From assembly GCF_000429925.1 (NCBI RefSeq), contig NZ_AUCU01000014.1, positions 1-64,000 on the forward strand: DNA of 64,000 bases. Direction: 5' to 3'. Source of the stretch: Desulfatirhabdium butyrativorans DSM 18734. Lineage in GTDB: Bacteria > Desulfobacterota > Desulfobacteria > Desulfobacterales > Desulfatirhabdiaceae. A model generated the notes under the pieces. It saw only the letters and a program-made list of their open reading frames with translations. It was not told the origin of the DNA and searched no databases. Positions 1-64,000 of the stretch are shown here, piece after piece. A program made the translations under genes and the position numbers. Each line of letters opens with the position of its first letter. The stretch's first letter is position 1.

Positions 1-483
1 GTTGTCCAGAATCGGCTTGTCGTATTCGTCCACCAGAACTACGGTGCGCTGACCGAAATGCCGGGCGGCCTCGGCGATCAACCGCCGAAACCGGATATGG
101 ATCGCCTCCGTTCTCGGCGGCACATCGATCCCCAGTGCCTGGGCGTTCGCTTCGATTTCCGCATGAATGTGATGATCCAGTTCGGCTTCGTTGCGGAGCC
201 TTCCTTCGGCAAAACTGATCCGCACCACCGGATGAATCTTTTCCCAATCCCAGTGATCTTCGAGATACAGCCCTTCGAAAAGCGGCCGGTTGCCGGAAAA
301 AGCCTCGGCCAGGGTGTCGAGAAAGAGGGACTTGCCGAAGCGCCGGGGCCGGGAGAGAAAATAGTATTTGCCGCCATCCGCCAGCCGGGCGACAAAGGCC
401 GTCTTGTCGACGTAATAGTAGTTCTCCGAACGAATTTCCCGGAAATTCTGCACACCGATGGGAAGTTTCTTCCGCTGCGCCAT
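1..483 (-). CDS. DUF1703-type AAA-like ATPase, N-terminal part (cut by window edge)
   Basis: This is the first 161 residues of an ATPase of the AAA-ATPase-like (PF09820) plus PD-(D/E)XK (PF08011) type; the rest lies before base 1. It starts at the ATG complementary to 481-483 and reads MAQRKKLPIG. Visible motifs are the degenerate P-loop RPRRFGKS near residue 45 and the Walker B-like VLVDEYDKP at the cut end. It is nearly identical, base for base, to 1797-2279, the start of the next complete gene, so this is a recent tandem duplication. The two copies differ at a few scattered positions, for example gttctcgg here against gttttcgg there. The cellular role of the family is not established. Confidence 0.85.
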   Translation of the reverse strand, partial: MAQRKKLPIGVQNFREIRSENYYYVDKTAFVARLADGGKYYFLSRPRRFGKSLFLDTLAEAFSGNRPLFEGLYLEDHWDWEKIHPVVRISFAEGRLRNEAELDHHIHAEIEANAQALGIDVPPRTEAIHIRFRRLIAEAARHFGQRTVVLVDEYDKPILDN

Positions 484-534
484 AAGACCTCCCTTTCCAT
501 CCGCCCCTTGTCCTTTTGCATTCCCTGAGCAGCA

Positions 535-559
535 GGCGGCCACAAGGGCCGCCCCTACC
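535..559. repeat. GC-rich hairpin (GGCGGCC stem)
   Basis: The 7-bp stem GGCGGCC / GGCCGCC has a 5-base loop and is followed by CCTACC. It is related in sequence to hairpins at 13566-13595, 24375-24404 and 51487-51510, which share a GTAGGGGCG... core. This suggests a dispersed hairpin family that may also stop transcription. Confidence 0.5.
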
Positions 560-735
560 GCCTATCACCCATCACCCATCGCCTATCGCCCATTGCCTAT
601 CGCCTATCGCCCATCGCCTATCGCCCATCACCCATCGCCCATCGCCCATTGCCTATCGCCTATCGCCCATCGCCTATCGCCCATCACCCATCGCCCATCA
701 CCCATCGCCCATCGCCCATCGCCTATCGCCTATCC
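560..735. repeat. Degenerate heptanucleotide array (CCYATYR)n
   Basis: About 25 tandem 7-base units vary among cctatcg, cccatcg, cccatca and cccattg; on the other strand the units read as G-rich GGCGATA/GGTGATG. The array lies between the two tandem ATPase copies. Its left end abuts a hairpin. Its right end forms the last codons and stop codon of the downstream ATPase gene. There are no CRISPR-like spacers. Confidence 0.95.
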
Positions 736-2279
736 ATTTGCCAACCCACAATCTGCCGCTTGCTTCTTGAAAACTCGATGCCGACCTCGATGATTTCCGT
801 ATGGCCATCGCGGTATTTGGCGGCATAGTCTTTGGCCCTGAGCTGGGCCAGGGCTTCGCCCGTGGGGCTGTCGCCGTCGACGAGCTTGAATTCGAAAAGC
901 CACACATAGGGCGAAAGGCGGAGCATCAGGTCTACCCGGCCTTGGTTGGCGTTATCCTCGGCCGCCATCTCCAGCCCCAGTGAAGCCAGATGGCTGTAAA
1001 ACACGCTCGCGAAATAGCCTTCATATTGCGCGATGGGGTTCTTGCGGTACCAGTCTGCCGGAATGGCGGAAAACAGCCGCTCAAAATGCCCCTTCAGGGA
1101 TTCGGCGTCTCCCTGGGCCAGGTAATCGTACAGCGCCATCGCCATCCGCGGCATTTCCGATCTGCCGGGATGCCAGGATTCCAGCAGCAACGTATTGAGG
1201 GCTGAACGCACTTCCGCATTGGGAACATGCAGCATGTGAAACATCTGCGCTCCTTTTTGCTGGGATCGCTCGATCGTGACATATCCGGTCTGCCACAGGA
1301 TGGCTTCCGCCCGGATGCGATCCACGTCGAAGGCCGAAAGCAGTTGCTCGTCGGCATACATGCACTCCAATTGCGGGGTGAAGTAGCGGTGCTGCTGAAG
1401 CCATTCCACCAGAAAGGTCGGCGTGCCCGTCTCGAACCACCAGGCCCGAAACTGCCGCTTGTCGAATAGAAGCAGAACATCGAAGGGATTGTACACCCCT
1501 TCGCCTTCCCATCGGTAGCCGTTGTACCAGTGGCGGATCGCTTCGCGATCGAGCCCTTCGAGCTCCGGGGCAAACACCGTGTCGAGATCGGCCTCGGTGT
1601 AGCCGCAGATCGTGGCGTATCGGCCGTCGAGGGTAATATCCGATAGATTGTTCAGCCCGGAAAAAATGGACACCTTGCTGAATTTGGATACCCCCGTCAG
1701 AAAGACAAACCGGAGGTTGGCATCCTGCCCTTTCAGAACCGAATACAGGTTGCGAAGCCCCTCGCGCATGGCCCGGGCGATGTCCGGCTCGGTCAGGTTG
1801 TCCAGAATCGGCTTGTCGTATTCGTCCACCAAAACCACGGTGCGCTGACCGAAATGCCGGGCAGCCTCGGCGATCAACCGCCGAAACCGGATATGGATCG
1901 CCTCCGTTTTCGGCGGCACATCGATCCCCAGTGCCTGGGCGTTCGCTTCGATTTCCGCATGGATGTGATGATCCAGTTCGGCTTCGTTGCGGAGCCTTCC
2001 TTCGGCAAAACTGATCCGCACCACCGGATGAATCTTTTCCCAATCCCAGTGGTCTTCGAGATACAGCCCTTCGAAGAGCGGCCGGTTGCCGGAGAACGCC
2101 TCGGCCAGGGTGTCGAGAAAGAGGGACTTGCCGAAGCGCCGGGGCCGGGAGAGAAAATAGTACTTGCCGCCATCCGCCAGCCGGGCGACAAAGGCCGTCT
2201 TGTCGACGTAATAGTCGTTCTCCGAACGAATTTCCCGGAAATTCTGCACACCGATGGGAAGTTTCTTCCGCTGCACCAT
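723..2279 (-). CDS. DUF1703-type AAA-like ATPase with C-terminal PD-(D/E)XK domain
   Basis: The product is 518 residues, normal for the AAA-ATPase-like/PD-(D/E)XK nuclease-fold family. Its N-terminal ATPase part has a P-loop variant RPRRFGKSLF (45-54) and a Walker B-like VLVDEYDKPILDN (about 150-163). Its C-terminal part has the nuclease-fold signature GRVDLML followed by WLFEFK. I chose the ATG at 2279 because an AAGGGG motif lies about 10 bases upstream; a longer open frame reaches 2390 but has no better start. The last residues (MDRR and the TAG stop) come from the heptanucleotide array. Four family members lie in this window. The family is widely expanded in anaerobes and has no proven function; DNA-related or defence roles are guesses. 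Confidence 0.9.
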   Translation of the reverse strand: MVQRKKLPIGVQNFREIRSENDYYVDKTAFVARLADGGKYYFLSRPRRFGKSLFLDTLAEAFSGNRPLFEGLYLEDHWDWEKIHPVVRISFAEGRLRNEAELDHHIHAEIEANAQALGIDVPPKTEAIHIRFRRLIAEAARHFGQRTVVLVDEYDKPILDNLTEPDIARAMREGLRNLYSVLKGQDANLRFVFLTGVSKFSKVSIFSGLNNLSDITLDGRYATICGYTEADLDTVFAPELEGLDREAIRHWYNGYRWEGEGVYNPFDVLLLFDKRQFRAWWFETGTPTFLVEWLQQHRYFTPQLECMYADEQLLSAFDVDRIRAEAILWQTGYVTIERSQQKGAQMFHMLHVPNAEVRSALNTLLLESWHPGRSEMPRMAMALYDYLAQGDAESLKGHFERLFSAIPADWYRKNPIAQYEGYFASVFYSHLASLGLEMAAEDNANQGRVDLMLRLSPYVWLFEFKLVDGDSPTGEALAQLRAKDYAAKYRDGHTEIIEVGIEFSRSKRQIVGWQMDRR

Positions 2280-2402
2280 GAGACGTTTCCCCTTTCTCAG
2301 GGTGAACTTGCAAGGGTTGCACTTGGCTCGAAAACTTTTCATTTCCGTGCGAGCACATTGAATGCCGATGAACGGTTTTCTGGGGATCATCGTCCCGCCA
2401 AA

Positions 2403-2750
2403 TCATTCGAGACCGTCCTCTCCGACTTCGGCCTTGAGCGCCTGGATTTCCCGTTTGAGCCGGTCGTATTCCGCCATCTTCCGCTGCAGGAAGTGCCTTG
2501 TCAGCCGGGCCTTGGCCTCGATGCCGCCGGGGGTCAACAGATAGATGTACCCCTTTTTGGATGAGCTGCTGGCGAAATTGCTCATCTTGATCCATCCCTT
2601 TTCGATCAGGGCCTTGAGGCAGTAGTTGAGTTTCCCAAGCGATACGCCGAGTTCGCCTGCAAGCTCCCGCTGCGTGGCATCGGGTCGGCTCTGCAGGTAT
2701 TTCAATACGCGATAATGGGTTTCCGTGGATACGGGATCACTTGCATTCAT
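2403..2750 (-). CDS. MarR-family EPS-associated transcriptional regulator
   Basis: This 115-residue winged-helix protein has the HTH segment TQRELAGELGVSLGKLNYCL (about 26-45), then the wing region IKMSNF...YIYLLTPGG and a basic C-terminal coiled helix. Length and sequence fit the EPS-associated MarR-like regulator family, which usually accompanies exopolysaccharide loci. The likely partners are 3-6 kb away: the NusG/RfaH-like gene at 5201-5716 and the polysaccharide enzyme at 5713-9060. A toxin-antitoxin pair and an ATPase gene separate them, so the locus may have been split by insertions. DNA targets are unknown. Confidence 0.8.
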   Translation of the reverse strand: MNASDPVSTETHYRVLKYLQSRPDATQRELAGELGVSLGKLNYCLKALIEKGWIKMSNFASSSSKKGYIYLLTPGGIEAKARLTRHFLQRKMAEYDRLKREIQALKAEVGEDGLE

Positions 2751-2821
2751 GGTGGATGAAACCGCAGGATGGACAGGTGTGATGCGAACGAGTGATCTTC
2801 ATTGTTACAGTACGATTCATG

Positions 2822-3016
2822 TTAGAATTTCTTTGATAATCCGGCTTGTTTTAAAACTGCATGGGCAGTGTGTCGAGACTTGATGACATTGTCTACAACA
2901 AATCGCACACTGTTTAACGGGCTATACCCAATCTCATGATCCCCTTTCCCCCGGTGCTCAAAACAGCATCCCGCCTCCTTCAAATATCGTTTAAGTTGCG
3001 GGGTAAAGTCTGACAT
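2822..3016 (-). CDS. hicA: HicA-like mRNA interferase toxin
   Basis: The product is a 64-residue basic protein of HicA length. It contains the family's helix start (LKRYLKEAGCCFEHRGKGDH) with the catalytic-type His in GKGDHEIGYSP and a C-terminal SRHTAHAVLKQAGL helix. HicA toxins cleave mRNA and are held inactive by a HicB-type partner. The gene overlaps the stop codon of the upstream antitoxin-like gene by one base, so the pair is translationally coupled. The neighbourhood is richer in A+T than the adjacent ATPase genes, consistent with acquisition by transfer. Confidence 0.85.
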   Translation of the reverse strand: MSDFTPQLKRYLKEAGCCFEHRGKGDHEIGYSPLNSVRFVVDNVIKSRHTAHAVLKQAGLSKKF

Positions 3017-3255
3017 CAGTCGGTTACAGCCCTTGCTATCTCAAAACTGCGAGCCAGCACTTCAAATGGCACATCAAAGGCACCTGACATTCCGTTGGCT
3101 GCCAACAATTCGGGAATAAGGACTTTTAATTTGTCAATTAAATGCTCCATGGTGTCTTCTTCTGTTGCCAACCCCGGGACATCTTCACTGGTCGCGATCC
3201 AGACCTTTGCCTCTTCGTCCCATTCTACGCGTACAAATAGAGGTTTATTCAACAT
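3016..3255 (-). CDS. HicB-like / DUF1902 antitoxin
   Basis: The 79-residue protein reads FVRVEWDEEAKVWIATSEDVPGL, then TMEHLIDKL, the beta-alpha pattern of the partial RNase-H-like HicB/DUF1902 family. It lacks the C-terminal DNA-binding domain of longer HicB proteins, so autoregulation by this protein alone is not evident. It precedes hicA in the same transcript with a one-base overlap, the usual antitoxin-first order for this subtype. It probably neutralises the 64-residue HicA-like protein. Confidence 0.8.
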   Translation of the reverse strand: MLNKPLFVRVEWDEEAKVWIATSEDVPGLATEEDTMEHLIDKLKVLIPELLAANGMSGAFDVPFEVLARSFEIARAVTD

Positions 3256-3294
3256 ACACTCAACCTTTGTTATTCAAAACTTTCCGGTGTCATT

Positions 3295-3381
3295 TAGTGT
3301 CTGAACGAAAAACCCGTTTTGGGTACAACCTGCCCGCAGGCGACGCGCTGCTCCGAATGGGGGTTTTCCGTTCAGGCACTA
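3295..3381. repeat. Inverted-repeat element family 1, short form
   Basis: The 87-bp element has terminal inverted repeats TAGTGTCTGAACGAAAAACCC and GGGGTTTTCCGTTCAGGCACTA, with TA at both outer ends. It has the same length and interior as the copy at 10249-10335. It contains no reading frame and resembles a miniature inverted-repeat element. It lies just upstream of the hicBA-like pair. Confidence 0.85.
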
Positions 3382-3612
3382 TTTAACATTTGAATTTGTT
3401 TCGAGTTTTCCCCATTTTTTGCTTGTCTTGAAAATGGTCGGCAGTGGGAGGTGCGGTTCACCCGTCGGAAATTTTCTATCGGTTCGGGAGGGCGATGTCA
3501 AGGCATTTACCCAGGCTTTTGCCCAAGCTATTTTTCGGATGTTCAGCGGGATGAATCCTGTCTTGCGATTGCAGGATTTCATCCGGTTCTGGATCCCTGC
3601 CGCAAATCCCTT

Positions 3613-5148
3613 TCAGGCCACATCCCATCCGACGATCTGCCGCAGGGGTTTGCTGAATTCGATGCCGATCAGGACGGCCTCTTCGGCGTATTTGGCGGCG
3701 TAGTTCTTTCGTTTCAGTTGGGCAAGCGCCTCGCCGGTCGGCTCCTGCCCATCGACGAGTTTGAATTCGATGAGGTAGAGGCGGCTCCCGTAGCGAATGG
3801 CCAGATCGCACCGGCCCTGGCTCGAGACGTCCTCTGCCGTGATGTCGAGGCCCAGGCCTGCCAGGTGGCTGTAGAAGACGCTGGCGAAATATCCTTCATA
3901 GCCGGCGATGGGGTTGCTGCGGTACCAGTCGTGCGGGATGCCGGCATACAACTGCTCGAAGTGGCTGCGCAGGGCCGCCTGGTCGTTTTCGGCAAGCCAG
4001 CCGTAGAGATCCAGCGCCGCCTCCATCACCTCGCTGGCATTGGGCAGCCAGGACAGTTGGATGGCCCGGTTCAGGGCCGTTCGCACTTCGTGGTTCGGAA
4101 GCCCCAGAAAATACGACGGCCCGGCTGGGGTGATCCGCTTCTCCCGGATGGTCAGGTATCCCGTCTGCCACAGCATGGCCTCGGGCCGGATGAGATCCAC
4201 ATCGAAGGCCGAAAGCAGCTCCTCGTTTGCAAAGAGCCGCTCCAGCTTCGGGGTGTCGAAGCGCCGCTGCTGCAGCCAGTCGACCAGGAAGGTCGGGGTT
4301 CCGGTTTCGAACCAGAAGGCGCGGAATTGCCGTTTGTCCAGAAGCAGCAGCACGTCGAAGGGATTGTAGACAGGCTCGCCATCCCATCGGTAGCCGTTGT
4401 ACCAGTGGCGAATGGCTTCCCGATCCAGACCTTCCAGTTCCGGAGCGAAGACGGTGTCGAGGTCCGATTCGGTGTAGCCGCAGATGGTGGCGTATCGGGC
4501 ATCGAGGGTGATATCCGAAAGGTTGTTCAGGCCGGAAAAGATGGAGACCTTGCTGAATTTGGAAACACCGGTCAGAAAGACGAGCTGCAGGTTGGCATCC
4601 TGGCCCTTCAGTACGGAGTAGAGGTTGCGAAGCCCTTCGCGCATGGCGCGGGCTGTGCCGGGATCCGTGAGGTTGTCGAGGATGGGCTTGTCGTATTCGT
4701 CCACCAGAACGACGGTGCGGCTGCCGAAATGCCGGGCGGCTTTGGTGATGAGTTCCTCGAAGCAGCTCACGATGTCGCCTTCGTTTGCGCAGGTGATGCC
4801 CAGATGCTGTGCATTGGTCTGGAGGATTCTGCGGATGCGGGCATCCAACTGGTCGCGGCTCTCCAGCCGGCCTTCTGCAAAGCTGATGCGGATCACCGGG
4901 TGGGTGGTGCCCCAGTTCCAGTGGCGCTCGAGATAGAGGCCGGAGAAGAGATCCGGCTTTCCGGTGAAGGCTTCGGCCAGGGTGTCGAGGAAGAGGGATT
5001 TGCCGAAGCGCCGGGGACGCGAAAGGAAATAGTACTTGCCGCCTTCGGCCATCCGGGCGACGAAGGGCGTCTTGTCCACGTAGTAGTAGCCTTCCTCGAT
5101 CATCTGGCGGAAGGTCTGGATGCCGATGGGGAGTTTTTTTCGGTTCAT
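3613..5148 (-). CDS. DUF1703-type AAA-like ATPase with PD-(D/E)XK domain
   Basis: The 511-residue paralog of the gene at 723-2279 has the same order: MNRKKLPIGIQTF start, P-loop variant RPRRFGKSLF, Walker B-like VLVDEYDKPILDN, and a C-terminal GRCDLAIRYG...LYLIEFK nuclease-fold signature. I chose the ATG at 5148 because AAGG lies 8 bases upstream; the frame can be extended to a TTG at 5163. Protein divergence from the first two copies is clear, so this duplication is older. It sits between the hicBA-like pair and the exopolysaccharide genes on the same strand and may interrupt that locus. Confidence 0.9.
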   Translation of the reverse strand: MNRKKLPIGIQTFRQMIEEGYYYVDKTPFVARMAEGGKYYFLSRPRRFGKSLFLDTLAEAFTGKPDLFSGLYLERHWNWGTTHPVIRISFAEGRLESRDQLDARIRRILQTNAQHLGITCANEGDIVSCFEELITKAARHFGSRTVVLVDEYDKPILDNLTDPGTARAMREGLRNLYSVLKGQDANLQLVFLTGVSKFSKVSIFSGLNNLSDITLDARYATICGYTESDLDTVFAPELEGLDREAIRHWYNGYRWDGEPVYNPFDVLLLLDKRQFRAFWFETGTPTFLVDWLQQRRFDTPKLERLFANEELLSAFDVDLIRPEAMLWQTGYLTIREKRITPAGPSYFLGLPNHEVRTALNRAIQLSWLPNASEVMEAALDLYGWLAENDQAALRSHFEQLYAGIPHDWYRSNPIAGYEGYFASVFYSHLAGLGLDITAEDVSSQGRCDLAIRYGSRLYLIEFKLVDGQEPTGEALAQLKRKNYAAKYAEEAVLIGIEFSKPLRQIVGWDVA

Positions 5149-5200
5149 CGCTTGGGCCTTCAATCCCTCAACATGGATGGCAAGGGGATGATGGGGCCGT

Positions 5201-5716
5201 TCATCCCGAGGCGGGCCGGCAGAGGCGATCGATCGGAACGGTGGCCTTCAGCGCCCGGCCCATCAGTTCGAGCAGGACCACGACATTGGCTTTGCCGCGG
5301 CTGGAATAGACGATTCCGGATGCCACCGTTTCCGTATCGAGCCGGACCCCGATGGCTGCGCCGGGGATGAGCCAGTCGGATTGAAGCATGTTCAGCTCGA
5401 TGGCCCCGTTCCTTTCCCGGGCCTTCAGGTCTTCGATGACCCAATCCGGCACAGGCGCGTAGCAGTTGCCGAAGCGGATGGCGCCGATGGCGTCGTAGGT
5501 GGAGGCGATGGCCACCCAGTCGGCCGATTCGGGATCCAGGTGCAGAAACAGGTATCCCGGGAAAAACGGCCGCAGCACTTCCAAATTACGCCGGGCATGG
5601 CGCACCGTGCGCCGGATGAGCGGCAGGTAAACTTCGTGGCCCTGACGCTCATACTGCATGCGGGCGCTCGTTTCCCGGTTGGTCTTGGTGCGGATGACAA
5701 ACCAGCGGCGGCTCAT
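5201..5716 (-). CDS. NusG/RfaH-like (UpxY-type) transcription antiterminator
   Basis: The 171-residue protein starts MSRRWFVIRTKTNRETSARM, the NusG N-terminal domain pattern. The PFFPGYLFLHLD segment (about 62-73) is typical of RfaH/UpxY-type NusG paralogs. The C-terminus (about 118-171) has the small KOW-like beta-barrel pattern (PGAAIGVRLDTETVASGIVY...). The start at 5716 overlaps the stop of the upstream gene (ATGA), indicating coupled translation. Such paralogs load on RNA polymerase to let it read long polysaccharide operons. Here the gene follows the glycosyltransferase fusion instead of preceding a long operon; the remainder of its target operon is not visible. Confidence 0.85.
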   Translation of the reverse strand: MSRRWFVIRTKTNRETSARMQYERQGHEVYLPLIRRTVRHARRNLEVLRPFFPGYLFLHLDPESADWVAIASTYDAIGAIRFGNCYAPVPDWVIEDLKARERNGAIELNMLQSDWLIPGAAIGVRLDTETVASGIVYSSRGKANVVVLLELMGRALKATVPIDRLCRPASG

Positions 5717-8700
5717 GAAAGGGATACGGCCCCGGTTCGTTCCAGTTTTCCCCATCCCACCCAGACGCCCTTGAGGGCCTTGGCCAGAGACTTCCACATC
5801 ACCCACCCCAGAAGCGGGCGGTAGACCAGCCGCATGATCGGCACCAGCAGCAGATGCCGCCAGGGTGCGCCTTCCAGCCGCAGGGCAAGGGCCGCCGTCA
5901 GCATTTCGCAGAGCAGAAACGCCGAAAAATAGACGAGCATCGGGAAGCCGGAAATTCCGAGCAGAACCCCCAGCAGAAGCATCAGATCGACGATTGGGCT
6001 GACTGCGATGAGCAGAATGTGGAAAAACCACACGTTCGGCAGGGACAGGCATCCGAGCGCCTTGTACCGGGGGTTGAAGGTCATGTCCCGGTGTTTCCAC
6101 AGGCACTGCAGGGTGCCGAAGGCCCAGCGGAACCGCTGCTTGCCCAGCGCCGCGAGGGTTTCCGGGGCTTCGGTGTAGGCGATGGCCCTGGGCGCATAGA
6201 CGATGCGGTATCCGAGGCGGTGCATGGCGAGCGTGAAGTCGGTGTCTTCGGCCAGGGTGTCCGCACTGATGCCGCCGGAGCGGAGCAGTGCGGCCTTGCG
6301 TACGGCATTGATGGCCCCCGGAACAACCGTGATGCCGTTGATCTCATCGAAGGCCTGCCGGTCCAGGTTGAAGCCGCAGGCATATTCGATGGCCTGGAAG
6401 CGGGCGACCATCGTGCGCAGGTTGCCGATGCGGGCATGGCCACAGACGGCGCCAACGGCCGGATCTCCCAGAGGCTGGATCAGGTGGCCCAGGGTATCGC
6501 GGCGGAAACAGGTGTCCGCATCGAGCATGACCACGATTTCATGGGATGTGTGCTGCATTCCGAGTTTCAGGGCTTCGGCCTTTCCGCGGTTGGGCTGGCG
6601 GATCAGGCGGATGCGGGGATCGGTTGCGGCAAGGGATGCGACAATTGCCGCGGTGTCATCCGCCGATCCGTCATCCACCACGATCAGCTCGATGTCTGCC
6701 GGATAGTCGGTGTCGAGCACGGAGCGGATGGTCGGGCCGATGACCCGGGCTTCGTTGTATGCGGCCAGAAGCACGCTGACGGCCGGATGAAAAGGCTTTC
6801 CGGCGGACTTTCGCCGCCTGTTGCGGATGGCCAGCACCAGGATGAAGAGGGTGCGCAGCAGGACAAGCCCGGTGGATACCACCAGAAACGACCACAGGGA
6901 GCGCTCGATGCCGTAGAACACTTTCAGGCCGCCGCCGCTGACGATCCGGCTCAGGGATTGCCGGCTGGCCACCACGTGCGGCATGGCCTGATCGGGGGAG
7001 AGGCCGAGCAGGGCGGAGAGGCCCACGACGCGATCGGCCCGCTTGTCGAAATAATCCAGGATGGCGGGAAGGGCTTCGACGGTCTGCCGGCGGTTTCCGC
7101 CCCCGTCGTGCAGCAGCACGATGTTTCCGCCCAGAAGCCGCCCGTTCTGAATGCGCCGGATGATTTCATCGATGCCGGGGCGCGACCAGTCCTCCGGATC
7201 GATGTCGTGCATGACCGTCAGGTAACCCAGGTCCTGGGCGATGCGCAGCGTGGCGATGTCCTCGGGGCTTGTCGGCAGAGCGTCCGCCGCATAGGGCGGC
7301 CGGAACCAGATGGTGGATCGGCCGGTAATGCTTTCGATCAGGCGCTGGGTGGCATTGAGTTCCAGCACGGCCCGCTCGCCGGAAATCCGGGCCAGGTTCG
7401 GGTGGGTGAAGGTGTGGTTGCCGACTTCATGGCCTTCTGCGACCATGCGGCTGATGATCTCGGGGTATTTTTCCGCATTGGCGCCGATGACGAAAAAGGC
7501 GGCCTTGACGTTGTGCTGCTTGAGAATATCCAGGATCTTGGGTGTGTAGGCCGGATCGGGGCCGTCATCGAAGGTGAGGGAGACCTCGTCTTCCTTGCCG
7601 CTGCCCTGATGCACGACGGTGACATAGGATGGCAGGACGGTGTAGGTTTCGACGAATTTCCCGTCCGCATCCAGATGGATGGCGCGCTGGCCGTTTTCAC
7701 TGCCGTCTTCGACGGTGAGCACACAGCCGTTGCCGAAATGGGCCACACGGCCTGCTGCCTGCATGGGCTGGCATTCCTCCGGGGAGACCGCCGCGTTGGG
7801 ATTGTCGAGAATCTTCCAGACGGCCGGGTCTTCGTAGCCGAGGCTGTAGATGCCGATGCCGCTGACATGGTGGCGCCGGATGCTCTGCAACTGGTTGGCA
7901 AACGTTGCCACATCCAGAAACCAGACGGAATGTTCGACGCCTTCATCGGTGTAGTCGAAATGCGGATTGTACCCCGGCCCCCTGCTTTCGATGGTTTCGA
8001 TGCCGCTTTGCCCGGCACAGGCCATGATGTCCGTGAAGGCCTTGGTTCTGGCTTCCCTGGCGCCTTTCTCCCAGTCGTATCCGTAGGTGCCGATTTCGAT
8101 GATCCATTGGGAAGGTTCGCCGTAGTCCATCATGGTCTCCAGCCACCCGTCGAACCAGGGCTGGGACGCCACCGGGCCTGCCTCGTCCGTTTCCGTGAAT
8201 TCGTCGTGGAGCGCCGCAACGAAATAATCGACATCTTCACAGAGCGCATCGAGATCGTAGGCCCGCAGATCAGGCCCCATCGGCACCCGGAGCCAGGTTT
8301 CGATGTTGGCGTCACGCAGCGCATGGGCGATTTTCAGGATGAGCCGGGTGATGCCCTGCCGGTATTGCGAATCGATTTCCCCCCATTCAATCAGCAGTCC
8401 GTCGGCATCCACATATTTCAGGTTCAGCAGAATGTCGCCGATGAAGCGATCCTGAACGGCATCGGAGGCGGAGGCCAGCCATTCGACGGCGTCCGTCTGC
8501 CATTTGTTGCCGAGCATGTTGTTGAGCAGCAGCACGACCTTCAGGTTGTTCTTCCGGGCGATTTCGATCACCTTGGGATTGGGCAGGACGGAGAGCCCGG
8601 CATGGGTGTCGACAAGCGACATCCATTCGGTGCAGACGTGGGTGAGGCTTTTGGCGTGGTTCTGCAGCGATACAAGAGCCGCCGGAAAGCCTTCTTCGAC

Positions 8701-9060
8701 GAAACCGACGCGGGGCGGCCGGGTGGTTTTTCGGAGTTTGAGCCGCGGGGGCATGGCTTCGGTGGAGCGGAACAGGGGGGAGGCCGATGCCGTTCGGGAA
8801 AACGCCATCCATTTGGCCTTGAGCGAAACGGTGGAGGGGAGGTCGTTGCGGGTTTCGAGCGCATGGAGCCTGGCCTTCAACTGCAGGAAAGACTTGCTGA
8901 CCGGGAAGACCGGCGGAACCAGCAGCGACTGGACGAAAACGACGGATGCCGTCAGAATCACGATGGTGGCCGCAATCAGGGCGATGCGCAGCCGGTGCCA
9001 TCTTTTCCCCTGGTTGTCGAGAAACACGAACGGCTGATTGGTGGATTTCATGGAAAACAC
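5713..9060 (-). CDS. Glycoside-hydrolase-like / polysaccharide deacetylase / GT2 glycosyltransferase fusion
   Basis: The product is an 1115-residue membrane protein with three catalytic-looking parts. One membrane segment lies near 25-47. About 110-440 is a glycosyl-hydrolase-like (GH18-type) region. About 500-690 is a NodB-type deacetylase with VSLTFDDGPDPAYTP and EVGNHTFTHPN. About 740-1110 is a GT2 processive glycosyltransferase with VSVLLAAYNEA, DADTC, AEDTD and KQRFRWA, flanked by membrane helices. The last two parts resemble the PgaB/PgaC or chitin-oligomer synthase functions of beta-1,6-GlcNAc-type polymers, here in one chain. It may begin at GTG 9060 (AGGA four bases upstream) or ATG 9051. 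It is coupled to the NusG-like gene. The exact polymer is unknown. Confidence 0.9.
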   Translation of the reverse strand: MFSMKSTNQPFVFLDNQGKRWHRLRIALIAATIVILTASVVFVQSLLVPPVFPVSKSFLQLKARLHALETRNDLPSTVSLKAKWMAFSRTASASPLFRSTEAMPPRLKLRKTTRPPRVGFVEEGFPAALVSLQNHAKSLTHVCTEWMSLVDTHAGLSVLPNPKVIEIARKNNLKVVLLLNNMLGNKWQTDAVEWLASASDAVQDRFIGDILLNLKYVDADGLLIEWGEIDSQYRQGITRLILKIAHALRDANIETWLRVPMGPDLRAYDLDALCEDVDYFVAALHDEFTETDEAGPVASQPWFDGWLETMMDYGEPSQWIIEIGTYGYDWEKGAREARTKAFTDIMACAGQSGIETIESRGPGYNPHFDYTDEGVEHSVWFLDVATFANQLQSIRRHHVSGIGIYSLGYEDPAVWKILDNPNAAVSPEECQPMQAAGRVAHFGNGCVLTVEDGSENGQRAIHLDADGKFVETYTVLPSYVTVVHQGSGKEDEVSLTFDDGPDPAYTPKILDILKQHNVKAAFFVIGANAEKYPEIISRMVAEGHEVGNHTFTHPNLARISGERAVLELNATQRLIESITGRSTIWFRPPYAADALPTSPEDIATLRIAQDLGYLTVMHDIDPEDWSRPGIDEIIRRIQNGRLLGGNIVLLHDGGGNRRQTVEALPAILDYFDKRADRVVGLSALLGLSPDQAMPHVVASRQSLSRIVSGGGLKVFYGIERSLWSFLVVSTGLVLLRTLFILVLAIRNRRRKSAGKPFHPAVSVLLAAYNEARVIGPTIRSVLDTDYPADIELIVVDDGSADDTAAIVASLAATDPRIRLIRQPNRGKAEALKLGMQHTSHEIVVMLDADTCFRRDTLGHLIQPLGDPAVGAVCGHARIGNLRTMVARFQAIEYACGFNLDRQAFDEINGITVVPGAINAVRKAALLRSGGISADTLAEDTDFTLAMHRLGYRIVYAPRAIAYTEAPETLAALGKQRFRWAFGTLQCLWKHRDMTFNPRYKALGCLSLPNVWFFHILLIAVSPIVDLMLLLGVLLGISGFPMLVYFSAFLLCEMLTAALALRLEGAPWRHLLLVPIMRLVYRPLLGWVMWKSLAKALKGVWVGWGKLERTGAVSLS

Positions 9061-9344
9061 GCTTTCCTGGTGGAATGCCGCATGCCAGAGCCTGCCCGGA
9101 TTTTTGGATGAGCAGGCTTCCGGGTGAATTCAAGCGATCCGATCAAAGCAATTTGGACGATTGGGCCGCATTATCCAACAATCCGCAGAAAAAATCAAAA
9201 GAAACTCCGGATGCAGAGGAGAAAGATTGGCGTATCGGCATGCTGCAACGCCGCACGCCTTCCGATCCAATTGCCATCGGAAGGCGGCGCCGGGGCGGGA
9301 CTGGAAGGGCAGGGGGCAACCGGGAGATCCTTTCGGATGGCCGC

Positions 9345-9707
9345 TCAGGGCTCATCCCTTCCAAAAAGCGCCTCCCGCATGTCCTCGACAACAAACGGGG
9401 TGATGCGCATGCCGATGGTGCCCTTTTTCACCCAGATGCGCGATGTGGTGAGCGCATCGCCTTCCGGGGTGACGATTGCGGGCAGCTCTTCCGCGAAGGC
9501 GATATCCGCAACGAAAAATTCATAGCAATACGCCTGGACACTCAGCATGTCCACGATCAGCAGGACGCGGGCCGGGTCGTAGGGATGCCGCATCGGTGTT
9601 CCCGTGAACGAGACATGGGTTTTTTTCAGTTCCAGGATGTTTCCGGGTTTCTTGAACTGCTGGATTTCGAATTTGCCGCCTCGCTGAATCGAATGGATGG
9701 GGTTCAT
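9345..9707 (-). CDS. Conserved-looking hypothetical protein
   Basis: I do not recognise this 120-residue protein. It is a single compact domain without signal peptide or membrane helix, with a central beta-strand-rich stretch (DPARVLLIVDMLSVQAYCYE) and a C-terminal RIWVKKGTIGMRITPFVVED. The start at 9707 follows a TTAAGGG-type repeat array that occupies 9730-9800, so its promoter region is that array or lies beyond it. It could be the last gene of a unit or a solitary gene. Coding character is supported by the smooth protein composition and the lack of a better frame. Confidence 0.65.
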   Translation of the reverse strand: MNPIHSIQRGGKFEIQQFKKPGNILELKKTHVSFTGTPMRHPYDPARVLLIVDMLSVQAYCYEFFVADIAFAEELPAIVTPEGDALTTSRIWVKKGTIGMRITPFVVEDMREALFGRDEP

Positions 9708-9729
9708 TGATCGGTCTCCGGGGGAAAAA

Positions 9730-9800
9730 GTTTTAAGTTTTAAGGGTTAAGTTTTAAGTTTTAAGGGTTAAGGGTTAAGTTTTAAGGGTTAAGGGTTAAG
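9730..9800. repeat. Degenerate TTAAGGG/TTAAGTT array
   Basis: The tandem 7-8-base units are ttaaggg and ttaagttt in mixed order, ending in three ttaaggg units directly against an inverted-repeat element. It is related to the array at 13448-13540. The G strand carries regularly spaced GGG runs with four-base loops at its right end. Confidence 0.95.
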
Positions 9801-9801
9801 G

Positions 9802-10114
9802 AGTGCCGGAACGGAAAACCAGTTTTGGGTACAACCTGAGCCGGAGGGCAGGCTGTTTTGCGATGCAGCGGGAACTTGTCTGAAGCCGCCGGAGATCACG
9901 CCAAAGGCGTGATTGGTTCGGGCGTTCTCCAGGAGAAAGCACGATATAAACCCCTCATTCATTGGATTCGGCTTTTCTGGACGGATCCGGACCCGCCCGG
10001 CCCTTACGATATCGGGCGGCTGTCCTGTGTTCCGCAGGATTTCACGCTGTATCGAAAAATTGCCCGCCCGCAGGCGGCGTGTTGCTCCGAATAGGGGCTT
10101 TTCGTTCAGGCACG
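9802..10114. repeat. Inverted-repeat element family 1, long form
   Basis: The element is about 313 bp with ends AGTGCCGGAACGGAAAACC and TTTTCGTTCAGGCAC. Its interior (about 200 bp) is shared in inverted orientation with 29985-30271, including the motif ttacgatatcgggcggct and its complement. Small open frames inside it do not look like proteins. It is probably a non-autonomous mobile element or an expanded version of the 87-bp form. Confidence 0.8.
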
Positions 10115-10248
10115 ACATCGCCTGATTTTTCCTACCAATATCGTCAGATGGAGTCAAGGAGTTCCTGTAATGATGTCAGCAGTCATCTTCCTTGATTCGG
10201 GTGGCGGAATCGTCTATAGGAAGGGAGCGGTTCGGGTCCGGGATTATG

Positions 10249-10335
10249 TAGTGCCTGAACGGAAAACCCGTTTTGGGTACAACCTGCCCGCAGGCGGCGC
10301 GCTGCTCCGAATAGGGGTTTTCCGTTCAGGCACTA
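10249..10335. repeat. Inverted-repeat element family 1, short form (best copy)
   Basis: The 87-bp element has ends TAGTGCCTGAACGGAAAACC and GGTTTTCCGTTCAGGCACTA that are perfect inverted repeats, including TA at each edge. The interior gttttgggtacaacctgccc is shared with the copy at 3295-3381. It lies about 80 bp before the metallo-hydrolase gene and could influence its expression. Confidence 0.9.
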
Positions 10336-10414
10336 TGTATTGTGCGCAGGCGGATGAGCTGCTGCGCCATGGATCGGTCCCGGCGGTTTTCAGAATTCTT
10401 GCACACATCAGGAG

Positions 10415-11344
10415 ATGTTTCAGAAGGCCATGATCATCGATCGTGTCGGACAAATCGAAGGTTCCCTGTATATGCTGGGCAATGCCGCCATTCCGGTGTA
10501 CCTCTGGGATGGCGAGCGGCCCATCGTTTTCGATGCGGGCTTCGCCTTTCTGGGAAAGACCTATGCCGAAGCGATTGAAGCCACGCTCGGCGGTGGGCGG
10601 CGGCCGGCAATCTGTGCGCTGACCCATTCCCATTTCGATCATTGCGGGGCCGCGGGCTATTTCAAAAGGCGGTTTGCAGGCTTGCAGACGGCGGCAGCCG
10701 AACATGCGCAGGCGATTCTGGCAAGGCCGAACGCCATCAGCCTGATGCGGGAGCTGACAAAGGCATCCGTCCAGACCGCAGCCATCAACGGGTTTGCCGC
10801 CGATCCGGCCATCGAATTCGAGCCTTTCGATATCGACATGGTGCTGAAGGAAGGAGACGTTCTCCATCCTTCCGAGGATACGGTGGTGCAGGTGCTGGAA
10901 ACCCCGGGCCACACGCGCGATTGCCTGAGTTTCTATATCCCTTCCCGAAAGGCGCTGATTGCATCCGAAGCGGCCGGGATCATGGATACGACGGGATATA
11001 TCGTATCGGATTGCCTCGTGGATTACGGCATGTATCTCGATTCGCTGAAGCGGCTTTCCCAACTGGATGTGGGCATCCTGTGCCTGGGGCACCGGTATGC
11101 ATTGAGCGGAGAAGACGCCAGGCGATACCTCTCCCGATCCATTGCCCATTGTCTGGAATTCCGCGATATCGTAGCGGACAGCCTCGATCGGGAACACAAC
11201 GATCTGGCCCGGACCGTCCAGGCCATCAAGGCCTGGGAATACGACGGCAAGCCGGAGCCCAAGCAGCCTGAGCCTGCCTACCGCATCAATCTGGAGGCCC
11301 GGGTGAACGCCGTAGCCAAACATCTGGGAAAATCGCTTTCATGA
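10415..11344 (+). CDS. MBL-fold metallo-hydrolase
   Basis: The 309-residue protein of the metallo-beta-lactamase superfamily carries the metal-binding motif THSHFDHCG (about 70-78), a later His in ETPGHTRD, an Asp/Glu region at SEAAGIMD and a C-terminal LGHRYAL. This is the HxHxDH two-metal hydrolase pattern. The substrate cannot be told from sequence; thioesterase and glyoxalase-II-like activities are common in this group. The start may be ATG 10415 or ATG 10430, since neither has an ideally spaced ribosome site. Its stop overlaps pyrD by four bases (ATGA), so the two are made from one mRNA. Confidence 0.85.
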
Positions 11345-12267
11345 CAACCGCATCGGTCGACTGGCATGTGGACATCGGCGCATTGCGCCTGAAAAATCCG
11401 GTTTTGACGGCCTCCGGCACCTTTGGATACGGTGTGGAATTTTCGGAGCTGATCGATCTGGGGCAACTGGGCGGCATGATCGTCAAGGGATTGTCGCTGG
11501 AGCCTTCCCGGGGAAACCCGCCCCCGCGCATCGTGGAAACGGCCTGCGGTATGCTCAATGCCATCGGCCTCGAGAATGTCGGGCTCGATGCCTTCGTTCG
11601 GGATAAACTGCCGTTCTTGAAGACCCTGCCGACGGCCGTTCTCGTGAACATTTATGGGAAGCGGATCGAAGATTATGCCGAGATCGCCCGGCGTCTCGAT
11701 GCGGTCGAAGGCATTGGCGCCATCGAGATCAACATCTCCTGCCCGAACGTGCAGGCGGGAGGGGTGGCCTTCGGCACCGATCCGGCGATGGCCCATGCAG
11801 TTGTGGCGGCCGTGCGCGAGGCCACCCGGCTGCCGCTGATCGCCAAGCTGAGCCCGAATGTGACCGACATCACCGTGATCGCCAGGGCCGTGGCGGATGC
11901 CGGGGCGGATGCGGTGTCCCTGATCAACACCATCACGGCGATGGCCATCGACATCGAAACCCGCAAGCCCAGGCTTGCCAATATCACCGGGGGGCTTTCG
12001 GGACCGGCCATCAAACCCGTGGCGCTGCGCATGGTCTGGCAGACGGCCCGCGAGGTGAAGGTGCCGGTGATCGGTGTCGGCGGCATCATGAACGCAGCGG
12101 ACGCCATCGAATTTTTCATTGCAGGGGCTTCGGCCGTCGAGGTGGGAACGGCCAATTTCGTCAACCCGAGAGCCACGGTGGAGATTCTGGCCGGCATCGA
12201 AGCCTATTGCATGCGGCATGGCATTCAGCGGCTTTCGGAGCTTGTCGGCTCCCTGGTGCTGGCGTGA
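11341..12267 (+). CDS. pyrD: Dihydroorotate dehydrogenase, class 1B catalytic subunit
   Basis: The 308-residue TIM-barrel enzyme oxidises dihydroorotate to orotate in pyrimidine synthesis. Family marks are the N-terminal [20 protein letters not shown], the active-site stretch EINISCPNV with the class-1 catalytic Cys, and the FMN phosphate region [14 protein letters not shown]...[12 protein letters not shown]. The class 1B type normally works with an iron-sulfur electron-transfer subunit (PyrK), which is not adjacent here. Translation is coupled to the metallo-hydrolase gene upstream by an ATGA overlap. Confidence 0.97.
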
Positions 12268-12376
12268 GAGCGGGAGAGCGGGAGGGAAGCTGTTTGCAGT
12301 TGCCGGAGGCGGAGCGGTTTTCAGGGCGTGACACATTGCGGATTAGCGATAAACGAAACGATAGGAGAGACAACCT

Positions 12377-12847
12377 ATGGAAATGGATAGTTACGAGGCG
12401 ATCGTCCGGTATGCGATCGAAAAGGAGCGGGAGGCGGCCGAATTCTACGAAACGCTGGGCAAAATGGCTGTCATGGAAGGTGTGCGGGAGATGCTGCTCG
12501 AGTTTGCAGGGGAGGAACGCAAACACGAGCGCATTTTGCGGGACGTGGATTGTACACAGGAATGCAAGATCGCTACCAACGACTACCATTACCGGTGGAT
12601 AGCCGATATCAAGCGAAGCGATCTGATGGTGGATATTCCGTTTGATCCGAACATGGGATATCGGGATGTGCTGATCGTGGCCATGAAACGGGAGGAGAAG
12701 GCCCTGGCGCTGTACAACGAATTGCTGGCCAAATCCCAGACGCAGCAGGCGAAAAATACGTTCAAATTGCTCTGCCAGGAAGAGGCCAAACACAAATTGA
12801 AGCTCGAGACGCTTTATGACGACTTCATGAAGGAGATGGGAGACTGA
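12377..12847 (+). CDS. Rubrerythrin-like ferritin-family di-iron protein (no rubredoxin domain)
   Basis: The 156-residue four-helix protein has paired carboxylate motifs EKEREAAEFYE, EEERKHE-like (GEERKHERIL), KREEKALALY and QEEAKHKLKLE, which make the two halves of a di-iron site. It ends without the CxxC rubredoxin module of full rubrerythrins. Proteins of this group handle peroxide or iron in anaerobes. A clear AGGAGAGAC ribosome site precedes the ATG. It sits between pyrD and a secreted thioredoxin-fold protein; a shared stress role is plausible but not shown. Confidence 0.88.
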   Translation: MEMDSYEAIVRYAIEKEREAAEFYETLGKMAVMEGVREMLLEFAGEERKHERILRDVDCTQECKIATNDYHYRWIADIKRSDLMVDIPFDPNMGYRDVLIVAMKREEKALALYNELLAKSQTQQAKNTFKLLCQEEAKHKLKLETLYDDFMKEMGD

Positions 12848-12902
12848 TCGAATCGGTTCCTGTCGGAAATGTCGCGATTCAAACCCGAGAAAGGAGAAGT
12901 GC

Positions 12903-13439
12903 ATGAAAAAAATCTGGATGCTGGCGTTGTGTGTTGTGGCTCTGGCGGTGTCGGTTCAAACGGCTTCGGCTGAACCCCTGACCATCGGCATGAAGGCGCC
13001 CGACTGGTCGTTCAAGGATGCGGATGGCAAGAGCTACAACATGGAATCCTGGGCCGGAAAGGTGCTGCTGATCAATTATGTCGATCCGGACGAATCCGAT
13101 CTGAACGAGCATTTTACCGATGCCATGAAAAAGGCCAAGGACCAGGGCCTGCTGAAAGACGAAACCTACAAGGGAATCGGGATTGCGGATTGCAAGGCCA
13201 CCTGGAAGCCGGATGCGCTGATCCGATCCATTGCCGGCGCCAAGGCCAAAAAATACCATTCGGTCATCCTCTTTGATTATGACGCAACGCTTCGGAATGC
13301 ATGGGGGCTGAAGGAAGACACGGCCAATGCGATCCTGCTGGACAAAAACCGCATCGTCAAGGCCATCGTTCGGGGAAGGGTGCCGGATGATCAGGTCGCC
13401 AAGATCGTCAATCTGGCCATCGAGCTGCAGAAGGAGTAG
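12903..13439 (+). CDS. Secreted YtfJ-like thioredoxin-fold protein
   Basis: The 178-residue protein has a classic signal peptide (MKKIWMLALCVVALAVSVQT, cleavage after ASA). The mature part shows the thioredoxin-fold pattern of YtfJ/AhpC-like proteins (IGMKAPDWSFKDADGKSY, VLLINYVDPDES, SVILFDYDATLRNAWGL). It has no CxxC motif, so a dithiol redox role is unlikely. It starts 55 bases after the rubrerythrin-like gene with an AGGAG site and probably shares its transcript. A TTAAGTA array begins directly after its stop codon. Confidence 0.8.
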   Translation: MKKIWMLALCVVALAVSVQTASAEPLTIGMKAPDWSFKDADGKSYNMESWAGKVLLINYVDPDESDLNEHFTDAMKKAKDQGLLKDETYKGIGIADCKATWKPDALIRSIAGAKAKKYHSVILFDYDATLRNAWGLKEDTANAILLDKNRIVKAIVRGRVPDDQVAKIVNLAIELQKE

Positions 13440-13447
13440 TCGGTCAA

Positions 13448-13540
13448 AGTATTAAGTATTAAGTATTAAGTATTAAGTATTAAGTATTAAGTTTTAAGGG
13501 TTAAGTATTAAGTATTAAGGGTTAAGGGTTAAGGGTTAAG
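13448..13540. repeat. Degenerate TTAAGTA/TTAAGGG array
   Basis: This 7-base tandem array starts with attaagt units, passes through ttaagtttt and ends with four spaced ggg runs (ttaagggttaagggg). It begins 8 bases after the stop codon of the preceding gene. The right part fits GGG-N4 spacing and could form a G-quadruplex. Confidence 0.95.
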
Positions 13541-13565
13541 GGGTGGATGAAAACGTTTTGGTTTT

Positions 13566-13595
13566 GTAGGGGCGGCCCTATGTGGCCGCCCTACC
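13566..13595. repeat. GTAGGGGCGG hairpin
   Basis: The imperfect dyad gtaggggcggccc / ggccgccctacc belongs with the hairpins at 535-559, 24375-24404 and 51487-51510. It is downstream of the plus-strand gene pair and may act as a terminator. Confidence 0.5.
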
Positions 13596-13651
13596 GGAAG
13601 CAAGGGTCGTATTTCCATCCATGGGGACGGCGATACCGCCATGAGTATTCA

Positions 13652-13690
13652 ACTCCCTCCCCCAGTGGGGGAGGGTTGGGGTGGGGGTAT
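13652..13690. repeat. CTCCCTCCCCC hairpin
   Basis: A strong dyad pairs ctccctccccc with gggggaggg, and a further gttggggtggggg follows it. A similar structure occurs after folD at 35853-35895. It may be a terminator-like dispersed repeat. Confidence 0.45.
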
Positions 13691-13693
13691 AAA

Positions 13694-13765
13694 ACGGTCG
13701 TTCCATCAGGCTTGTCTTCCAGCACGGCATGCATGGCCTCGAGCTCTTTCCGGATGGTATCGCTG
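13694..13765 (-). pseudogene. Remnant of a second cysS 3' end
   Basis: About 70 bases match the 3' end of cysS at 15734-15805 with only scattered substitutions (shared ggcttgtcttccagcacg and gcatggcctcgagctcttt). The match ends abruptly on both sides. The ATPase gene at 13917-15494 lies between the remnant and the intact cysS, so a duplication accompanied an insertion or rearrangement here. Confidence 0.75.
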
Positions 13766-13811
13766 CATCATCAATTTCCTCTTGAAAGCGTCACCAGGAG
13801 GTAACCAAATG

Positions 13812-13890
13812 GTGCCTGAACGGAAAACCCGTTTTGGATACAACCTGAGCCGGAGGGCAGGCTGTTTTGCGATGCAGCGGGAATTTGCCC
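13812..13890. repeat. Inverted-repeat element family 1, left part only
   Basis: It begins GTGCCTGAACGGAAAACCCG and follows the long form into gcgatgcagcgggaa, where the similarity stops. The right terminal repeat is missing. It sits just before the end of the convergent ATPase gene. Confidence 0.75.
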
Positions 13891-13916
13891 TCACCCGATG
13901 AAACGAAAAGAACTTC

Positions 13917-15494
13917 TCAAGATAAGGATTCCAGCTTCCAGTCCGAAACCATCCGCATTTTTGGATCGAAACCGATTCCCAACAGCAGCAGCTTCCGGTT
14001 CAGACCCCGGTAAGAATCCGCATAACCTTTTTCATGAATCTGTTGGATTGCGGCTTCGGCGCTCTGCCCGCATTTGAATTCCATGATCCAAATCTTTTCC
14101 GGAAATTGCACCATCATGTCGATGCGCCCCCGGCTGGTCAGAACCTCGCATTGGGTGTATGCACCGGAGGCAGACACCATCAGATAGAACAGCGTATGGA
14201 ACCAGGCCTCGTTCGGTTCACCTTTGAGTGTATAGGGGATCGATGCAAAAATGGCGTCGATTGTCTCGAAGAACTTATCCAGGTCTTCTGAATGCAGATA
14301 ACGGCCCAGCAACAGGAACCGGGATATCCCGTCGGCATTTTCCGGGGGTGCAAACGAGTACAGAAGCGATTCCACAAAACCGGTTTTGACCTCCTGGTTG
14401 GGGTAGCCTAATGTGAACAAACGGTCTTCCACATCCTTGATGGTCACATATCCGGTCTGAAACAGCAGCGCCTGAATGCTGAGCCGTTCCAGGTCATACA
14501 CGCTGAAAATGGATTCGCCCACCTCCATATTCTCCATCTCCGTCAGTGGATAATTGCGTTCCCGCATCAGGTTGATCAGAAATGTCGGGGTTCCGGTTTC
14601 AAACCAGTAATTGTCAAAGGCCTGGTTGCTGAAGGCCCGCAAAACCGAAAAGGGGTTGTATACCATGACGGGATTTTTTGAAAAGCGGTAGCCGTTGTAG
14701 CGAAGCCTCAGCCGTGACAATACCTCTGGTACAGTCATGCCATGCGTTTGGGCCAGTTCTTTCAGATGATGCGGAAAGCAGGATTCCAGTTCCTCCTGGG
14801 TGTATCCCAGCAGCCCGGCATATTTGGGATTCATGGTGATGTCGATCAGGTTGTTGAGATCGGAAAAGATGGAGACCCTGCTGAATTTGGAAACCCCGGT
14901 GATGAAGACAAACCGGGTGTGGCTGGCCACATCGGCGCCTTTCAGGGTTCCCAGAAAGGATTTGAGGATATCCCGGTTGGCTTTGGCGATCTCCAGTGCA
15001 GCATCCCCTTTGCCCAGATGATCGATGATGGGCTTGTCATATTCATCGATCAGAATGACTGCCGGCTGTCCGGTCTTTTTGTACAGGCTCAGGATCAGTT
15101 CCTCAAACTGTTCTTTCAAAAGGGAGGCATGGATGGGTACATCATACTCTTGTCCAATCCGCTTCAGTCGGCAATTCACGCCTGTCTGGAAATTTTCCGG
15201 CGTATCATGACTGATGACATTGAAATCCAGCAGCACCACCGGATATTTTTCCCATGACCAGTTGCCGTGGCTGTCGATCCACAAAGTACGGAACATCTCC
15301 CGGTTTCCGGCAAACAGGTTGCGCAGTGTCGACACCATCAGGGTCTTGCCAAAGCGCCGGGGCCGGGCCAGGAAATAATACCGGCCTTCTTCCATCATCC
15401 GGTGGATATATTGGGTCTTGTCCACATACAGAAACCCTTCTCTCTGGATGATCTCGAAGGATTGCAGGTCAATGGGCAGTTTGGGCAGGGACAT
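13917..15494 (-). CDS. DUF1703-type AAA-like ATPase with PD-(D/E)XK domain (divergent paralog)
   Basis: The 525-residue family member is clearly diverged from the three near the left edge: MSLPKLPIDLQSFEII start, P-loop variant RPRRFGKTLM (about 44-53), Walker B-like ILIDEYDKPIIDH, and C-terminal GRIDMMVQF...IWIMEFKCG. It lies between a cysS 3'-end remnant and cysS itself, as if inserted at that end with partial duplication of cysS. The divergence suggests an independent arrival and not local amplification. No partner gene is evident. Confidence 0.9.
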   Translation of the reverse strand: MSLPKLPIDLQSFEIIQREGFLYVDKTQYIHRMMEEGRYYFLARPRRFGKTLMVSTLRNLFAGNREMFRTLWIDSHGNWSWEKYPVVLLDFNVISHDTPENFQTGVNCRLKRIGQEYDVPIHASLLKEQFEELILSLYKKTGQPAVILIDEYDKPIIDHLGKGDAALEIAKANRDILKSFLGTLKGADVASHTRFVFITGVSKFSRVSIFSDLNNLIDITMNPKYAGLLGYTQEELESCFPHHLKELAQTHGMTVPEVLSRLRLRYNGYRFSKNPVMVYNPFSVLRAFSNQAFDNYWFETGTPTFLINLMRERNYPLTEMENMEVGESIFSVYDLERLSIQALLFQTGYVTIKDVEDRLFTLGYPNQEVKTGFVESLLYSFAPPENADGISRFLLLGRYLHSEDLDKFFETIDAIFASIPYTLKGEPNEAWFHTLFYLMVSASGAYTQCEVLTSRGRIDMMVQFPEKIWIMEFKCGQSAEAAIQQIHEKGYADSYRGLNRKLLLLGIGFDPKMRMVSDWKLESLS

Positions 15495-15640
15495 GGGCCA
15501 ACTTCCGGGTCTGGTTCATTTTAGGAGAGCATTTGGGTTACGGGCCTCAATGGCATGGTTACGGGCCTTGCAATACAGGATGGCTGTGCGTTAGGAAACA
15601 GGTTGGTTTCAAGCTGACCCAATTACAGGAAATTCAGTCA

Positions 15641-15677
15641 GTTGAGCCAATTGCAGAAGTCCTTATGCAATTGGCTC
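15641..15677. repeat. Inverted-repeat element family 2, minimal hairpin
   Basis: GAGCCAATTGCA and TGCAATTGGCTC flank a 10-base centre. They are the ends of the element at 42237-42371 with the interior removed. It lies 38 bases past the cysS stop codon. Confidence 0.8.
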
Positions 15678-15714
15678 TCCCGAAGGCAATTTCTGATCAT
15701 CCATCGATCATTTT

Positions 15715-17163
15715 CTACTGCGTGATCTTCCAGACGGTCGTTCCGTCGGGCTTGTCTTCCAGCACGACGTGCATGGCCTCGAGCTCTTTGCGGATGGCGT
15801 CGGCCTGCTGCCACTGCCTGGCTTTCCGCGCCTCCCGGCGTGCGGCGATCCGCTCTTCGATGAAAGCCGTATCGATGCCCGTTTCGGCCAGCCCCTTCGT
15901 TTTTTTCTGATCGAAATACGCCTGCGGCCGATCCCCCATCAGGCCCAGAATGTTGCCGATCGCCAGAATGTCGGCCCATTCGGCCTCAATAGCGCTGCGA
16001 ACCGGAGCTTCGACGGCGGCGCCTTCGATGTCGTCCAGGGTGCGGTTGATGGCCCGGATGGCTTCAAAAAGAATCCCGATCCCTTTTGCCGTATTGAAAT
16101 CGTCATCCATCGCCTCGCAAAACCGCTCCCATAGAGATCCGCGGGATGAAGCATCCGCTGGCCCTGCCGAATGGAACAGCGCTTCGAGCCGTTGCAGGGT
16201 GGCATAGAGCCGATCCACGCCCGCCCCGGCTTCCTCCATGCTTTTCGGCGTAAAATCGATCGGACTTCTGTAGTGGCTCGATACCAGGAACATCCGGATG
16301 GTTTCCGGGTGATGGCTTTCGAGCGCTTCCCGCACCGTCAGGAAGTTCTGCAGGGATTTGGACATCTTCTCGCTGTTGATGTTGACAAACCCGTTGTGAA
16401 TCCAGTAGCGCACGAACGTTTTCCCGAAGGCCGCCTCGGACTGGGCCACCTCGTTTTCGTGGTGCGGAAAAATCAGGTCCATGCCGCCGCCGTGGATGTC
16501 GATCGTCTCGCCCAGCAGGGCCGAGCTCATGGCCGAGCATTCGATGTGCCATCCGGGCCGTCCCCTTCCCCAGGGGCTCTCCCACCAGGGCTCATCGGGT
16601 TTGGAAGATTTCCACAGGGCGAAATCGAAGGGGTTGCGTTTGCGGCCGTCCACATCCACGCGGGCGCCTGCCTCCAGCTGATCGAGTTTGCGTTTGGAGA
16701 GCTTGCCGTATTCCGGGAAGGCATCCACGGCGAAATACACGTCTCCATCCAGAACATAGGCAAATCCGCCAGCAATCAGCTTCTCCACGATGCGGACGAT
16801 GTCCGCGATATGCCCGGTTGCGCGCGGCTCCAGCGTCGGGCGCTCGACCTTCAGGGCGTCCATGTCCCGGTGGAATTCATCGATGTAGCGCTCCGCAATC
16901 TCCTGGCAGCTTTCCCCGGTCTGGTTGGCCTTTTGAATGATTTTGTCATCGACATCCGTGAAATTGCGCACATACGTCACCGCATAGCCTTTGGCGCGCA
17001 GATAGCGGACGATGACATCGAAGGTGACTACCGCCCGGGCATGGCCGATGTGTGCCGAGTCATAAACGGTGGGGCCGCAGACATACATGCGGACTTTCAT
17101 GGGCTCGATGGTTTCGAACGGCTCTTTGGTTCGACTGATGGTGTTGTAGATGGTCAGGGCCAT
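15715..17163 (-). CDS. cysS: Cysteinyl-tRNA synthetase
   Basis: The 482-residue class I synthetase charges tRNA-Cys. It has the HIGH motif (AHIGHARAV, His38-His41), Cys29 in MYVCGPTVYD and Cys in WHIECSAM that bind zinc with GMDLIFPHHENE, and KMSKSLQNF near 266. The C-terminal helical anticodon region is complete. I chose the ATG at 17163 because the product then begins MALTIYNTISR as in other CysS; the frame upstream is unrelated. A short copy of its 3' end lies at 13694-13765. Confidence 0.97.
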   Translation of the reverse strand: MALTIYNTISRTKEPFETIEPMKVRMYVCGPTVYDSAHIGHARAVVTFDVIVRYLRAKGYAVTYVRNFTDVDDKIIQKANQTGESCQEIAERYIDEFHRDMDALKVERPTLEPRATGHIADIVRIVEKLIAGGFAYVLDGDVYFAVDAFPEYGKLSKRKLDQLEAGARVDVDGRKRNPFDFALWKSSKPDEPWWESPWGRGRPGWHIECSAMSSALLGETIDIHGGGMDLIFPHHENEVAQSEAAFGKTFVRYWIHNGFVNINSEKMSKSLQNFLTVREALESHHPETIRMFLVSSHYRSPIDFTPKSMEEAGAGVDRLYATLQRLEALFHSAGPADASSRGSLWERFCEAMDDDFNTAKGIGILFEAIRAINRTLDDIEGAAVEAPVRSAIEAEWADILAIGNILGLMGDRPQAYFDQKKTKGLAETGIDTAFIEERIAARREARKARQWQQADAIRKELEAMHVVLEDKPDGTTVWKITQ

Positions 17164-17351
17164 TGCTTCGTTCCGTGATCCATGATGGGGGTTGAAAGGG
17201 TAATTGCCTGACCTCGTGGATCGGAAGAGGCCAGACAACATGAATTCGAATGCTTCGTGGGGTTCATTAACCCAAAAAAATCTTCTTCTCAACAGGAAAG
17301 TTGGTGCTCATCTCCGCTCTCCCGCCCTCCCGATCACCATCCCGAACCCGC

Positions 17352-20300
17352 TCAGGACTCATCTTCCTTTTTCCCCCATTTCCAGGGAAACTGCCGCACG
17401 CCGCTTTTGACCAGATGCACCAATCCCGACAGGCTGGGAAGCCGCTGGGGGGGCCGGTTCAGAAAGATTTCCTCCAGCGACAGGTGCGGGTCGCTCACCG
17501 GATTTCTCAGATAGCTTCGGATGGCTTCGAGCCGGTTGAAGAGCTGTTTCTCCAGGCGCTCCTTCAATACCTGCTTGTTTTTCAGGATGCGGTCCTTGGT
17601 TGCCTCATCCTCGATCATCCCCCGGTATTTCTTGAGTTTGTAGTCGATTCTCAGGTTCGTGAGCTCCTGGAGAACGGCCTCGTATTCGTCATCGAGCCAG
17701 ACCACTTCCGGCACCAGGTCTCCGAAACTGGTCACGCCGAGGATGTCCTTGCTCTGCTCCCAGTAATTCACCAGGAAATCGATTTCGAGATCCTTGTAGT
17801 TCTGCAGGGGCATATACATGCGCCGCAGGTGCTGCAGCACTTTTTCGGTCTTCTTCTTGTGCCCGCCGATGATGACCGACCCGCCGATTTCGGCTTTGGT
17901 GACGCCCTTGGTCCAGGGTGCGCCGGTGATGCCGAAGTCGTTGTAAATGGGGATCTGCAGCAGCGCGGACAGGGTATTGAGCGCAAGCGCGTATCCGGCG
18001 GACGGGCCGCCCACGTTGTAGGAGGCGGTGAGCAACTGGTGGTGGATGGTGTACTGGTCGAGAAACTGGCCGAAGAGCCTCGGGATGCTAACTTTGGGGT
18101 CGAGGCTCTGGAGATAGTTTTTCACGAGGGTCAGGGCTTCCTTGGCGGACTGCTGGGTCATCTGGACGGCCATCTCGAGCTCGGCGCCGGATGTGCCGCC
18201 GGGCGAGACGGCGCCGGTGACCAGTACCTTCTCCGGCGAGAGGTTGTAGGTGAGGCTTGTGGCAATGGGCAGCAGCACCCCGGAGACATCGTTTGCGCCC
18301 ACGCCGATGATGAATCCGACCTGGGGTTCCTGGCTGAGTTCGGCCTCCAGGAATTCATCGAGCTGGACCTTGCCTTTCTTGACCGGGCTGTGGGAAATTT
18401 CGATCCTGGCCGATTGCAGGTGCGATGGCCGGATGGGGTAATCCTCGAGGGAATGGATCGGATCGATCAGGCGAAGCAATTGAGCGTAATGCTTCATGAA
18501 GGCGAGGGCATCGCCCTTGGTCTCGGATTTGAGGCTCTGGGGCGCATCGATGGCCTCGAGGATGCCGATCAAGGTCTTGAAATTGAATTTGATGAATTTG
18601 GTGCGGATCTCTTCGGTGGCGTCCGCCAGTTCCCGCAGCCGCAGGATCACCTCGAATTCCGTGCTGCGCAGCGATCGGGCCTTTTCGATGAATGCGGCGA
18701 AGTCGGCAGGCGTGTTGCAGATGCTCTTGGCGTTTTCGACCAGCGTTTCAATCGACAGACCGGCATCGAGGGGGGCATTTTTCAGGGTGAGCCGGACGAT
18801 ATCGATGATGTCCTTCTGGCGCAGGTGACCGGAAATTTCCAGCACCTTCAGCCGCTTGGAGCGGATCAGGGCCGGATCGAGGATGTCGAGGCGGTTGGTG
18901 GTCAGGGCCGTAAACACCTTGTTCAAGGGAACTTCGCCGTCAATGATGCTCAAAAATTTGTTGGTGAGCTTGTCGGAAGGCTGGCCGCCGGACTGGCTCC
19001 GCCGGGGAGCCAGCGCATCCCCCTCGTCGAAGAACACCACCGTCGGTGCGATCATCTTGGCGATGTCATAGACTTTTTCGAGGTTTTCCACCGCGCCGTC
19101 GATGGGCTTTGCCGGGTCCTGCAATGCCGTGGGGCTGGTGGCGATATCATGGATGTCCTTGTTTTCGCTGAGCCAGGTCCGGACGAGAAATGTCTTTCCG
19201 CTTCCGGGCGGGCCGTTCAGCACGACACCCTTTTCCTCGCTTACCCCGTAATAGAGGCAGTTGTTGGCCATTTCCGAAAACACATCCTTCACACCGCCCA
19301 CATATTCATCCCACGGAACGCTCCGGTCCATGCGATCGACGACTTTTTCGAACAGATCACCGAATGCATTGCGGGCCACCAGCTCGAAGGCCTTGCGCAC
19401 CAGAACGGGGTCCTGGAGATGGGCCGCCGAAAAGCCGCCCTGAATTTCGATGACCGAGTGAACGAGTTTGCGAACGTAGGCCGGCGTAATCTTGAGGGTG
19501 CGCTCGTTGAAAATGCGGTAGATGGTATCGACGGCGGCCTGAATGTCGGCGGTCGAAATGCACCGGCTGGTTTGCAGGCAGGCCGGATCGGGCGGATCCA
19601 TCACCCGGATGTCGTTTCGTATCAGCTCCAATCGGACGACTTCCCGCAGATTCGCCGGGTTTTTCCAGAAATCCGACAGATCGATGATTTTGCCTTTTTC
19701 CACGAACCTGCGGTAGATGGCCGCATCGAATCGCTCGGGCTGGTCCGTGGTGGCGATGAGCAGACAATCCCTCCTGCCGTTGATGATTTCATCGATGATG
19801 ATGTTGGACGTATCGATCAGGGTGCGCTGCTGCCGCTCGACGCCGCTGTTTCCGCTTTCGGCCTTGCCGAAAGCGCTGTGCGCCTCTTCGACGTGCCGGA
19901 TCGATGTCCTGCGCGGGTCTCCGAGGGCTTTCTTGAAGTAATTCCCGGGCTCGCCCGCCAGGGCCGTCTGGTAATCGTTCGGCGTCACCATCGCATAATC
20001 GACCGGAAGACTCTGTTCTTCGAGCTGGGACAGGCTCCGGCTGATGGTTCGCTTCAGAAGCCTGCCGATCAGCGGGATCCCGGCCAGGAACTTGTAAAGC
20101 TTCAATTTCCGGCGTTTGGCGATTTCTTCGGCAAGTGTCGGATCGATCTGCTCGATCGTTCGCCAAAACGGTTCGCTTGCCAATATCTCGTCCTTCTTGC
20201 GGTCGAGATCGACTTCGGGAATGACCTGGTTGACGAAAATGACCTGCTCGAGGGTGTGGATCACGGTGGACGTCTTGCCGCTGCCGCTGGGGCCGACGAA

Positions 20301-20780
20301 AAGAATCAGCGGGGCCTTGGGCACCGATGGATCGGAAAGGTACTCCTTGCGGATATGGGCCTTGTAGATTTTTTCGAACAGCTCCACCAGCTCCACCGGA
20401 ACGTGAACATCCACCAGGGCCTTGTCGAGGAGGCTCAGCAGGTAGGGATAGTCCCGGACCGAGACCTCCTTCTCCAGGATTTTGTTCCAGGCCTGAAGCG
20501 GGTTGGTCCTGCCGGAGATCTCAAAGCGCTTCTGCCAGTCCGTCAGGATTTTCGGGTCTTTCAGGATGGCAAACTGCTTTTCGGTCGGCGGCTCCAGCAG
20601 CGAGAAGAACCATTCCACAACCAGATTGAACCAGTCCGAGTGCGGGCGATACTGGTTCAGTCTGGAGCGCATGAATGCCTTGGTTTCATAGGGCCATGCA
20701 TCCACCAGCGCCTGGATTTCCTGAATCCGCTTTTCCGGGAGCCGGATGGTGCGCACCTCTTTGGTCATTCGTTTGGCCAT
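17352..20780 (-). CDS. AAA-AAA-Lon protease fusion (1142 residues)
   Basis: This is a giant ATP-dependent protease-like protein. The N-terminal 150 residues are helical. The first AAA module has Walker A GPSGSGKT (163-170) and a long insert with a hydrophobic stretch (about 226-245). The second AAA module has GPPGSGKT (523-530) and Walker B VVFFDEGDAL (581-590). The C-terminal S16 (Lon-type) domain has GGPSAG with Ser927 and IGGHKKK with Lys975, a spacing close to the Ser-Lys dyad of Lon. A standard Lon has only one AAA module and an N-terminal LAN domain, which is absent here. The ATG at 20780 overlaps the SPFH gene stop (TAATG), so the two are coupled. It probably acts at the membrane with that protein. 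Confidence 0.85.
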   Translation of the reverse strand: MAKRMTKEVRTIRLPEKRIQEIQALVDAWPYETKAFMRSRLNQYRPHSDWFNLVVEWFFSLLEPPTEKQFAILKDPKILTDWQKRFEISGRTNPLQAWNKILEKEVSVRDYPYLLSLLDKALVDVHVPVELVELFEKIYKAHIRKEYLSDPSVPKAPLILFVGPSGSGKTSTVIHTLEQVIFVNQVIPEVDLDRKKDEILASEPFWRTIEQIDPTLAEEIAKRRKLKLYKFLAGIPLIGRLLKRTISRSLSQLEEQSLPVDYAMVTPNDYQTALAGEPGNYFKKALGDPRRTSIRHVEEAHSAFGKAESGNSGVERQQRTLIDTSNIIIDEIINGRRDCLLIATTDQPERFDAAIYRRFVEKGKIIDLSDFWKNPANLREVVRLELIRNDIRVMDPPDPACLQTSRCISTADIQAAVDTIYRIFNERTLKITPAYVRKLVHSVIEIQGGFSAAHLQDPVLVRKAFELVARNAFGDLFEKVVDRMDRSVPWDEYVGGVKDVFSEMANNCLYYGVSEEKGVVLNGPPGSGKTFLVRTWLSENKDIHDIATSPTALQDPAKPIDGAVENLEKVYDIAKMIAPTVVFFDEGDALAPRRSQSGGQPSDKLTNKFLSIIDGEVPLNKVFTALTTNRLDILDPALIRSKRLKVLEISGHLRQKDIIDIVRLTLKNAPLDAGLSIETLVENAKSICNTPADFAAFIEKARSLRSTEFEVILRLRELADATEEIRTKFIKFNFKTLIGILEAIDAPQSLKSETKGDALAFMKHYAQLLRLIDPIHSLEDYPIRPSHLQSARIEISHSPVKKGKVQLDEFLEAELSQEPQVGFIIGVGANDVSGVLLPIATSLTYNLSPEKVLVTGAVSPGGTSGAELEMAVQMTQQSAKEALTLVKNYLQSLDPKVSIPRLFGQFLDQYTIHHQLLTASYNVGGPSAGYALALNTLSALLQIPIYNDFGITGAPWTKGVTKAEIGGSVIIGGHKKKTEKVLQHLRRMYMPLQNYKDLEIDFLVNYWEQSKDILGVTSFGDLVPEVVWLDDEYEAVLQELTNLRIDYKLKKYRGMIEDEATKDRILKNKQVLKERLEKQLFNRLEAIRSYLRNPVSDPHLSLEEIFLNRPPQRLPSLSGLVHLVKSGVRQFPWKWGKKEDES

Positions 20781-21724
20781 TACCGCTCTCCGCTCGATTT
20801 CTTGGCAGGTTCGCCGGGCATGGGCAAGGTGATGGCCGGCGGCTCCGTCGTGTTCTGGATGACGACGGTGCGCTGGCCTTCGGGGTTCTTTTCGTAGGCC
20901 GTCGCCCATTTTTGCTGGGTCAAAAACTGCAGCAAGGCCGTATCGGTGGAGCCGTCCGGCCTGCCGAGGGCTTTCTGCAGCGCCTGAATGCTTTCGAGGT
21001 AGGCTGCATACAATTTCCGGATCCGACCGGCTTCCTGATCCGCCGCGTAATTGTCCGCCTCGGCAATCAGCTCCCGCCGTTTCTTCTCTTCGGTCGCCTC
21101 GACCAGTTTGTCTGCGATGTGGGTTTCATTCAGGGTGAAGCTGACCAGCTCGATCCCGTATTTTTGTTCGAGGGTCGGGCCGCCTTCGTTGATGGGCCGC
21201 GATTTGAGCGCTTCGAAGATGACTTCCTTGATGTGTTCCCGGTCACTGATCAGGGTGGCCGCCTGCTGGGCCTGCAGGATGTCTTTCACGATGCCGTCGT
21301 AATCGCCCTTGAGCAGTTGCAGGGGCTGGGAATTCTCGATGGCCCAGGCCTTCAGGTTGACGATCCGGTAGGTGAGCAGCCCCGAAATGCGCAGGGCCAG
21401 GTTTTCCTTGGAAATGATCTGCATGGGCTCCGGCGATCCGCCCAGGTAAAGCGTCTGGTTCATCAGGGGAACTTCCTGCTCGATCCGGGAGAAAAACGGC
21501 AGCCGGATGTGCCAGCCGACATCCGTGATGGCATCCCGCTTGCCCCCGAAACGCTCCAGCACCACGGCATAATTCATCTTGACCTTGTAGATGGTTTTGG
21601 TGGCATACATCAGCGCCGATACACCGTAGACAAGACCGGCCACAAACAGACAGGCGAATGTCCGCTTGACGGCCATCTTGACGAAGGCGCGGGTCATAAA
21701 GGGTTTTGGCATTTCTTCCGTCAT
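20780..21724 (-). CDS. SPFH/band-7 (prohibitin/HflK-like) membrane protein
   Basis: The 314-residue protein has one N-terminal membrane helix (about 22-42), then an SPFH domain (YAVVLERFGGKRDAITDVGWHIRLPFF, VNLKAWAIEN, GIELVSFTLNETHIAD) and a charged coiled tail (ATEEKKRRELIAEADNYAADQEAG). HflK/HflC and prohibitins of this fold cage AAA proteases such as FtsH. The start at 21724 has a GGAGG site seven bases upstream; a longer frame runs into the repeat array and is not used. Overlap with the AAA-AAA-Lon gene makes a regulatory pairing likely. Confidence 0.88.
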   Translation of the reverse strand: MTEEMPKPFMTRAFVKMAVKRTFACLFVAGLVYGVSALMYATKTIYKVKMNYAVVLERFGGKRDAITDVGWHIRLPFFSRIEQEVPLMNQTLYLGGSPEPMQIISKENLALRISGLLTYRIVNLKAWAIENSQPLQLLKGDYDGIVKDILQAQQAATLISDREHIKEVIFEALKSRPINEGGPTLEQKYGIELVSFTLNETHIADKLVEATEEKKRRELIAEADNYAADQEAGRIRKLYAAYLESIQALQKALGRPDGSTDTALLQFLTQQKWATAYEKNPEGQRTVVIQNTTEPPAITLPMPGEPAKKSSGER

Positions 21725-21740
21725 ACGATTACCTCCGAAT

Positions 21741-21950
21741 CGATAGGCAATGGGCAATAGGCAATGGGCGATAGGCGATAGGCTATGGGCTATGGGCTAT
21801 GGGCTATGGGCTATGGGTTATGGGCTATGGGCTATGGGTTATGGGCTATGGGTTATGGGCTATGGGTTATGGGCTATGGGTTATGGGCTATGGGCTATGG
21901 GCTATGGGTGATGGGTGATGGGTTATGGGTGATGGGTTATGGGTGATGGG
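21741..21950. repeat. Long GGG-N4 heptanucleotide array (GGGYNAT)n
   Basis: About 30 units of gggctat, gggttat, gggtgat and, at the left, ggcgata/ggcaat lie directly upstream of the SPFH gene's ribosome site. From about 21787 to 21950 nearly every unit contributes a GGG run separated by four bases on the plus strand, which meets the usual G-quadruplex rule many times over. It abuts a family-2 inverted-repeat end at 21951. Confidence 0.95.
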
Positions 21951-22095
21951 TTGAGCCAATTGCAAAACCAGCATATTTCGTCATCCTGGCGAAATCCTGC
22001 CTCTTGCAGGAGGGGTCCAGAACCGGGCCATAACCCGAAATCAAAACACTGGATTCCTCCCGCCAAAGGCGGGATTTCGCCTGGGTGACGGGGGC
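21951..22095. repeat. Family-2 element end plus TCATCC-CGGCGAAA inverted repeat
   Basis: The region begins TTGAGCCAATTGCAAAACC, the family-2 end, without a matching right end. It then holds an inverted repeat between catcctggcgaaatcc and gggatttcgcctgggtga with internal hairpins. Parts of the latter recur near 24194 and inside 42237-42371. Confidence 0.65.
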
Positions 22096-22144
22096 GGAAA
22101 AAATGATTTCTTGCTTATTTTCTGCAGAAAATGTACGGCAAGAC

Positions 22145-22255
22145 GCTATCGCCTATAACCCATCGCCCATCGCCCATTGCCCATCGCCCATTGCCCATCG
22201 CCCATTGCCCATCGCCCATTGCCTATCGCCTATAGCCTATCGCCTATCGCCTATC
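22145..22255. repeat. Degenerate heptanucleotide array (CCCATYG)n
   Basis: About 15 tandem 7-base units (cccatcg, cccattg, cctatcg, cctatag) belong to the same family as 560-735. The right end forms the last codons and stop of the alpha/beta-hydrolase gene at 22237. Confidence 0.95.
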
Positions 22256-22956
22256 AAATACTTCCTGAACCAGGCAAGTGCATCCTTTCGAAACTGCTCC
22301 TGATGTTGGGGCAGGCTCATCGGGTGATCGCCGCCATTCTGGATGATGAGCTTTTTGGGTCCGGAGATGCCATTGAAAATGTCGTTGGCGTGAGAGACCG
22401 GGACAACGGGATCATCGCTTCCGTGCACCACCAGTGCATGATGAACCGCTGAAAGATGGTTGCGCAAATCGAAGCCGAAAGCCGGGTGTCGGAGGATGTG
22501 CTCCGGTATGGCGTTGGGGCTGGGAAGTTCCCCTTCTCCGGTGGAACGAACAGGGGCTGCATAGGTGACGATGGCGGCGGACTGGCGTTTTTGTGCGACG
22601 GCAAGACAAACGGCGCCGCCCAGGCTGCTGCCATACAGGCCCATGGGAAGCGAAGGTCCAATTTGGGGAAGAATGGTCTCGATTGCCGTTTCCAGATCCC
22701 GAACCCTTCCCGCAAAATCGATGGCATCACTGGCAGTTCCCTGGCTGTCTCCGCATCCGCGATGGGAAAACCGGAAATAGGCGATTCCCGCTTCGCCGCA
22801 GCATTGGGCCATGTCGCATTGTTTGGGGGAATTGCCGTCGCTGAAGAGCCCATGCGAGCCGAACACTACGGCAACCGGGTTTCCTGCATCCGGAACATGC
22901 AGAAAACCCTTCAACTGCAATCCATCGGATAAGAAAGTGACGGTTTCGATTTTCAT
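22237..22956 (-). CDS. Alpha/beta hydrolase (dienelactone-hydrolase/esterase-like)
   Basis: The 239-residue serine hydrolase has the nucleophile elbow GLYGSSLGGAV (GxSxG), the acid in VHGSDDPVVPVSHA and the His in NGGDHPMSLPQH. The N-terminal part VVFGSHGLFSDG...FRFSHRGCGDSQG supplies the oxyanion region. The substrate is unknown; such proteins are often peptidase- or esterase-like enzymes acting on small molecules. The C-terminus (GDRR and the stop) is formed by the adjacent heptanucleotide array, as in the ATPase at 723. It is followed by the TraB-family gene upstream on the same strand, with 13 bases between, so they likely share a transcript. Confidence 0.88.
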   Translation of the reverse strand: MKIETVTFLSDGLQLKGFLHVPDAGNPVAVVFGSHGLFSDGNSPKQCDMAQCCGEAGIAYFRFSHRGCGDSQGTASDAIDFAGRVRDLETAIETILPQIGPSLPMGLYGSSLGGAVCLAVAQKRQSAAIVTYAAPVRSTGEGELPSPNAIPEHILRHPAFGFDLRNHLSAVHHALVVHGSDDPVVPVSHANDIFNGISGPKKLIIQNGGDHPMSLPQHQEQFRKDALAWFRKYLIGDRR

Positions 22957-22969
22957 GGTTTCGCTGAGT

Positions 22970-24154
22970 TTATCCCATCATGTGCAGGAGCGTCGGGATA
23001 CCGATAAATGTCCCGATGGATGCACCCAGATTGGTGAAGATGACCACCAGTAGAATCCGGGTCACCTGATTTTTCCAGAAACCCTTGACTGTCAGGATGT
23101 CTTCGGGAAGGGCTTCGATGTCCCGCACCCGGGGTTTCCGATACCAGGCTTCCACAAGGCCGGAGACCCAGCCTACGGCGATGAGCGGGTGCAGCGTGGT
23201 GAGCGGCGCGGCCAGCACGGAGGACAGGATGGTCAGTGGATGCGCCAGTGCGGCAACCGCGCCCACACCGGCCAGAATTCCCGTGATCAGCACCCAGGAG
23301 AGCATCATTTTGCCGCCGACATGCGCACCGCCCATGAAAAACCCTGCGGCGAACAGGACAAGGACCAGGGCGCACATGCCCCACCCGATCAGACCGGCCA
23401 ACCTGCCTTTTGGCGCCGTCGTTTCAAGGGATGCCAGGTCGACTGTCTCGTTCAGATGTTCAACAATCCCCTTCAGATGACCGGCGCCGACAACGGCGAC
23501 GATGCGGGTGCCGGTTGCGTTCCCGATCCGGTTTGCCAGATACCGGTCCCGCTCGTCGATCAGAATGTGCTTGAGCTGGGGATGGTATTTGCCCATGTCC
23601 GCCATCAGGGTTTCCATGACGTCCTGCTGTTTGATGGCTTCGATGTCCGCTTCCGAAATGTCGTCCGCGCCGAACATGGAGGCGAGCAGTTGCGTGAGCA
23701 GGCGGATCTTCCCGAAAAAGGATATGGATTGCCAGGCGCGGGCCAATGTGGTGCGCACATCCCGGTCGGCCAGCACGATCTGCGCGCCTAAAGCTTCGGC
23801 CGATTCGATGGCCTGCAGCATTTCGGCGCCGGGCTGAATGTCCAGGTTCTTGGCGATCCGGCGCTGGAAGGAAGAGAGCAGCAGACTCGAAAAGAGCAGG
23901 AAAGTCTTGTTCTCGCGGATCACCTTGACGATGTCCATATCTTCCCAGTGCTCTTTTTGCCGGATGGCCTGATAGCGCGATTCACACAGCTCGACGCAGA
24001 CCGTATCGGGCTTTTCGGTTTCGATCACTTCCCGGACCAGATCCCGGCTCGCCTTGGAAACATGAGCCGTACCGACCAGGATCAGCTCCCTGTCTTCGGC
24101 CAGGTGAATACGCCGGATCAGTTCGGGGGATGCGTGTATTTCGACTTCGGACAT
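22970..24154 (-). CDS. TraB/GumN-family membrane protein
   Basis: The 394-residue protein has an N-terminal TraB domain: ELILVGTAHVSKAS (about 24-37), VCVELCESRYQ, and GAGHLKGI near 245. A C-terminal half follows with five or six membrane helices (from about 272: LAGLIGWGMCALVLVLFAAG onward). This layout matches bacterial and archaeal TraB-type proteins, predicted metal-dependent proteases related to Tiki/GumN. I chose ATG 24154 (MSEVEIHAS), since any longer start would translate the GATTAC-type repeat into an Ile/Val run. It shares a strand and short spacing with the hydrolase gene. Confidence 0.85.
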   Translation of the reverse strand: MSEVEIHASPELIRRIHLAEDRELILVGTAHVSKASRDLVREVIETEKPDTVCVELCESRYQAIRQKEHWEDMDIVKVIRENKTFLLFSSLLLSSFQRRIAKNLDIQPGAEMLQAIESAEALGAQIVLADRDVRTTLARAWQSISFFGKIRLLTQLLASMFGADDISEADIEAIKQQDVMETLMADMGKYHPQLKHILIDERDRYLANRIGNATGTRIVAVVGAGHLKGIVEHLNETVDLASLETTAPKGRLAGLIGWGMCALVLVLFAAGFFMGGAHVGGKMMLSWVLITGILAGVGAVAALAHPLTILSSVLAAPLTTLHPLIAVGWVSGLVEAWYRKPRVRDIEALPEDILTVKGFWKNQVTRILLVVIFTNLGASIGTFIGIPTLLHMMG

Positions 24155-24236
24155 AACGCCGCTTTCTCTTGGGTCCCTTGTAAAAAACCACATTTCGTCA
24201 ACCCGGCGAAAGCCGGGGTAAGGAGATGGGGGAGTT

Positions 24237-24302
24237 ACGATTACGATTACGATTACGACAACGACAACGATAACGACAACGATTACGACAACGACAACGA
24301 TT
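24237..24302. repeat. Hexanucleotide array (GATTAC/GACAAC)n
   Basis: About 11 tandem 6-base units read gattac, gacaac and gataac in blocks. It lies between the TraB-family gene and a palindrome. Related arrays occur at 31602-31680 and 60611-60704. Confidence 0.95.
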
Positions 24303-24374
24303 ATCCTCAGCATTGCGAGGGGGGTGTTTTTACGATCAGATGCGGTAATACAGACCAAGGCATTCGCAGGGACT

Positions 24375-24404
24375 TGTAGGGGCGACCGGCCGGTCGCCCC
24401 TACA
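24375..24404. repeat. Perfect 30-bp palindrome TGTAGGGGCGACC...
   Basis: TGTAGGGGCGACCGG is followed at once by its exact complement. It is the most regular member of the GTAGGGGCG hairpin family (535, 13566, 51487). It could terminate minus-strand or plus-strand transcripts or be a REP-like repeat. Confidence 0.7.
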
Positions 24405-24450
24405 GGCTGCCCACTAATCACTGATGTATTTTTACGATAATCCCCCATGC

Positions 24451-25035
<585 letters not shown>

Positions 25036-25122
25036 GCCCATTACCCGTCGCCCATAGCCCATAGCCCATAGCCTATAGCCTATCGCCTATAGCCCATAGC
25101 CTATAGCCTATAGCCTATAGCC
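25036..25122. repeat. Degenerate heptanucleotide array (CCYATAG)n
   Basis: About 12 units of cccatag, cctatag and cctatcg end 23 bases before the leuA start codon. It occupies the place where a leader or promoter would be expected. Confidence 0.95.
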
Positions 25123-25145
25123 CAATTCCATGGAAGGAAACCAAC

Positions 25146-26678
25146 ATGAAAGAATCCATCATCATTTTCGATACAACCTTGCGAGACGGTGAACAGAGTC
25201 CGGGCGCCAGCATGAACGGAAGCGAAAAACTGCGGCTGGCCCTGCAGCTCGAAAAACTGGGCGTCGATGTCCTGGAGGCCGGTTTCCCGGCTGCTTCGGA
25301 TGGGGACTTTGACGCTGTGGCAAAAATCGCAGCCGCCATTCAGGCCGCGGAAGTGGCCGGCCTGTGCAGAACCGCCAAATCCGACATCGACCGGGCCTGG
25401 GGAGCGGTGCGGCATGCTGCCAAACCGCGGATCCACACCTTCATCGCCACATCGGACATTCATCTGCAATACAAACTGCGGATGAGCCGGGACGAAGTCG
25501 TCGAGAAGGCGGTCGAAGCGGTGAAATATGCCGTATCGCTCACGCCGAATGTCGAATTTTCGGCGGAAGACGGCTCCCGGAGTGATCGGGACTATCTGTG
25601 CCGCATTTTCGAGGCGGTCATCGCAGCAGGGGCGACAACCGTCAATCTGCCGGATACGGTCGGATACGCCATTCCGGAGGAATTCGCCGAGCTGATCCGC
25701 TATGTCAAGGCCCATACGCCCAATATCGATCGGGCCGTGCTGAGCGTCCATTGCCACAACGATCTGGGACTCGCGACGGCCAATACGCTGGCTGCGGTTG
25801 CCGCGGGCGCCCGTCAGGTCGAGGTGACCATGAACGGCATCGGCGAGCGGGCAGGCAACACTTCGCTCGAAGAGGTGGTCATGGCCCTGCATACCCGGCC
25901 GAATTTTTACCAGTTTACGAGCAACGTCCGGACCGAATTCATCCATCCGACCAGCCGCCTGGTCAGCATGATTACCGGTCTTCCCGTTCAGCCGAACAAG
26001 GCCATTGTCGGCGCCAACGCCTTTGCCCATGAGTCCGGCATCCATCAGGACGGCGTGCTGAAGAATCCCATGACCTACGAAATCATGAAGCCGGAAACCG
26101 TCGGGCTGAATACGAACAAGATGGTGTTGGGCAAGCATTCGGGAAGGCATGCCCTGCGGGCGCACCTGAAGGATATGGGGTACGATCTTTCGGATGAAGA
26201 GTTGGCGACGCTCTTTGTGAAATTCAAGGAACTGGCCGACAAGAAGAAGCATGTCGTCGATGAAGACCTGGAAGTGCTGGTCGCAGAAGGTCTCCAGACC
26301 AAGGACGTGTTTGCGCTCGACTACCTGCACGTGACCGCCGGAACGACCGTTCTGCCGATGGCCAGTGTGCGCATCCTCGTCAACGATCGGCCAGTCCAGG
26401 GCGCCGGTTATGGCAATGGGCCCATCGATGCCACGTTCAACACCATTTCCAGACTGTGCAACACCCACTCCGAGCTCATGCGCTTCTCCATCAGCGCCAT
26501 TACGGGCGGCACAGACGCCCAGGGCGAAGTGACGGTTCGGTTGAAAGAAAACGGACTGGAGGCCATGGGCCGCGGGGCCGATCCGGATATTATAACGGCA
26601 GGCGCCAAAGCCTATATCAACGGATTAAACCGGCTGGAGTATCTGAAAACCCATCCGGTGGAGCCGGTGATGGATTGA
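25146..26678 (+). CDS. leuA: 2-isopropylmalate synthase
   Basis: The 510-residue enzyme condenses acetyl-CoA with 2-oxoisovalerate, the first step to leucine. It has the FDTTLRDGEQSPG metal and substrate motif (about 8-20), VHCHNDLGLATANTLAA with the metal-binding His pair, GIGERAGNTSLEEV and HESGIHQDG. The C-terminal allosteric leucine-binding domain (about 390-505) ends in GRGADPDIITAGAKAYINGLN. Length and domains are complete. A GGAAACCAAC segment provides a weak ribosome site. A heptanucleotide array lies immediately upstream, and a GC-rich hairpin follows the stop. Confidence 0.97.
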   Translation: MKESIIIFDTTLRDGEQSPGASMNGSEKLRLALQLEKLGVDVLEAGFPAASDGDFDAVAKIAAAIQAAEVAGLCRTAKSDIDRAWGAVRHAAKPRIHTFIATSDIHLQYKLRMSRDEVVEKAVEAVKYAVSLTPNVEFSAEDGSRSDRDYLCRIFEAVIAAGATTVNLPDTVGYAIPEEFAELIRYVKAHTPNIDRAVLSVHCHNDLGLATANTLAAVAAGARQVEVTMNGIGERAGNTSLEEVVMALHTRPNFYQFTSNVRTEFIHPTSRLVSMITGLPVQPNKAIVGANAFAHESGIHQDGVLKNPMTYEIMKPETVGLNTNKMVLGKHSGRHALRAHLKDMGYDLSDEELATLFVKFKELADKKKHVVDEDLEVLVAEGLQTKDVFALDYLHVTAGTTVLPMASVRILVNDRPVQGAGYGNGPIDATFNTISRLCNTHSELMRFSISAITGGTDAQGEVTVRLKENGLEAMGRGADPDIITAGAKAYINGLNRLEYLKTHPVEPVMD

Positions 26679-26702
26679 TGGGGATCAGGCGCTCCGGCAA
26701 CC

Positions 26703-26745
26703 GCCCCCGGTCACCTCTTTAGGGGGATCGGGGGCGTCCGGGTTT
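26703..26745 (+). terminator. Putative terminator after leuA
   Basis: A CGCCCCCG / CGGGGGCG stem with a 19-base loop lies 25 bases past the leuA stop and is followed by a gggtttt tract. The loop is long and the T run short, so confidence is moderate. Confidence 0.45.
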
Positions 26746-26756
26746 TCCTGTTGTAA

Positions 26757-26818
26757 CGCGAAAAGGCCTGTCTGCAGGCGATCTGTTGCCCCGAATGTGG
26801 GTTTCCGTTCTGTCACGA
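26757..26818. repeat. Degraded family-1 element (right part)
   Basis: It contains ctgcaggcgat.tgttgccccgaat and gggtttccgttctgtcac, a mutated version of the family-1 right half. It lies 47 bases before the dehydrogenase gene. Confidence 0.4.
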
Positions 26819-26865
26819 AATTCTGCAAGTTTCAGCCTGAAGCATGCGTTAAGAAGGAGTGGAAC

Positions 26866-27912
26866 ATGAAAGCGATGGTTCTCGATCGATGTGTCGACTT
26901 GAACCGGCACGATTCCCCATTGCGTCTGGCGAACGTGCCCGTGCCCGAACCGGGTGAGGCTGAATTGCTGGTTCGGATTTCCACGTGCGGGGTGTGCCAT
27001 ACGGAACTGGATGAGATCGAAGGCCGCACGCCGCCCCCGCATTTTCCGGTCATTCCGGGTCACCAGGCCGTTGGAACCATTGTTGCCAAAGGACAGAAGG
27101 CCAATCGGTATCCGGAAGGCAGCCGGGTCGGCGTGGGCTGGATCTATTCGGCCTGCGGCGCATGCAGTCACTGCCTTTCGGGAAACGACAATCTGTGCGC
27201 CGAGTTCCGGGCGACCGGCCGCGACGTGGACGGCGGTTACGCCGAATACATGAAGGTGCATGAGGATTATGCCGCAGCCATCCCCGATTCCCTCAGCGAT
27301 ATCGAAGCCGCGCCCATGCTGTGCGCAGGCGCCATCGGTTACCGGTCGTTGCGGTTGGCCCAATTGAAGGCGGGCAGAACGCTGGGCCTTTTCGGTTTCG
27401 GCGCATCGGCCCATCTCGTGTTGCATCTTGCGCGGTATATCTATCCGCAAAGCCCGATTTTCGTGTTTGCCAGAAGCTCATCCGAGCAGGACTTTGCCCG
27501 GGAAATCGGTGCCGACTGGGCCGGAAATTTCGATGATACCCCGCCGTCCCCGGTCGATGCGGCCATCGATACGACACCTGTCTGGAAGCCGATTCTGAGT
27601 GCGCTTCGCCTGCTGTCTCCCGGCGGGAGGCTGGTGATCAACGCCATCCGGAAAGAAAATCAGGATCGGATTCTGCTTGCCGATCTCGATTATCCATCTC
27701 AGTTGTGGATGGAAAAGGAAATCAAGTCCGTCGCCAATGTAAGCCGTTCCGACATCGAGGACTTTCTGCCCATTGCCGCATCGGCTGGCATTCGTCCCGA
27801 AGTGCAGACCTACACCCTCGATCAGGCCAATCAGGCCCTGATGGAGCTCAAGAACCGTCGCATCCGCGGGGCCAAGGTTCTGTTGATGAACGGATCGAAA
27901 ACTCATCCATAG
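26866..27912 (+). CDS. Zinc-dependent alcohol dehydrogenase
   Basis: The 348-residue medium-chain dehydrogenase has the catalytic zinc Cys in CGVCHTELDEIEG (about 37-49) and FPVIPGHQAVG. The structural zinc loop CGACSHCLSGNDNLC (about 95-109) is present, and the nucleotide-binding fold is LGLFGFGASAHLVLHLA (about 170-186). It resembles AdhP/AdhA-type NAD(P)-dependent alcohol dehydrogenases. The start ATG 26866 follows an AAGGAG site five bases upstream; a longer frame to 26797 is unsupported. Genes for an acyl-CoA ligase and thiolase follow on the same strand, but repeats separate them, so co-transcription is uncertain. Confidence 0.92.
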   Translation: MKAMVLDRCVDLNRHDSPLRLANVPVPEPGEAELLVRISTCGVCHTELDEIEGRTPPPHFPVIPGHQAVGTIVAKGQKANRYPEGSRVGVGWIYSACGACSHCLSGNDNLCAEFRATGRDVDGGYAEYMKVHEDYAAAIPDSLSDIEAAPMLCAGAIGYRSLRLAQLKAGRTLGLFGFGASAHLVLHLARYIYPQSPIFVFARSSSEQDFAREIGADWAGNFDDTPPSPVDAAIDTTPVWKPILSALRLLSPGGRLVINAIRKENQDRILLADLDYPSQLWMEKEIKSVANVSRSDIEDFLPIAASAGIRPEVQTYTLDQANQALMELKNRRIRGAKVLLMNGSKTHP

Positions 27913-27987
27913 AACAAACGAGATCCTTCGTTCCGGTCATTCCGTCGAGATTGCCCATGCAATCGGAAGTGCACCCCAGCGAATGAA

Positions 27988-28030
27988 TACTCCCGTAGGA
28001 GCGGGTTTGAAACCCGCTCCTACGGGAGTA
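27988..28030 (+). terminator. Long perfect hairpin, likely terminator of the dehydrogenase gene
   Basis: TACTCCCGTAGGAGCGGGTT pairs with its exact complement across a 3-base centre, and ttttggttt follows. The GTAGGAGCGGGTTT hairpin is a known style of dispersed repeat in proteobacteria, so it may be both a repeat and a terminator. Confidence 0.6.
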
Positions 28031-28220
28031 TTTTGGTTTCGGACCAAAGCCCGTTTTCGTTCGTTAAAATCGAGGCTATAATTTAGCTACATTTTAGCTT
28101 GCCCAGCCCTTTTCTTTGTGTTATGAATCGTCCGGGGGTGAATGGAAGAGCTCATGATCTGCAAGGTCATCCCCCGAGCGGGCGATCCTGCCGCCTTGCC
28201 TCAGGAAGGCTCCAAAGATC

Positions 28221-28382
28221 GATGAACTCGTAAAAAGTCAAAATTGAGACGGCTTTGTAAAAAGGCCGCAGACAACGCGCGCAAATCCTGAGGAATGCGG
28301 CGTAGTTAACCTACGCCGCAGTGACGATGGATGCAGCGCAATCCCGCGATGCGCGGGATATCCGGATTTTTACAAAGCCGTC
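28221..28382. repeat. Inverted-repeat element family 3
   Basis: The outer motif gatgaactcgtaaaaagtc (28221-28239) is followed by an inner unit with ends GACGGCTTTGTAAAAA (28248) and TTTTTACAAAGCCGTC (28382). The interior holds ggcgtagttaacctacgcc and cccgcgatgcgcggg hairpins. A second copy in the opposite orientation is at 49128-49294. Fragments are at 57173 and near 31801. Confidence 0.8.
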
Positions 28383-28441
28383 TGAGATCGTTTTCAGGCC
28401 GATCGGTATTCCAGGTTTTTCAAACCACAATGGAGGATGCG

Positions 28442-29983
28442 ATGGCGCATTGGATGAATTTCGGGCAAAACTTCAAAGTCAACGCCAAAAAATTTCCCAA
28501 AACCATAGCTCTGAAGGATTGCAGCCGCTGTTTTACCTACGCTGAAGCCAATTTGCGGGTCAATCGGCTGGCAAACAGCCTCCTGGCCATGGGGCTGCAG
28601 AAAGGGGACAGGCTTGCCGTGTTTCTGGAGAACAGCATCGAAATCATCGAATGCTATCTGGCCACCGCCAAAACCGGCATCGTGATCGTGCCGATCAATT
28701 TCCGGCTTCTGGGAAAAGAGGCGGCCTATATCCTCGAGAATTCGGATGCCAAGGCGGTTGTGGTGCACGATGAATTTGCACCGATCATCGACGGCATCCG
28801 CGGCGGCCTCCCGAAGATCGAAAAAGGGCGTTTCATCGTCGTCGGAAAAGAAACGGCAGGCTACCGCCACTATGACGCGCTGCTGGCGGAAGGCAGCGAG
28901 CAGGAGCCGGATATTGCCGTGCTGCCATCCGATACCTGGATTCTGATATATACTTCGGGTACGACGGGCAAACCAAAAGGCGTGCTGCGCTCCCACGAAT
29001 CGCACATCGCCTTTTACCTGATCAACGCCATCGACTTCGGTTTCACCCCGCACGACATCTGCATGAACGTCATGCCGCTTTGCCACATCAATTCCACCTA
29101 TTTCACCTTCACCTTTCTGTATATCGGCGGATCGGTCTATGTCCATCCGGCCCGGAGTTTCCGGCCCGAAGAGATTCTGAAGATCATCGAGCAGGAACGA
29201 ATCACCTTCATTTCCCTGATTCCCACCCACTACAACCTCATCCTGAACGTTCCGGCGGAAAAGCGCACCCACGACGTCAGCTCGATCCGGAAGCTGCTGT
29301 GTTCTTCGGCGCCGGTGCGCAAGCAGGTGAAGATGGCCATCATGGACTTCTTTCCCGGCGTGGAGCTCTATGAAGCCTATGGTTCGACCGAGGCAGGCAT
29401 CGTGACGGTGCTCAAGCCGGAAGACCAGCTCCGCAAACTCGGCTCCATCGGCTATGAATCCCTCGGAACGGATTTCATCAAGCTGCTGGATGAAAGCGGG
29501 AAAGAGGTCGGCACGGGTGAGGTCGGGGAGCTTTTCTCGAAGGGGCCGATGCTCTTCGACGGGTATTACAAGCTTCCGGAAAAAACCCGAGCCGCCTTCC
29601 ACGGCGGATGGTTCAGCGCGGGCGACATGGCCAGGAGGGATGAGGAAGGTTTTTACGAGATCGTCGATCGCAAGGACAACATGATCATCACAGGCGGTGA
29701 GCATGTCTATCCGAGCGAGGTCGAAGAGGTGATCGGCGGCCATCCGAACGTTTTCGATGTGGCGGTCATCAGTTTGCCGGATGAAAAATGGGGGGAAAAA
29801 GTCGTGGCCGTCGTGATTCCGAAGGCGGCTCTCAGCGAAAAGGATATTCTGGACTGGTGCAGGGATCGGCTGGCCGGTTACAAGCGGCCCAAAGAAGTCG
29901 TTTTCATCGAACCGGATGACATGCCCAGGACCGCCACCGGAAAAATCCTGCACCGGATCCTTCGGGAACGCTATCAGGCATAA
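28442..29983 (+). CDS. AMP-forming acyl-CoA ligase/synthetase
   Basis: The 513-residue adenylate-forming enzyme activates a carboxylic acid with ATP and CoA. It has the P-loop-like YTSGTTGKPKGVLRSH (about 166-181), LYEAYGSTEAG (A5), WFSAGDMARRDEEGF (A7), DRKDNMIITGGEHVYPSEVE (A8) and the catalytic Lys in PRTATGKILHRILRE near the C-terminus. I chose ATG 28442 because GGAGG lies five bases upstream; the longer frame reads through a repeat element. The acid is unknown; the medium-chain or aromatic class is likely from overall type. A family-1 element begins two bases after the stop. Confidence 0.92.
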   Translation: MAHWMNFGQNFKVNAKKFPKTIALKDCSRCFTYAEANLRVNRLANSLLAMGLQKGDRLAVFLENSIEIIECYLATAKTGIVIVPINFRLLGKEAAYILENSDAKAVVVHDEFAPIIDGIRGGLPKIEKGRFIVVGKETAGYRHYDALLAEGSEQEPDIAVLPSDTWILIYTSGTTGKPKGVLRSHESHIAFYLINAIDFGFTPHDICMNVMPLCHINSTYFTFTFLYIGGSVYVHPARSFRPEEILKIIEQERITFISLIPTHYNLILNVPAEKRTHDVSSIRKLLCSSAPVRKQVKMAIMDFFPGVELYEAYGSTEAGIVTVLKPEDQLRKLGSIGYESLGTDFIKLLDESGKEVGTGEVGELFSKGPMLFDGYYKLPEKTRAAFHGGWFSAGDMARRDEEGFYEIVDRKDNMIITGGEHVYPSEVEEVIGGHPNVFDVAVISLPDEKWGEKVVAVVIPKAALSEKDILDWCRDRLAGYKRPKEVVFIEPDDMPRTATGKILHRILRERYQA

Positions 29984-29984
29984 G

Positions 29985-30271
29985 TAGTGTCTGAACGGAA
30001 AACCCCTATTTGGAGCAGCGCGTCGCCTGCGGGCAGGCAATTTTGCGATACAGCGTGAAAACTCAGCCGCCCGATATCGTAAGGGCCGGGCGGGTCCGGA
30101 TCCGTCCAGAAAAGCCGAATCCAATGAATGAGGGGTTTATATCGTGCTTTCTCCTGGAGAACGCCCGGCCCAACGATCTCCGGCGGCTTCAGACAAGTTC
30201 CCGCTGCATCGCAAAACAGCCTGTCCTCCGGCTCAGTTTGTACCCTAAACGGGTTTTCCGTTCAGGCACTA
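29985..30271. repeat. Inverted-repeat element family 1, long form (inverted)
   Basis: The element is 287 bp with ends TAGTGTCTGAACGGAAAACC and GGTTTTCCGTTCAGGCACTA and TA at both edges. Its interior matches 9802-10114 in reverse. It starts directly after the acyl-CoA ligase stop codon and separates it from the thiolase gene. Confidence 0.85.
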
Positions 30272-30354
30272 ACACTAAATAGTGGGCAGTCGGCAGTGGG
30301 CGGTAAGGGCCCATCATCATCAATATCAACGATAACATTCTGGAGGTAGAACCC

Positions 30355-31545
30355 ATGTTGAGCAAGGCGTACATTCCCTACAAAGGATATTACAGCAGCC
30401 CGTTCGTTCGCTGGCAAGGCAGTTTTCAAAACGAACATGCCATTACGCTCGCAACGGACACCGCAAAGCGCTGGCTGGCCCAGAAGAAATGGGATGCCAC
30501 GATGTACGATTACCTGTTTCTGGGGATGACCGTCGGTCAACCCCAGTGGTTCTATGGCAGCCCCTGGGCGGCGGCCCTGATTGGCGCTGTTTCCACCCCC
30601 GGGATGCTCATCAGCCAGGCATGCAACACATCGGCCACGTGCATCTACCAGGCCGCCATCGGCATCGAAACGGACCTCTATCGCAACGTGTTCTGCCTGT
30701 CCACGGACCGCTGTTCCAACGGCCCGCATACGGTGTGGCCCAATCCCAATGGACCCGGCGGGGAAGTTCTTTCGGAAAACTGGCTGATGGACAATTTCAA
30801 CCGCGACCCCTGGGCCCAGAACGCCATGATTCAGACGGCTGAAAACGTGTCCAAAGAATCCGGCGTCACACGGGAAGAATGTGATGCCGTCGCGCTGCGC
30901 AGATATGAACAGTACCTGGATGCAGCGGCCAACGACAAGGCGTTCAAGAAGCGCTATCTGTTCCCGGTGGAAGTGCGGGTAAGCAAGAAAAAAACGGTTG
31001 TGGTGGAAGACGATGAAGGGATCACGCCGACAACGAAAGAAGGGTTGGCCGCACTCAAACCCGTTCTGCCCGGCGGGGTGCATACCTTCGGCGCCCAGAC
31101 CCATCCGGCCGACGGTCATTGCGCCGTGACGGTGACAACGCGGGACAAGGCAAAAGAGCTGAGCGCCGATCCGAAAGTCGAAATTCAGGTGGTTTCCTAT
31201 GGCTTTGCCCGTGCGAAGAAAGGCTTCATGGCCATGGCCGTTGTTCCGGCTGTCCAGATGGCCATGGAAAAAGCCGGTATCACCGTAAAGGATGTCAAAG
31301 CCATCAAGACCCACAATCCGTTTGCGGCAAACGATATTTACATGGCCAAACAACTGGGAATCGATGTTTTCGGCTTCAACAACTACGGCAGTTCCCTGGT
31401 TTTCGGTCACCCCCAGGCCCCGACGGCGGCAAGATGCATCATTGAGGGCATCGAAGAAGTCGTCATGGCAGGCGGCGGCTACATGCTCTGGGGCGGCTGC
31501 GCTGCAGGCGATACCGGCGCAGGTCTGGTGCTGAAGATTAGCTGA
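30355..31545 (+). CDS. Thiolase-family protein (atypical acetyl-CoA acyltransferase)
   Basis: The 396-residue protein has a thiolase fold. The nucleophilic Cys is in ISQACNTSATCIYQA (about 89-103). The HNPFAAND stretch (about 320) takes the place of NEAFA, GHPQAP replaces the usual GGHPxGASG, and the C-terminal GGCAAGDTGAGLVL supplies the second active-site Cys. The Cys-His-Cys set is therefore present in modified form. It may cleave or form a beta-ketoacyl-CoA in concert with the upstream acyl-CoA ligase. A GGAGGTAGAACCC site precedes the ATG. Confidence 0.85.
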   Translation: MLSKAYIPYKGYYSSPFVRWQGSFQNEHAITLATDTAKRWLAQKKWDATMYDYLFLGMTVGQPQWFYGSPWAAALIGAVSTPGMLISQACNTSATCIYQAAIGIETDLYRNVFCLSTDRCSNGPHTVWPNPNGPGGEVLSENWLMDNFNRDPWAQNAMIQTAENVSKESGVTREECDAVALRRYEQYLDAAANDKAFKKRYLFPVEVRVSKKKTVVVEDDEGITPTTKEGLAALKPVLPGGVHTFGAQTHPADGHCAVTVTTRDKAKELSADPKVEIQVVSYGFARAKKGFMAMAVVPAVQMAMEKAGITVKDVKAIKTHNPFAANDIYMAKQLGIDVFGFNNYGSSLVFGHPQAPTAARCIIEGIEEVVMAGGGYMLWGGCAAGDTGAGLVLKIS

Positions 31546-31561
31546 TCCGGACAGTCAATCC

Positions 31562-31598
31562 TGCCGAATCACTCCCCAGCCGGGGGAGTGATTCGGCA
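31562..31598. terminator. Hairpin after the thiolase gene
   Basis: The long dyad TGCCGAATCACTCCCC / GGGGGAGTGATTCGGCA has a 4-base loop and starts 16 bases after the stop codon. There is no T run on the plus strand, so it may instead be a 3' stabilising hairpin. Confidence 0.6.
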
Positions 31599-31601
31599 TC
31601 G

Positions 31602-31680
31602 TCCATCCCCATCCCCATCCCCATCGTTGTCGTTATCGTAATCGTTGTCGTTGTCGTAATCGCAATCGTAATCGCGATCC
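31602..31680. repeat. Hexanucleotide array (CCCATC / GTTGTC / GTAATC)n
   Basis: About 13 units of six bases run from ccccatc through gttgtc to gtaatc and gcgatc. It is the complement-type relative of 24237-24302. Confidence 0.9.
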
Positions 31681-32014
31681 CCGACCCTCTCCCTGCAATC
31701 CTGCGCAAACGTCATCCAACCATGATGATCTCGCAGAAAGTCCAAAAATCTCCTTCCATGTTCAGGCCGGGAACTCTCCCAAAATTGGGGATACAGCGAC
31801 TGTTTACGAGTCCATCAACCATGGATCGGTTACGGATTCATCCAGATGGATTGTTGCCGGGAATGCCCACCGGATTTCAGGGATGGCCTTCCTCACGCCG
31901 GAAGGCGAATCCCCTGTTGACGGCAGATGCAAATGTGCTCTATATAGCGAAAGGGTGCCTGGATTCAGCAGTGGATGTCGTCTTTTCCATTTCAGCAAGA
32001 GGGGGACGTGTATC
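31681..32014. other. Gene-free stretch before the lipoprotein gene
   Basis: No gene is supported. A fragment of the family-3 outer motif (tttacgagtccatcaaccatgg) lies at about 31801-31822. A frame open from 31883 runs into the lipoprotein gene but has no start signal. Confidence 0.55.
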
Positions 32015-32692
32015 ATGAAATTCCGTCATGCCAAGATGGGCCTTGTTCTGGGTTTGTTGCCGATTGCTGCCGTTCTTTTCTCGTGTGCGTCAAAACAAGC
32101 TCCTGCACCGGAAATCCTGAACCCGCCTCCGATCATTCCCCAATATACCAAAATGGACAGTTACGGGTATGTGCTGCCCGATACGACGGTCAATTGGATC
32201 CTGGTTCGGGATAATTTCACGGGGCTCGTCTGGGAAGTGAAACGAAACCGGGACGGGGTGAAGAATTATGCCGACCCGCACGATGCGGACAACACGTACA
32301 CGTGGTATGACCCAGCCCAGGACAAGACCAACGGGGCCACAGGCATCAGTACCGAAGGAATGGATACGAAAGCCTTTATCGATTCGCTCAATGCCTCCCG
32401 CCTTGGCGGTTACGGCGATTGGCGGCTTCCCACCAACGAGGAATTCTGGACCCTCTCGGAGCTGGGCCGGAACACCCTGGCGCTCAATCCCGCCTATTTC
32501 CCCACCGTTGTGAATTCCTTTTACTGGACTGCGGAGACGGATAGCGGCAACCCCGTCCTGGCCTGGGGCGTCAGCATGGGAAGCGGTTACGGCTCCTTCA
32601 GGCACAAGGGCAACCCCGGGTATGCCATGGCTGTTCGTGGCATGATCCGCAAGGAATGGTACGAGCAATTCCATCCCAAGACATCCAAATGA
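32015..32692 (+). CDS. DUF1566 (Lcl-type) lipoprotein
   Basis: The 225-residue protein has a lipoprotein signal: basic start MKFRHAKMGL, a hydrophobic core and lipobox LFSCAS, with the lipid-modified Cys near residue 24. The body matches the DUF1566/Lcl C-terminal fold: VRDNFTGLVWEVKRN, YTWYDPAQD, GGYGDWRLPTNEEFWTL, FYWTAETDSG and YAMAVRGM. Such proteins are cell-surface or periplasmic with unknown ligands. I chose ATG 32015 because it gives a normal signal sequence. The MoaD/ThiS-like gene overlaps its stop (ATGA). Confidence 0.88.
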   Translation: MKFRHAKMGLVLGLLPIAAVLFSCASKQAPAPEILNPPPIIPQYTKMDSYGYVLPDTTVNWILVRDNFTGLVWEVKRNRDGVKNYADPHDADNTYTWYDPAQDKTNGATGISTEGMDTKAFIDSLNASRLGGYGDWRLPTNEEFWTLSELGRNTLALNPAYFPTVVNSFYWTAETDSGNPVLAWGVSMGSGYGSFRHKGNPGYAMAVRGMIRKEWYEQFHPKTSK

Positions 32693-32991
32693 TTGCCATG
32701 ACGAAACTGATTGTCGAATTCCTGGGGCTGACGACGCTGTCCAAGGCGATCGGAAAATCCATCGTGATCGAACTGCCTGAAGGCAGCACGGTCTCCGATA
32801 TCTTTCCCTGGCTGACTTCCCGATTCGGAAAGAAGGCGGCCAGCGCGCTGCTCGAACCTTCGGGACAGGTGGATGACACCATTCAGGTGATCGTCAATGA
32901 CGAAGGCTTTCTGAAGCGCGAATTGTGGGGCGGGCGTTTGTTGCGGAACGGGGATACCATCAAATTGATGCTGCTGGTTGGCGGAGGATGA
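32689..32991 (+). CDS. MoaD/ThiS-family ubiquitin-like protein
   Basis: The protein is about 100 residues with a beta-grasp pattern (LIVEFLGLTTL...SIVIELPEGSTVSDIFPWL, VIVNDEGF, LRNGDTIKLMLLVGGG). It ends in glycines, the mark of sulfur-carrier proteins that are adenylated and thiocarboxylated at the C-terminus. The start is ATG 32689 (overlapping the previous stop) or ATG 32698. It sits one base before the argC start. No adenylating ThiF/MoeB partner is adjacent, so its sulfur acceptor pathway is unknown. Confidence 0.8.
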   Translation: MIAMTKLIVEFLGLTTLSKAIGKSIVIELPEGSTVSDIFPWLTSRFGKKAASALLEPSGQVDDTIQVIVNDEGFLKRELWGGRLLRNGDTIKLMLLVGGG

Positions 32992-32992
32992 T

Positions 32993-34030
32993 ATGGCAAG
33001 AGTTGCGGTCGTCGGGGCGACAGGATATGCCGGAGCGGAGTTGATCCGGATTCTTGCCGGTCACCCGGGTGTGGAATTGCGCCTGATTACGTCCAGACAA
33101 TATGCGGGTGTGCCCATCGACAGCGTCTATCCCGCTTTTCACAAACGGGTCGATCTGGTTTGTGAAGCCTACGATAGCGACCGGGTGTGCCGGGAAGCGG
33201 ATGTCGTGTTTACGGCCCTTCCCCATCAATTGCCGATGGGCATCATTCCGGAGCTGATCGGCAATGGGAAGCGGGTCATCGATCTGTCCGCGGATTTCCG
33301 GTTTCGGGATCAGGCGCGCTATGAAACCTTCTATCAGCCGCATACGGCCCCGGATCTGCTTGCACAGGCCGTTTATGGCCTGAGTGAATGGAACAGGGAG
33401 CTTATTCGGTCCGCCCGGCTCATCGGGAATCCCGGATGCTACCCCACGAGCATCCTGCTGCCCCTGTTGCCGTTGCTGAAAGCCGGTCTGATCGATTCCC
33501 GGGGAATCATTGCCGATTCCAAATCGGGTGTCAGCGGGGCAGGCCGATCGGCTTCCATAGGCAGTCTCTATTGCGAAGTGGCGGAGTCCTTCAAGGCTTA
33601 CAAAGTGGGAAATCACCGCCACAACCCGGAGATCGACGAGGTTCTGAGCCTGTCGGTAGATGAAAACATTCACGTCACCTTCATTCCCCATCTGCTGCCG
33701 ATGAGCCGGGGCATGCTCTCCACGATCTATGTGACGGTGCGCCCCGGAGTCGATGAGCAGGCCGTGCGTAACTGTCTGGAGGCGGCCTACCGGGACTGTC
33801 CTTTTATCCGCATCCTGGGTCCGAAAAAGCAGCCCGACACCCGATGTGTCCGCGGCACCAATTTCTGTGATATTGGATGTTATCTCGATGAGAAGCATCA
33901 TCGGCTCGTGCTCACATCCGTTATCGACAACCTCGTGAAGGGTGCATCCGGTCAGGCCATACAGAACATGAACCTGATGATGGGGTATCCGGAAACCATG
34001 GGGCTGGATGCCGTTGCCTATCCCCTGTAA
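32993..34030 (+). CDS. argC: N-acetyl-gamma-glutamyl-phosphate reductase
   Basis: The 345-residue NADPH enzyme of arginine synthesis has the Rossmann motif VAVVGATGYAGAELIR (about 4-19), HPGVELRLITSR, the catalytic Cys in GNPGCYPTS (about 148) and the conserved KSGVSGAGR and GNHRHNPEI segments. GGAGG lies five bases before ATG 32993, so the start is secure; the frame extending to 32978 is not used. Length is normal. It is tightly packed behind the MoaD/ThiS-like gene, an unusual neighbour for argC. Confidence 0.97.
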   Translation: MARVAVVGATGYAGAELIRILAGHPGVELRLITSRQYAGVPIDSVYPAFHKRVDLVCEAYDSDRVCREADVVFTALPHQLPMGIIPELIGNGKRVIDLSADFRFRDQARYETFYQPHTAPDLLAQAVYGLSEWNRELIRSARLIGNPGCYPTSILLPLLPLLKAGLIDSRGIIADSKSGVSGAGRSASIGSLYCEVAESFKAYKVGNHRHNPEIDEVLSLSVDENIHVTFIPHLLPMSRGMLSTIYVTVRPGVDEQAVRNCLEAAYRDCPFIRILGPKKQPDTRCVRGTNFCDIGCYLDEKHHRLVLTSVIDNLVKGASGQAIQNMNLMMGYPETMGLDAVAYPL

Positions 34031-34315
34031 ATTTTCGGGGGGCCGCCGCGCTGCAGATGTAAAACCGTGGACAATGACGGATTTGGGCGAACGCCGGGAG
34101 TTCTCTCTTCCGTTGATCAAACGGGATGTGCGCCTTGCCAAAGGCCGGATGCTGCATATCGGTGCATTCGGCCTTTTTGCGATGCTATCCGTCTTGTCCA
34201 ATCCACGCTTTTTGAAACGGGCCAAGAAAGCATTTCAGCCGCAATTCCTTTTCCCCGAGGCCAAGCGGTGCGATCGACCGCAACAACAACCAATCACAAG
34301 GAGGTAAACTGAAAC

Positions 34316-34951
34316 ATGGCATCGATGGTAGAGAAATCCTGCAGTGATTTTATCGAAGTCCTGGCATCCAAGGCTCCCGTTCCAGGCGGAGGCGGAGCGG
34401 CCGCAATGGGCGGTGCTATCGGCATGGCGCTTTCCAACATGGTGGGTAACCTCACCCTCGGCAAGAAAAAGTACGCGGATGTGGAGCCTGAGGTCAAAGA
34501 CCTGATCGAAAAAGGCAATGCAGTCATCGCCGAGTTGAAAAAGCTGGTGGATAAGGATGCGGAAGTGTTCGAACCGCTCTCCAAAGCCTACGGCCTTCCG
34601 AAAACGACGCCGGAAGAGATCAAATTCAAGGAAGAAACGATGGAGCAGTGCTCCAAGACGGCATGTTCCGTACCGATGGACATCATGCGCAAGGCTTATG
34701 AGGGCATCCGGATTCACCAGCGCATGGGCCAGATTGGCACCATGCTGGCGATTTCCGATGTGGGCTGCGGTGTGGCGTTCATGAAAGCCGCTCTGATCTC
34801 CGGGAAACTCAATGTCATCATCAACCTCAACACCATCAAAGATCAAGCTTTTGTCCAATCCACCAGGGCCGAAATGGATCGTCTGGTCGAGGACGGTTGC
34901 AAAATTGCGGATGAAACCCTGAATCTGGTGATTTCCAAACTGACGAAATAA
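34316..34951 (+). CDS. fchA: Cyclodeaminase/cyclohydrolase-family protein (FchA-like)
   Basis: The 211-residue helical protein matches the formiminotransferase-cyclodeaminase/FchA family: FIEVLASKAPVPGGGGAAAMGGAIG (about 12-36) followed by ALSNMVGNLTLGKKKY, ACSVPMDIM and ISDVGCGVAFMKAAL. In folate metabolism such proteins hydrolyse 5,10-methenyl-tetrahydrofolate to 10-formyl-tetrahydrofolate. The adjacent folD gene (18 bases away) has lost the usual cyclohydrolase lysine, which fits a division of labour. A strong AAGGAGG site lies 11 bases upstream of the ATG. Confidence 0.9.
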   Translation: MASMVEKSCSDFIEVLASKAPVPGGGGAAAMGGAIGMALSNMVGNLTLGKKKYADVEPEVKDLIEKGNAVIAELKKLVDKDAEVFEPLSKAYGLPKTTPEEIKFKEETMEQCSKTACSVPMDIMRKAYEGIRIHQRMGQIGTMLAISDVGCGVAFMKAALISGKLNVIINLNTIKDQAFVQSTRAEMDRLVEDGCKIADETLNLVISKLTK

Positions 34952-34969
34952 TAGGGGGGAACAGGTACA

Positions 34970-35827
34970 ATGGCGGAAATTCTCAAAGCAAAACCGGTTG
35001 CAGATGCGATGAAGGCGGACATGATTCAGCGGGTGGAAGCGCTCAAAGGCAAAGGTATTACGCCCAAGCTTGGCATCATCCGTGTTGGCGCCCGGCCGGA
35101 CGACCTGTTTTATGAAGGCGGGGCGAAAAAGACCTGCACGGGTGTCGGCATGGAATGCGAGGTGTTTGAATATCCGGAAACCATCGATCAGGCGGCTTTT
35201 GAACAGGCGGTGACTGAAATCGGCGCGCGCAAGGACGTCAACGGCATCCTGATGTTTTCACCGCTGCCCAAACATCTCAACGAGCGCAAAATCAGGACAC
35301 TGATTCCGGTGGAAAAGGACGTGGATTGCCTCACCACCAGCGGCGCAGCCAAAGTGTTTACCGATGACGCTACCGGGTTCCCCCCCTGCACGCCCAGCGC
35401 ATGCATGGAAATGCTGCATTTTTACAACATTCCGATCAAGGGGAAGAAATGTGTAGTCGTCGGGCGCTCTCTGGTTGTGGGTAAACCGCTGGCCATGCTG
35501 CTGCTGCGCGAACATGGCACGGTGACCATCTGTCATTCCCGGACGGAAAACCTCCCGGGCGTTTGCCAGGATGGGGAAATCGTGATTGCTGCGGTCGGCA
35601 AGGCCAAAATGCTCAAAGGCAATTTCTTCAAGGCGGGCCAGACGGTGATTGACGTCGGCATCAATCCCGATCCGGACAACCCCGGCAAATATTGCGGGGA
35701 TGTGGATTTCGCCCAGGCCGAGCCTATCGTGAACAAAATCAGCCCGGTTCCTGGCGGGGTGGGCTCGATTACGACATCCGTGCTGTGTAAGCATACCATC
35801 ATGGCTTGTGAAATGCAGAACGCGTGA
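34970..35827 (+). CDS. folD: Methylene-tetrahydrofolate dehydrogenase (FolD family)
   Basis: The 285-residue FolD protein shows [18 protein letters not shown] (about 34-51), [29 protein letters not shown], the nucleotide-binding [15 protein letters not shown] and [12 protein letters not shown]. In the usual YVxxKxK motif the first Lys (E. coli Lys54) aligns with Ala, and only the later lysines remain (YEGGAKK). That Lys is needed for the cyclohydrolase half-reaction, so this enzyme may be mainly a dehydrogenase, with the upstream FchA-like protein taking the second step. The two genes form an operon supplying one-carbon units. Confidence 0.94.
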
Positions 35828-35852
35828 TGGATGTTGATGAACCATGTTACCA

Positions 35853-35895
35853 CCCCGCCTCAACCCTCCGCCGCTGGGGGATGGTTGGGGCGGGG
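35853..35895. terminator. GC-rich hairpin after folD
   Basis: CCCCGCCTCAACCCTCC pairs imperfectly with GGGATGGTTGGGGCGGGG, 25 bases past the stop codon. A similar hairpin lies at 13652-13690. There is no T run, so it may be a repeat and not a true terminator. Confidence 0.45.
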
Positions 35896-35897
35896 AA

Positions 35898-36024
35898 ACG
35901 CGTGCAGCCGGGGCTGCGCCCCGGTTAATGGAAGTCGCAGGAGCAAGCAACAAAAAATGGGAGCCATCCGCTTTATTCTGACTCCTGACTCCTGACTCCT
36001 GACTTCTGACTCCTGACTCCTGAT
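35898..36024. repeat. Composite repeat: conserved leader plus (TGACTCC)n array
   Basis: The leader gtcgcaggagcaagcaac, aaaaaatgggagcc, atccgctttattc is followed by tgactcc and tgacttc units (35977-36024). It is the counterpart of 24451-24607. It ends about 90 bases before the histidine-kinase gene. Confidence 0.9.
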
Positions 36025-36116
36025 ATTCGACTTTCGTAGAAATCGCCCAGCAAGGCGCGATATCCTGCCTTTCACCGCCCCAAGCCGTTTCCGTTTGCAA
36101 AGAAGGATACCCGTTC

Positions 36117-37592
36117 ATGGAAAAAACCCTGCTGTTGGTGGATGACGAGAAGGACTTCCGGGAAAGCCTGGCGCTGCATCTTCAGGAGATGGGATTTCTT
36201 GTCTATTCGGCCGCAAATGGAGCGGAGGCCATCGAGCAGTTCCGGAGGATCAATCCGCTGATTGTGCTGATGGATGTCCTGTTGCCCGATGGCAATGGTC
36301 TGGACTTGATGCGGCGGATGAAGGCGGAGATACCGGATGTCGAGATCATCATGATCACCGGATTTGTCGATACGGATCTGATCATCAAAAGCTTCCAGAG
36401 CGAAGCCACCGATTTTCTGACCAAACCGATCCGGCGGGAAGCCCTGCATCATGCGCTCGATCGCGCCATGAAGAAAATCGCGCTCCGAAGTCAATTGCAT
36501 CGCAACGCCGAAAAAAGCACCATGCGGGATATGGTCATCAAGGAGCTGATCAATGAAGATGTCATGGTCATTGGCCCGGACTATCGCATCCTCGATGTCA
36601 ATGGGCACATGCTCGAGAATCTGGATATGACAAGAGACCAGGTGATCGGGCGGTATTGCTATACCATCACCCACCACCAGGACAGCCCCTGTTGCGGCGA
36701 CAATCATCCCTGCCCGCTCGCCGAATGTCTGGACCTGCAAAAGCCCACGCAGGCAACCCATATTCACTTCAACCGGAACAATGAAGAAATCTACTATTCC
36801 ATCTCGTGTTACCCGATTTTTGAAAACAGCCGGATCATCGGTGCCATCGAGCTGTCCCGGGATATCACCCCGGAGATCAACAAGCAAAAGATGATGCTTC
36901 AGGAAAGCAAGATGGCCTCCGTCGGCCGTCTTGCGGCAGGGGTCGCCCATGAAATCAACAACCCACTGACCACAATTCTGACAACAGCCATGCTGATGCA
37001 GGAGGAGCTGAACCCTGGAGATCCCTTTTCGGATGATCTCGAACTGATCACCAAAGAAACCCTTCGCTGCCGGAAAATCGTCTCCGCCCTCCTGGACTTT
37101 GCCAGACAGCGAAATCCCATGAAGAAGAATGAAAGCCTTCCCAAACTGATCGACGAGGTCGTTCTGCTGACGCGCAAACAGGGGGCTTTCAAGGATGTGC
37201 GGGTGGAATGCACCCATTGTGCCGCAGATCTGCCCCTGATCCAGATGGACAGGGGGCAGATGCAGCAGGCGCTGATCAACCTGATTCTCAATGGCATCGA
37301 GGCCACGGAACCGGGCGGGAGTGTCCGCATTTCCGCAGAACTTTCTGGTGATCGGGCCTTTGCCGAGATTCAGGTTCAGGATACGGGCTGCGGCATTCCG
37401 GAAGAAGATCAGAAACAGCTCTTCGATCCCTTTTTTACCACCAAGGAAAGCGGGACTGGTCTCGGTTTGGCCATCACCAGCGGCATCATTTCCCAGCATG
37501 GGGGAACCATTGCGGTATCCAGCACGCCTGGGCAGGGCGCCACCTTTACCATCCGGTTGCCGCTGAATCCGGAATCCAGCCATGCCGCCTAA
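36117..37592 (+). CDS. Receiver-PAS-histidine kinase hybrid sensor
   Basis: The 491-residue soluble kinase has an N-terminal receiver (LLLVDDEKDF; Asp53-type DVLLPDGNG; KPIRR). A PAS domain (about 135-250) contains a Cys-rich insert CYTITHHQDSPCCG...CPLAEC. The HisKA box is AAGVAHEINNPLT (about 280-292) and the HATPase has NLILNGIEAT, DTGCGIP and GTGLGLAI. There are no membrane segments. The Cys-rich insert is typical of PAS domains in anaerobic sigma-54 circuits and could bind a metal or sense redox state. The gene overlaps the next regulator by 11 bases. Confidence 0.92.
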   Translation: MEKTLLLVDDEKDFRESLALHLQEMGFLVYSAANGAEAIEQFRRINPLIVLMDVLLPDGNGLDLMRRMKAEIPDVEIIMITGFVDTDLIIKSFQSEATDFLTKPIRREALHHALDRAMKKIALRSQLHRNAEKSTMRDMVIKELINEDVMVIGPDYRILDVNGHMLENLDMTRDQVIGRYCYTITHHQDSPCCGDNHPCPLAECLDLQKPTQATHIHFNRNNEEIYYSISCYPIFENSRIIGAIELSRDITPEINKQKMMLQESKMASVGRLAAGVAHEINNPLTTILTTAMLMQEELNPGDPFSDDLELITKETLRCRKIVSALLDFARQRNPMKKNESLPKLIDEVVLLTRKQGAFKDVRVECTHCAADLPLIQMDRGQMQQALINLILNGIEATEPGGSVRISAELSGDRAFAEIQVQDTGCGIPEEDQKQLFDPFFTTKESGTGLGLAITSGIISQHGGTIAVSSTPGQGATFTIRLPLNPESSHAA

Positions 37593-39009
37593 AATCCCCC
37601 GCATCCTGATTGTGGATGACGAGCCCCATATCTGCCGGAATTGCGAAAAGATTCTCTCCAAATTGCCATGCGAGACCGAATCCGTCCTGAACGGATACGA
37701 CGCATTGGAGCGGATGGCTTCGGCGCCCTTCGATGTGGTGGTGACGGACCTGAAAATGAGCGCCCTTGGCGGAATGGAGCTGCTCAGGCGTATTCGGGAA
37801 GATTATCCGTTGACCCGCGTGATCGTCATGACCGGGTATGCATCGGTATCATCGGCTGTGGAAGTGATGAAAATCGGCGCTTGCGATTATCTGCCGAAAC
37901 CCTTCACCCCGCATGAGCTGCGATCGGTCGTCCGGCAGGCGATCGAAAAGGAAGCACTTTCAGACAGGCGGCTGGCGCCGATGTCTGAGGCGAAAGCCTC
38001 ACAAGCAGCGAAAACCCACCAGTTGATCGGCAACAGCCCACAGATACGCCAGGTTGTGGCCATGATTCAGAAAGTGGCGCCGACGGATGCCACCGTCTTC
38101 ATCTGGGGGGAAAGCGGCACCGGCAAAGAACTGGTGGCTCGGGCTGTCCATGCCAACAGCCGGCGGGCGGACAAGGTCTTTTTTGCGGTCGATTGCGGGA
38201 CGCTGAGCGGCAATCTGCTGGCCAGCGAATTGTTCGGCCATGCCAAAGGCGCCTTCACCGGCGCAGACCGTGAAAAAGAGGGGATCTTCAAACTGGCCGA
38301 TGGCGGAACGGTTTTTCTGGATGAAATCAGCAATATCAGCCTCGAGGTTCAGGGCATGCTGCTGCGTTTTCTCGAAAGCCGTGAATTTCTGCCCGTCGGC
38401 GGGACAAGCGTCCAGCATGTCCATGTGCGGCTGATTTTTGCGACCAACCAAAATCTGCAAGCCATGGTCGATTCCGGTACGTTCCGACAGGACTTCTATT
38501 ACCGCATTTTTGTCTATCCCATCGTCATCCCGGCCTTGCGGGAGCGAAAATCGGATATTCTGCCCATTGCCACGCATTTTCTGAAGCTCTTCAGCCGAAA
38601 CCTGAACAAGACCATTCTTGGCTTCGATCCAGCTGCCGAAGACTATCTCGTCGGCTCCGAATGGCCGGGAAATGTCCGCCAGTTGCGTAACAGCATCGAG
38701 CGGGCGGTGATTCAATGCGAGTCGGAGCGCATCCGTGTTCAGGATATGGTGGTGCAGGAGGCACTTTCTTCCGGGATGGCCGACGGGACATTTGTTCCGG
38801 GTACCAATGAAGCGCTGAAGGAGGCCAAAAAAAGCGTCCGGCAATCGGCTGTCTGGGAGCTGGAAAAGCGTTTCCTGATCCATGCGCTGACCCGAAACGA
38901 CTGGAATGTGACCCGTGCAGCCCGGGAAACCGGTATCCAGCGCACCAATTTTCAGGGCATGATGAAAAAATACGGCATTACCCGTCCTTCCCGATCCGGA
39001 ACCCATTGA
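37582..39009 (+). CDS. Sigma-54-dependent NtrC-family response regulator
   Basis: The 475-residue regulator has a receiver (ILIVDDEPHI; Asp in VVTDLKMSALGG; LPKPFTP), an AAA+ sigma-54 activation domain (Walker A GESGTGKELVARAVH; the sigma-54 loop GAFTGA; GGTVFLDEIS), and a C-terminal Fis-type helix-turn-helix (DWNVTRAARETGIQRTNF). All activator motifs are intact. It overlaps the sensor kinase and is probably phosphorylated by it. Target promoters are unknown. Confidence 0.95.
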   Translation: MPPKIPRILIVDDEPHICRNCEKILSKLPCETESVLNGYDALERMASAPFDVVVTDLKMSALGGMELLRRIREDYPLTRVIVMTGYASVSSAVEVMKIGACDYLPKPFTPHELRSVVRQAIEKEALSDRRLAPMSEAKASQAAKTHQLIGNSPQIRQVVAMIQKVAPTDATVFIWGESGTGKELVARAVHANSRRADKVFFAVDCGTLSGNLLASELFGHAKGAFTGADREKEGIFKLADGGTVFLDEISNISLEVQGMLLRFLESREFLPVGGTSVQHVHVRLIFATNQNLQAMVDSGTFRQDFYYRIFVYPIVIPALRERKSDILPIATHFLKLFSRNLNKTILGFDPAAEDYLVGSEWPGNVRQLRNSIERAVIQCESERIRVQDMVVQEALSSGMADGTFVPGTNEALKEAKKSVRQSAVWELEKRFLIHALTRNDWNVTRAARETGIQRTNFQGMMKKYGITRPSRSGTH

Positions 39010-39073
39010 TCCGCAAAATACCTTTTTCTCTCTCAATGTTATCGATGGCAGCCTGTTTGTCGTCTATAGACTG

Positions 39074-39823
39074 TCAAGATATCATATCATCTACTGAAAT
39101 TGTCCGAATGCCAATAGCTGTGTAGCTGTCATGGTTTCCATGCGTCCGGTTGGACAACAGTTCTTCCATTTTTTTAAGCCACTGTCCGACTGAAGCGGAA
39201 TGGCCTAAAAATTCTTCCATTTCTTTTTCCAGTACATATTCCCAGAAACCGTCCGTGCACAGCAGAAACGAATCGCCTGGCTGCACCGCATATGTCTTGT
39301 CATAAATGGCCGGACGAAAAACTTCGGGGCTTCCCAGGCAGCGCAGCAGACGATTCCGGTCTTTGTGGCCGCGGATGTCCTCAGGCCGTATTTCATCGGC
39401 ACCAACCAGCATCTGAGGAACACTATGGTCTTTAGTCTGAAATATGACACGATTTTTGTGAAAAACATACAATCTGCTGTCACCAAGATGGGCCCATCGG
39501 GCCTGGTCATTTCGAATGACCAACAGAATGATTGTGGTGCGCATGGCATAACAGTCAGGCTCCGCTTGTTGACCTGCAATAATGGCCTTCTGCGCATTTT
39601 CAAGCGTGTCATGCAGATTGTTCAGGGGATTGTCCGATGACATCGATAGAAATGCCAGAGCTGTTTCAACTGCAAGCGAAGATGCCTTCTGTCCGCCCCG
39701 GTGGCCTCCCAGCCCATCGGCAACGACCCAGGATCCACCTGTTGGTACCAAATGGTAGGCACAGGCGTCCTCATTGACCATTTGCCCACCCGGGTTGCTG
39801 ATCCACGATGTATCGTATTTCAT
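39074..39823 (-). CDS. PP2C-family protein phosphatase (first)
   Basis: The 249-residue PPM-type Ser/Thr phosphatase has the metal motif WVVADGLGGHRGGQ (Asp36), an early NEDA motif (about 17-20), RWAHLGDSRLYVF, and DSFLLCTDGFWEYV with the late metal-binding Asp. It is the last gene of the minus-strand cluster and lies 280 bases past the kinase gene. Such enzymes reverse phosphorylation by the adjacent kinase, as PppA does for PpkA in type VI secretion. No secretion genes are visible here. The sequence is richer in A+T than the NtrC gene next door. Confidence 0.93.
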   Translation of the reverse strand: MKYDTSWISNPGGQMVNEDACAYHLVPTGGSWVVADGLGGHRGGQKASSLAVETALAFLSMSSDNPLNNLHDTLENAQKAIIAGQQAEPDCYAMRTTIILLVIRNDQARWAHLGDSRLYVFHKNRVIFQTKDHSVPQMLVGADEIRPEDIRGHKDRNRLLRCLGSPEVFRPAIYDKTYAVQPGDSFLLCTDGFWEYVLEKEMEEFLGHSASVGQWLKKMEELLSNRTHGNHDSYTAIGIRTISVDDMIS

Positions 39824-40103
39824 TTCGATCTCCTTTTACACTGTGTTTCATTTCTGAAAAACGGGCTGATCGACCTCTAATAATGTCATGACAATCTGCT
39901 TATGGGTGGACAATGAAGTTATATCTATTCCCCCAAAAATCCAAAAGAAAGCCATGAGATCTTCCGTGAGGGTTTTTAATAACCAGTTGAGTGTCTCTCA
40001 ATGGGAGACATCAATCTTGGATCGCGCTAAGGTTTATATGAGGGGTTTGAAATCGGCTCTAACGAATCAATTTAAAATCTCAAGCGATTTTAGCCAAGCC
40101 AAT

Positions 40104-41984
40104 TCAATTCTGAACCAGATATTGCTTGAGTTCGTCCTTACGATAATGCATCGTCGCTGAACCTAAAAATGTTACATATCCTTTATTATCAATTTGTTTC
40201 AATATGGCTACAAGTTGAATATTAGATGAATCAAGCAGTTTATTAGGATTGTCTATTGCTATTCTTAATTTAGCTTTTTCAGATACGGCGTGTGGCATAA
40301 GGGTTATATGTTCGGTTTTTGAATCTTCATATTGCTTTCCATCCAAAACCGCATATCCATCAACACTCATCTGGATTATTTGTGCCGTATCATTGCTGAT
40401 TCGCCAATATATCAAAAATGTTTTTAGGCTATCGTTCATTAATATTTTACCAACAGTGACTGAAATGCCGTTGGTGTTTTTCACCCCTGCAGTAACTGAA
40501 ATTTTATTGGCCATTTCGGAAGGCTGCTTTGATGCCCCATCTTTCATTTCAATAGTTCTATTTTCCCTTGGTACTTCTTTTTGTTGAGTTTTTGAAGCCT
40601 GTCCATCCTTTATTCCAGCAGCTTCTTTCATGGCTGGCAATTGAATTAAGAGTTCCTTTTTTTCCCCAGCGGAAAGTTCAATAGTCCGTTCCTCGCTGCC
40701 ATATCCGGTCAGCATTGCCTGCACAGTTACTTTTCCAGGCCGCACTTTTTCCATGTGAATTGTACCATGCCCCCGATATTTTCCATCAACAATGACCTCC
40801 GCTTCTTTGGGATTAATATTCACAGTCAACATGGCACTACGGTCAAAAAAAAGAAATGCTACTAATAAAATTAAAAGAGTTCCGGCACCAAATCCCAATA
40901 TTTTCCAACGGTTTATGCCTATTTCAATATGTGGCGTTATGGGAGTATTGGGCATTTGTTTTATTTCGGTCAACAAGGATCTGGGTTGTTCTGTTTTAGG
41001 AAGGTATGAATCAATCTCACCCCTCAGCATCTTTGACCAAGTTACAACGTCCTTGGGGCGATCGCATGCTTTGACTCGCATGGCTACTTGAACCGCTTCA
41101 CTAATTGCAGGGGATAACCCTGGAACCAGATTAGAAAGTGGAATCAAATTATCTTCTTCAATCCTATCCGTTGCCGCATCTGGTACCTTTCCCGAAAGCA
41201 TGAAATACATTGTTGCAGCAATGGCATAGATATCTGTCCATGGACCTTGATTGCCACTACTTCGATATTGTTCAAATGGTGAAAAGCCTGGTGTGACTAC
41301 GACTGACAAACTCCTGCTATGCTCCCCCATTGCATATCGAGCAGCGCCAAAATCCAGGAGAATTATCTGGTTCTGCCTTGTCAGATAAATATTTGCCGGT
41401 TTTACATCACGATGGAGATACCCTTTTTCATGCACATGTTTGAGTCCGCTCAGGATAAAACTGATGATTCCCAAGGCTGTTTTTTCAGGTATCATACCAT
41501 TTTTTTGCTTTACATATTCAGCCAAGGATACTCCTTCGTAGTAGTCCATGACCAGATATGCCGTGTTATTTTCCTCAAAATAGTTTTTAACCCGTACAAT
41601 ATTTGGATGGTCAAAGCCTGCCACTGTTTGTGCCTCAGCCAAAAACGCCTTTAGACCATATTTGAAAAACTCTTCGTCCTTTCCGCTGTGGGCTATTACA
41701 GTTAGTCGATCCGAAGCTCTGACCGCATTATCCCGGGGCATAAATTCCTTGATTGCTACCCGGGTTGATAGCTTAGTATCCTTGCATAGATAGGTTATCC
41801 CAAAACCGCCAGGGCTTCCCAGAACCCGACCTACCAGATACTGATTGTGTAAGACAGTTCGCAAAGGCAAGGCGGCCGGACTCCGAAAATCATTTTCATC
41901 ATAGCCGCATAATGAGCACTCTCGTCTTTCATTAGCTTTTTCGAAAAAGCAGTTCGGACAAGCAACATTTCGTGCTTCCATCAA
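40104..41984 (-). CDS. Membrane-anchored Ser/Thr protein kinase with zinc ribbon and PEGA domain
   Basis: The 626-residue protein has an N-terminal zinc ribbon (CPNC 9-12, CSLC 23-26). The kinase domain (about 48-325) has loop GSPGGFGITYL, Lys79 in VAIKEFMP, HRDVKPAN (191-198) and DFGAAR (211-216). One membrane helix spans about 362-380. Outside it are a PEGA domain (about 385-450), a charged linker and a C-terminal beta-rich domain (about 490-626) that I do not recognise. The extracytoplasmic part could sense the envelope. It lies between the two phosphatase genes and is the obvious source of the phosphothreonines that FHA proteins bind. Confidence 0.93.
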   Translation of the reverse strand: MMEARNVACPNCFFEKANERRECSLCGYDENDFRSPAALPLRTVLHNQYLVGRVLGSPGGFGITYLCKDTKLSTRVAIKEFMPRDNAVRASDRLTVIAHSGKDEEFFKYGLKAFLAEAQTVAGFDHPNIVRVKNYFEENNTAYLVMDYYEGVSLAEYVKQKNGMIPEKTALGIISFILSGLKHVHEKGYLHRDVKPANIYLTRQNQIILLDFGAARYAMGEHSRSLSVVVTPGFSPFEQYRSSGNQGPWTDIYAIAATMYFMLSGKVPDAATDRIEEDNLIPLSNLVPGLSPAISEAVQVAMRVKACDRPKDVVTWSKMLRGEIDSYLPKTEQPRSLLTEIKQMPNTPITPHIEIGINRWKILGFGAGTLLILLVAFLFFDRSAMLTVNINPKEAEVIVDGKYRGHGTIHMEKVRPGKVTVQAMLTGYGSEERTIELSAGEKKELLIQLPAMKEAAGIKDGQASKTQQKEVPRENRTIEMKDGASKQPSEMANKISVTAGVKNTNGISVTVGKILMNDSLKTFLIYWRISNDTAQIIQMSVDGYAVLDGKQYEDSKTEHITLMPHAVSEKAKLRIAIDNPNKLLDSSNIQLVAILKQIDNKGYVTFLGSATMHYRKDELKQYLVQN

Positions 41985-42236
41985 TAATTTTTCCCTAATT
42001 CAGTTGATCAATTCTTTAAGGAGGGTAATTAGTTAGCTCCTCCTGCGGAGTGCCAACGTCAAGCACAGGGCGTTCAGGGCTTTTGGCCGGTTACGCTATT
42101 AATCTGGATTTTCTCCGTGATATTAGTATGCTGCCTGTTATCCGGATAGGTAACCGACTAATGCGTTGCTTTAATTTCCTTTTGCATGGGAAGCCTCAAT
42201 GTGTTGGCTGGGAGGGTTAGACCGGGTTAATTCATA
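41985..42236. other. Gene-free stretch upstream of the kinase gene
   Basis: No gene or clear promoter is supported. The gap from 41985 to 42541 may hold a separate promoter for the kinase gene, since the spacing to the second phosphatase gene is large. Confidence 0.4.
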
Positions 42237-42371
42237 CCAGTTGAGCCAATTGCAAAACCCCCATTTTTCATCACCCCGGCGAAAGCCCTCGAGGTCCATA
42301 ACGCCTTGAAGTGAATTAGTTTAGGTTTTCGCCGGGACGATGTGGAGGACTTTTGCAATTGGCTCAGCTGG
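42237..42371. repeat. Inverted-repeat element family 2, full copy
   Basis: The 135-bp element has ends CCAGTTGAGCCAATTGCAAA and TTTGCAATTGGCTCAGCTGG. The interior pairs tcaccccggcgaaagcc with ttttcgccgggacga. It is inserted between the kinase and second phosphatase genes. Related pieces are at 15641-15677 and 21951. Confidence 0.85.
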
Positions 42372-42541
42372 ATTAGATTTATCCGATTCAAGAAAACGCA
42401 GCCGAAAACGGAAACCTTTTGCGTAATGAATCATGCCAACACACAATTCCCTGAAAAGCCACAAAAACGAACATAATGCCGATTAGAAGTGGTTTAGGCT
42501 TCATCTTTTTGAATCAGCATGTCTTTTCTTTTTCGATCAAT

Positions 42542-43324
42542 TCATACGTCCCGTTCAAATCCAAAAATGACAGCCGTCATATTATCTTGATTTTGCAATT
42601 GCTTGGAAAGAGCGGTTTTAATAAGTGCTTCAGCAGCCTGTTGAGGGTGGCCGGAAAGCATTTGAACAATTTCGTTTTCAACAAGTGTCTTGTAGACACC
42701 ATCACTACACAACAGAATCCGATCTCCATTTTTCAGAGAGAGTGGCGTATTGTTCTGATTTACTTCTTTCAGATTCTCCCATCCCAAGCCGCTGGTCAAT
42801 GCGTCCCTGTATGGGTGGAACAGGGCTTCTTTGATAGCAATCTCCCCGGAAGCTGCACGGACATCCAGTAAACGACCATACAAATGATCCTGTGTCAGTT
42901 TTATCAAAACACGATTTCGACAGAGGTAAATGCGACTGTCTCCTACGGATATCCAGTATAATCGGTTTTGATGGATTACTGCCGCAGCAAGGGTTGCACC
43001 AACCTGATTCTTCTTTCCGGCTTTTCTTGCCAATGAAACCACAGCCTCATTGGCGGACAAGAGTGAGCGGCGCAGTGCTCTGGAGATGCTTTCATCAACA
43101 GATTTTTCCTGATATGATAGAATCATGGTTGTTTTGCCAATATAACCAGCCTCCTTTCCCAGGGACAAACCTCCCATTCCATCGGCAACAACGGCCAAAA
43201 CTCCTCCATGTCGAACAAAATCCGGATTTTCCATATCAGAAAATCCAAAATCATCCTGCTGTTCCTTGCGTGATCCCTGGTGACGACAGTTCCCCGGAAT
43301 AATGTGCATGACGAACTCGGACAT
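42542..43324 (-). CDS. PP2C-family protein phosphatase (second)
   Basis: The 260-residue PPM phosphatase has EQQDDFGF, the metal motif VVADGMGGLSLG (Asp48), ISVGDSRIYLC, DRILLCSDGVYKTL and the final DNMTAVIFGF. It differs considerably from the first phosphatase, so the two may act on different partners. I chose ATG 43324: the ribosome site GGGAG overlaps the end of the zinc-ribbon/FHA gene, whose stop is at 43327, giving tight coupling. The open frame reaches 43354 without better signals. Confidence 0.93.
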   Translation of the reverse strand: MSEFVMHIIPGNCRHQGSRKEQQDDFGFSDMENPDFVRHGGVLAVVADGMGGLSLGKEAGYIGKTTMILSYQEKSVDESISRALRRSLLSANEAVVSLARKAGKKNQVGATLAAAVIHQNRLYWISVGDSRIYLCRNRVLIKLTQDHLYGRLLDVRAASGEIAIKEALFHPYRDALTSGLGWENLKEVNQNNTPLSLKNGDRILLCSDGVYKTLVENEIVQMLSGHPQQAAEALIKTALSKQLQNQDNMTAVIFGFERDV

Positions 43325-43326
43325 CC

Positions 43327-43929
43327 TCACTCCCAATGAAAATTTTCTCCACACATTGGAATGAACAGCAGTTTTGTATTTCCCAGTCGAATTACGTCAT
43401 AGGGAGTCAAGCAGGTCGGCATATCCACGTCGTTACCATTAAGAAAGACCATACTACGGCTTTCCCCAGGAATCAGCTTGAATACATGATTTTCCGGATT
43501 ATAGGTGACAACCGCGTGTTTTTCTTTTGAAACAGCCTTATCTCCGCGAATACATATGTCCATATTTTCAGCCCTTCCAATAGCATTTTTTTCGCTTTTG
43601 ATCCGATAATCCCGACCACGGTCCGGACCATCAATGCATACAAGCCAACCCACCACCGGATCAAATCCCAATCGTTCATCCAGAATCCGAATGGTGTCTT
43701 TATCATTTGATGACTGGATGTTCGGGTTTGATAGGGTCTTGCATATCGGCCGAGTTGGGATGCTTGTGCTACACTGATTTTGCCTAAAAGAAGGGCTGGG
43801 TTCCAAGACGTTATTTCCCTTAAAAATCTTTGTCGGTTTAATGCCTAAATCATTTATCCCGCAATATGGACAGGAGTTGTTTTTAGCCGGATCATAGGTA
43901 TGACCGTTTTCACAACGTTTAAATGCCAT
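43327..43929 (-). CDS. Zinc-ribbon plus FHA-domain protein
   Basis: The 200-residue protein opens with a zinc-ribbon-like CENGHTYDPAKNNSCPYCG (Cys6, Cys20, Cys23), then a flexible linker (about 30-90). The C-terminal FHA domain (about 93-195) has GRAENMDICIRGD, VSKEKHAVVTY and MVFLNGNDVD. FHA domains bind phosphothreonine, so this is a probable target or reader of the cluster's kinase. The stop codon lies two bases before the second phosphatase start. It is preceded by a 293-base gap that could hold an internal promoter. Confidence 0.9.
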   Translation of the reverse strand: MAFKRCENGHTYDPAKNNSCPYCGINDLGIKPTKIFKGNNVLEPSPSFRQNQCSTSIPTRPICKTLSNPNIQSSNDKDTIRILDERLGFDPVVGWLVCIDGPDRGRDYRIKSEKNAIGRAENMDICIRGDKAVSKEKHAVVTYNPENHVFKLIPGESRSMVFLNGNDVDMPTCLTPYDVIRLGNTKLLFIPMCGENFHWE

Positions 43930-44222
43930 AAGATCTCCTCATGATGAGAAAAAATCGCCGCCACCTGGTTGCAACACGGCACCTTAGCTCTCACCTTAAC
44001 GCATAATAATCACAAATCAGCATAATAACCGTATGGTTACTGCGATTCATCTGGCAATATTCGTATCTGGGGTATGAGCTATAATTCAGGTACCATTACA
44101 GATCATGTCACAATTCAGCCGTGTGGCCCAAAGCTAAGGAAGCGGAAAATATTAACCCATTGCCTGAAAGCGAAATAAATCTTTTATTTGAAATGTTTGA
44201 TTTGGAATATCCAATGAGTTAT

Positions 44223-44648
44223 TTATTTCCAAATACTAATAAGCCCCAACAGAATTCCTAAGACACCAAGAAATAGGCTTATTCCACCAAGTCTTGCGGC
44301 AAGACGAACAATAATTTGCGGATGATTGGTACAAGCTTTGAATTGTGCCCACCATGAATGGCAGGGTTTGATTATCAGCGGGATATTATTTTGCGACTGA
44401 AGATTTCCAAGTCGATTCCGAAACCAGCCATTGATGACTAAAGAGGAAGCCGGATCGGTAATGAAGTGGCGTGGTGGTTGATTATATCCAGACAGAAAGT
44501 TATTCTCGATTTGTAGAGCTTCACAATAGATACGCTTTTTATTTGCAGGATTTGTGATTTTCACAATACATCGCTCTGGAATGTTGGCGTTTTGTAGCCA
44601 GACCCAACCTTGATGTGCATCTTCTTCACGTGAGGCAAATAATTTCAT
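44223..44648 (-). CDS. Small membrane-anchored protein of unknown function
   Basis: The 141-residue protein has a soluble N-terminal domain (about 1-105), VWLQNANIPERCIVKITNP, YCEALQIENNFL and VINGWFRNRLGNLQSQNN. A single C-terminal membrane helix follows (GGISLFLGVLGILLGLISIW). I recognise the beta-rich pattern only loosely (barrel-like, possibly double-psi) and cannot name a family. It lies between the TolR-like and FHA genes on the same strand, so it is probably part of the same apparatus, perhaps as an anchor or adaptor. Confidence 0.75.
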   Translation of the reverse strand: MKLFASREEDAHQGWVWLQNANIPERCIVKITNPANKKRIYCEALQIENNFLSGYNQPPRHFITDPASSLVINGWFRNRLGNLQSQNNIPLIIKPCHSWWAQFKACTNHPQIIVRLAARLGGISLFLGVLGILLGLISIWK

Positions 44649-44729
44649 TGTAAGCGCCTATCAAGTAATGACTGAATAAAAAGAATGGCTGTTCTGGGCG
44701 AAATAATAATTTGATCAAATACTTTCGAA

Positions 44730-45539
44730 TTACCAGCTAAATTCGACGGTTCCATCATCTTTGACCGTAATCACACCAACCGATTTTTTAATCTTTTCAT
44801 CTGTCAAAAGAATTTCAGGTATAAGTTTGCTGCCGTCTCGAAAGAAGATACGTCCCTTGACCGTCGGGTTAGATGTATTTCCATGCCTGGCAAACAAATT
44901 GGCAAAAATTTGATATCGCCCGGCTGGTGCATCCTTGATTTCCCAGACTTCGTTGCCTGGCCCGATCTGGCTGTCTTCGCTCAATTCACCAGGTCGACTA
45001 GAGACAGTCTTTTGTTTAAAATAAAACTCTGCGCCTGTTGGATCGATAACATGCAAATCTACATCCTGATTCAAGGTGTTCCAGCGGATATAGATGACAA
45101 GAAAGGTTTTGGCCAACATCTGTTCGGCTCGCCTAGCCCGTTTTTCGGCATCTTGGGTCGCTTTTCTTGTAGACTCTAGTAGATTTTCGAGTTCCTGAGT
45201 CCGCTGAACATCTTTCTGAAGCCGTTTTATTTCTTGCTGCTCGGCCTGCATACGATCTTGGGCAGCCTGGATTTGATGACGAACCTGCTCCAACTCAGCT
45301 TGAGCGGCCTGAGAAGCAGCTTCGGCTATGCTGGCACGAGCCAATGCCGAATCAGTCTCCTGACGCGCTACATTCCGTTGTTGCTCAAGCTGATGTATTT
45401 CCTGCTGATAATCTATACTGGATTTTTTATAATAGGGAAGTAGAATGATCATCAACAGGATAAACGCGCCCAATGAGCCACAGATGACATCCAGCATGGA
45501 CAGATTGAATATGTTGATGTCCCGGTTGCGGGGTTTCAT
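44730..45539 (-). CDS. TolR/ExbD-like subunit with coiled coil and YfaP/DUF2135-like domain
   Basis: The 269-residue protein has an N-terminal FNLSMLDVICGSLGAFILLM motif (11-30). Asp17 lies at the start of the single membrane helix, where TolR, ExbD and MotB carry their proton-channel aspartate. A coiled coil of about 110 residues follows (about 40-150, rich in Gln, Ala and Glu). The C-terminal beta-sandwich (about 150-265) has YIRWNTLNQDVDLHVIDPTG and GPGNEVWEI, as in YfaP/DUF2135 proteins. The TolR periplasmic domain is absent. The start overlaps the stop of the TolQ/MotA-like gene (ATGA), which argues for a two-subunit complex. Confidence 0.82.
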   Translation of the reverse strand: MKPRNRDINIFNLSMLDVICGSLGAFILLMIILLPYYKKSSIDYQQEIHQLEQQRNVARQETDSALARASIAEAASQAAQAELEQVRHQIQAAQDRMQAEQQEIKRLQKDVQRTQELENLLESTRKATQDAEKRARRAEQMLAKTFLVIYIRWNTLNQDVDLHVIDPTGAEFYFKQKTVSSRPGELSEDSQIGPGNEVWEIKDAPAGRYQIFANLFARHGNTSNPTVKGRIFFRDGSKLIPEILLTDEKIKKSVGVITVKDDGTVEFSW

Positions 45540-46315
45540 GAGGATTTTTCGTCGTAAAGTCGATTGATAAGATGTTTTAGAGTGTACTGGCCAGCCTGAT
45601 TAACGCAAGTTTCTTCCTGTTTTTGGATTACATGCAGCAAAAGAACCAAAATGGCACTCAGACAAAGGGCCACCAAAGTGGTATCAAAAGCCACACCTAA
45701 AGATGCCGTAATGGTTTTTAAATCTGGAGCATCCGGATTGACTTTGTAAATGGCGTCTGAAATGCCGACTACCGTGCCAATAAAACCGGTTGTGGGGATG
45801 GCCCAAGTAATGTAACGAAGCATGGTATAGCGCAAATCAACCCGGTGGGAAATCAGATCTAGACTTGAATTTAGAACACTGACCGTCTGATCCACGGATC
45901 GACTGGCTTGAAACTGAAGAATACAGAAATCGATCAGATAGGGCAAAAAACCGTTTTCGGAATCATAATCAGATCGAACTTTACGTCGAATCGCCCCCAA
46001 GTCCCGGGACAGAAGAACCACGGAATCGTCTTCCGGCAAATAGTGCCTGCTGAGAAACGTCTGTTCCCGTATGGCCGTATGCCACCGGGTAAAAATTTCT
46101 CCCAACCCTATAAAGAAAAGGATGTGTTCCAGATTCTGGATAGTGAATGGATAGAAAAAAAGGGTTGTTCGAGTATCCAGCAACATGGCACCGGCTCGGC
46201 TTTTATCCAGCAGAAGGGTCATGATCAGAATAAACAAACAACCTGTAACCATCGCTAGGGTCAGGATGAGCCAGCGTCTCAGTGGCGGACGCACTGCTGG
46301 ATTTGGATCGCTCAT
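45536..46315 (-). CDS. MotA/TolQ/ExbB-family membrane protein
   Basis: The 259-residue protein has four predicted membrane helices (about 14-36, 54-73, 166-187 and 210-230). The MotA/TolQ/ExbB core is WAIPTTGFIGTVVGI (171-185) and FDTTLVALCLSAILVLLLH (210-228), including the Thr residues that line the ion path in TolQ/ExbB. A cytoplasmic loop of about 90 residues lies between helices 2 and 3. I chose ATG 46315 because it overlaps the stop of the FHA gene (ATGA); the frame extends to 46333. It should form the ring part of a stator-like channel with the TolR-like protein. Confidence 0.88.
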   Translation of the reverse strand: MSDPNPAVRPPLRRWLILTLAMVTGCLFILIMTLLLDKSRAGAMLLDTRTTLFFYPFTIQNLEHILFFIGLGEIFTRWHTAIREQTFLSRHYLPEDDSVVLLSRDLGAIRRKVRSDYDSENGFLPYLIDFCILQFQASRSVDQTVSVLNSSLDLISHRVDLRYTMLRYITWAIPTTGFIGTVVGISDAIYKVNPDAPDLKTITASLGVAFDTTLVALCLSAILVLLLHVIQKQEETCVNQAGQYTLKHLINRLYDEKSS

Positions 46316-46728
46316 CGGCCACACTCTCGGCACGGAAGGCCTTTCTGTTTAATTTTTCCACAATCACACCGAATCAGTTGTGCATTGTCTGGCCAGACGT
46401 TGGGAGATGGACGCTCCAATGAAGACGGTTTGATGTTCCGATAAGGCCAGGATGGATATTTTAGCCGGATAACCTCCAGCAGTTTCTTGACTGTAATAGA
46501 GATGCTGCCGAATTGGACGATATCTGTGGGCGTCAAAAAATCTTGGGTGATTCGGTGAGCCCGCCCATTTTCAATAATTGAAGTACCATTCCTGCTGTGA
46601 CAGTCGATTAGTAATAGGTAGCCATTATTCAAAAAAATAAGTTCTGCATGATTACGGCTGACAGTTTCGTCAGATAACACAATATCACAATGTCTCGATC
46701 TTCCGATGGTGAATTTATGTTCCTTCAT
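46312..46728 (-). CDS. FHA-domain protein with C-terminal zinc ribbon
   Basis: The 138-residue protein starts directly with an FHA domain: FTIGRSRHCDIVLSDETVSRNHAELI (shown in part: GRS at 9-11, SRNH at 24-27) and CHSRNGTSI. The tail ends with a zinc-ribbon-like CDCGKIKQKGLPCRECG. I chose ATG 46728 because GAGG lies six bases upstream and the longer frame would begin in non-coding sequence. It is the first gene of the cluster, 107 bases after a good promoter, and overlaps the TolQ/MotA-like gene. It likely links phosphorylated kinase or channel to the rest. Confidence 0.9.
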   Translation of the reverse strand: MKEHKFTIGRSRHCDIVLSDETVSRNHAELIFLNNGYLLLIDCHSRNGTSIIENGRAHRITQDFLTPTDIVQFGSISITVKKLLEVIRLKYPSWPYRNIKPSSLERPSPNVWPDNAQLIRCDCGKIKQKGLPCRECGR

Positions 46729-46834
46729 GGATACCTCATTAGCCTCGATTAAATAATGGGAATGGATAAGGATAATATTGATCATAATGGAGGAAATGTA
46801 TTTGCAGAAATGCAGTATATATTTTGATTTTTTT

Positions 46835-46863
46835 TTGATAACACTGGGAAGTAATACTGTCAA
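46835..46863 (-). promoter_or_regulatory. Putative sigma-70 promoter of the FHA/channel cluster
   Basis: On the minus strand, TTGACA (46858-46863) is a perfect -35 box and TATCAA (46835-46840) a fair -10 box, with exactly 17 bases between. Transcription would start near 46828, about 100 bases before the first FHA start codon. No operator was recognised. Confidence 0.55.
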
Positions 46864-46994
46864 GGGGTTTTTATAAAGTCGAGCTTGGATAGACCACTCT
46901 TTGTAACCCGCATTACATAAGCTTTTTCATATCTTAGCACTTACAAATTTATAATGTTATTGCCAATTTGTAAACTTTCAGCTATGCATGGGTC

Positions 46995-48164
46995 ATGATT
47001 GAAAGAAAAGCCCTCTCCACAATTCTTGAGCTGGCGGAAGGATATCCGTTTGTCGCCCTCACCGGACCTCGCCAGGCAGGCAAAACCACCCTCAGCCGTA
47101 TGGCGTTTCCCGATAAACCTTACGTCTCGCTGGAAGATCCGGACTTTCGTGAATTTGCCGTCTCCGATCCTCGCCGCTTCCTGGCGCGCTATCCGGATGG
47201 CGCGATATTCGATGAGGTCCAACGAGTTCCGGAGTTGTTTTCCTATCTTCAGACAGTTGCTGACTTGGACGGCCGTATGGGGCGCTATATCCTCACGGGT
47301 TCGCAGCACTTCGGCCTGTTGGCCGGAATCACGCAGTCACTGGCGGGACGAGTCGGCATGGTCCAGCTCCTTCCCTTTTCTTCGGGAGAACTGCTGGCTG
47401 CCGGCCAGCTTCCCGAAGCCCTTGATGCCCTCCTCTACAAAGGTTCCTACCCACCCCTTTATGATCGTCCACTTGCCCCGATTCAATGGTATGCTGGCTA
47501 CGTCACCACGTATCTGGAGCGAGACGTGCGGCAACTGATCCATGTCCGCGACCTGGCAGTCTTCCAGCGGTTCATCCGGCTCAGCGCTGCCCGCACCGGC
47601 CAGCTTCTGAATCTTTCTTCCCTGGCAAATGACTGCGGTATTTCCCACAACACCGCCAGGGCCTGGATTTCGATTTTAGAGGCAAGCTACATTCTTTTCC
47701 TGCTCCCGCCGCACCATCGCAACTTCAACAAGAGGCTGGTGAAGACGCCAAAACTCTATTTTTACGACGCCGGGCTTGCTGCATGGCTCCTGGGGGTGCA
47801 AAACGCCGACCAGCTCTCCATCCACCCCCAAAGGGGCGCATTGTTCGAGACGTGGGTCATTGGAGAACTGCTCAAGGGCAGATACAACAGGGCGCTTCCT
47901 TCGAATCTGTTCTTCTGGCGGGATAACACCGGAAATGAAGTGGATGTCATCATCGATCAGGGGTTGAAATTGATATCCATCGAGATCAAATCAGGCCATA
48001 CGATCAATGCGGATTACTTCTCCAGCCTGCGAAAATGGCTTTCATGGGCCGGGGCCGAAGCAGGAGATCCCTATCTGATTTACGGCGGAGATGAGCGCCA
48101 AGAGAGGAGAAATGTGAAAGTGACGCCATGGCGGGAGGTGATGGGAATTGCAGAGGTTTTTTAG
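46995..48164 (+). CDS. AAA ATPase with DUF4143 domain
   Basis: The 389-residue protein has an AAA_14-type ATPase: Walker A ALTGPRQAGKTTLSR (about 21-35), Walker B DGAIFDEVQ (about 68-76) and sensor ILTGSQHFGL. A winged-helix and DUF4143 nuclease-fold region follows, ending in NLFFWRDNTGNEVDVII...LISIEIKSG. Such proteins are common in anaerobes and have no settled function. It is divergent from the FHA/channel operon and shares an AT-rich intergenic region with it, but nothing else links the two. Confidence 0.9.
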   Translation: MIERKALSTILELAEGYPFVALTGPRQAGKTTLSRMAFPDKPYVSLEDPDFREFAVSDPRRFLARYPDGAIFDEVQRVPELFSYLQTVADLDGRMGRYILTGSQHFGLLAGITQSLAGRVGMVQLLPFSSGELLAAGQLPEALDALLYKGSYPPLYDRPLAPIQWYAGYVTTYLERDVRQLIHVRDLAVFQRFIRLSAARTGQLLNLSSLANDCGISHNTARAWISILEASYILFLLPPHHRNFNKRLVKTPKLYFYDAGLAAWLLGVQNADQLSIHPQRGALFETWVIGELLKGRYNRALPSNLFFWRDNTGNEVDVIIDQGLKLISIEIKSGHTINADYFSSLRKWLSWAGAEAGDPYLIYGGDERQERRNVKVTPWREVMGIAEVF

Positions 48165-48185
48165 CGCGCCTTTTTTCCGATCTTG

Positions 48186-48412
48186 GTGCCTGAACAAAAC
48201 CCCGTTTTTACCGGACCAGAGCCAGATGGCAGGCAGTTTTGCGATGCAGCCGGAACGTGGCCGATGCCGCCGGAGTGACGCCTGCGGTCAACAGCCCTGC
48301 CGATGATCACGCCTACGGCATCATCCGGGCCGAACCATATTGCGATGAGAGCCGGGGAGCTGCGGCGATATCGAAATTCCCTTTAAACACGATAGGTGTT
48401 CGCTTGAGCATA
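48186..48412. repeat. Degraded family-1 element (long form)
   Basis: It begins GTGCCTGAACAAAACCCCG, passes through ggcaggcagttttgcgatgc as in the long copies, and seems to end in a mutated right repeat (ggtgttcgcttgagcat). The interior is much altered. It follows the DUF4143 gene by about 20 bases. Confidence 0.55.
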
Positions 48413-48450
48413 AAATATGATGGCTCCACAGAAATCTGATTCGAAGCGGT

Positions 48451-48759
48451 TCATCTGTTCGTTGGTCTGTGGCATACGTTTGCGGCCACTTGAAGATGAA
48501 CACCCAATGTGTTCAGTATTTTCATGATGGTATCGAATCTGGGTTTAGCTCCCGGCGTCATCGCTTTATAGAGACTCTCGCGCGCAAGGCCTGAATCCCG
48601 CGCAATCTGACTCATTCCGCGCGCTTTGGCGATATGTCCAATCGCGGCCAGTAGTTCATCGGGATTACCATCCGCCAGAACCTGGGAAAGATATTCCGCA
48701 ATGGCCTCCTCGCTATCCAGAAAAGAGGCCATATCAAATGGCGCCAGGCGTTTGGTCAT
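48451..48759 (-). CDS. HigA-like antitoxin (helix-turn-helix)
   Basis: The 102-residue protein is of the addiction-module antidote type. DSEEAIAEYLSQVLADGNPDELLAAIG is the usual N-terminal helix region. The helix-turn-helix is AKARGMSQIARDSGLARESLY, and the tail FDTIMKILNTLGVHLQV is typical. It is encoded after the toxin with an ATGA overlap, the toxin-first order of HigBA-like pairs. It probably represses its own promoter as well as binding the toxin. Confidence 0.88.
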   Translation of the reverse strand: MTKRLAPFDMASFLDSEEAIAEYLSQVLADGNPDELLAAIGHIAKARGMSQIARDSGLARESLYKAMTPGAKPRFDTIMKILNTLGVHLQVAANVCHRPTNR

Positions 48760-49052
48760 GTTTGATACTCCTTTGCAAGTTCTTTGGCACGGATAATGTC
48801 TTTTTGTTGGCTGGATTTGCGCCCGCCAACCAGTAAAATGATGAGGTTGTTATTTCGTTGGGTATAGTAAATTCGATAACCGGGGCCTATGGGAAGACGC
48901 ATTTCCCATACATCGGTGCCCACAGATTTGTGGTCGCCCAGATTGCCGGCCTGAGCTCTTTCGATACGACGGGCAATTGCGATTCTTGTACGAATATCCT
49001 TTATTCGGGAAATCCATTTTATGAATGTTTCTGTTTGTTGAACGATATACAT
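48756..49052 (-). CDS. RelE/HigB-like toxin
   Basis: The 98-residue protein is of the phage-derived Gp49/HigB-like RelE superfamily: TFIKWISRIKDIRTRIAIARRIERA, NLGDHKSVG, VWEMRLPIGPGYRIYYT and a C-terminal lysine- and arginine-rich ILLVGGRKSSQQKDI. These are ribosome-dependent mRNA endonucleases. ATG 49052 gives the family-length product; the frame extending to 49187 enters a family-3 repeat. The antitoxin overlaps its stop. Confidence 0.88.
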   Translation of the reverse strand: MYIVQQTETFIKWISRIKDIRTRIAIARRIERAQAGNLGDHKSVGTDVWEMRLPIGPGYRIYYTQRNNNLIILLVGGRKSSQQKDIIRAKELAKEYQT

Positions 49053-49127
49053 GGAGTGACTGTAGTCGTAGGATTCCAGATGTGTCAAGTAAAAACAAAG
49101 GATGCCAGTTGGAACATTGTGAACCAT

Positions 49128-49294
49128 GACGGCTTCGCAAAAAGGCCGGATATCCCGCGTGCCGCGGGATCGTGCTGCATCCTTCATCGTTGAGGCGTAC
49201 GTTTAAATACGCCTCACTCCACAGCTTTTGCACTCCTTGTCTGCGGCCTTTTTTCGAAGCCGTCCATATGATGGACTTTTTGCGAGTCCATCAA
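49128..49294. repeat. Inverted-repeat element family 3 (inverted copy)
   Basis: The inner ends are GACGGCTTCGCAAAAAGGCC (49128) and GGCCTTTTTTCGAAGCCGTC (49264), followed by the outer motif atggactttttgcgagtcca. The interior has cccgcgtgccgcggg and gcgtacgtttaaatacgcc hairpins. It is the reverse of 28221-28382. Confidence 0.8.
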
Positions 49295-49776
49295 CCATGT
49301 GTGCTTGAAGGGAAAACCATGTTTGGGGCAAATGGTTGTCTTCAATCGGGCGCAAATCGGCGAAGACACAATAATCCGGCTCGTTGGCGGCTTTGTATCG
49401 ATGGCTGAACGGTTGGCGCCAAACAATCCGGTTGGTTGCAGGTCAACTGGCTTGAACGTCTTTTCGATGCCATACACTGTATATTCTGATCATACACCAC
49501 CTTGCGTTTAACCATCCTTTTTTCAACCCTTTGATATTCAACCTGATTATTTCATTTTTCATCAGTCTTACCCATCAAAGTTCTGCCCGCAAGGTTGCCG
49601 GACATGTATGGATGGATCATACACATCCGCTGAAGCGGCGCCCTTCGCCAAACTGAAAAGAGCGTAAAATCAGTCAGCTATATCCACAGGCTTTGTTGGC
49701 ACGGGATGTGCTGTATCTGTTTGCAAACAGACATCGGCGCATTTTCAAACCCCAACCCAGCAAAGGAGGCTGAGAT
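49295..49776. other. Gene-free stretch before the double-receiver gene
   Basis: No gene is supported. A weak resemblance to the family-1 left end occurs near 49300 (gtgcttgaagggaaaacca). An AAAGGAGG ribosome site lies at about 49763, ahead of the next gene. Confidence 0.5.
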
Positions 49777-51435
49777 ATGAATCCAACTGCAAAAATCATG
49801 GTTATCGACGATGAAAAAGGGATCTGCCGGAATGTGGAAAAAATCCTGTCCAAAAATCATTACGATGTGGTTTGCGCGCTGAGCGCCGCAGAGGCCCTCG
49901 AAAAAATGAAGCAGGAGTCCTTTAACCTGATGATATCCGATATCGTCATGCCGGAAATGAATGGTCTCGAACTGCTGAAGCAGGTCAAGCAGAACTGGCC
50001 GCAAACGAAGGCTCTGATGATGACCGCCTATGCCTCAACCGATACGGCCATGAAGGCGATTCGGCTGGGTGCGCTGGATTATGTTCCCAAACCGTTCACG
50101 CCGGAAGAGCTGCGAACCAGCGTCGAGAAGGCGCTTGAAGGACAACTGGTCGAGGTCAAGCCGTCTCCGGAGGAAATCGAGATCATCAATGTCATCGATA
50201 TCGACATGCCGTTCGATGGCGATGAGGTGGCCACCTATACCGGGGAAGATTATGTCCGGACGCTGGGCAGATCCGATATGCCGATCGTTGAAGTGAAAAT
50301 GCCGGAACACCTCGAGAACTATTGCTCCGTCGGCGAGATGGTCTGCGATATTTTCAAGAAGCTGGGCGGCACTTGCAAGGTGGGAACCAAGACCCATGCC
50401 TGTCCCCAGAAAAAGGCGCGGAAACCGGAATCGGGCGCCGATACCCCGAAAATGGATCGATCGGGATGGATTGGTATCGATATGCCATTCAATTACGATG
50501 AGGTGGTTGCCGTGACCGGCCCGGAATATGTTGCGCATCTGAATGCTGACAGCATCGGTTATGTGCCGTATGAGGAACTCAAGCGGAACGTCGCCAAAAT
50601 GCTCGGCGAAAAGCCGCTCGTCATCGATGTGGATATGCCCTTTGATCCCCAAGAGGTGGCCAGGACAACGGGTGTGACCTATGTCAAAACGCTCGGGCCA
50701 TCGGATATGCCGGTAGTAAGCGTTACCGTACCGGAAGCGATCGAAAATTATTGTTCCGTCGGCGAGATGGTCTGCGATATTTTCAAGAAACTGGGCGGCA
50801 CCTGTAAGGCCGGCACAAAAACCCGGGTCTGTCCCCAGAAAAAGGCCAAACAGGCAAAATCGGTTTCACAGCCTGCCGTTTATTCCGGTGATCTGATTGC
50901 AGTGGACATGCCGTTTCGCTTTGATGAGGTGGCTGAAGTGACCGGCAGGGAGTATGCCATGCATCTGGAAGGGGAACAGATGGTGATCCCCTATCCGGAG
51001 TTGAAGCAGCGTGTGGCGGCGATGCTTGCCCAATCGGAAGGCGCGGGCGTCCGGGAAAAGACCTCCGTCAGGCGCAGTGCGCTGATTGTGGACGACGAAG
51101 TCGGCATCAACAACAACATCCGCAAAATTCTGGAGAAGAAGGGCTACAGCGTCGATCAGGCCGTCAGCAAGGCAGAGGCGCTCGAACGGGTCGAAAGCAC
51201 ATCCTACCCCATCATCATGCTGGATTTGAAGATGCCAGGCGTCAATGGACTCGAACTGCTGCAGGCCATCCGATCCCGCAGACCTGAATCCATGATCGTC
51301 ATCATTACGGGATATGCGAGCATCGAAACCGCAGTGGAAAGTGCGCGCATGGGCGCCGTGGGCTATGTATCCAAGCCGTTTACACCCGATGAAATCCGCA
51401 AGGCTGCAGATGAAGCCTTGCGCCTGGCTGCATGA
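49777..51435 (+). CDS. Double-receiver protein with repeated DMPF and Cys modules
   Basis: The 552-residue protein begins and ends with response-regulator receivers (6-120, Asp55, Lys105; 434-550, Asp483, Lys533). Between them are four repeats of an I-x-x-DMPF-x-x-DEV-x-x-x-TG-x-x-Y module (140-161, 231-252, 281-303, 372-393). Two of these are followed by an almost identical block (about 180-213, 323-356) with four cysteines each, spaced 7, 10 and 9 residues (Cys183/190/200/209 and 326/333/343/352). There is no DNA-binding or enzymatic output domain. The Cys blocks could bind a metal or cluster, or form disulfides. I do not know a characterised homolog. Confidence 0.85.
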   Translation: MNPTAKIMVIDDEKGICRNVEKILSKNHYDVVCALSAAEALEKMKQESFNLMISDIVMPEMNGLELLKQVKQNWPQTKALMMTAYASTDTAMKAIRLGALDYVPKPFTPEELRTSVEKALEGQLVEVKPSPEEIEIINVIDIDMPFDGDEVATYTGEDYVRTLGRSDMPIVEVKMPEHLENYCSVGEMVCDIFKKLGGTCKVGTKTHACPQKKARKPESGADTPKMDRSGWIGIDMPFNYDEVVAVTGPEYVAHLNADSIGYVPYEELKRNVAKMLGEKPLVIDVDMPFDPQEVARTTGVTYVKTLGPSDMPVVSVTVPEAIENYCSVGEMVCDIFKKLGGTCKAGTKTRVCPQKKAKQAKSVSQPAVYSGDLIAVDMPFRFDEVAEVTGREYAMHLEGEQMVIPYPELKQRVAAMLAQSEGAGVREKTSVRRSALIVDDEVGINNNIRKILEKKGYSVDQAVSKAEALERVESTSYPIIMLDLKMPGVNGLELLQAIRSRRPESMIVIITGYASIETAVESARMGAVGYVSKPFTPDEIRKAADEALRLAA

Positions 51436-51486
51436 AACGATGGAAAGCATGTGCAGGTGTTTGGAGGCGGGATTCGATCATGCTGC

Positions 51487-51510
51487 AGGGGCGAATTGCG
51501 ATTCGCCCCT
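51487..51510. terminator. Hairpin between convergent genes
   Basis: AGGGGCGAAT and ATTCGCCCCT form a perfect stem with a tgcg loop, followed by ataaaa. It lies between the double-receiver gene and the RseC-like gene, which converge, so it could end both transcripts. It is related to the GTAGGGGCG hairpin family. Confidence 0.55.
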
Positions 51511-51578
51511 ATAAAACGATCTTTCGGCCATTGCAATGACGGGAAGATGGATACGGATCGTTCCCGGAACGGTTGCCC

Positions 51579-52037
51579 TCACGGGGAAGGCTCCGCCTGC
51601 CGTTTCAGGATGCGGGTGATTTTGGGGCGGTAAGCGTTTCCGCTGGCCTTGCGGTTGGCATACATGCGGATCAGGCAAAAAACGACGGCGAATGCGGCCA
51701 GGGCGAGCGCGATGCTGCTGAGCGTCGGATCCAATCCTACGAGCGATCCGAGGTGATCCCCGAGGGCTGCGCCTGCAGCCATGGCGAGAATGGGGAGGAC
51801 ATAGAGCAGGAAAGCGGCGCTAAGGAGTGTCCGGGATGCGATGCTGAGCTGAACCCGATCTCCGGGGGAGGCTTGGGCCGTATTCACGGCTTCCACCTCC
51901 ATTTCGGTAACGGCATCCTGGGTGGAGCAGGCATGCTTGGCCGCGCAATGATCACAGGCCGTGCTTCGAACGGTCTTGACGAGCGCAAGCCCTTTATCAT
52001 CGATCCGTTTCAGGACAACCCCTTCTTCGATCGGCAA
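51579..52037 (-). CDS. RseC/MucC-family membrane protein
   Basis: The 152-residue protein has an N-terminal Cys-bearing domain with ACDHCAAKHACS (about 27-38), followed by two membrane helices (about 70-90 and 103-125). This matches the RseC family, whose members sit in or near rnf operons and help reduce or maintain iron-sulfur electron-transfer systems. The start is TTG 52037, with GAAGGGA eight bases upstream. It follows the RnfB-like gene by 25 bases, which supports an Rnf-type link even though rnfACDEG are absent here. Confidence 0.87.
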   Translation of the reverse strand: MPIEEGVVLKRIDDKGLALVKTVRSTACDHCAAKHACSTQDAVTEMEVEAVNTAQASPGDRVQLSIASRTLLSAAFLLYVLPILAMAAGAALGDHLGSLVGLDPTLSSIALALAAFAVVFCLIRMYANRKASGNAYRPKITRILKRQAEPSP

Positions 52038-52062
52038 AACAACAATCCCTTCTAACTGCAGA

Positions 52063-54111
52063 TCAATTCGCCACGGCAGCCATCGGTGATTTGCGATAGC
52101 AGATCAATCCGCATTGCAGGCATCTCGATGCCTCCTTCAGCGCCGTCTCCTCGCTGAACCCGATTTCGATTTCCGTGTCCGGAAGCCTCGAATCGGGATT
52201 CGATACCGGCATGATCTGCCGGGGCGCAGGGGCAACGCTTTCCACATGATCCACATTCTGAAAAATGCTGTGGGGCGTGAGGATGGTTTCGGGAAAACTG
52301 AGCGGAATGCCGTGCATGCGCTGGTGGACGGAGGCCGCTTCCCTTCTGCCTGCGGCAATGGCGCGGATGGCGCCGCTGAAATCGGAAAGCGTGTCGCCTT
52401 CACCCAGCCAGCCTTTTTGATCGGCGTAATCCGGATGCCGATACGGCGCGATGGCTTCCCACAACAGCGCTGCGGCCTCATCGCCTGGCGTCTCGGAGGC
52501 TTCCGGTTTGGGCGCGGGTGTCACGATCAATTCCGGAAAACGACCTGCGGCAAGAATGAGGGCCTCTGCATCGAGCGTATGGCTGATGCCGTTTCCGGTG
52601 TTGACGTATTCGATTGCCTTCAGATGCTGTGATTCGCCCTTGAGTTTCTGGACGCCGGCCCGGTAGATGATGGAAATGCCATCCGGCAATTGGGCCTTGG
52701 TGATCGATGCGGGCAGCAGGGCTTCATCTTCCCGGTACAGGATGGTCACCCGGTCAGCTCCGGTCTGCTTGATCTTTACGGCGGCCTCGATGGCGGCCGC
52801 TTCACCGCCTGCAATAACGACATGCCCCTGCCAGGAAGGCGTATCCGTCGGACCGAATCGCAAGGCATCGATCAGCAGATAGATCCCCGGCACCGGCTGC
52901 TCGATCCGTCCAATCGCTCCCCTGGCCAATCGGGAATCCCAACCGCCCGAAGCCAGCAGCACGGCGTCATACCCCTGGGCGAACAATTCGGTCAACGCCA
53001 CGTCTTTTCCGACAAGGGTGTTGAGGCGGGCCTCTACCCCCATTTCCAGAACGCCGTCGATATCCCAATCCAGAATCTCCAGCGGCAGCCGGTTTCGGGC
53101 GATGGCGCTTCGCAGCAAACCGCCAAGCCGGCCGGTGGCCTCGAACACCGTGACCTCATGCCCCAGGCGGGTGCTGAAATAAGCGGCGGACAATCCTTCG
53201 ACCCCTCCGCCGACCACAGCGATCTTTTTCCCGCTTGACGGGGCTTTCCGGGGTAGAATCCGCTTTCCGGTCGATCTTTCGTAATCGGCGGCAAAGCGTT
53301 TCAGGCCGTTGATCGCAACCGGTTCGTCCGCAAGCTGCCTCCTGCACTGGGTTTCACAGGGTCTGGGGCAGATGCGGCCGATGACTGTCGGGAAGGGATT
53401 GCGCTCCTTGATGACCTGCACGCTCTCGTGATACTGCTTCAGCCCGATCAGGCGGATGTATTCGGCAATGTCGATGCCTGCGGGGCAGGTTCGCTGGCAG
53501 GGGGTTGTGCAGTCCTCGGTGGTGTATTCATGGAGGAGCCTTCGGGTGATCGAGCTCAGCCGGATGATGTGTTTTGGGCAGGTCCGCTCGCAGGCCCCGC
53601 ATCCGGTGCATTTGGCTTCATCGACCACAGGGAGTCCCTGCGGTCCGATGGACAAGGCGCCGAACATGCAGGCTTTGACGCAGCTTCCCAGCCCGAGGCA
53701 GCCGATTTCACAGACTTTCGTTCCGCCGTTCATCAGCATGGCTGCCCGGCAATCCCTCACCCCGTCATAGCGGAATTTGGTTTCGGCCTGATCGACGCTG
53801 TAGGTGCAACCCAGACGGGAAATTTCCCTGTCTTTTGCGCCGACCGATACGCCGAGCAGCCTGGCGATGGCTTCCGCCACTTCGGGGCTTGCGGCCACGC
53901 AGGAATCCGGAGAGGATTTTCCGGCGGCGATGGCGGCAGCGTTGGCGCTGCATCCGGCAAACCCGCACCCGCCGCAATTGGCGCCGGGAAGCTCACCTTC
54001 GATGGCTTCGATCAACGGATCGACATAGACGTAGAAAATTTTGGATGCTGCGGCCAGCCCCGTTCCTACGACCACACCCAGCCCGCCCATCATGAGTACG
54101 GCTTCGATCAT
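52063..54111 (-). CDS. rnfB: RnfB-like ferredoxin fused to GltD/NfnL-type flavoprotein
   Basis: The 682-residue fusion has an N-terminal membrane helix and RnfB-type Fe4S4 module (GANCGGCGFAGC about 43-54), then two ferredoxin clusters (CLGLGSCVKACMFGA, CTGCGACERTCP). About 195-660 is a glutamate-synthase-small-subunit/NfnL-like flavoprotein: CTTPCQRTCPAGIDI, ICPRPCETQCRR, IAVVGGGVEGLSAAYFS (FAD) and VVIAGGEAAAIEAA (NAD(P)). It ends with a CLQCGLIC motif. It can be read as a membrane-attached ferredoxin:NAD(P) module. It is in one transcription unit with NuoE/NuoF-like genes and an RseC gene. Confidence 0.88.
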   Translation of the reverse strand: MIEAVLMMGGLGVVVGTGLAAASKIFYVYVDPLIEAIEGELPGANCGGCGFAGCSANAAAIAAGKSSPDSCVAASPEVAEAIARLLGVSVGAKDREISRLGCTYSVDQAETKFRYDGVRDCRAAMLMNGGTKVCEIGCLGLGSCVKACMFGALSIGPQGLPVVDEAKCTGCGACERTCPKHIIRLSSITRRLLHEYTTEDCTTPCQRTCPAGIDIAEYIRLIGLKQYHESVQVIKERNPFPTVIGRICPRPCETQCRRQLADEPVAINGLKRFAADYERSTGKRILPRKAPSSGKKIAVVGGGVEGLSAAYFSTRLGHEVTVFEATGRLGGLLRSAIARNRLPLEILDWDIDGVLEMGVEARLNTLVGKDVALTELFAQGYDAVLLASGGWDSRLARGAIGRIEQPVPGIYLLIDALRFGPTDTPSWQGHVVIAGGEAAAIEAAVKIKQTGADRVTILYREDEALLPASITKAQLPDGISIIYRAGVQKLKGESQHLKAIEYVNTGNGISHTLDAEALILAAGRFPELIVTPAPKPEASETPGDEAAALLWEAIAPYRHPDYADQKGWLGEGDTLSDFSGAIRAIAAGRREAASVHQRMHGIPLSFPETILTPHSIFQNVDHVESVAPAPRQIMPVSNPDSRLPDTEIEIGFSEETALKEASRCLQCGLICYRKSPMAAVAN

Positions 54112-54193
54112 TGGATTCTCCCTAAGCTATGCTCGTATTGCGTGAATGAAGTTCGGTTCAATTGCCGGGATTGAAGGCCCAACCAAGAGATAT

Positions 54194-54295
54194 CCGTCGC
54201 CCATCGCCCCCAGCCCCTCTCGCCCCTCGCCCCTCGCCCCTCGCCTATGGCCTATAGCCCATTGCCTATAGCCCCTCGCCCATTGCCCATCACCT
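54194..54295. repeat. Degenerate heptanucleotide array inside the electron-transfer operon
   Basis: The 7-base units are cccatcg, cccctcg and cctatag. The array lies between the NuoF-like stop codon and the RnfB-like start codon, filling most of a 182-base gap. The NuoF-like stop (TAG) is at its very edge. Confidence 0.9.
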
Positions 54296-56141
54296 AAAAG
54301 ATCGCATCGAATTTGCACTTGTCGAAACACGTCATGCACTGGATGCACTTGGTTTTGTCGATGCGGGCAGGCTGTTTCTTCTGCCACTCGATGGCCTGCG
54401 CCGGACAACTGCGGAAACAACTGCCGCACTGGGTGCAGATTTCGGGATCGATCTCGAATTTCAGCAGCGCCACGCATCGTTTGGCAGGGCAGCGCTTTTC
54501 GTAAATGTGCGCGTAATACTCGTCCTTGAAATACCGCAGGGTGGAGAGTACCGGATTGGGTCCGGTTTGCCCCAGACCGCAGAGCGCCGTTTCCTTGATC
54601 GTGGCGGAAAGGGCCTCCAGCTTATCAATGTCTTCGGGTTCGCCTTCGCCGGCACAGATCTTCTTCAGAATTTCCAGCAGCCGCCGGGTGCCTTCCCGGC
54701 AGGGCGTGCATTTGCCGCAGGATTCATCCTGGATGAAATCCATGAAAAACCGGGCCATATCGACCATGCAGGTGTTCTGGTTCATGACGATGGCGCCGCC
54801 GGAGCCCATGATGGCGCCGACCTTGGCGATCTCTTCATAATCGATCAGCGTGTCGAGATAGGCTTCCGGAACGCAGCCGCCCGAAGGACCGCCCAACTGT
54901 ACCGCCTTGAATTTCTTCTTGTTCGGGATTCCGCCGCCGATATCGTAGATCAGCTTTCGCAGCGTGGTTCCCATCGGAATTTCCACCAGCCCGATGTTGT
55001 AGATGTCGCCCGACATGGCGAAGACCTTGGTGCCTTTGCTGGTTTCGGTGCCGATCGCGGCATACCAGGCGCCGCCGTTGACGATGATCTGGGCGATGTT
55101 GGCAAAGGTTTCGACGTTGTTCAGAATGGTCGGCTTTTCCCAGAGCCCTTTCTGGGCCGGGAAGGGGGGTCTTGGGCGCGGCATGCCGCGTTTTCCCTCG
55201 ATGGATCGCATGAGGGCCGTTTCTTCGCCGCAAACGAAAGCGCCTGCGCCCTGATAAATTTCGATATCGAAGTCGTGCCCCGATCCGAGAATGTTTTTCC
55301 CGAGCAAGCCCATTTCCCTGGCCTGCCGGATGGCGATCTCGAGCCTGCGAATGGCAAGGGGATATTCGGTCCTGGCATAAATGTACCCCTGGTGCGATCC
55401 GATGGCCTTCGATGCGATAATCATCCCTTCCAGCACCGCATGCGGATCGGCTTCGAGGATGCTGCGATCCATGAAGGCGCCCGGATCCCCTTCATCCGCA
55501 TTGCACAAAACGTACTTGATTTCCCCCGGGCTTTTGGATGCAAAATCCCATTTGACTCCCGTCGGAAATCCGGCCCCGCCTCGTCCCCGCAGACCGGAGA
55601 GCTTCACTTCCGCGATGATATCGGCAGTCTCCAGTTCGAGAAGGGCTTTGGCTGTTCCGAAATAACCGTCCCGGGCGATGTAGTGCTCGATGTTTTCGGG
55701 ATCGATCATGCCCTTGTTCCGCAGGGCGATGGCATTCTGGTGGGCGAAGAACGGTATGTCGTGCTGAAAGACGATGGGCTTCTTGGTGACGGGGTCTTTA
55801 TAGAGAAGGCGTTCGAGCGGTTTTCCGACAACCACTTGCTGCTCGATCAACTCCGGAACATCCGGGCCATGAACTTTCTGGTAAAAAATGCCGCCGGGCT
55901 GAACGACCAGAATCGGACCCATGGCGCAAAACCCGTTGCACCCGGTTTCGATGACCCTGGCCTTGTCCTGTAATCCCCGTTTTTCGATTTCCGCTTCGAG
56001 AGCGATTTTCAGGTTGATGCTTCCGGTGGCGTGGCATCCGGTTCCGCCGCAAACCATCAATCGCAGTGTTTGATCCGATTCGAGTTCCTGAACGGCCTTT
56101 TCCTTGATTCTCATCAAGTCAATCATCGTGAGGTTTGACAT
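54294..56141 (-). CDS. NuoF/HydB-type NADH-binding iron-sulfur flavoprotein
   Basis: The 615-residue protein has an N-terminal thioredoxin-like [2Fe-2S] domain (Cys31, Cys36; CNGFCAMGP). The NuoF core follows with FMN/NADH motifs GLRGRGGAGFPTG, LCNADEGDPGAFMDR and GAGAFVCGEETAL, then the N3-type cluster ESCGKCTPCREGTRR. The C-terminus has two extra 4Fe-4S motifs (CTQCGSCFRSCP, CIQCMTCFDKC). This is the layout of the NADH subunit of electron-bifurcating hydrogenases and related complexes. ATG 56141 has AGGAG seven bases upstream. The hydrogenase subunit is not encoded here, so the RnfB-GltD fusion may be the partner. Confidence 0.94.
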   Translation of the reverse strand: MSNLTMIDLMRIKEKAVQELESDQTLRLMVCGGTGCHATGSINLKIALEAEIEKRGLQDKARVIETGCNGFCAMGPILVVQPGGIFYQKVHGPDVPELIEQQVVVGKPLERLLYKDPVTKKPIVFQHDIPFFAHQNAIALRNKGMIDPENIEHYIARDGYFGTAKALLELETADIIAEVKLSGLRGRGGAGFPTGVKWDFASKSPGEIKYVLCNADEGDPGAFMDRSILEADPHAVLEGMIIASKAIGSHQGYIYARTEYPLAIRRLEIAIRQAREMGLLGKNILGSGHDFDIEIYQGAGAFVCGEETALMRSIEGKRGMPRPRPPFPAQKGLWEKPTILNNVETFANIAQIIVNGGAWYAAIGTETSKGTKVFAMSGDIYNIGLVEIPMGTTLRKLIYDIGGGIPNKKKFKAVQLGGPSGGCVPEAYLDTLIDYEEIAKVGAIMGSGGAIVMNQNTCMVDMARFFMDFIQDESCGKCTPCREGTRRLLEILKKICAGEGEPEDIDKLEALSATIKETALCGLGQTGPNPVLSTLRYFKDEYYAHIYEKRCPAKRCVALLKFEIDPEICTQCGSCFRSCPAQAIEWQKKQPARIDKTKCIQCMTCFDKCKFDAIF

Positions 56142-56154
56142 CTGCTGCTCCTGT

Positions 56155-56508
56155 TTACCAAGATCCGTCGAGGCCCCTGAGCCCGTCCATATAGAGCCGC
56201 CCACACGCCACAAAGAGGGAATAGTGGGTCAAGAGAACCGGCAGGTCGAAGGATTGGGCCATTTCAATGACCCGGGCATTCGGTCGTTTGCCCCGCACGA
56301 ATACCACGACGGCAACACCTGCAATGCGGGCGGTCCGGATGACTTGCTCGGTGGTCAGGCCGGTGAGAATGACCGATCCTTTCGCAACGGCAGCCAGCAC
56401 ATCCTCCATCAAATCCGCCCCACCGCCGCCGGCGACGTTCTGATCGAGGTTGTTGTGGCCGGAAAGGACTTCGGCCTTGAGAATATCGCGAATTTCCGAG
56501 ATTTTCAT
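56155..56508 (-). CDS. DRTGG-domain protein
   Basis: The 117-residue single-domain protein matches the DRTGG fold (KISEIRDILKAEVLSGHNNL, VLAAVAKGSVILTGL, RIAGVAVVVFVRGKRP, MAQSFDLPVLLTHYSLF). Such domains occur next to NuoE/HydC-type subunits and histidine-kinase-like subunits in hydrogenase operons and probably play a regulatory role by binding a nucleotide. It lies between the NuoE-like and NuoF-like genes with 6- and 13-base gaps. The AAGG site overlaps the previous stop codon. Confidence 0.85.
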   Translation of the reverse strand: MKISEIRDILKAEVLSGHNNLDQNVAGGGGADLMEDVLAAVAKGSVILTGLTTEQVIRTARIAGVAVVVFVRGKRPNARVIEMAQSFDLPVLLTHYSLFVACGRLYMDGLRGLDGSW

Positions 56509-56514
56509 ATATCC

Positions 56515-57018
56515 TTAGGTGTAGCTTTCGAGGATATCGATCACCTTGTCGGAACTGATAGCGCCGTGCGTATCCTTGTTGACCACCATGACAGGGGCCA
56601 GACCGCAGGCGCCCAGACAGCGGACCGCCTCCAGGGAGAAACGGCGATCTGCGGAGGTTCCTCCCTCTTCCAGGTGATAGGTATTCTTGATTCTGGCCAG
56701 CACTTCCTTGATGCCTTTGACATAGCAGGCCGTGCCCAGGCAGATTTTGATCATGTGCCTGCCCTTGGGTTTCATGGAAAACAGGGCATAAAAAGAAGCG
56801 ACGCCATACACGCTGCTTTTCGGCAGGTTGAGGCCCGTGCTGATGTAATCGATCAGCTCGACCGGAAGATAACCGACAACGTTCTGGCATTCGCGCAAAA
56901 CGGCGATCACGGAGCCGGATTTGTCCCGGTTCTCGGCGATGATTCGGTCGATGGACTGGCGCATTTCGGGCGTGATGTCAGGATGATGAAACGATGAGGC
57001 GGATGGAAAGGAATCCAT
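56515..57018 (-). CDS. NuoE/HydC-type [2Fe-2S] subunit
   Basis: The 167-residue thioredoxin-like iron-sulfur protein has CLGTACYVKG (about 93-102) and CLGACGLAPV (about 133-142), the four Cys ligands of the NuoE cluster. The N-terminal helical part (IIAENRDKSGSVIAVLRECQ, SSVYGVASFYALF) is normal. ATG 57018 follows GGGAG eight bases upstream and gives the family-length protein. It is the first gene of the electron-transfer operon. Its role is passing electrons between the NuoF-like flavin site and the remaining clusters. Confidence 0.94.
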   Translation of the reverse strand: MDSFPSASSFHHPDITPEMRQSIDRIIAENRDKSGSVIAVLRECQNVVGYLPVELIDYISTGLNLPKSSVYGVASFYALFSMKPKGRHMIKICLGTACYVKGIKEVLARIKNTYHLEEGGTSADRRFSLEAVRCLGACGLAPVMVVNKDTHGAISSDKVIDILESYT

Positions 57019-57172
57019 GGAAGAAACTCCCGGGAATCTCAGGATGATTGGTTGGTTGGTTTCGTTTCCTTTTCGATGGACGGATGGTGGAAAATGCCGC
57101 ATCGGCAAAACCACATCTTTCACATTGTAGAGGGGTAAAATTCCACATTCGCCCATTAAAGTCAATGATATC

Positions 57173-57194
57173 TTGATGAACTCGCAAAAAGTCC
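57173..57194. repeat. Fragment of family-3 outer motif
   Basis: The sequence ttgatgaactcgcaaaaagt matches the outer arm of the family-3 elements. No inner arms are nearby. Confidence 0.6.
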
Positions 57195-57224
57195 AGGAGT
57201 CTCATTCAAGCCGCATGGAAGGGG

Positions 57225-58421
57225 CTATTGCCCGATCATCCCGACAACCAGCGTCAATGGGATGCCGCCGCTGACCAGCCGGTATCGCCTGCTGAAAGAC
57301 AAATCCAGGTTTGGTTCGTCGGGGGAGAGCCAGGCCAGGCGCCACTGCCTGAAGTCTTTCGAGAGTTTGCTGCAGATTTCCCGGTGGAAGGAAGCGATTC
57401 CGGGGCTTTCCCGGAGTCGAATCCCGTAGGGCGGATTCAATACGATCCAACCGGGTTCTCGTGAAAAATCAGATGGTTGCATATGGAAAAAATCGGCCGG
57501 GTGCACCACAATGCCCTCCAGAAACGGCTGGCTTCGGATCGTTTCTTCGAGTGTTCCACAAAGCCGGGTGTCGATATCCGAGGCCACGATCGGCAGCGGG
57601 TGTTGATGCCGAATCGTTCCTTCGGCTTTCCGGCGGAGATGGTCCCATTGGGGTTGTTTGAACCCGGGCCAGTGCATGAACGAAAAACGCCGCAGCCACC
57701 CCGGCGGAACGTTGCGTGCGATCATGGCCGCTTCCAGGGAAAACGTACCCGATCCGCACATGGGATCGAGCAGAAACCGGGAGCCATCGTAACCCGCCAG
57801 CTTCAGCACAGACGCAGCCAGGGTCTCGCGAAGCGGCGCCTTGCCCACGGACTGTTTGATGCCGCGCTTGTAGAGCGGATCGCCGCTGGTATCCAGAGAA
57901 ATGGCAAAACGATCGTCGATGCCCCGGATGAAGATGCGCTGGCAGGCCCGGTTTTCCGGATCGGCCTGCATCCGGGGAATGCGGGGGATTCGCGCCTGAA
58001 TGGCTTCCACGAGGCGCTCGGCGAGCGCCTCGCTGTGGTGCAACCGGCAGTGGTGTGTCGTGGCCTGAATGCGAATGGGAATGTCGATGGGCAGGAAGAG
58101 TTCCCATGGAAATTTTCGGCACTTGCTGTGGAAATGGGAAAATTCCGTAGCGGCGACTTCCAGCACCCGCATCAGGATCCGGGTAGCCGTTCGGCTCCAG
58201 AGATTGGCGGAATAACAACCCGTAAGTCTGGATTGGAACGAAACGCCTTCCCGGGAAGCGATCGGCTCGGGGGGCTGCAGCCCATCGAGCCCGGTCAATT
58301 CTGCCTTGCAAAGCGGTGCCAGGCCAGGGGAGCAGACGGCGAAAAACCCGTGGTCCTTCCCGATGACCTGGCGTTTGATCCGTTTGTCCAGCGAAGGCGC
58401 TGCAATTTCTGGGTTCATCAT
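57225..58421 (-). CDS. THUMP-domain 23S rRNA methyltransferase (RlmL N-terminal-half type)
   Basis: The 398-residue SAM-dependent methyltransferase has an N-terminal THUMP region (about 20-165). The catalytic Rossmann domain has FLLDPMCGSGTFSLEAAMIA (about 215-234) and the target-base motif VLNPPYGIRL (about 330-339). This NPPY type methylates N2 of guanine in rRNA, as RlmL does at G2445. The second half of bifunctional RlmKL is missing, which is normal for many bacteria. It starts 23 bases after nrfA on the same strand, probably by chance proximity. Confidence 0.9.
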   Translation of the reverse strand: MMNPEIAAPSLDKRIKRQVIGKDHGFFAVCSPGLAPLCKAELTGLDGLQPPEPIASREGVSFQSRLTGCYSANLWSRTATRILMRVLEVAATEFSHFHSKCRKFPWELFLPIDIPIRIQATTHHCRLHHSEALAERLVEAIQARIPRIPRMQADPENRACQRIFIRGIDDRFAISLDTSGDPLYKRGIKQSVGKAPLRETLAASVLKLAGYDGSRFLLDPMCGSGTFSLEAAMIARNVPPGWLRRFSFMHWPGFKQPQWDHLRRKAEGTIRHQHPLPIVASDIDTRLCGTLEETIRSQPFLEGIVVHPADFFHMQPSDFSREPGWIVLNPPYGIRLRESPGIASFHREICSKLSKDFRQWRLAWLSPDEPNLDLSFSRRYRLVSGGIPLTLVVGMIGQ

Positions 58422-58444
58422 CGCCCCGTCCCGGCCGGCGCGCG

Positions 58445-59941
58445 TTATGGCAACCCCATGCTGGACCGGCTGACCAGTTTGTCCTGGATGCCAAAGGGGT
58501 CCTTGAATTCGAAGGCCGGGTTGAAATTGAGGTGCTTGCTTCCTCTTGCCGTCAGGTACTTGGCCATCTCGAGCTGCGGGTCGCTTGCAGGCATGATGCC
58601 TTCCTTTCCCAGGGCCTGCCGCAGCAACCCTTCGGCCTTTGAGGCCATAGCGATGGCATCGCCCAGAATGCGGCCCATTTCGGTCGGATTGTGAAAGCCT
58701 ACCGAATTTTCGGCCCCGGCGTAGATCACCCGATAGAAGGCCTCGGTGTACAGATCTTTGGCCCTGTCATAGAGGTCCGCATCGAAGGTTTTCCCTTCGT
58801 TCTGATGCCGGTGAATCTGCTCGAAAACTTTTGCCGTCACCGCACAGGAATATCCGGCACGGTTCAACAAGGATACGGTCCGATCCTGAATGGCGATGAC
58901 CTGTTCCTTGAGCCAGGCCGGGCTTTCGGTGTGGCATTGCTGGCAGGCTTTCATGTCATCCTTGAGCGGGCTCATGACATTGTGGCTGGAAATCTTGTTT
59001 GCGCCTACCCGCATGTAGGGCATGTGGCAATCGGCGCAGGCTACCTTGGCCATCCAGTGTACGCTGTTGCGGGAAAAGAATTCGAATTCGGGATGCCGGA
59101 TGAATCCGAACTTGAAGCCTGTCACGGCCTGTTTCCATTCCCCATGGGAAGGATCGCTTCGAAGCACCTTGATGATGTTCTCGACCGGAATATCGCCCAG
59201 CTTGCTGCCCTGCCACGGGAAAAAGACGTTGGTCGACTTGTTGTCCGCATCCTTGGGCACGATATAGGTGACATGGCACTGCGCGCAAACGAGGCTTCGC
59301 ATCTCCTGTCTGGGCTGTGTCGCATAATCGAGACCGAGTTCTGCCAGCGCCTTTTTCAGCGGGGGCTGATGGATCTTGAGGGACATGTCCTGGTTGTTGT
59401 GGCAGTTGATGCAGGCCACCCCCAGTTTCTGGGCTTCCTTGGGAATTTTCGCATGAACATCGAGATACGGATCCGAATAGTAATGGGAGCCCATTTCCTG
59501 CATCAACTGCGGGACATAGGGAGACTTGCAGGTCAGGCACGCACCACCCGCCTTCACACGGGACGGATCAACTTCAAGCTGATCGATCAGCATGTAATAA
59601 TGCCCCCGGGGCTCGTTGTACTCAACCCCGAAGCCCCATCCATTGAACAGCAGGGCCATGAACGGGAATTCGCTCAGCTTGTCATAGATGATCTTGTCCG
59701 TATCGAAACCTTTTTTGTATTTGCTCAGAGGTGGCTTCGGATCCTTGGTGGCCATGTAGCTGTCGTATTCGAGCGGATAGACCTTGCCCCAGACGGCAGG
59801 ATCGTAGGCGTTGTCGGGAATGGAGGCCGTCTTGACCGGTTCCGCCTTTTGGGGGGGTGAGCAACCATTCAGGAGAAGCAGGGAAACAAAAACGAGGCAC
59901 ATCAGCAGCGTGAGTTTGAACGGAAAAAACGAATTTCTCAT
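58445..59941 (-). CDS. nrfA: Cytochrome c nitrite reductase, catalytic subunit
   Basis: The 498-residue pentaheme enzyme reduces nitrite to ammonium and can also reduce NO and hydroxylamine. It has the special lysine-ligated heme motif CLTCK (135-139) and four CxxCH motifs (CINCH, CAQCH, CADCH, CQQCH). The N-terminus has lipobox LLLLNGCSPP, so it may be a membrane-attached lipoprotein. ATG 59941 has GGAGG six bases upstream. It lies behind nrfH, its quinol-oxidising partner. Confidence 0.97.
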   Translation of the reverse strand: MRNSFFPFKLTLLMCLVFVSLLLLNGCSPPQKAEPVKTASIPDNAYDPAVWGKVYPLEYDSYMATKDPKPPLSKYKKGFDTDKIIYDKLSEFPFMALLFNGWGFGVEYNEPRGHYYMLIDQLEVDPSRVKAGGACLTCKSPYVPQLMQEMGSHYYSDPYLDVHAKIPKEAQKLGVACINCHNNQDMSLKIHQPPLKKALAELGLDYATQPRQEMRSLVCAQCHVTYIVPKDADNKSTNVFFPWQGSKLGDIPVENIIKVLRSDPSHGEWKQAVTGFKFGFIRHPEFEFFSRNSVHWMAKVACADCHMPYMRVGANKISSHNVMSPLKDDMKACQQCHTESPAWLKEQVIAIQDRTVSLLNRAGYSCAVTAKVFEQIHRHQNEGKTFDADLYDRAKDLYTEAFYRVIYAGAENSVGFHNPTEMGRILGDAIAMASKAEGLLRQALGKEGIMPASDPQLEMAKYLTARGSKHLNFNPAFEFKDPFGIQDKLVSRSSMGLP

Positions 59942-60040
59942 GGGCTTCCTCCAGGTGTCAAGATGATGGCGGTACGGGATTTCCGATCCAATGATGAAGT
60001 CGTCCTCTTCGCAGAAACGGATTTTGCGTCCGGGCACGCC

Positions 60041-60556
60041 CTATCCTTCTGCGGGCGTTGTGTTCGCGTTTTCATATTCCATGCCAACAGCTCTGGTTTC
60101 CATGGCTCCCGCATTGCGGTGGCTCATTCTGCGGTGGCAGCTCCAACAGGAGCGATCTTCCGAAGTGAGTCTGGCCATGGTCTCGGCGTGACACCGCTGG
60201 CAATTTGCCACAACAGTCCTTGATCCGCGCTGTGAAATCTCGATGCGGTCGGCCACGCCGCCGATGTAGAACTGATACATATCGTGGATCCCGTCGATGG
60301 ATTTCCATACCGCATAATTGATTTCGGAGTCATGCGGCAGATGGCAGTCCACACAGGCGATCCGCTTGTGCGCGCCGGTATGGAACCATGCTTCATATTC
60401 CGTTTCCATCACGTGGCAGGTGGCGCAATACTGCGGGGTCGATGTTTTGGCAAAGAGCTGGGGGGGACCGAAGGCCACAAAAAGGCCGATCAGTCCGGAA
60501 CCGATACCAAGAACAGCCACAATCATCAGAAACCTCGAAAATCGAGAGAAGGCCAT
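60041..60556 (-). CDS. nrfH: NrfH-type tetraheme quinol dehydrogenase
   Basis: The 171-residue NapC/NirT-family protein has one N-terminal membrane helix (about 8-28) and four heme motifs CATCH (44-48), CVDCH, CQRCH and CWSCH. It takes electrons from menaquinol and passes them to NrfA. The order nrfH-nrfA with a 99-base gap is standard. The upstream side is filled by a hexanucleotide array and a family-1 element, so the promoter region is short. Confidence 0.96.
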   Translation of the reverse strand: MAFSRFSRFLMIVAVLGIGSGLIGLFVAFGPPQLFAKTSTPQYCATCHVMETEYEAWFHTGAHKRIACVDCHLPHDSEINYAVWKSIDGIHDMYQFYIGGVADRIEISQRGSRTVVANCQRCHAETMARLTSEDRSCWSCHRRMSHRNAGAMETRAVGMEYENANTTPAEG

Positions 60557-60610
60557 TACCCGATCCTTTCCGTTTCAACCGTCATATTCCGCGACGGGCA
60601 TAACAAACCG

Positions 60611-60704
60611 TTGCTATCCCGATCCCTATCGTCATCGTCATCGCTATCGCTATCGTTGTCGTCATCGCTATCGTTGTCGTTGTCGTAATCGTAATCGCAA
60701 TCGC
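60611..60704. repeat. Hexanucleotide array (CTATCG/GTCATC/GTTGTC)n
   Basis: About 15 six-base units read ctatcg, tcatcg, ttgtcg and taatcg. It is of the same kind as 31602-31680, lies 55 bases upstream of nrfH, and ends in gtaatcgcaatcgcccc. Confidence 0.95.
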
Positions 60705-60826
60705 CCCTTCTCCCTTCATCTTTCAGGAAGCAGGTGATCCCGAACCCATGCGAATCCCATCCTTCTTCTTCATATCACGTTGACCATAGACGACAACCCA
60801 TCGTCCATTACCTCTTACCTCTTGCC

Positions 60827-60912
60827 TAGTGCCTGAACGAAAAACGCCTGTTTGGAGCAGCGCGCCCTCCGGCTCAGGTTGCACCCAAAACGGGTTTTCC
60901 GTTCAGGCACCA
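60827..60912. repeat. Inverted-repeat element family 1, short form (inverted)
   Basis: The 86-bp element has ends TAGTGCCTGAACGAAAAACG and GGGTTTTCCGTTCAGGCACCA. The interior ggagcagcgcgccctccggc is the reverse type of the copies at 3295 and 10249. It lies between the nitric-oxide-reductase-like gene and nrfH. Confidence 0.85.
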
Positions 60913-60930
60913 GCCTATCGCCCCGCGTAC

Positions 60931-62307
60931 CTATCGCCTTTCCCCCATAAACGAGATCCGGATGGCTCGAACCAGAAAGGCGAGCAGCAGAAAGGCCCCG
61001 GCCGCAAAAACGATATCCGGCGCCATCCTGGCCCAGCTCAGCGCCCGGATGACAGGACCCGAGGCAATTTCGGGGCTTCTGGCATACCACAATCCATACT
61101 GAATGGCGTAGCGCAACTGATAAAACCCTGAAGGGATGAGACTGAAAACAGCCATGCCCGCCAGTCCGCCGTTGAGACACCAGAATGTCCAGGCCAGGAG
61201 CTTGTCCGACCAGGAAGCCCGGGTGACGATATGCCGTACGGAAAAGAGCAGCAGGGAGATGGCCAGCATCCCGTACACGCCGAAGAGCGCCGTATGGGAG
61301 TGGATCGGTGTGGTGTTGATTCCATGGGCATAGTACAGAACGATGGGCGGATTGATGAGAAAACCGAATACGCCCGCACCGACCAGGTTCCAGAAGGCGA
61401 CCGAGAGAAAGAAATAAACCGGCCATTTGTAGGGATAATCCATGCCGCCGTCCCGCACGATCCTCAAATGATGGACGATTTCAAATCCGAGAAGACTCAA
61501 GGGAACCACTTCCAGGGCCGAGAACACCGCACCCAGGGCGATGACCGGGATGGGGCTTCCGGTCCAGTACAAATGATGGAAAGTGCCGATGACCCCGCTG
61601 CCCAGATAGAGAAAGACGGTGAAACAAATCGTTGTGAGAGCGAATTTCCGGCTGACGGCGCCGATATGGGTCAGCAGAAATGCCATGACGACGGTGGCGA
61701 ATACCTCGAAGAATCCCTCCACCCACAGATGGACGACCCACCAGCGCCAGTATTCCGCATTGGAAATATGGCTTCCTTTTCCATACATCAATCCGGCCAT
61801 GTAGAACAAGGGAATACTGATGGAGCAGTACAGCAGAAAATGGGTCAGCCCTCCCCAGTCCTGCTCTTCGCGCAGGGCCGGAACGATCGAGCGCAGCACC
61901 AGAAAGAGCCAGAAGAGCATGCCGAGGATCAGCAGCACCTGCCACAATCGGCCAAGTTCGATGAATTCATAGCCCTGGTGGCCCAGAAAAAAGCCGTTGC
62001 TGCCGAAGACCCCGCGAATCGAGAGATAGGTCCCGCTCAGCGCGCCCTCAACCACCAGCACGATAGCCCCGAAGAGCATGAGCACCATGGTTTTCTGGCC
62101 CCTGGGTTCCTTGCCGACGAACGGGCCGATAAACAATCCGGCAGCCAGAAAACAGGTGGCGATGAAAAACACGGCAAGCTGCAGATGCCAGGTTCGGGAT
62201 GCGGCATAGGTCAGGATCTTTCCGAGGGGTATGCCGATTGGTTCCCTGCATGGTGGGCATCCTTTCGGGATGGGGGTTTTCGGGAGATTGGGTGCACCGC
62301 CAGCCAA
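60931..62307 (-). CDS. Nitric-oxide-reductase-like heme-copper subunit, N-terminus uncertain
   Basis: The frame encodes up to 458 residues of the qNOR/NorB type: RTWHLQLAVFF (heme His), HLWVEGFFEVFATVVMAFLL (metal His and Glu), GTFHHLYWTG (His pair) and HSHTALFGVYGM (heme His pair), so the catalytic ligands are present. About eleven membrane helices are predicted. There is no ATG in frame; the first possible start is TTG 62307. A strong AAAGGA site with ATG 62251 lies one frame off. Skipping one base there would give MREPIGIPLGK, which matches the homologous region of qNOR. So there is either a non-ATG start, a frameshift or a base error. The qNOR N-terminal domain and first helix are missing. 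Confidence 0.78.
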   Translation of the reverse strand: MAGGAPNLPKTPIPKGCPPCREPIGIPLGKILTYAASRTWHLQLAVFFIATCFLAAGLFIGPFVGKEPRGQKTMVLMLFGAIVLVVEGALSGTYLSIRGVFGSNGFFLGHQGYEFIELGRLWQVLLILGMLFWLFLVLRSIVPALREEQDWGGLTHFLLYCSISIPLFYMAGLMYGKGSHISNAEYWRWWVVHLWVEGFFEVFATVVMAFLLTHIGAVSRKFALTTICFTVFLYLGSGVIGTFHHLYWTGSPIPVIALGAVFSALEVVPLSLLGFEIVHHLRIVRDGGMDYPYKWPVYFFLSVAFWNLVGAGVFGFLINPPIVLYYAHGINTTPIHSHTALFGVYGMLAISLLLFSVRHIVTRASWSDKLLAWTFWCLNGGLAGMAVFSLIPSGFYQLRYAIQYGLWYARSPEIASGPVIRALSWARMAPDIVFAAGAFLLLAFLVRAIRISFMGERR

Positions 62308-62361
62308 AGGTCTGCAAGCGTCCTTTTCCCATGTTCCTATCCGAAACGATCAGTTCATGCA

Positions 62362-62375
62362 TTGACTTAAATCAA
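62362..62375. promoter_or_regulatory. FNR/CRP-like dyad
   Basis: TTGACTTAAATCAA matches the FNR-type consensus TTGAT-N4-ATCAA at all but one fixed position. It lies between the divergent nitric-oxide-reductase-like gene and the small Cys protein gene, about 55 and 138 bases from their starts. It could control both in response to oxygen or nitric oxide, for example through an HcpR- or FNR-type regulator. Confidence 0.55.
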
Positions 62376-62512
62376 AAACGGCGAAAGAATAGGCAAAAGA
62401 AGACGATTTTCAACGAATCGGAATTTCGTTTGAGCCCATTGGAAAAGAAACGGGGCTTATGTTCCGAAACGGCATTCCCCTGGAATACCCGTGATATGAA
62501 AGGAAAGTGGTG

Positions 62513-62737
62513 ATGGTGCGCCTTTGGAACCGGATGTGGATGCCGCTTTGCCGATGGATGGGATGGTGGGTCGGCTTGTTCACGCTCAATACCAATTGCC
62601 CATGCTGCGGTCAACCCCTTTGTCCGAATGCGGCCCTGGGCGCCGGTCTTTTGGCCGCTCTGCTGACATGCTGTCTGCAAGGCCGAAAGTGGATGTTGCA
62701 GATATGGAATGGCGTTGCACGAAGGCGCATCCCATGA
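62513..62737 (+). CDS. Small Cys-motif protein coupled to a sigma-54 regulator
   Basis: The 74-residue protein has an amphipathic aromatic N-terminus (RLWNRMWMPLCRWMGWWVGL), the Cys cluster NTNCPCCGQPLCP (about 29-41), and a hydrophobic helix (ALGAGLLAALLTCC) with a basic tail. ATG 62513 has AAAGGAAAG about eight bases upstream, and its stop overlaps the next start (ATGA). Both support a real gene. I do not recognise the family. It could be a membrane-attached metal or redox sensor for the regulator. Confidence 0.65.
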   Translation: MVRLWNRMWMPLCRWMGWWVGLFTLNTNCPCCGQPLCPNAALGAGLLAALLTCCLQGRKWMLQIWNGVARRRIP

Positions 62738-64000
62738 AAGAGCAGAGCGATACAACCGTTTGCAGTCCGACCGAGGCCATCCTGGAGAGCATTTCGGATG
62801 GGGTTTTCACGGTTGACCATGAGTGGCGGATTACCTCGTTCAATCGGGCTGCGGAAAAGATCACGGGTATTCCCCGGCAGGAGGCCATCGGCCGTTTCTG
62901 CTCCGAGGTGTTCCGCTCCAGCATGTGCGAAACCGAATGCGCCCTGCGGGAAACCCTGGCCAGTCAGCAGCCGGTTATCGGACGGACCGGCTACATCATC
63001 GATGTCAACGGGACCCGGATTCCGGTAAGCGTTTCGACAGCCGTGCTCCGGGATGCAGACGGGACCATCATCGGTGGAGCGGAAACCTTCCGGGATCTGA
63101 GCGAAATCGAAATCCTGCGCAAACAACTGGAGGCAAAATACCATGTCGGCGATCTGGTCAGCCGGAGCCCATCGATGCAGCGGATTTTCGAGATTCTGCC
63201 GGCCATTGCGGAGAGCTCGAGCACGGTTCTGATCGTCGGGGAAACCGGGACCGGCAAGGAGCGGATCGCCCGGACCATCCACGAGCTGAGCCCCAGGAAA
63301 GAAGGGCCTTTTGTGGCAGTCAATTGCGGTGCGCTGCCGGATACCCTGCTCGAATCGGAATTTTTCGGATACAAGGCGGGGGCGTTCACGGGCGCTACCC
63401 GGGACAAGCCGGGGCGCTTTGCCATGGCAAACGGGGGTACGCTGTTTCTGGATGAAATCGCCGAAATCAGCCCCGCGCTTCAGGTCCGGTTGCTGCGGGT
63501 GTTGCAGGAACGCACGTTCGAGCCGCTTGGCGCAACCCGCTCGGAAAAGACGACAGCGCGAATCATCGTTGCAACCAATAAGGACCTTGGCGAGGAAACG
63601 CGCAAGGGGTCCTTCCGGGAGGATCTGTATTACCGGGTGAACGTGATCCGGATCGAGATTCCGCCGCTTCGCAACCGCAAGGAAGACATCCCGCTGCTGG
63701 TGGACCAGTTTATCCGCAGGTTCAATTCGCTGCAGGGAAAGCGCATTCATTCCGTGACTCCGGAAGTCCTGTCCCTGCTGCTTTCCCGGGATTGGCCGGG
63801 CAATGTCCGCGAGCTGGAAAATGTCATCGAGCACGCGTTCATCCTGTGCCGGGGCGACATCATCACCATCGATGCCCTGCCGGATGAATTCCGGGGCCGA
63901 TCCGCCTGCACGCAGCCGCTGCAGGACATCCGGACAACCCGCGGGATTCTCGAGGCCCAGGCCATCCGGCAGGCGCTCGAAGCTGCGAATTTCAACCGGA
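62734..64000 (+). CDS. PAS-sigma-54 activator (Fis family), C-terminus beyond window
   Basis: At least 422 residues are visible. The N-terminal PAS domain (about 13-130) has a Cys cluster CSEVFRSSMCETECAL. The AAA+ activator domain has Walker A GETGTGKERIARTIH, sigma-54 loop GAFTGATRD, Walker B GGTLFLDEIAEIS and DWPGNVRELENVIEHA. The window ends in the start of the Fis-type DNA-binding region (EAQAIRQALEAANFNR). There is no receiver domain, so it probably senses a ligand or redox state directly. It is divergent from the nitric-oxide-reductase-like gene and is a candidate regulator of it and of nrfHA. Confidence 0.93.
   Translation, partial: MKEQSDTTVCSPTEAILESISDGVFTVDHEWRITSFNRAAEKITGIPRQEAIGRFCSEVFRSSMCETECALRETLASQQPVIGRTGYIIDVNGTRIPVSVSTAVLRDADGTIIGGAETFRDLSEIEILRKQLEAKYHVGDLVSRSPSMQRIFEILPAIAESSSTVLIVGETGTGKERIARTIHELSPRKEGPFVAVNCGALPDTLLESEFFGYKAGAFTGATRDKPGRFAMANGGTLFLDEIAEISPALQVRLLRVLQERTFEPLGATRSEKTTARIIVATNKDLGEETRKGSFREDLYYRVNVIRIEIPPLRNRKEDIPLLVDQFIRRFNSLQGKRIHSVTPEVLSLLLSRDWPGNVRELENVIEHAFILCRGDIITIDALPDEFRGRSACTQPLQDIRTTRGILEAQAIRQALEAANFNR

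Follow-up and report, generated by a model that had tools for sequence, protein, structure and literature searches.

The Agl/Glt gliding machinery of M. xanthus pairs an FHA protein with a TolQ/R-type motor. In the threonine phosphorylation pathway of type VI secretion systems (T6SS; PpkA/PppA/Fha), a membrane kinase, a PP2C phosphatase and an FHA protein answer envelope injury (PMC12133291), and TerY-P triads of kinase, PP2C and vWA proteins accompany restriction systems, TerY-P-like modules being protective against phage (PMC11090510). The locus that we analysed, in a window of 64,000 nucleotides from Desulfatirhabdium butyrativorans DSM 18734 (contig NZ_AUCU01000014.1), shares features with each of these.

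The eight minus-strand open reading frames that a sequence-only reading had proposed for this locus were all found (Table 1), with significant Pfam matches for both PP2C phosphatases, the kinase (Pkinase and PEGA), both FHA proteins and the MotA_ExbB protein. The ATGA overlaps described for the first three genes were located at FHA-A/TolQ (ATG at 46315 over TGA at 46314-46312) and TolQ/TolR (ATG at 45539), and the second coupled pair proved to be FHA-B and PP2C phosphatase 2, with a spacing of 2 nt. The most likely start of FHA-A is ATG 46728 (138 aa, GAGG upstream) and not TTG 46863, and its relatives begin at the position matching ATG 46728. A repeat-like element is present within the block at 42223-42385.

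Table 1. Features of the window locus and of the island that carries it
Feature	Coordinates	Strand	Basis or remark
Low-GC genomic island, ~10.7 kb	39010..49776		Between two response-regulator genes, adjacent in relatives
PP2C phosphatase 1	39074..39823	-	PP2C_2 2.8e-17
Ser/Thr kinase	40104..41981	-	Pkinase 8.4e-36, PEGA 5.3e-7
PP2C phosphatase 2	42542..43324	-	PP2C 8.9e-14
FHA-B	43327..43929	-	FHA 3.3e-7; zinc-ribbon-like CPYC motif N-terminal, FHA C-terminal
Small one-TM protein	44223..44648	-	Probable mobile-element passenger
TolR-like partner	44730..45539	-	Position, N-terminal TM with conserved Asp, homologues
TolQ/ExbB-like channel subunit, 259 aa	45536..46315	-	MotA_ExbB PF01618 1.3e-11
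FHA-A	46312..46728	-	FHA PF00498 7.4e-16; small cytoplasmic FHA protein, zinc ribbon at C-terminus
AAA_14/DUF4143 ATPase, island neighbour	46995..48164	+	Pfam; PADLOC candidate PDC-S01 4.9e-101
Toxin-antitoxin pair, island neighbour	48451..49187	-	HI1420-type antidote PF21716 9.4e-43; Gp49/ParE-type toxin PF05973 3.7e-5

Three other parts of the initial picture were not supported. Instead of a good sigma-70 promoter at the head of the set, the best nearby sites matched at 9/12 positions, and 19 sites were counted against 17.1 expected from shuffles, so the match does not exceed chance. A single eight-gene operon is unlikely because of gaps of 557, 280 and 293 bp. The small membrane protein has no homologue in any other cluster or in 297 genomes of the phylum, and its plasmid relatives adjoin integrases or transposons, so it is probably a mobile-element passenger outside the system. 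The window locus may have been reduced or have decayed in part, since it is gapped and is without the protease-FHA and vWA-FHA members seen in other loci; tblastn found no pseudogene remnants of vWA-FHA or protease-FHA genes in the gaps of the block.

The block is AT-rich, as first noted, with a GC content of 43.6% against 57.0% and 57.1% in its flanks; the island as a whole has 45.6% against 57% outside. In three relatives, G275 (L112), G395 (L114) and G397 (L105), a distance of ~310-330 bp separates the orthologues of 37582-39009 and 49777-51435, and by these empty sites the block sits in an insertion. No clear repeats or tRNA were found at the island boundary.

TolQ-anchored searches recovered related clusters from Desulfobacterota, Bdellovibrionota, Acidobacteriota and Alphaproteobacteria, and a conjugative megaplasmid of Rhizobium carries another. 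The recurring core of kinase, TolQ, TolR, FHA-A, FHA-B and PP2C is seen in 17 kinase-bearing TolQ loci in four phyla plus the plasmid, and its families, rather than being scattered independently in relatives, co-occur within about 10 kb in the four phyla. The conserved cluster holds all its parts within about 8-16 kb, and the locus of Nioella ostreopsis (L048) is a complete system of ~9 kb. The TolQ profile was positive in 1 of 398 Pseudomonadota, 3 of 247 Acidobacteriota, 4 of 46 Bdellovibrionota and 8 of 289 Alphaproteobacteria genomes; counts per genome are minimum values, as scoring covered the best few candidates in some genomes. FHA-A was present in 16 of the 22 TolQ loci, its gene adjoining or overlapping that of TolQ in most loci, window included, and the FHA-B profile was present in 8 of the 9 carriers searched. 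Membrane-anchored protease-FHA or vWA-FHA proteins often accompany the core, and some relatives have vWA-TM-FHA proteins. No relevant open-access paper on this gene combination was found.

The motor and its putative control genes also occur apart. The kinase/FHA-B/PP2C trio was found on plasmids with other outputs, which suggests that it is a modular switch, and the TolQ/TolR relatives at L089, L091 and L094 stand without neighbouring genes for a kinase, a PP2C or an FHA protein; the motor can therefore work without the switch. Peptidoglycan-binding domains recur on differing members (the PP2C in L028, the kinase in L048 and a trypsin-type FHA protein in L096), which places the complex at the cell wall. 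An OmpA-family gene was confined to a related plasmid locus that lacks TolQ.

The TolQ-like protein belongs to the TolQ/ExbB/MotA superfamily by its MotA_ExbB domain, its fold and its conserved channel threonine. VIA-align, on which the structural claims for the TolQ-like and TolR-like models rest, placed the predicted TolQ-like monomer (pLDDT 86) closest to TolQ (Z 14.8), followed by ExbB (13.5), ZorA (10.9) and MotA (10.0); with Foldseek, neither model had a PDB match below E 0.001. Thr182, Thr213 and Thr214 are conserved, and the channel threonine is kept in nearly all of the homologues aligned. The TolR-like monomer (pLDDT 83) is predicted to consist of an N-terminal TM helix (13-37), a 103-residue coiled coil and a C-terminal beta-sandwich, and Asp17, within the TM helix, is kept in 23 of 23 homologues aligned. 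Its description as TolR/ExbD-like thus stands for the N-terminal TM with its channel aspartate and falls for the rest: no ExbD/TolR match was obtained in Pfam or NCBIfam, and the head is a different beta-sandwich from the periplasmic TolR fold. The head resembles YfaP (DUF2135) over a partial domain only (hhalign 97.7%, E 2.5e-12, 76 columns; tblastn E 6e-5). It also aligns with TerD 3ibz (VIA-align Z 10.7, rmsd 3.2, 124 aligned), the next unrelated structure scoring Z 7.2. This TerD likeness is structural only; kinship by sequence was unsupported, the head profile giving E 0.25 against a shallow 3-sequence TerD profile and no TerD Pfam match, and a PDB sequence search with the head gave nothing meaningful. 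The pair shares with Tol-Pal TolQ/TolR and ExbB/ExbD the TolQ fold, the channel threonine and the TM aspartate of the partner, but differs in an extra N-terminal helix on TolQ, in the long coiled coil and YfaP/TerD-like head of the partner, and in its coupling to kinase, phosphatase and FHA genes.

The kinase carries an N-terminal zinc ribbon, the kinase domain, one TM, PEGA and an unassigned C-terminal part that is predicted to be periplasmic and that differs between relatives. VAIK, HRD and DFG are intact in the window kinase, and HRD and DFG in most relatives, the kinase of L097 being without both. The metal-binding aspartate motifs DGMGG, GDS, SDG and QDN are carried by PP2C phosphatase 2. 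With TerY-P triads and Ter stress systems this set has in common a zinc-ribbon kinase, PP2C, vWA proteins in relatives and, in the modelled TolR head, a TerD-like fold; unlike them, it has FHA proteins and an ion channel, its zinc ribbon is N-terminal, and the window cluster has the kinase-zinc ribbon and PP2C but no vWA protein. Likeness to Agl/Glt lies in the combination of a TolQ/R-type motor and an FHA protein, but FHA-A gave only a weak GltG profile match (E 9.6e-4) and no further Glt-type gene was recognised.

The locus was already judged to lie outside Zorya, and this was borne out. Like ZorAB, it encodes a MotA/TolQ-type channel with a TM-Asp partner and can sit among defence genes; unlike ZorAB, the TolQ-like protein has 259 aa without the long ZorA tail, its structural fit is lower, and the partner lacks the peptidoglycan-binding domain of ZorB. 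PADLOC ZorA matches to the TolQ-like protein reached only 2e-4, the weak ZorB matches of the partner were limited to its TM and coiled coil, and ZorC, ZorD and ZorE had no PADLOC match in the window cluster or in the part of the flanks scanned. Zorya membership was rejected on the tail, the ZorB domain and the effectors.

It is hardly credible that the locus is a leftover regulatory piece of a T6SS. Such systems are accompanied by kinase, PP2C and FHA genes, envelope signals are likely in both, and FHA-A weakly matches TagH (3.1e-11, below the cut-off), but TolQ/TolR is no part of a T6SS, the machine here being a TolQ/TolR-like motor, and none of the 18 carriers searched (genomes or records) contained the sheath family PF05943, for which the E. 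coli control was positive. The presence of type VI secretion genes, which would have refuted the first reading, was thus not borne out, and a remnant is refuted for the sampled carriers. Nor do we see much prospect that unrelated genes came to lie side by side by chance in an AT-rich island: the internal gaps, the repeat-like element and the passenger gene would suit a composite island, but the co-occurrence in four phyla largely refutes this, and only three full kinase matches were found in the 4.48 Mb genome.

An anti-phage or anti-mobile-element defence with Zorya-like logic, in which the motor senses the envelope perturbation of infection while the kinase arm gives a signal or induces dormancy, seems to us rather unlikely. 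It would suit the patchy distribution of the TolQ profile across the Pseudomonadota, Acidobacteriota, Bdellovibrionota and Alphaproteobacteria genomes, the empty sites of the window island together with its toxin-antitoxin pair and its PDC-S01 ATPase, and the behaviour of TerY-P triads and TerY-P-like modules (PMC11090510). The Rhizobium conjugative-plasmid copy adjoins Gabija (GajA 1.8e-238, GajB 8.3e-157) and Mokosh (MkoA 9.7e-174, MkoB 1.1e-106), and the G404 copy comes after genes with PADLOC matches, for a RecD-like helicase and for an ATPase of the AAA type. However, most sampled loci have ordinary neighbours (RND efflux, MgtE, MutL), and TolQ is near-identical in four acidobacterial copies, several sharing MgtE/MutL-type flanks, a pattern suggestive of stable inheritance; the set has no nuclease or recognised toxin, is not recognised by PADLOC, and phages and viral contigs yielded no copies. 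Also unlikely is a machine for envelope maintenance, a phospho-regulated version of Tol-Pal or of the Agl/Glt gliding motor that has spread horizontally for its benefit in particular niches. The TolQ/ExbB-type fold, the peptidoglycan-binding and protease domains, the YfaP-type periplasmic head, the TolQ/TolR relatives without kinase and the weak resemblance of FHA-A to GltG argue for it, but presence is very patchy, the block is inserted in an island, and none of the conserved genes could be recognised as encoding a TolA-, TonB- or Pal-like partner.

Because the same combination recurs in distant bacteria without type VI secretion, the cluster probably represents a genuine system that has not been described before and that moves horizontally. 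We give roughly an even chance to the reading that, in this mobile membrane system, a switch made of kinase, FHA proteins and phosphatases controls an ion-driven motor of the Tol/Exb type. The phosphorylation-gated, ion-driven machine first proposed fits the intact channel and kinase residues, its promoter, single operon and small membrane protein having been set aside. In such a system, five TolQ-like and two TolR-like subunits (a stoichiometry by analogy) would form an inner-membrane channel for ion flow, the TolR rod bearing a periplasmic head that acts as sensor or effector and is YfaP/TerD-like here but vWA in some relatives. An envelope or cell-wall event would be detected by the membrane kinase, which would phosphorylate a partner; FHA-B and FHA-A, the latter with translational coupling to TolQ, would dock on the phospho-site of the motor, switching it on or recruiting clients, and the PP2Cs would reset the switch. 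Its role may be protection against envelope injury. More tentatively, at somewhat less than even confidence, the system may be a new, horizontally spread class of membrane machine for defence or damage response, with an ion-driven motor of the TolQ/TolR type, exchangeable periplasmic heads, a dedicated kinase/FHA/PP2C switch and optional membrane protease and vWA modules.

We know of no ion-driven inner-membrane motor (Mot, Tol, Exb, Agl, Zorya) that is switched by a dedicated Ser/Thr phosphorylation circuit encoded alongside it. If true, the proposed control would bring phospho-regulation of the T6SS type to a further class of machine, and the system may enlarge the defence repertoire.

The sequence-only reading had proposed a set comprising a kinase, two PP2C phosphatases, two FHA proteins, a TolQ/TolR-like pair and a small membrane protein, and all eight genes were located in one cluster. 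The ATGA overlaps claimed for the set were found to couple FHA-A with TolQ and TolQ with TolR, and a second coupled pair, also claimed, corresponded to FHA-B and PP2C-2, with a spacing of 2 nt. The good promoter said to head the cluster did not hold up, as promoter-like sites were no commoner there than in shuffled sequence. Gaps of 557, 293 and 280 bp separate genes inside the cluster and argue for transcription as several units. The gap of 557 bp, which separates PP2C-2 from the kinase, contains nested inverted repeats with arms of 35 nt (80% complementary) and inner arms of 19 nt; they look like a small repeat element.

Features of the window cluster and its surroundings
Feature	Position	Strand	Description
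Cluster	46.9 to 39.1 kb	minus	eight genes
Gene 1	start codon probably 46728	minus	FHA-A, zinc ribbon at C-terminus
Gene 2		minus	TolQ, MotA/TolQ/ExbB family
Gene 3		minus	TolR-like protein
Gene 4		minus	small protein with one transmembrane helix (TM)
Gene 5		minus	FHA-B
Gene 6		minus	PP2C-2
Gene 7		minus	kinase with zinc ribbon, one TM and PEGA domain
Gene 8		minus	PP2C-1
Inverted repeats	42223-42385		nested, in an intergenic gap
Flanking genes	37582-39009 and 49777-51435		orthologues adjacent in relatives
Interval between flanking genes	39010-49776		contains the cluster

The block had been described as AT-rich, and its GC content was indeed 43.6% in the cluster and 45.6% over the whole interval between the flanking genes, versus 57% in either flank. 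In three related genomes from the same family, just some 310-330 bp separate the orthologues of the flanking genes, and the cluster is therefore borne on an insertion of about 10.7 kb in the window genome. This insertion also holds a toxin-antitoxin pair and an AAA/DUF4143 ATPase, which is the PADLOC candidate PDC-S01. A search for a tRNA or clean terminal repeats at the island found none. Relatives of the small one-TM protein were observed on conjugative plasmids (L121 and L122), adjoining Tn3/IS genes on a plasmid of Aeromonas and straight after an integrase trio on one of Rhizobium.

A query with TolR found full relatives in only 2 of 395 genomes of the phylum, and TolQ was present in two of the eight family members, the window genome included. 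When the co-occurrence of the gene families was checked by wider searches anchored on TolQ, related clusters were found to recur in four phyla (Desulfobacterota, Bdellovibrionota, Acidobacteriota and Alphaproteobacteria) and on one Rhizobium megaplasmid, NZ_CP125637.1. TolR accompanied TolQ at 20 of 22 loci, the remaining two running off contig ends. The kinase was present at 17 of these loci, a stand-alone FHA-A at 16, FHA-B at 15 (once on another contig of the genome concerned), PP2C at 13, a trypsin-TM-FHA protein at eight and a vWA-TM-FHA protein at five, all of which are minima because contig ends cut several loci. The fullest locus, that of genome G196 (L028/L045), encodes FHA-A, TolQ, TolR, FHA-B, vWA-TM-FHA and PP2C-TM-peptidoglycan-binding proteins, as well as trypsin-TM-FHA-FHA, PP2C, kinase-FHA and kinase proteins.

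The phyla were intermixed in the TolQ tree, where the window protein clustered with Bdellovibrionota and one alphaproteobacterial member, a pattern that fits horizontal transfer. Three TolQ/TolR pairs without kinase, PP2C or FHA genes (L089, L091 and L094) were nested within the half of the tree that holds the window protein, and an additional one-TM protein of about 230 aa without a Pfam match is encoded at each of L089 and L094. A separate recurrent TolQ cluster was seen at five loci of the window's phylum (L031, L033, L035, L037 and L039), in which TolQ is accompanied by either one or two TolR-like proteins and by several proteins with a single TM, one of them of about 800 aa.

The predicted structure of TolQ matched TolQ (Z 14.8), ExbB (13.5), ZorA (10.9) and MotA (10.0). 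Its channel threonines were near-invariant in the homologue alignment, and the TM aspartate of TolR was kept in 23/23 aligned homologues. In the TolR model, residues 13-37 form a TM helix, residues 41-143 a single helix and residues 145-269 a beta-sandwich, the last being a C-terminal head that resembles YfaP by sequence and, in the predicted structure, TerD by fold (Z 10.7 versus 7.2 for the next unrelated entry); sequence comparison gave no support for kinship with TerD. At the Nioella ostreopsis locus (L048), the head is a vWA domain in place of the beta-sandwich. A peptidoglycan-binding domain is carried by the PP2C at L028, by the kinase at L048 and by the trypsin-type FHA protein at L096.

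No secretion genes had been noted in the cluster, and none of the 18 carriers searched for a type VI sheath gene had one. The cluster is not Zorya either, as had been claimed from the missing ZorB domain, ZorC and ZorD: ZorA has a long tail whereas the window TolQ has none, ZorB carries its own domain whereas TolR lacks it, and ZorC, ZorD and ZorE are all missing. In favour of a role in defence are the Rhizobium copy, which adjoins Gabija and Mokosh, the copy in genome G404, whose neighbours are a RecD-like helicase and an AAA ATPase, and the location of the window cluster in an island; against it, most other loci are flanked by ordinary genes. Searches among phages and viral contigs found no copies of the system. 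On plasmids of Anabaena and Microcystis (L051 and L052), two small hypothetical genes follow a distant member of the MotA/TolQ family; type III-B CRISPR and viperin genes lie nearby in one, and DNA methylase, SLATT and helicase genes in the other. These loci are possibly a separate defence system.

Both the window kinase and most of its relatives keep the VAIK, HRD and DFG motifs intact; in the nearest relative, a metagenome assembly, the kinase is broken across two overlapping frames (L027, 6941-8570), by a frameshift or an assembly error. The kinase/FHA-B/PP2C trio also occurred without TolQ on plasmids of Leisingera, Ruegeria and Azospirillum, which suggests a modular phospho-switch joined to various outputs. 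On the Leisingera/Ruegeria plasmids (L116, L118 and L119) these genes adjoin paired dynamin-family genes, suggesting that the dynamin-linked loci may be a further output of the same module; two of the three also have substrate-binding-domain genes. The Azospirillum lipoferum plasmid AZO_p4 (L117) carries two FHA, two PP2C, trypsin-like, kinase and OmpA-family genes without TolQ, with a site-specific integrase some 6 kb away.

By analogy with the threonine phosphorylation pathway of type VI secretion (PMC12133291), we infer that the kinase-FHA-PP2C circuit may govern the TolQ/TolR motor. An envelope signal would activate the kinase, the FHA proteins would read the phosphorylation and set the state of the motor, and PP2C would reset the switch.
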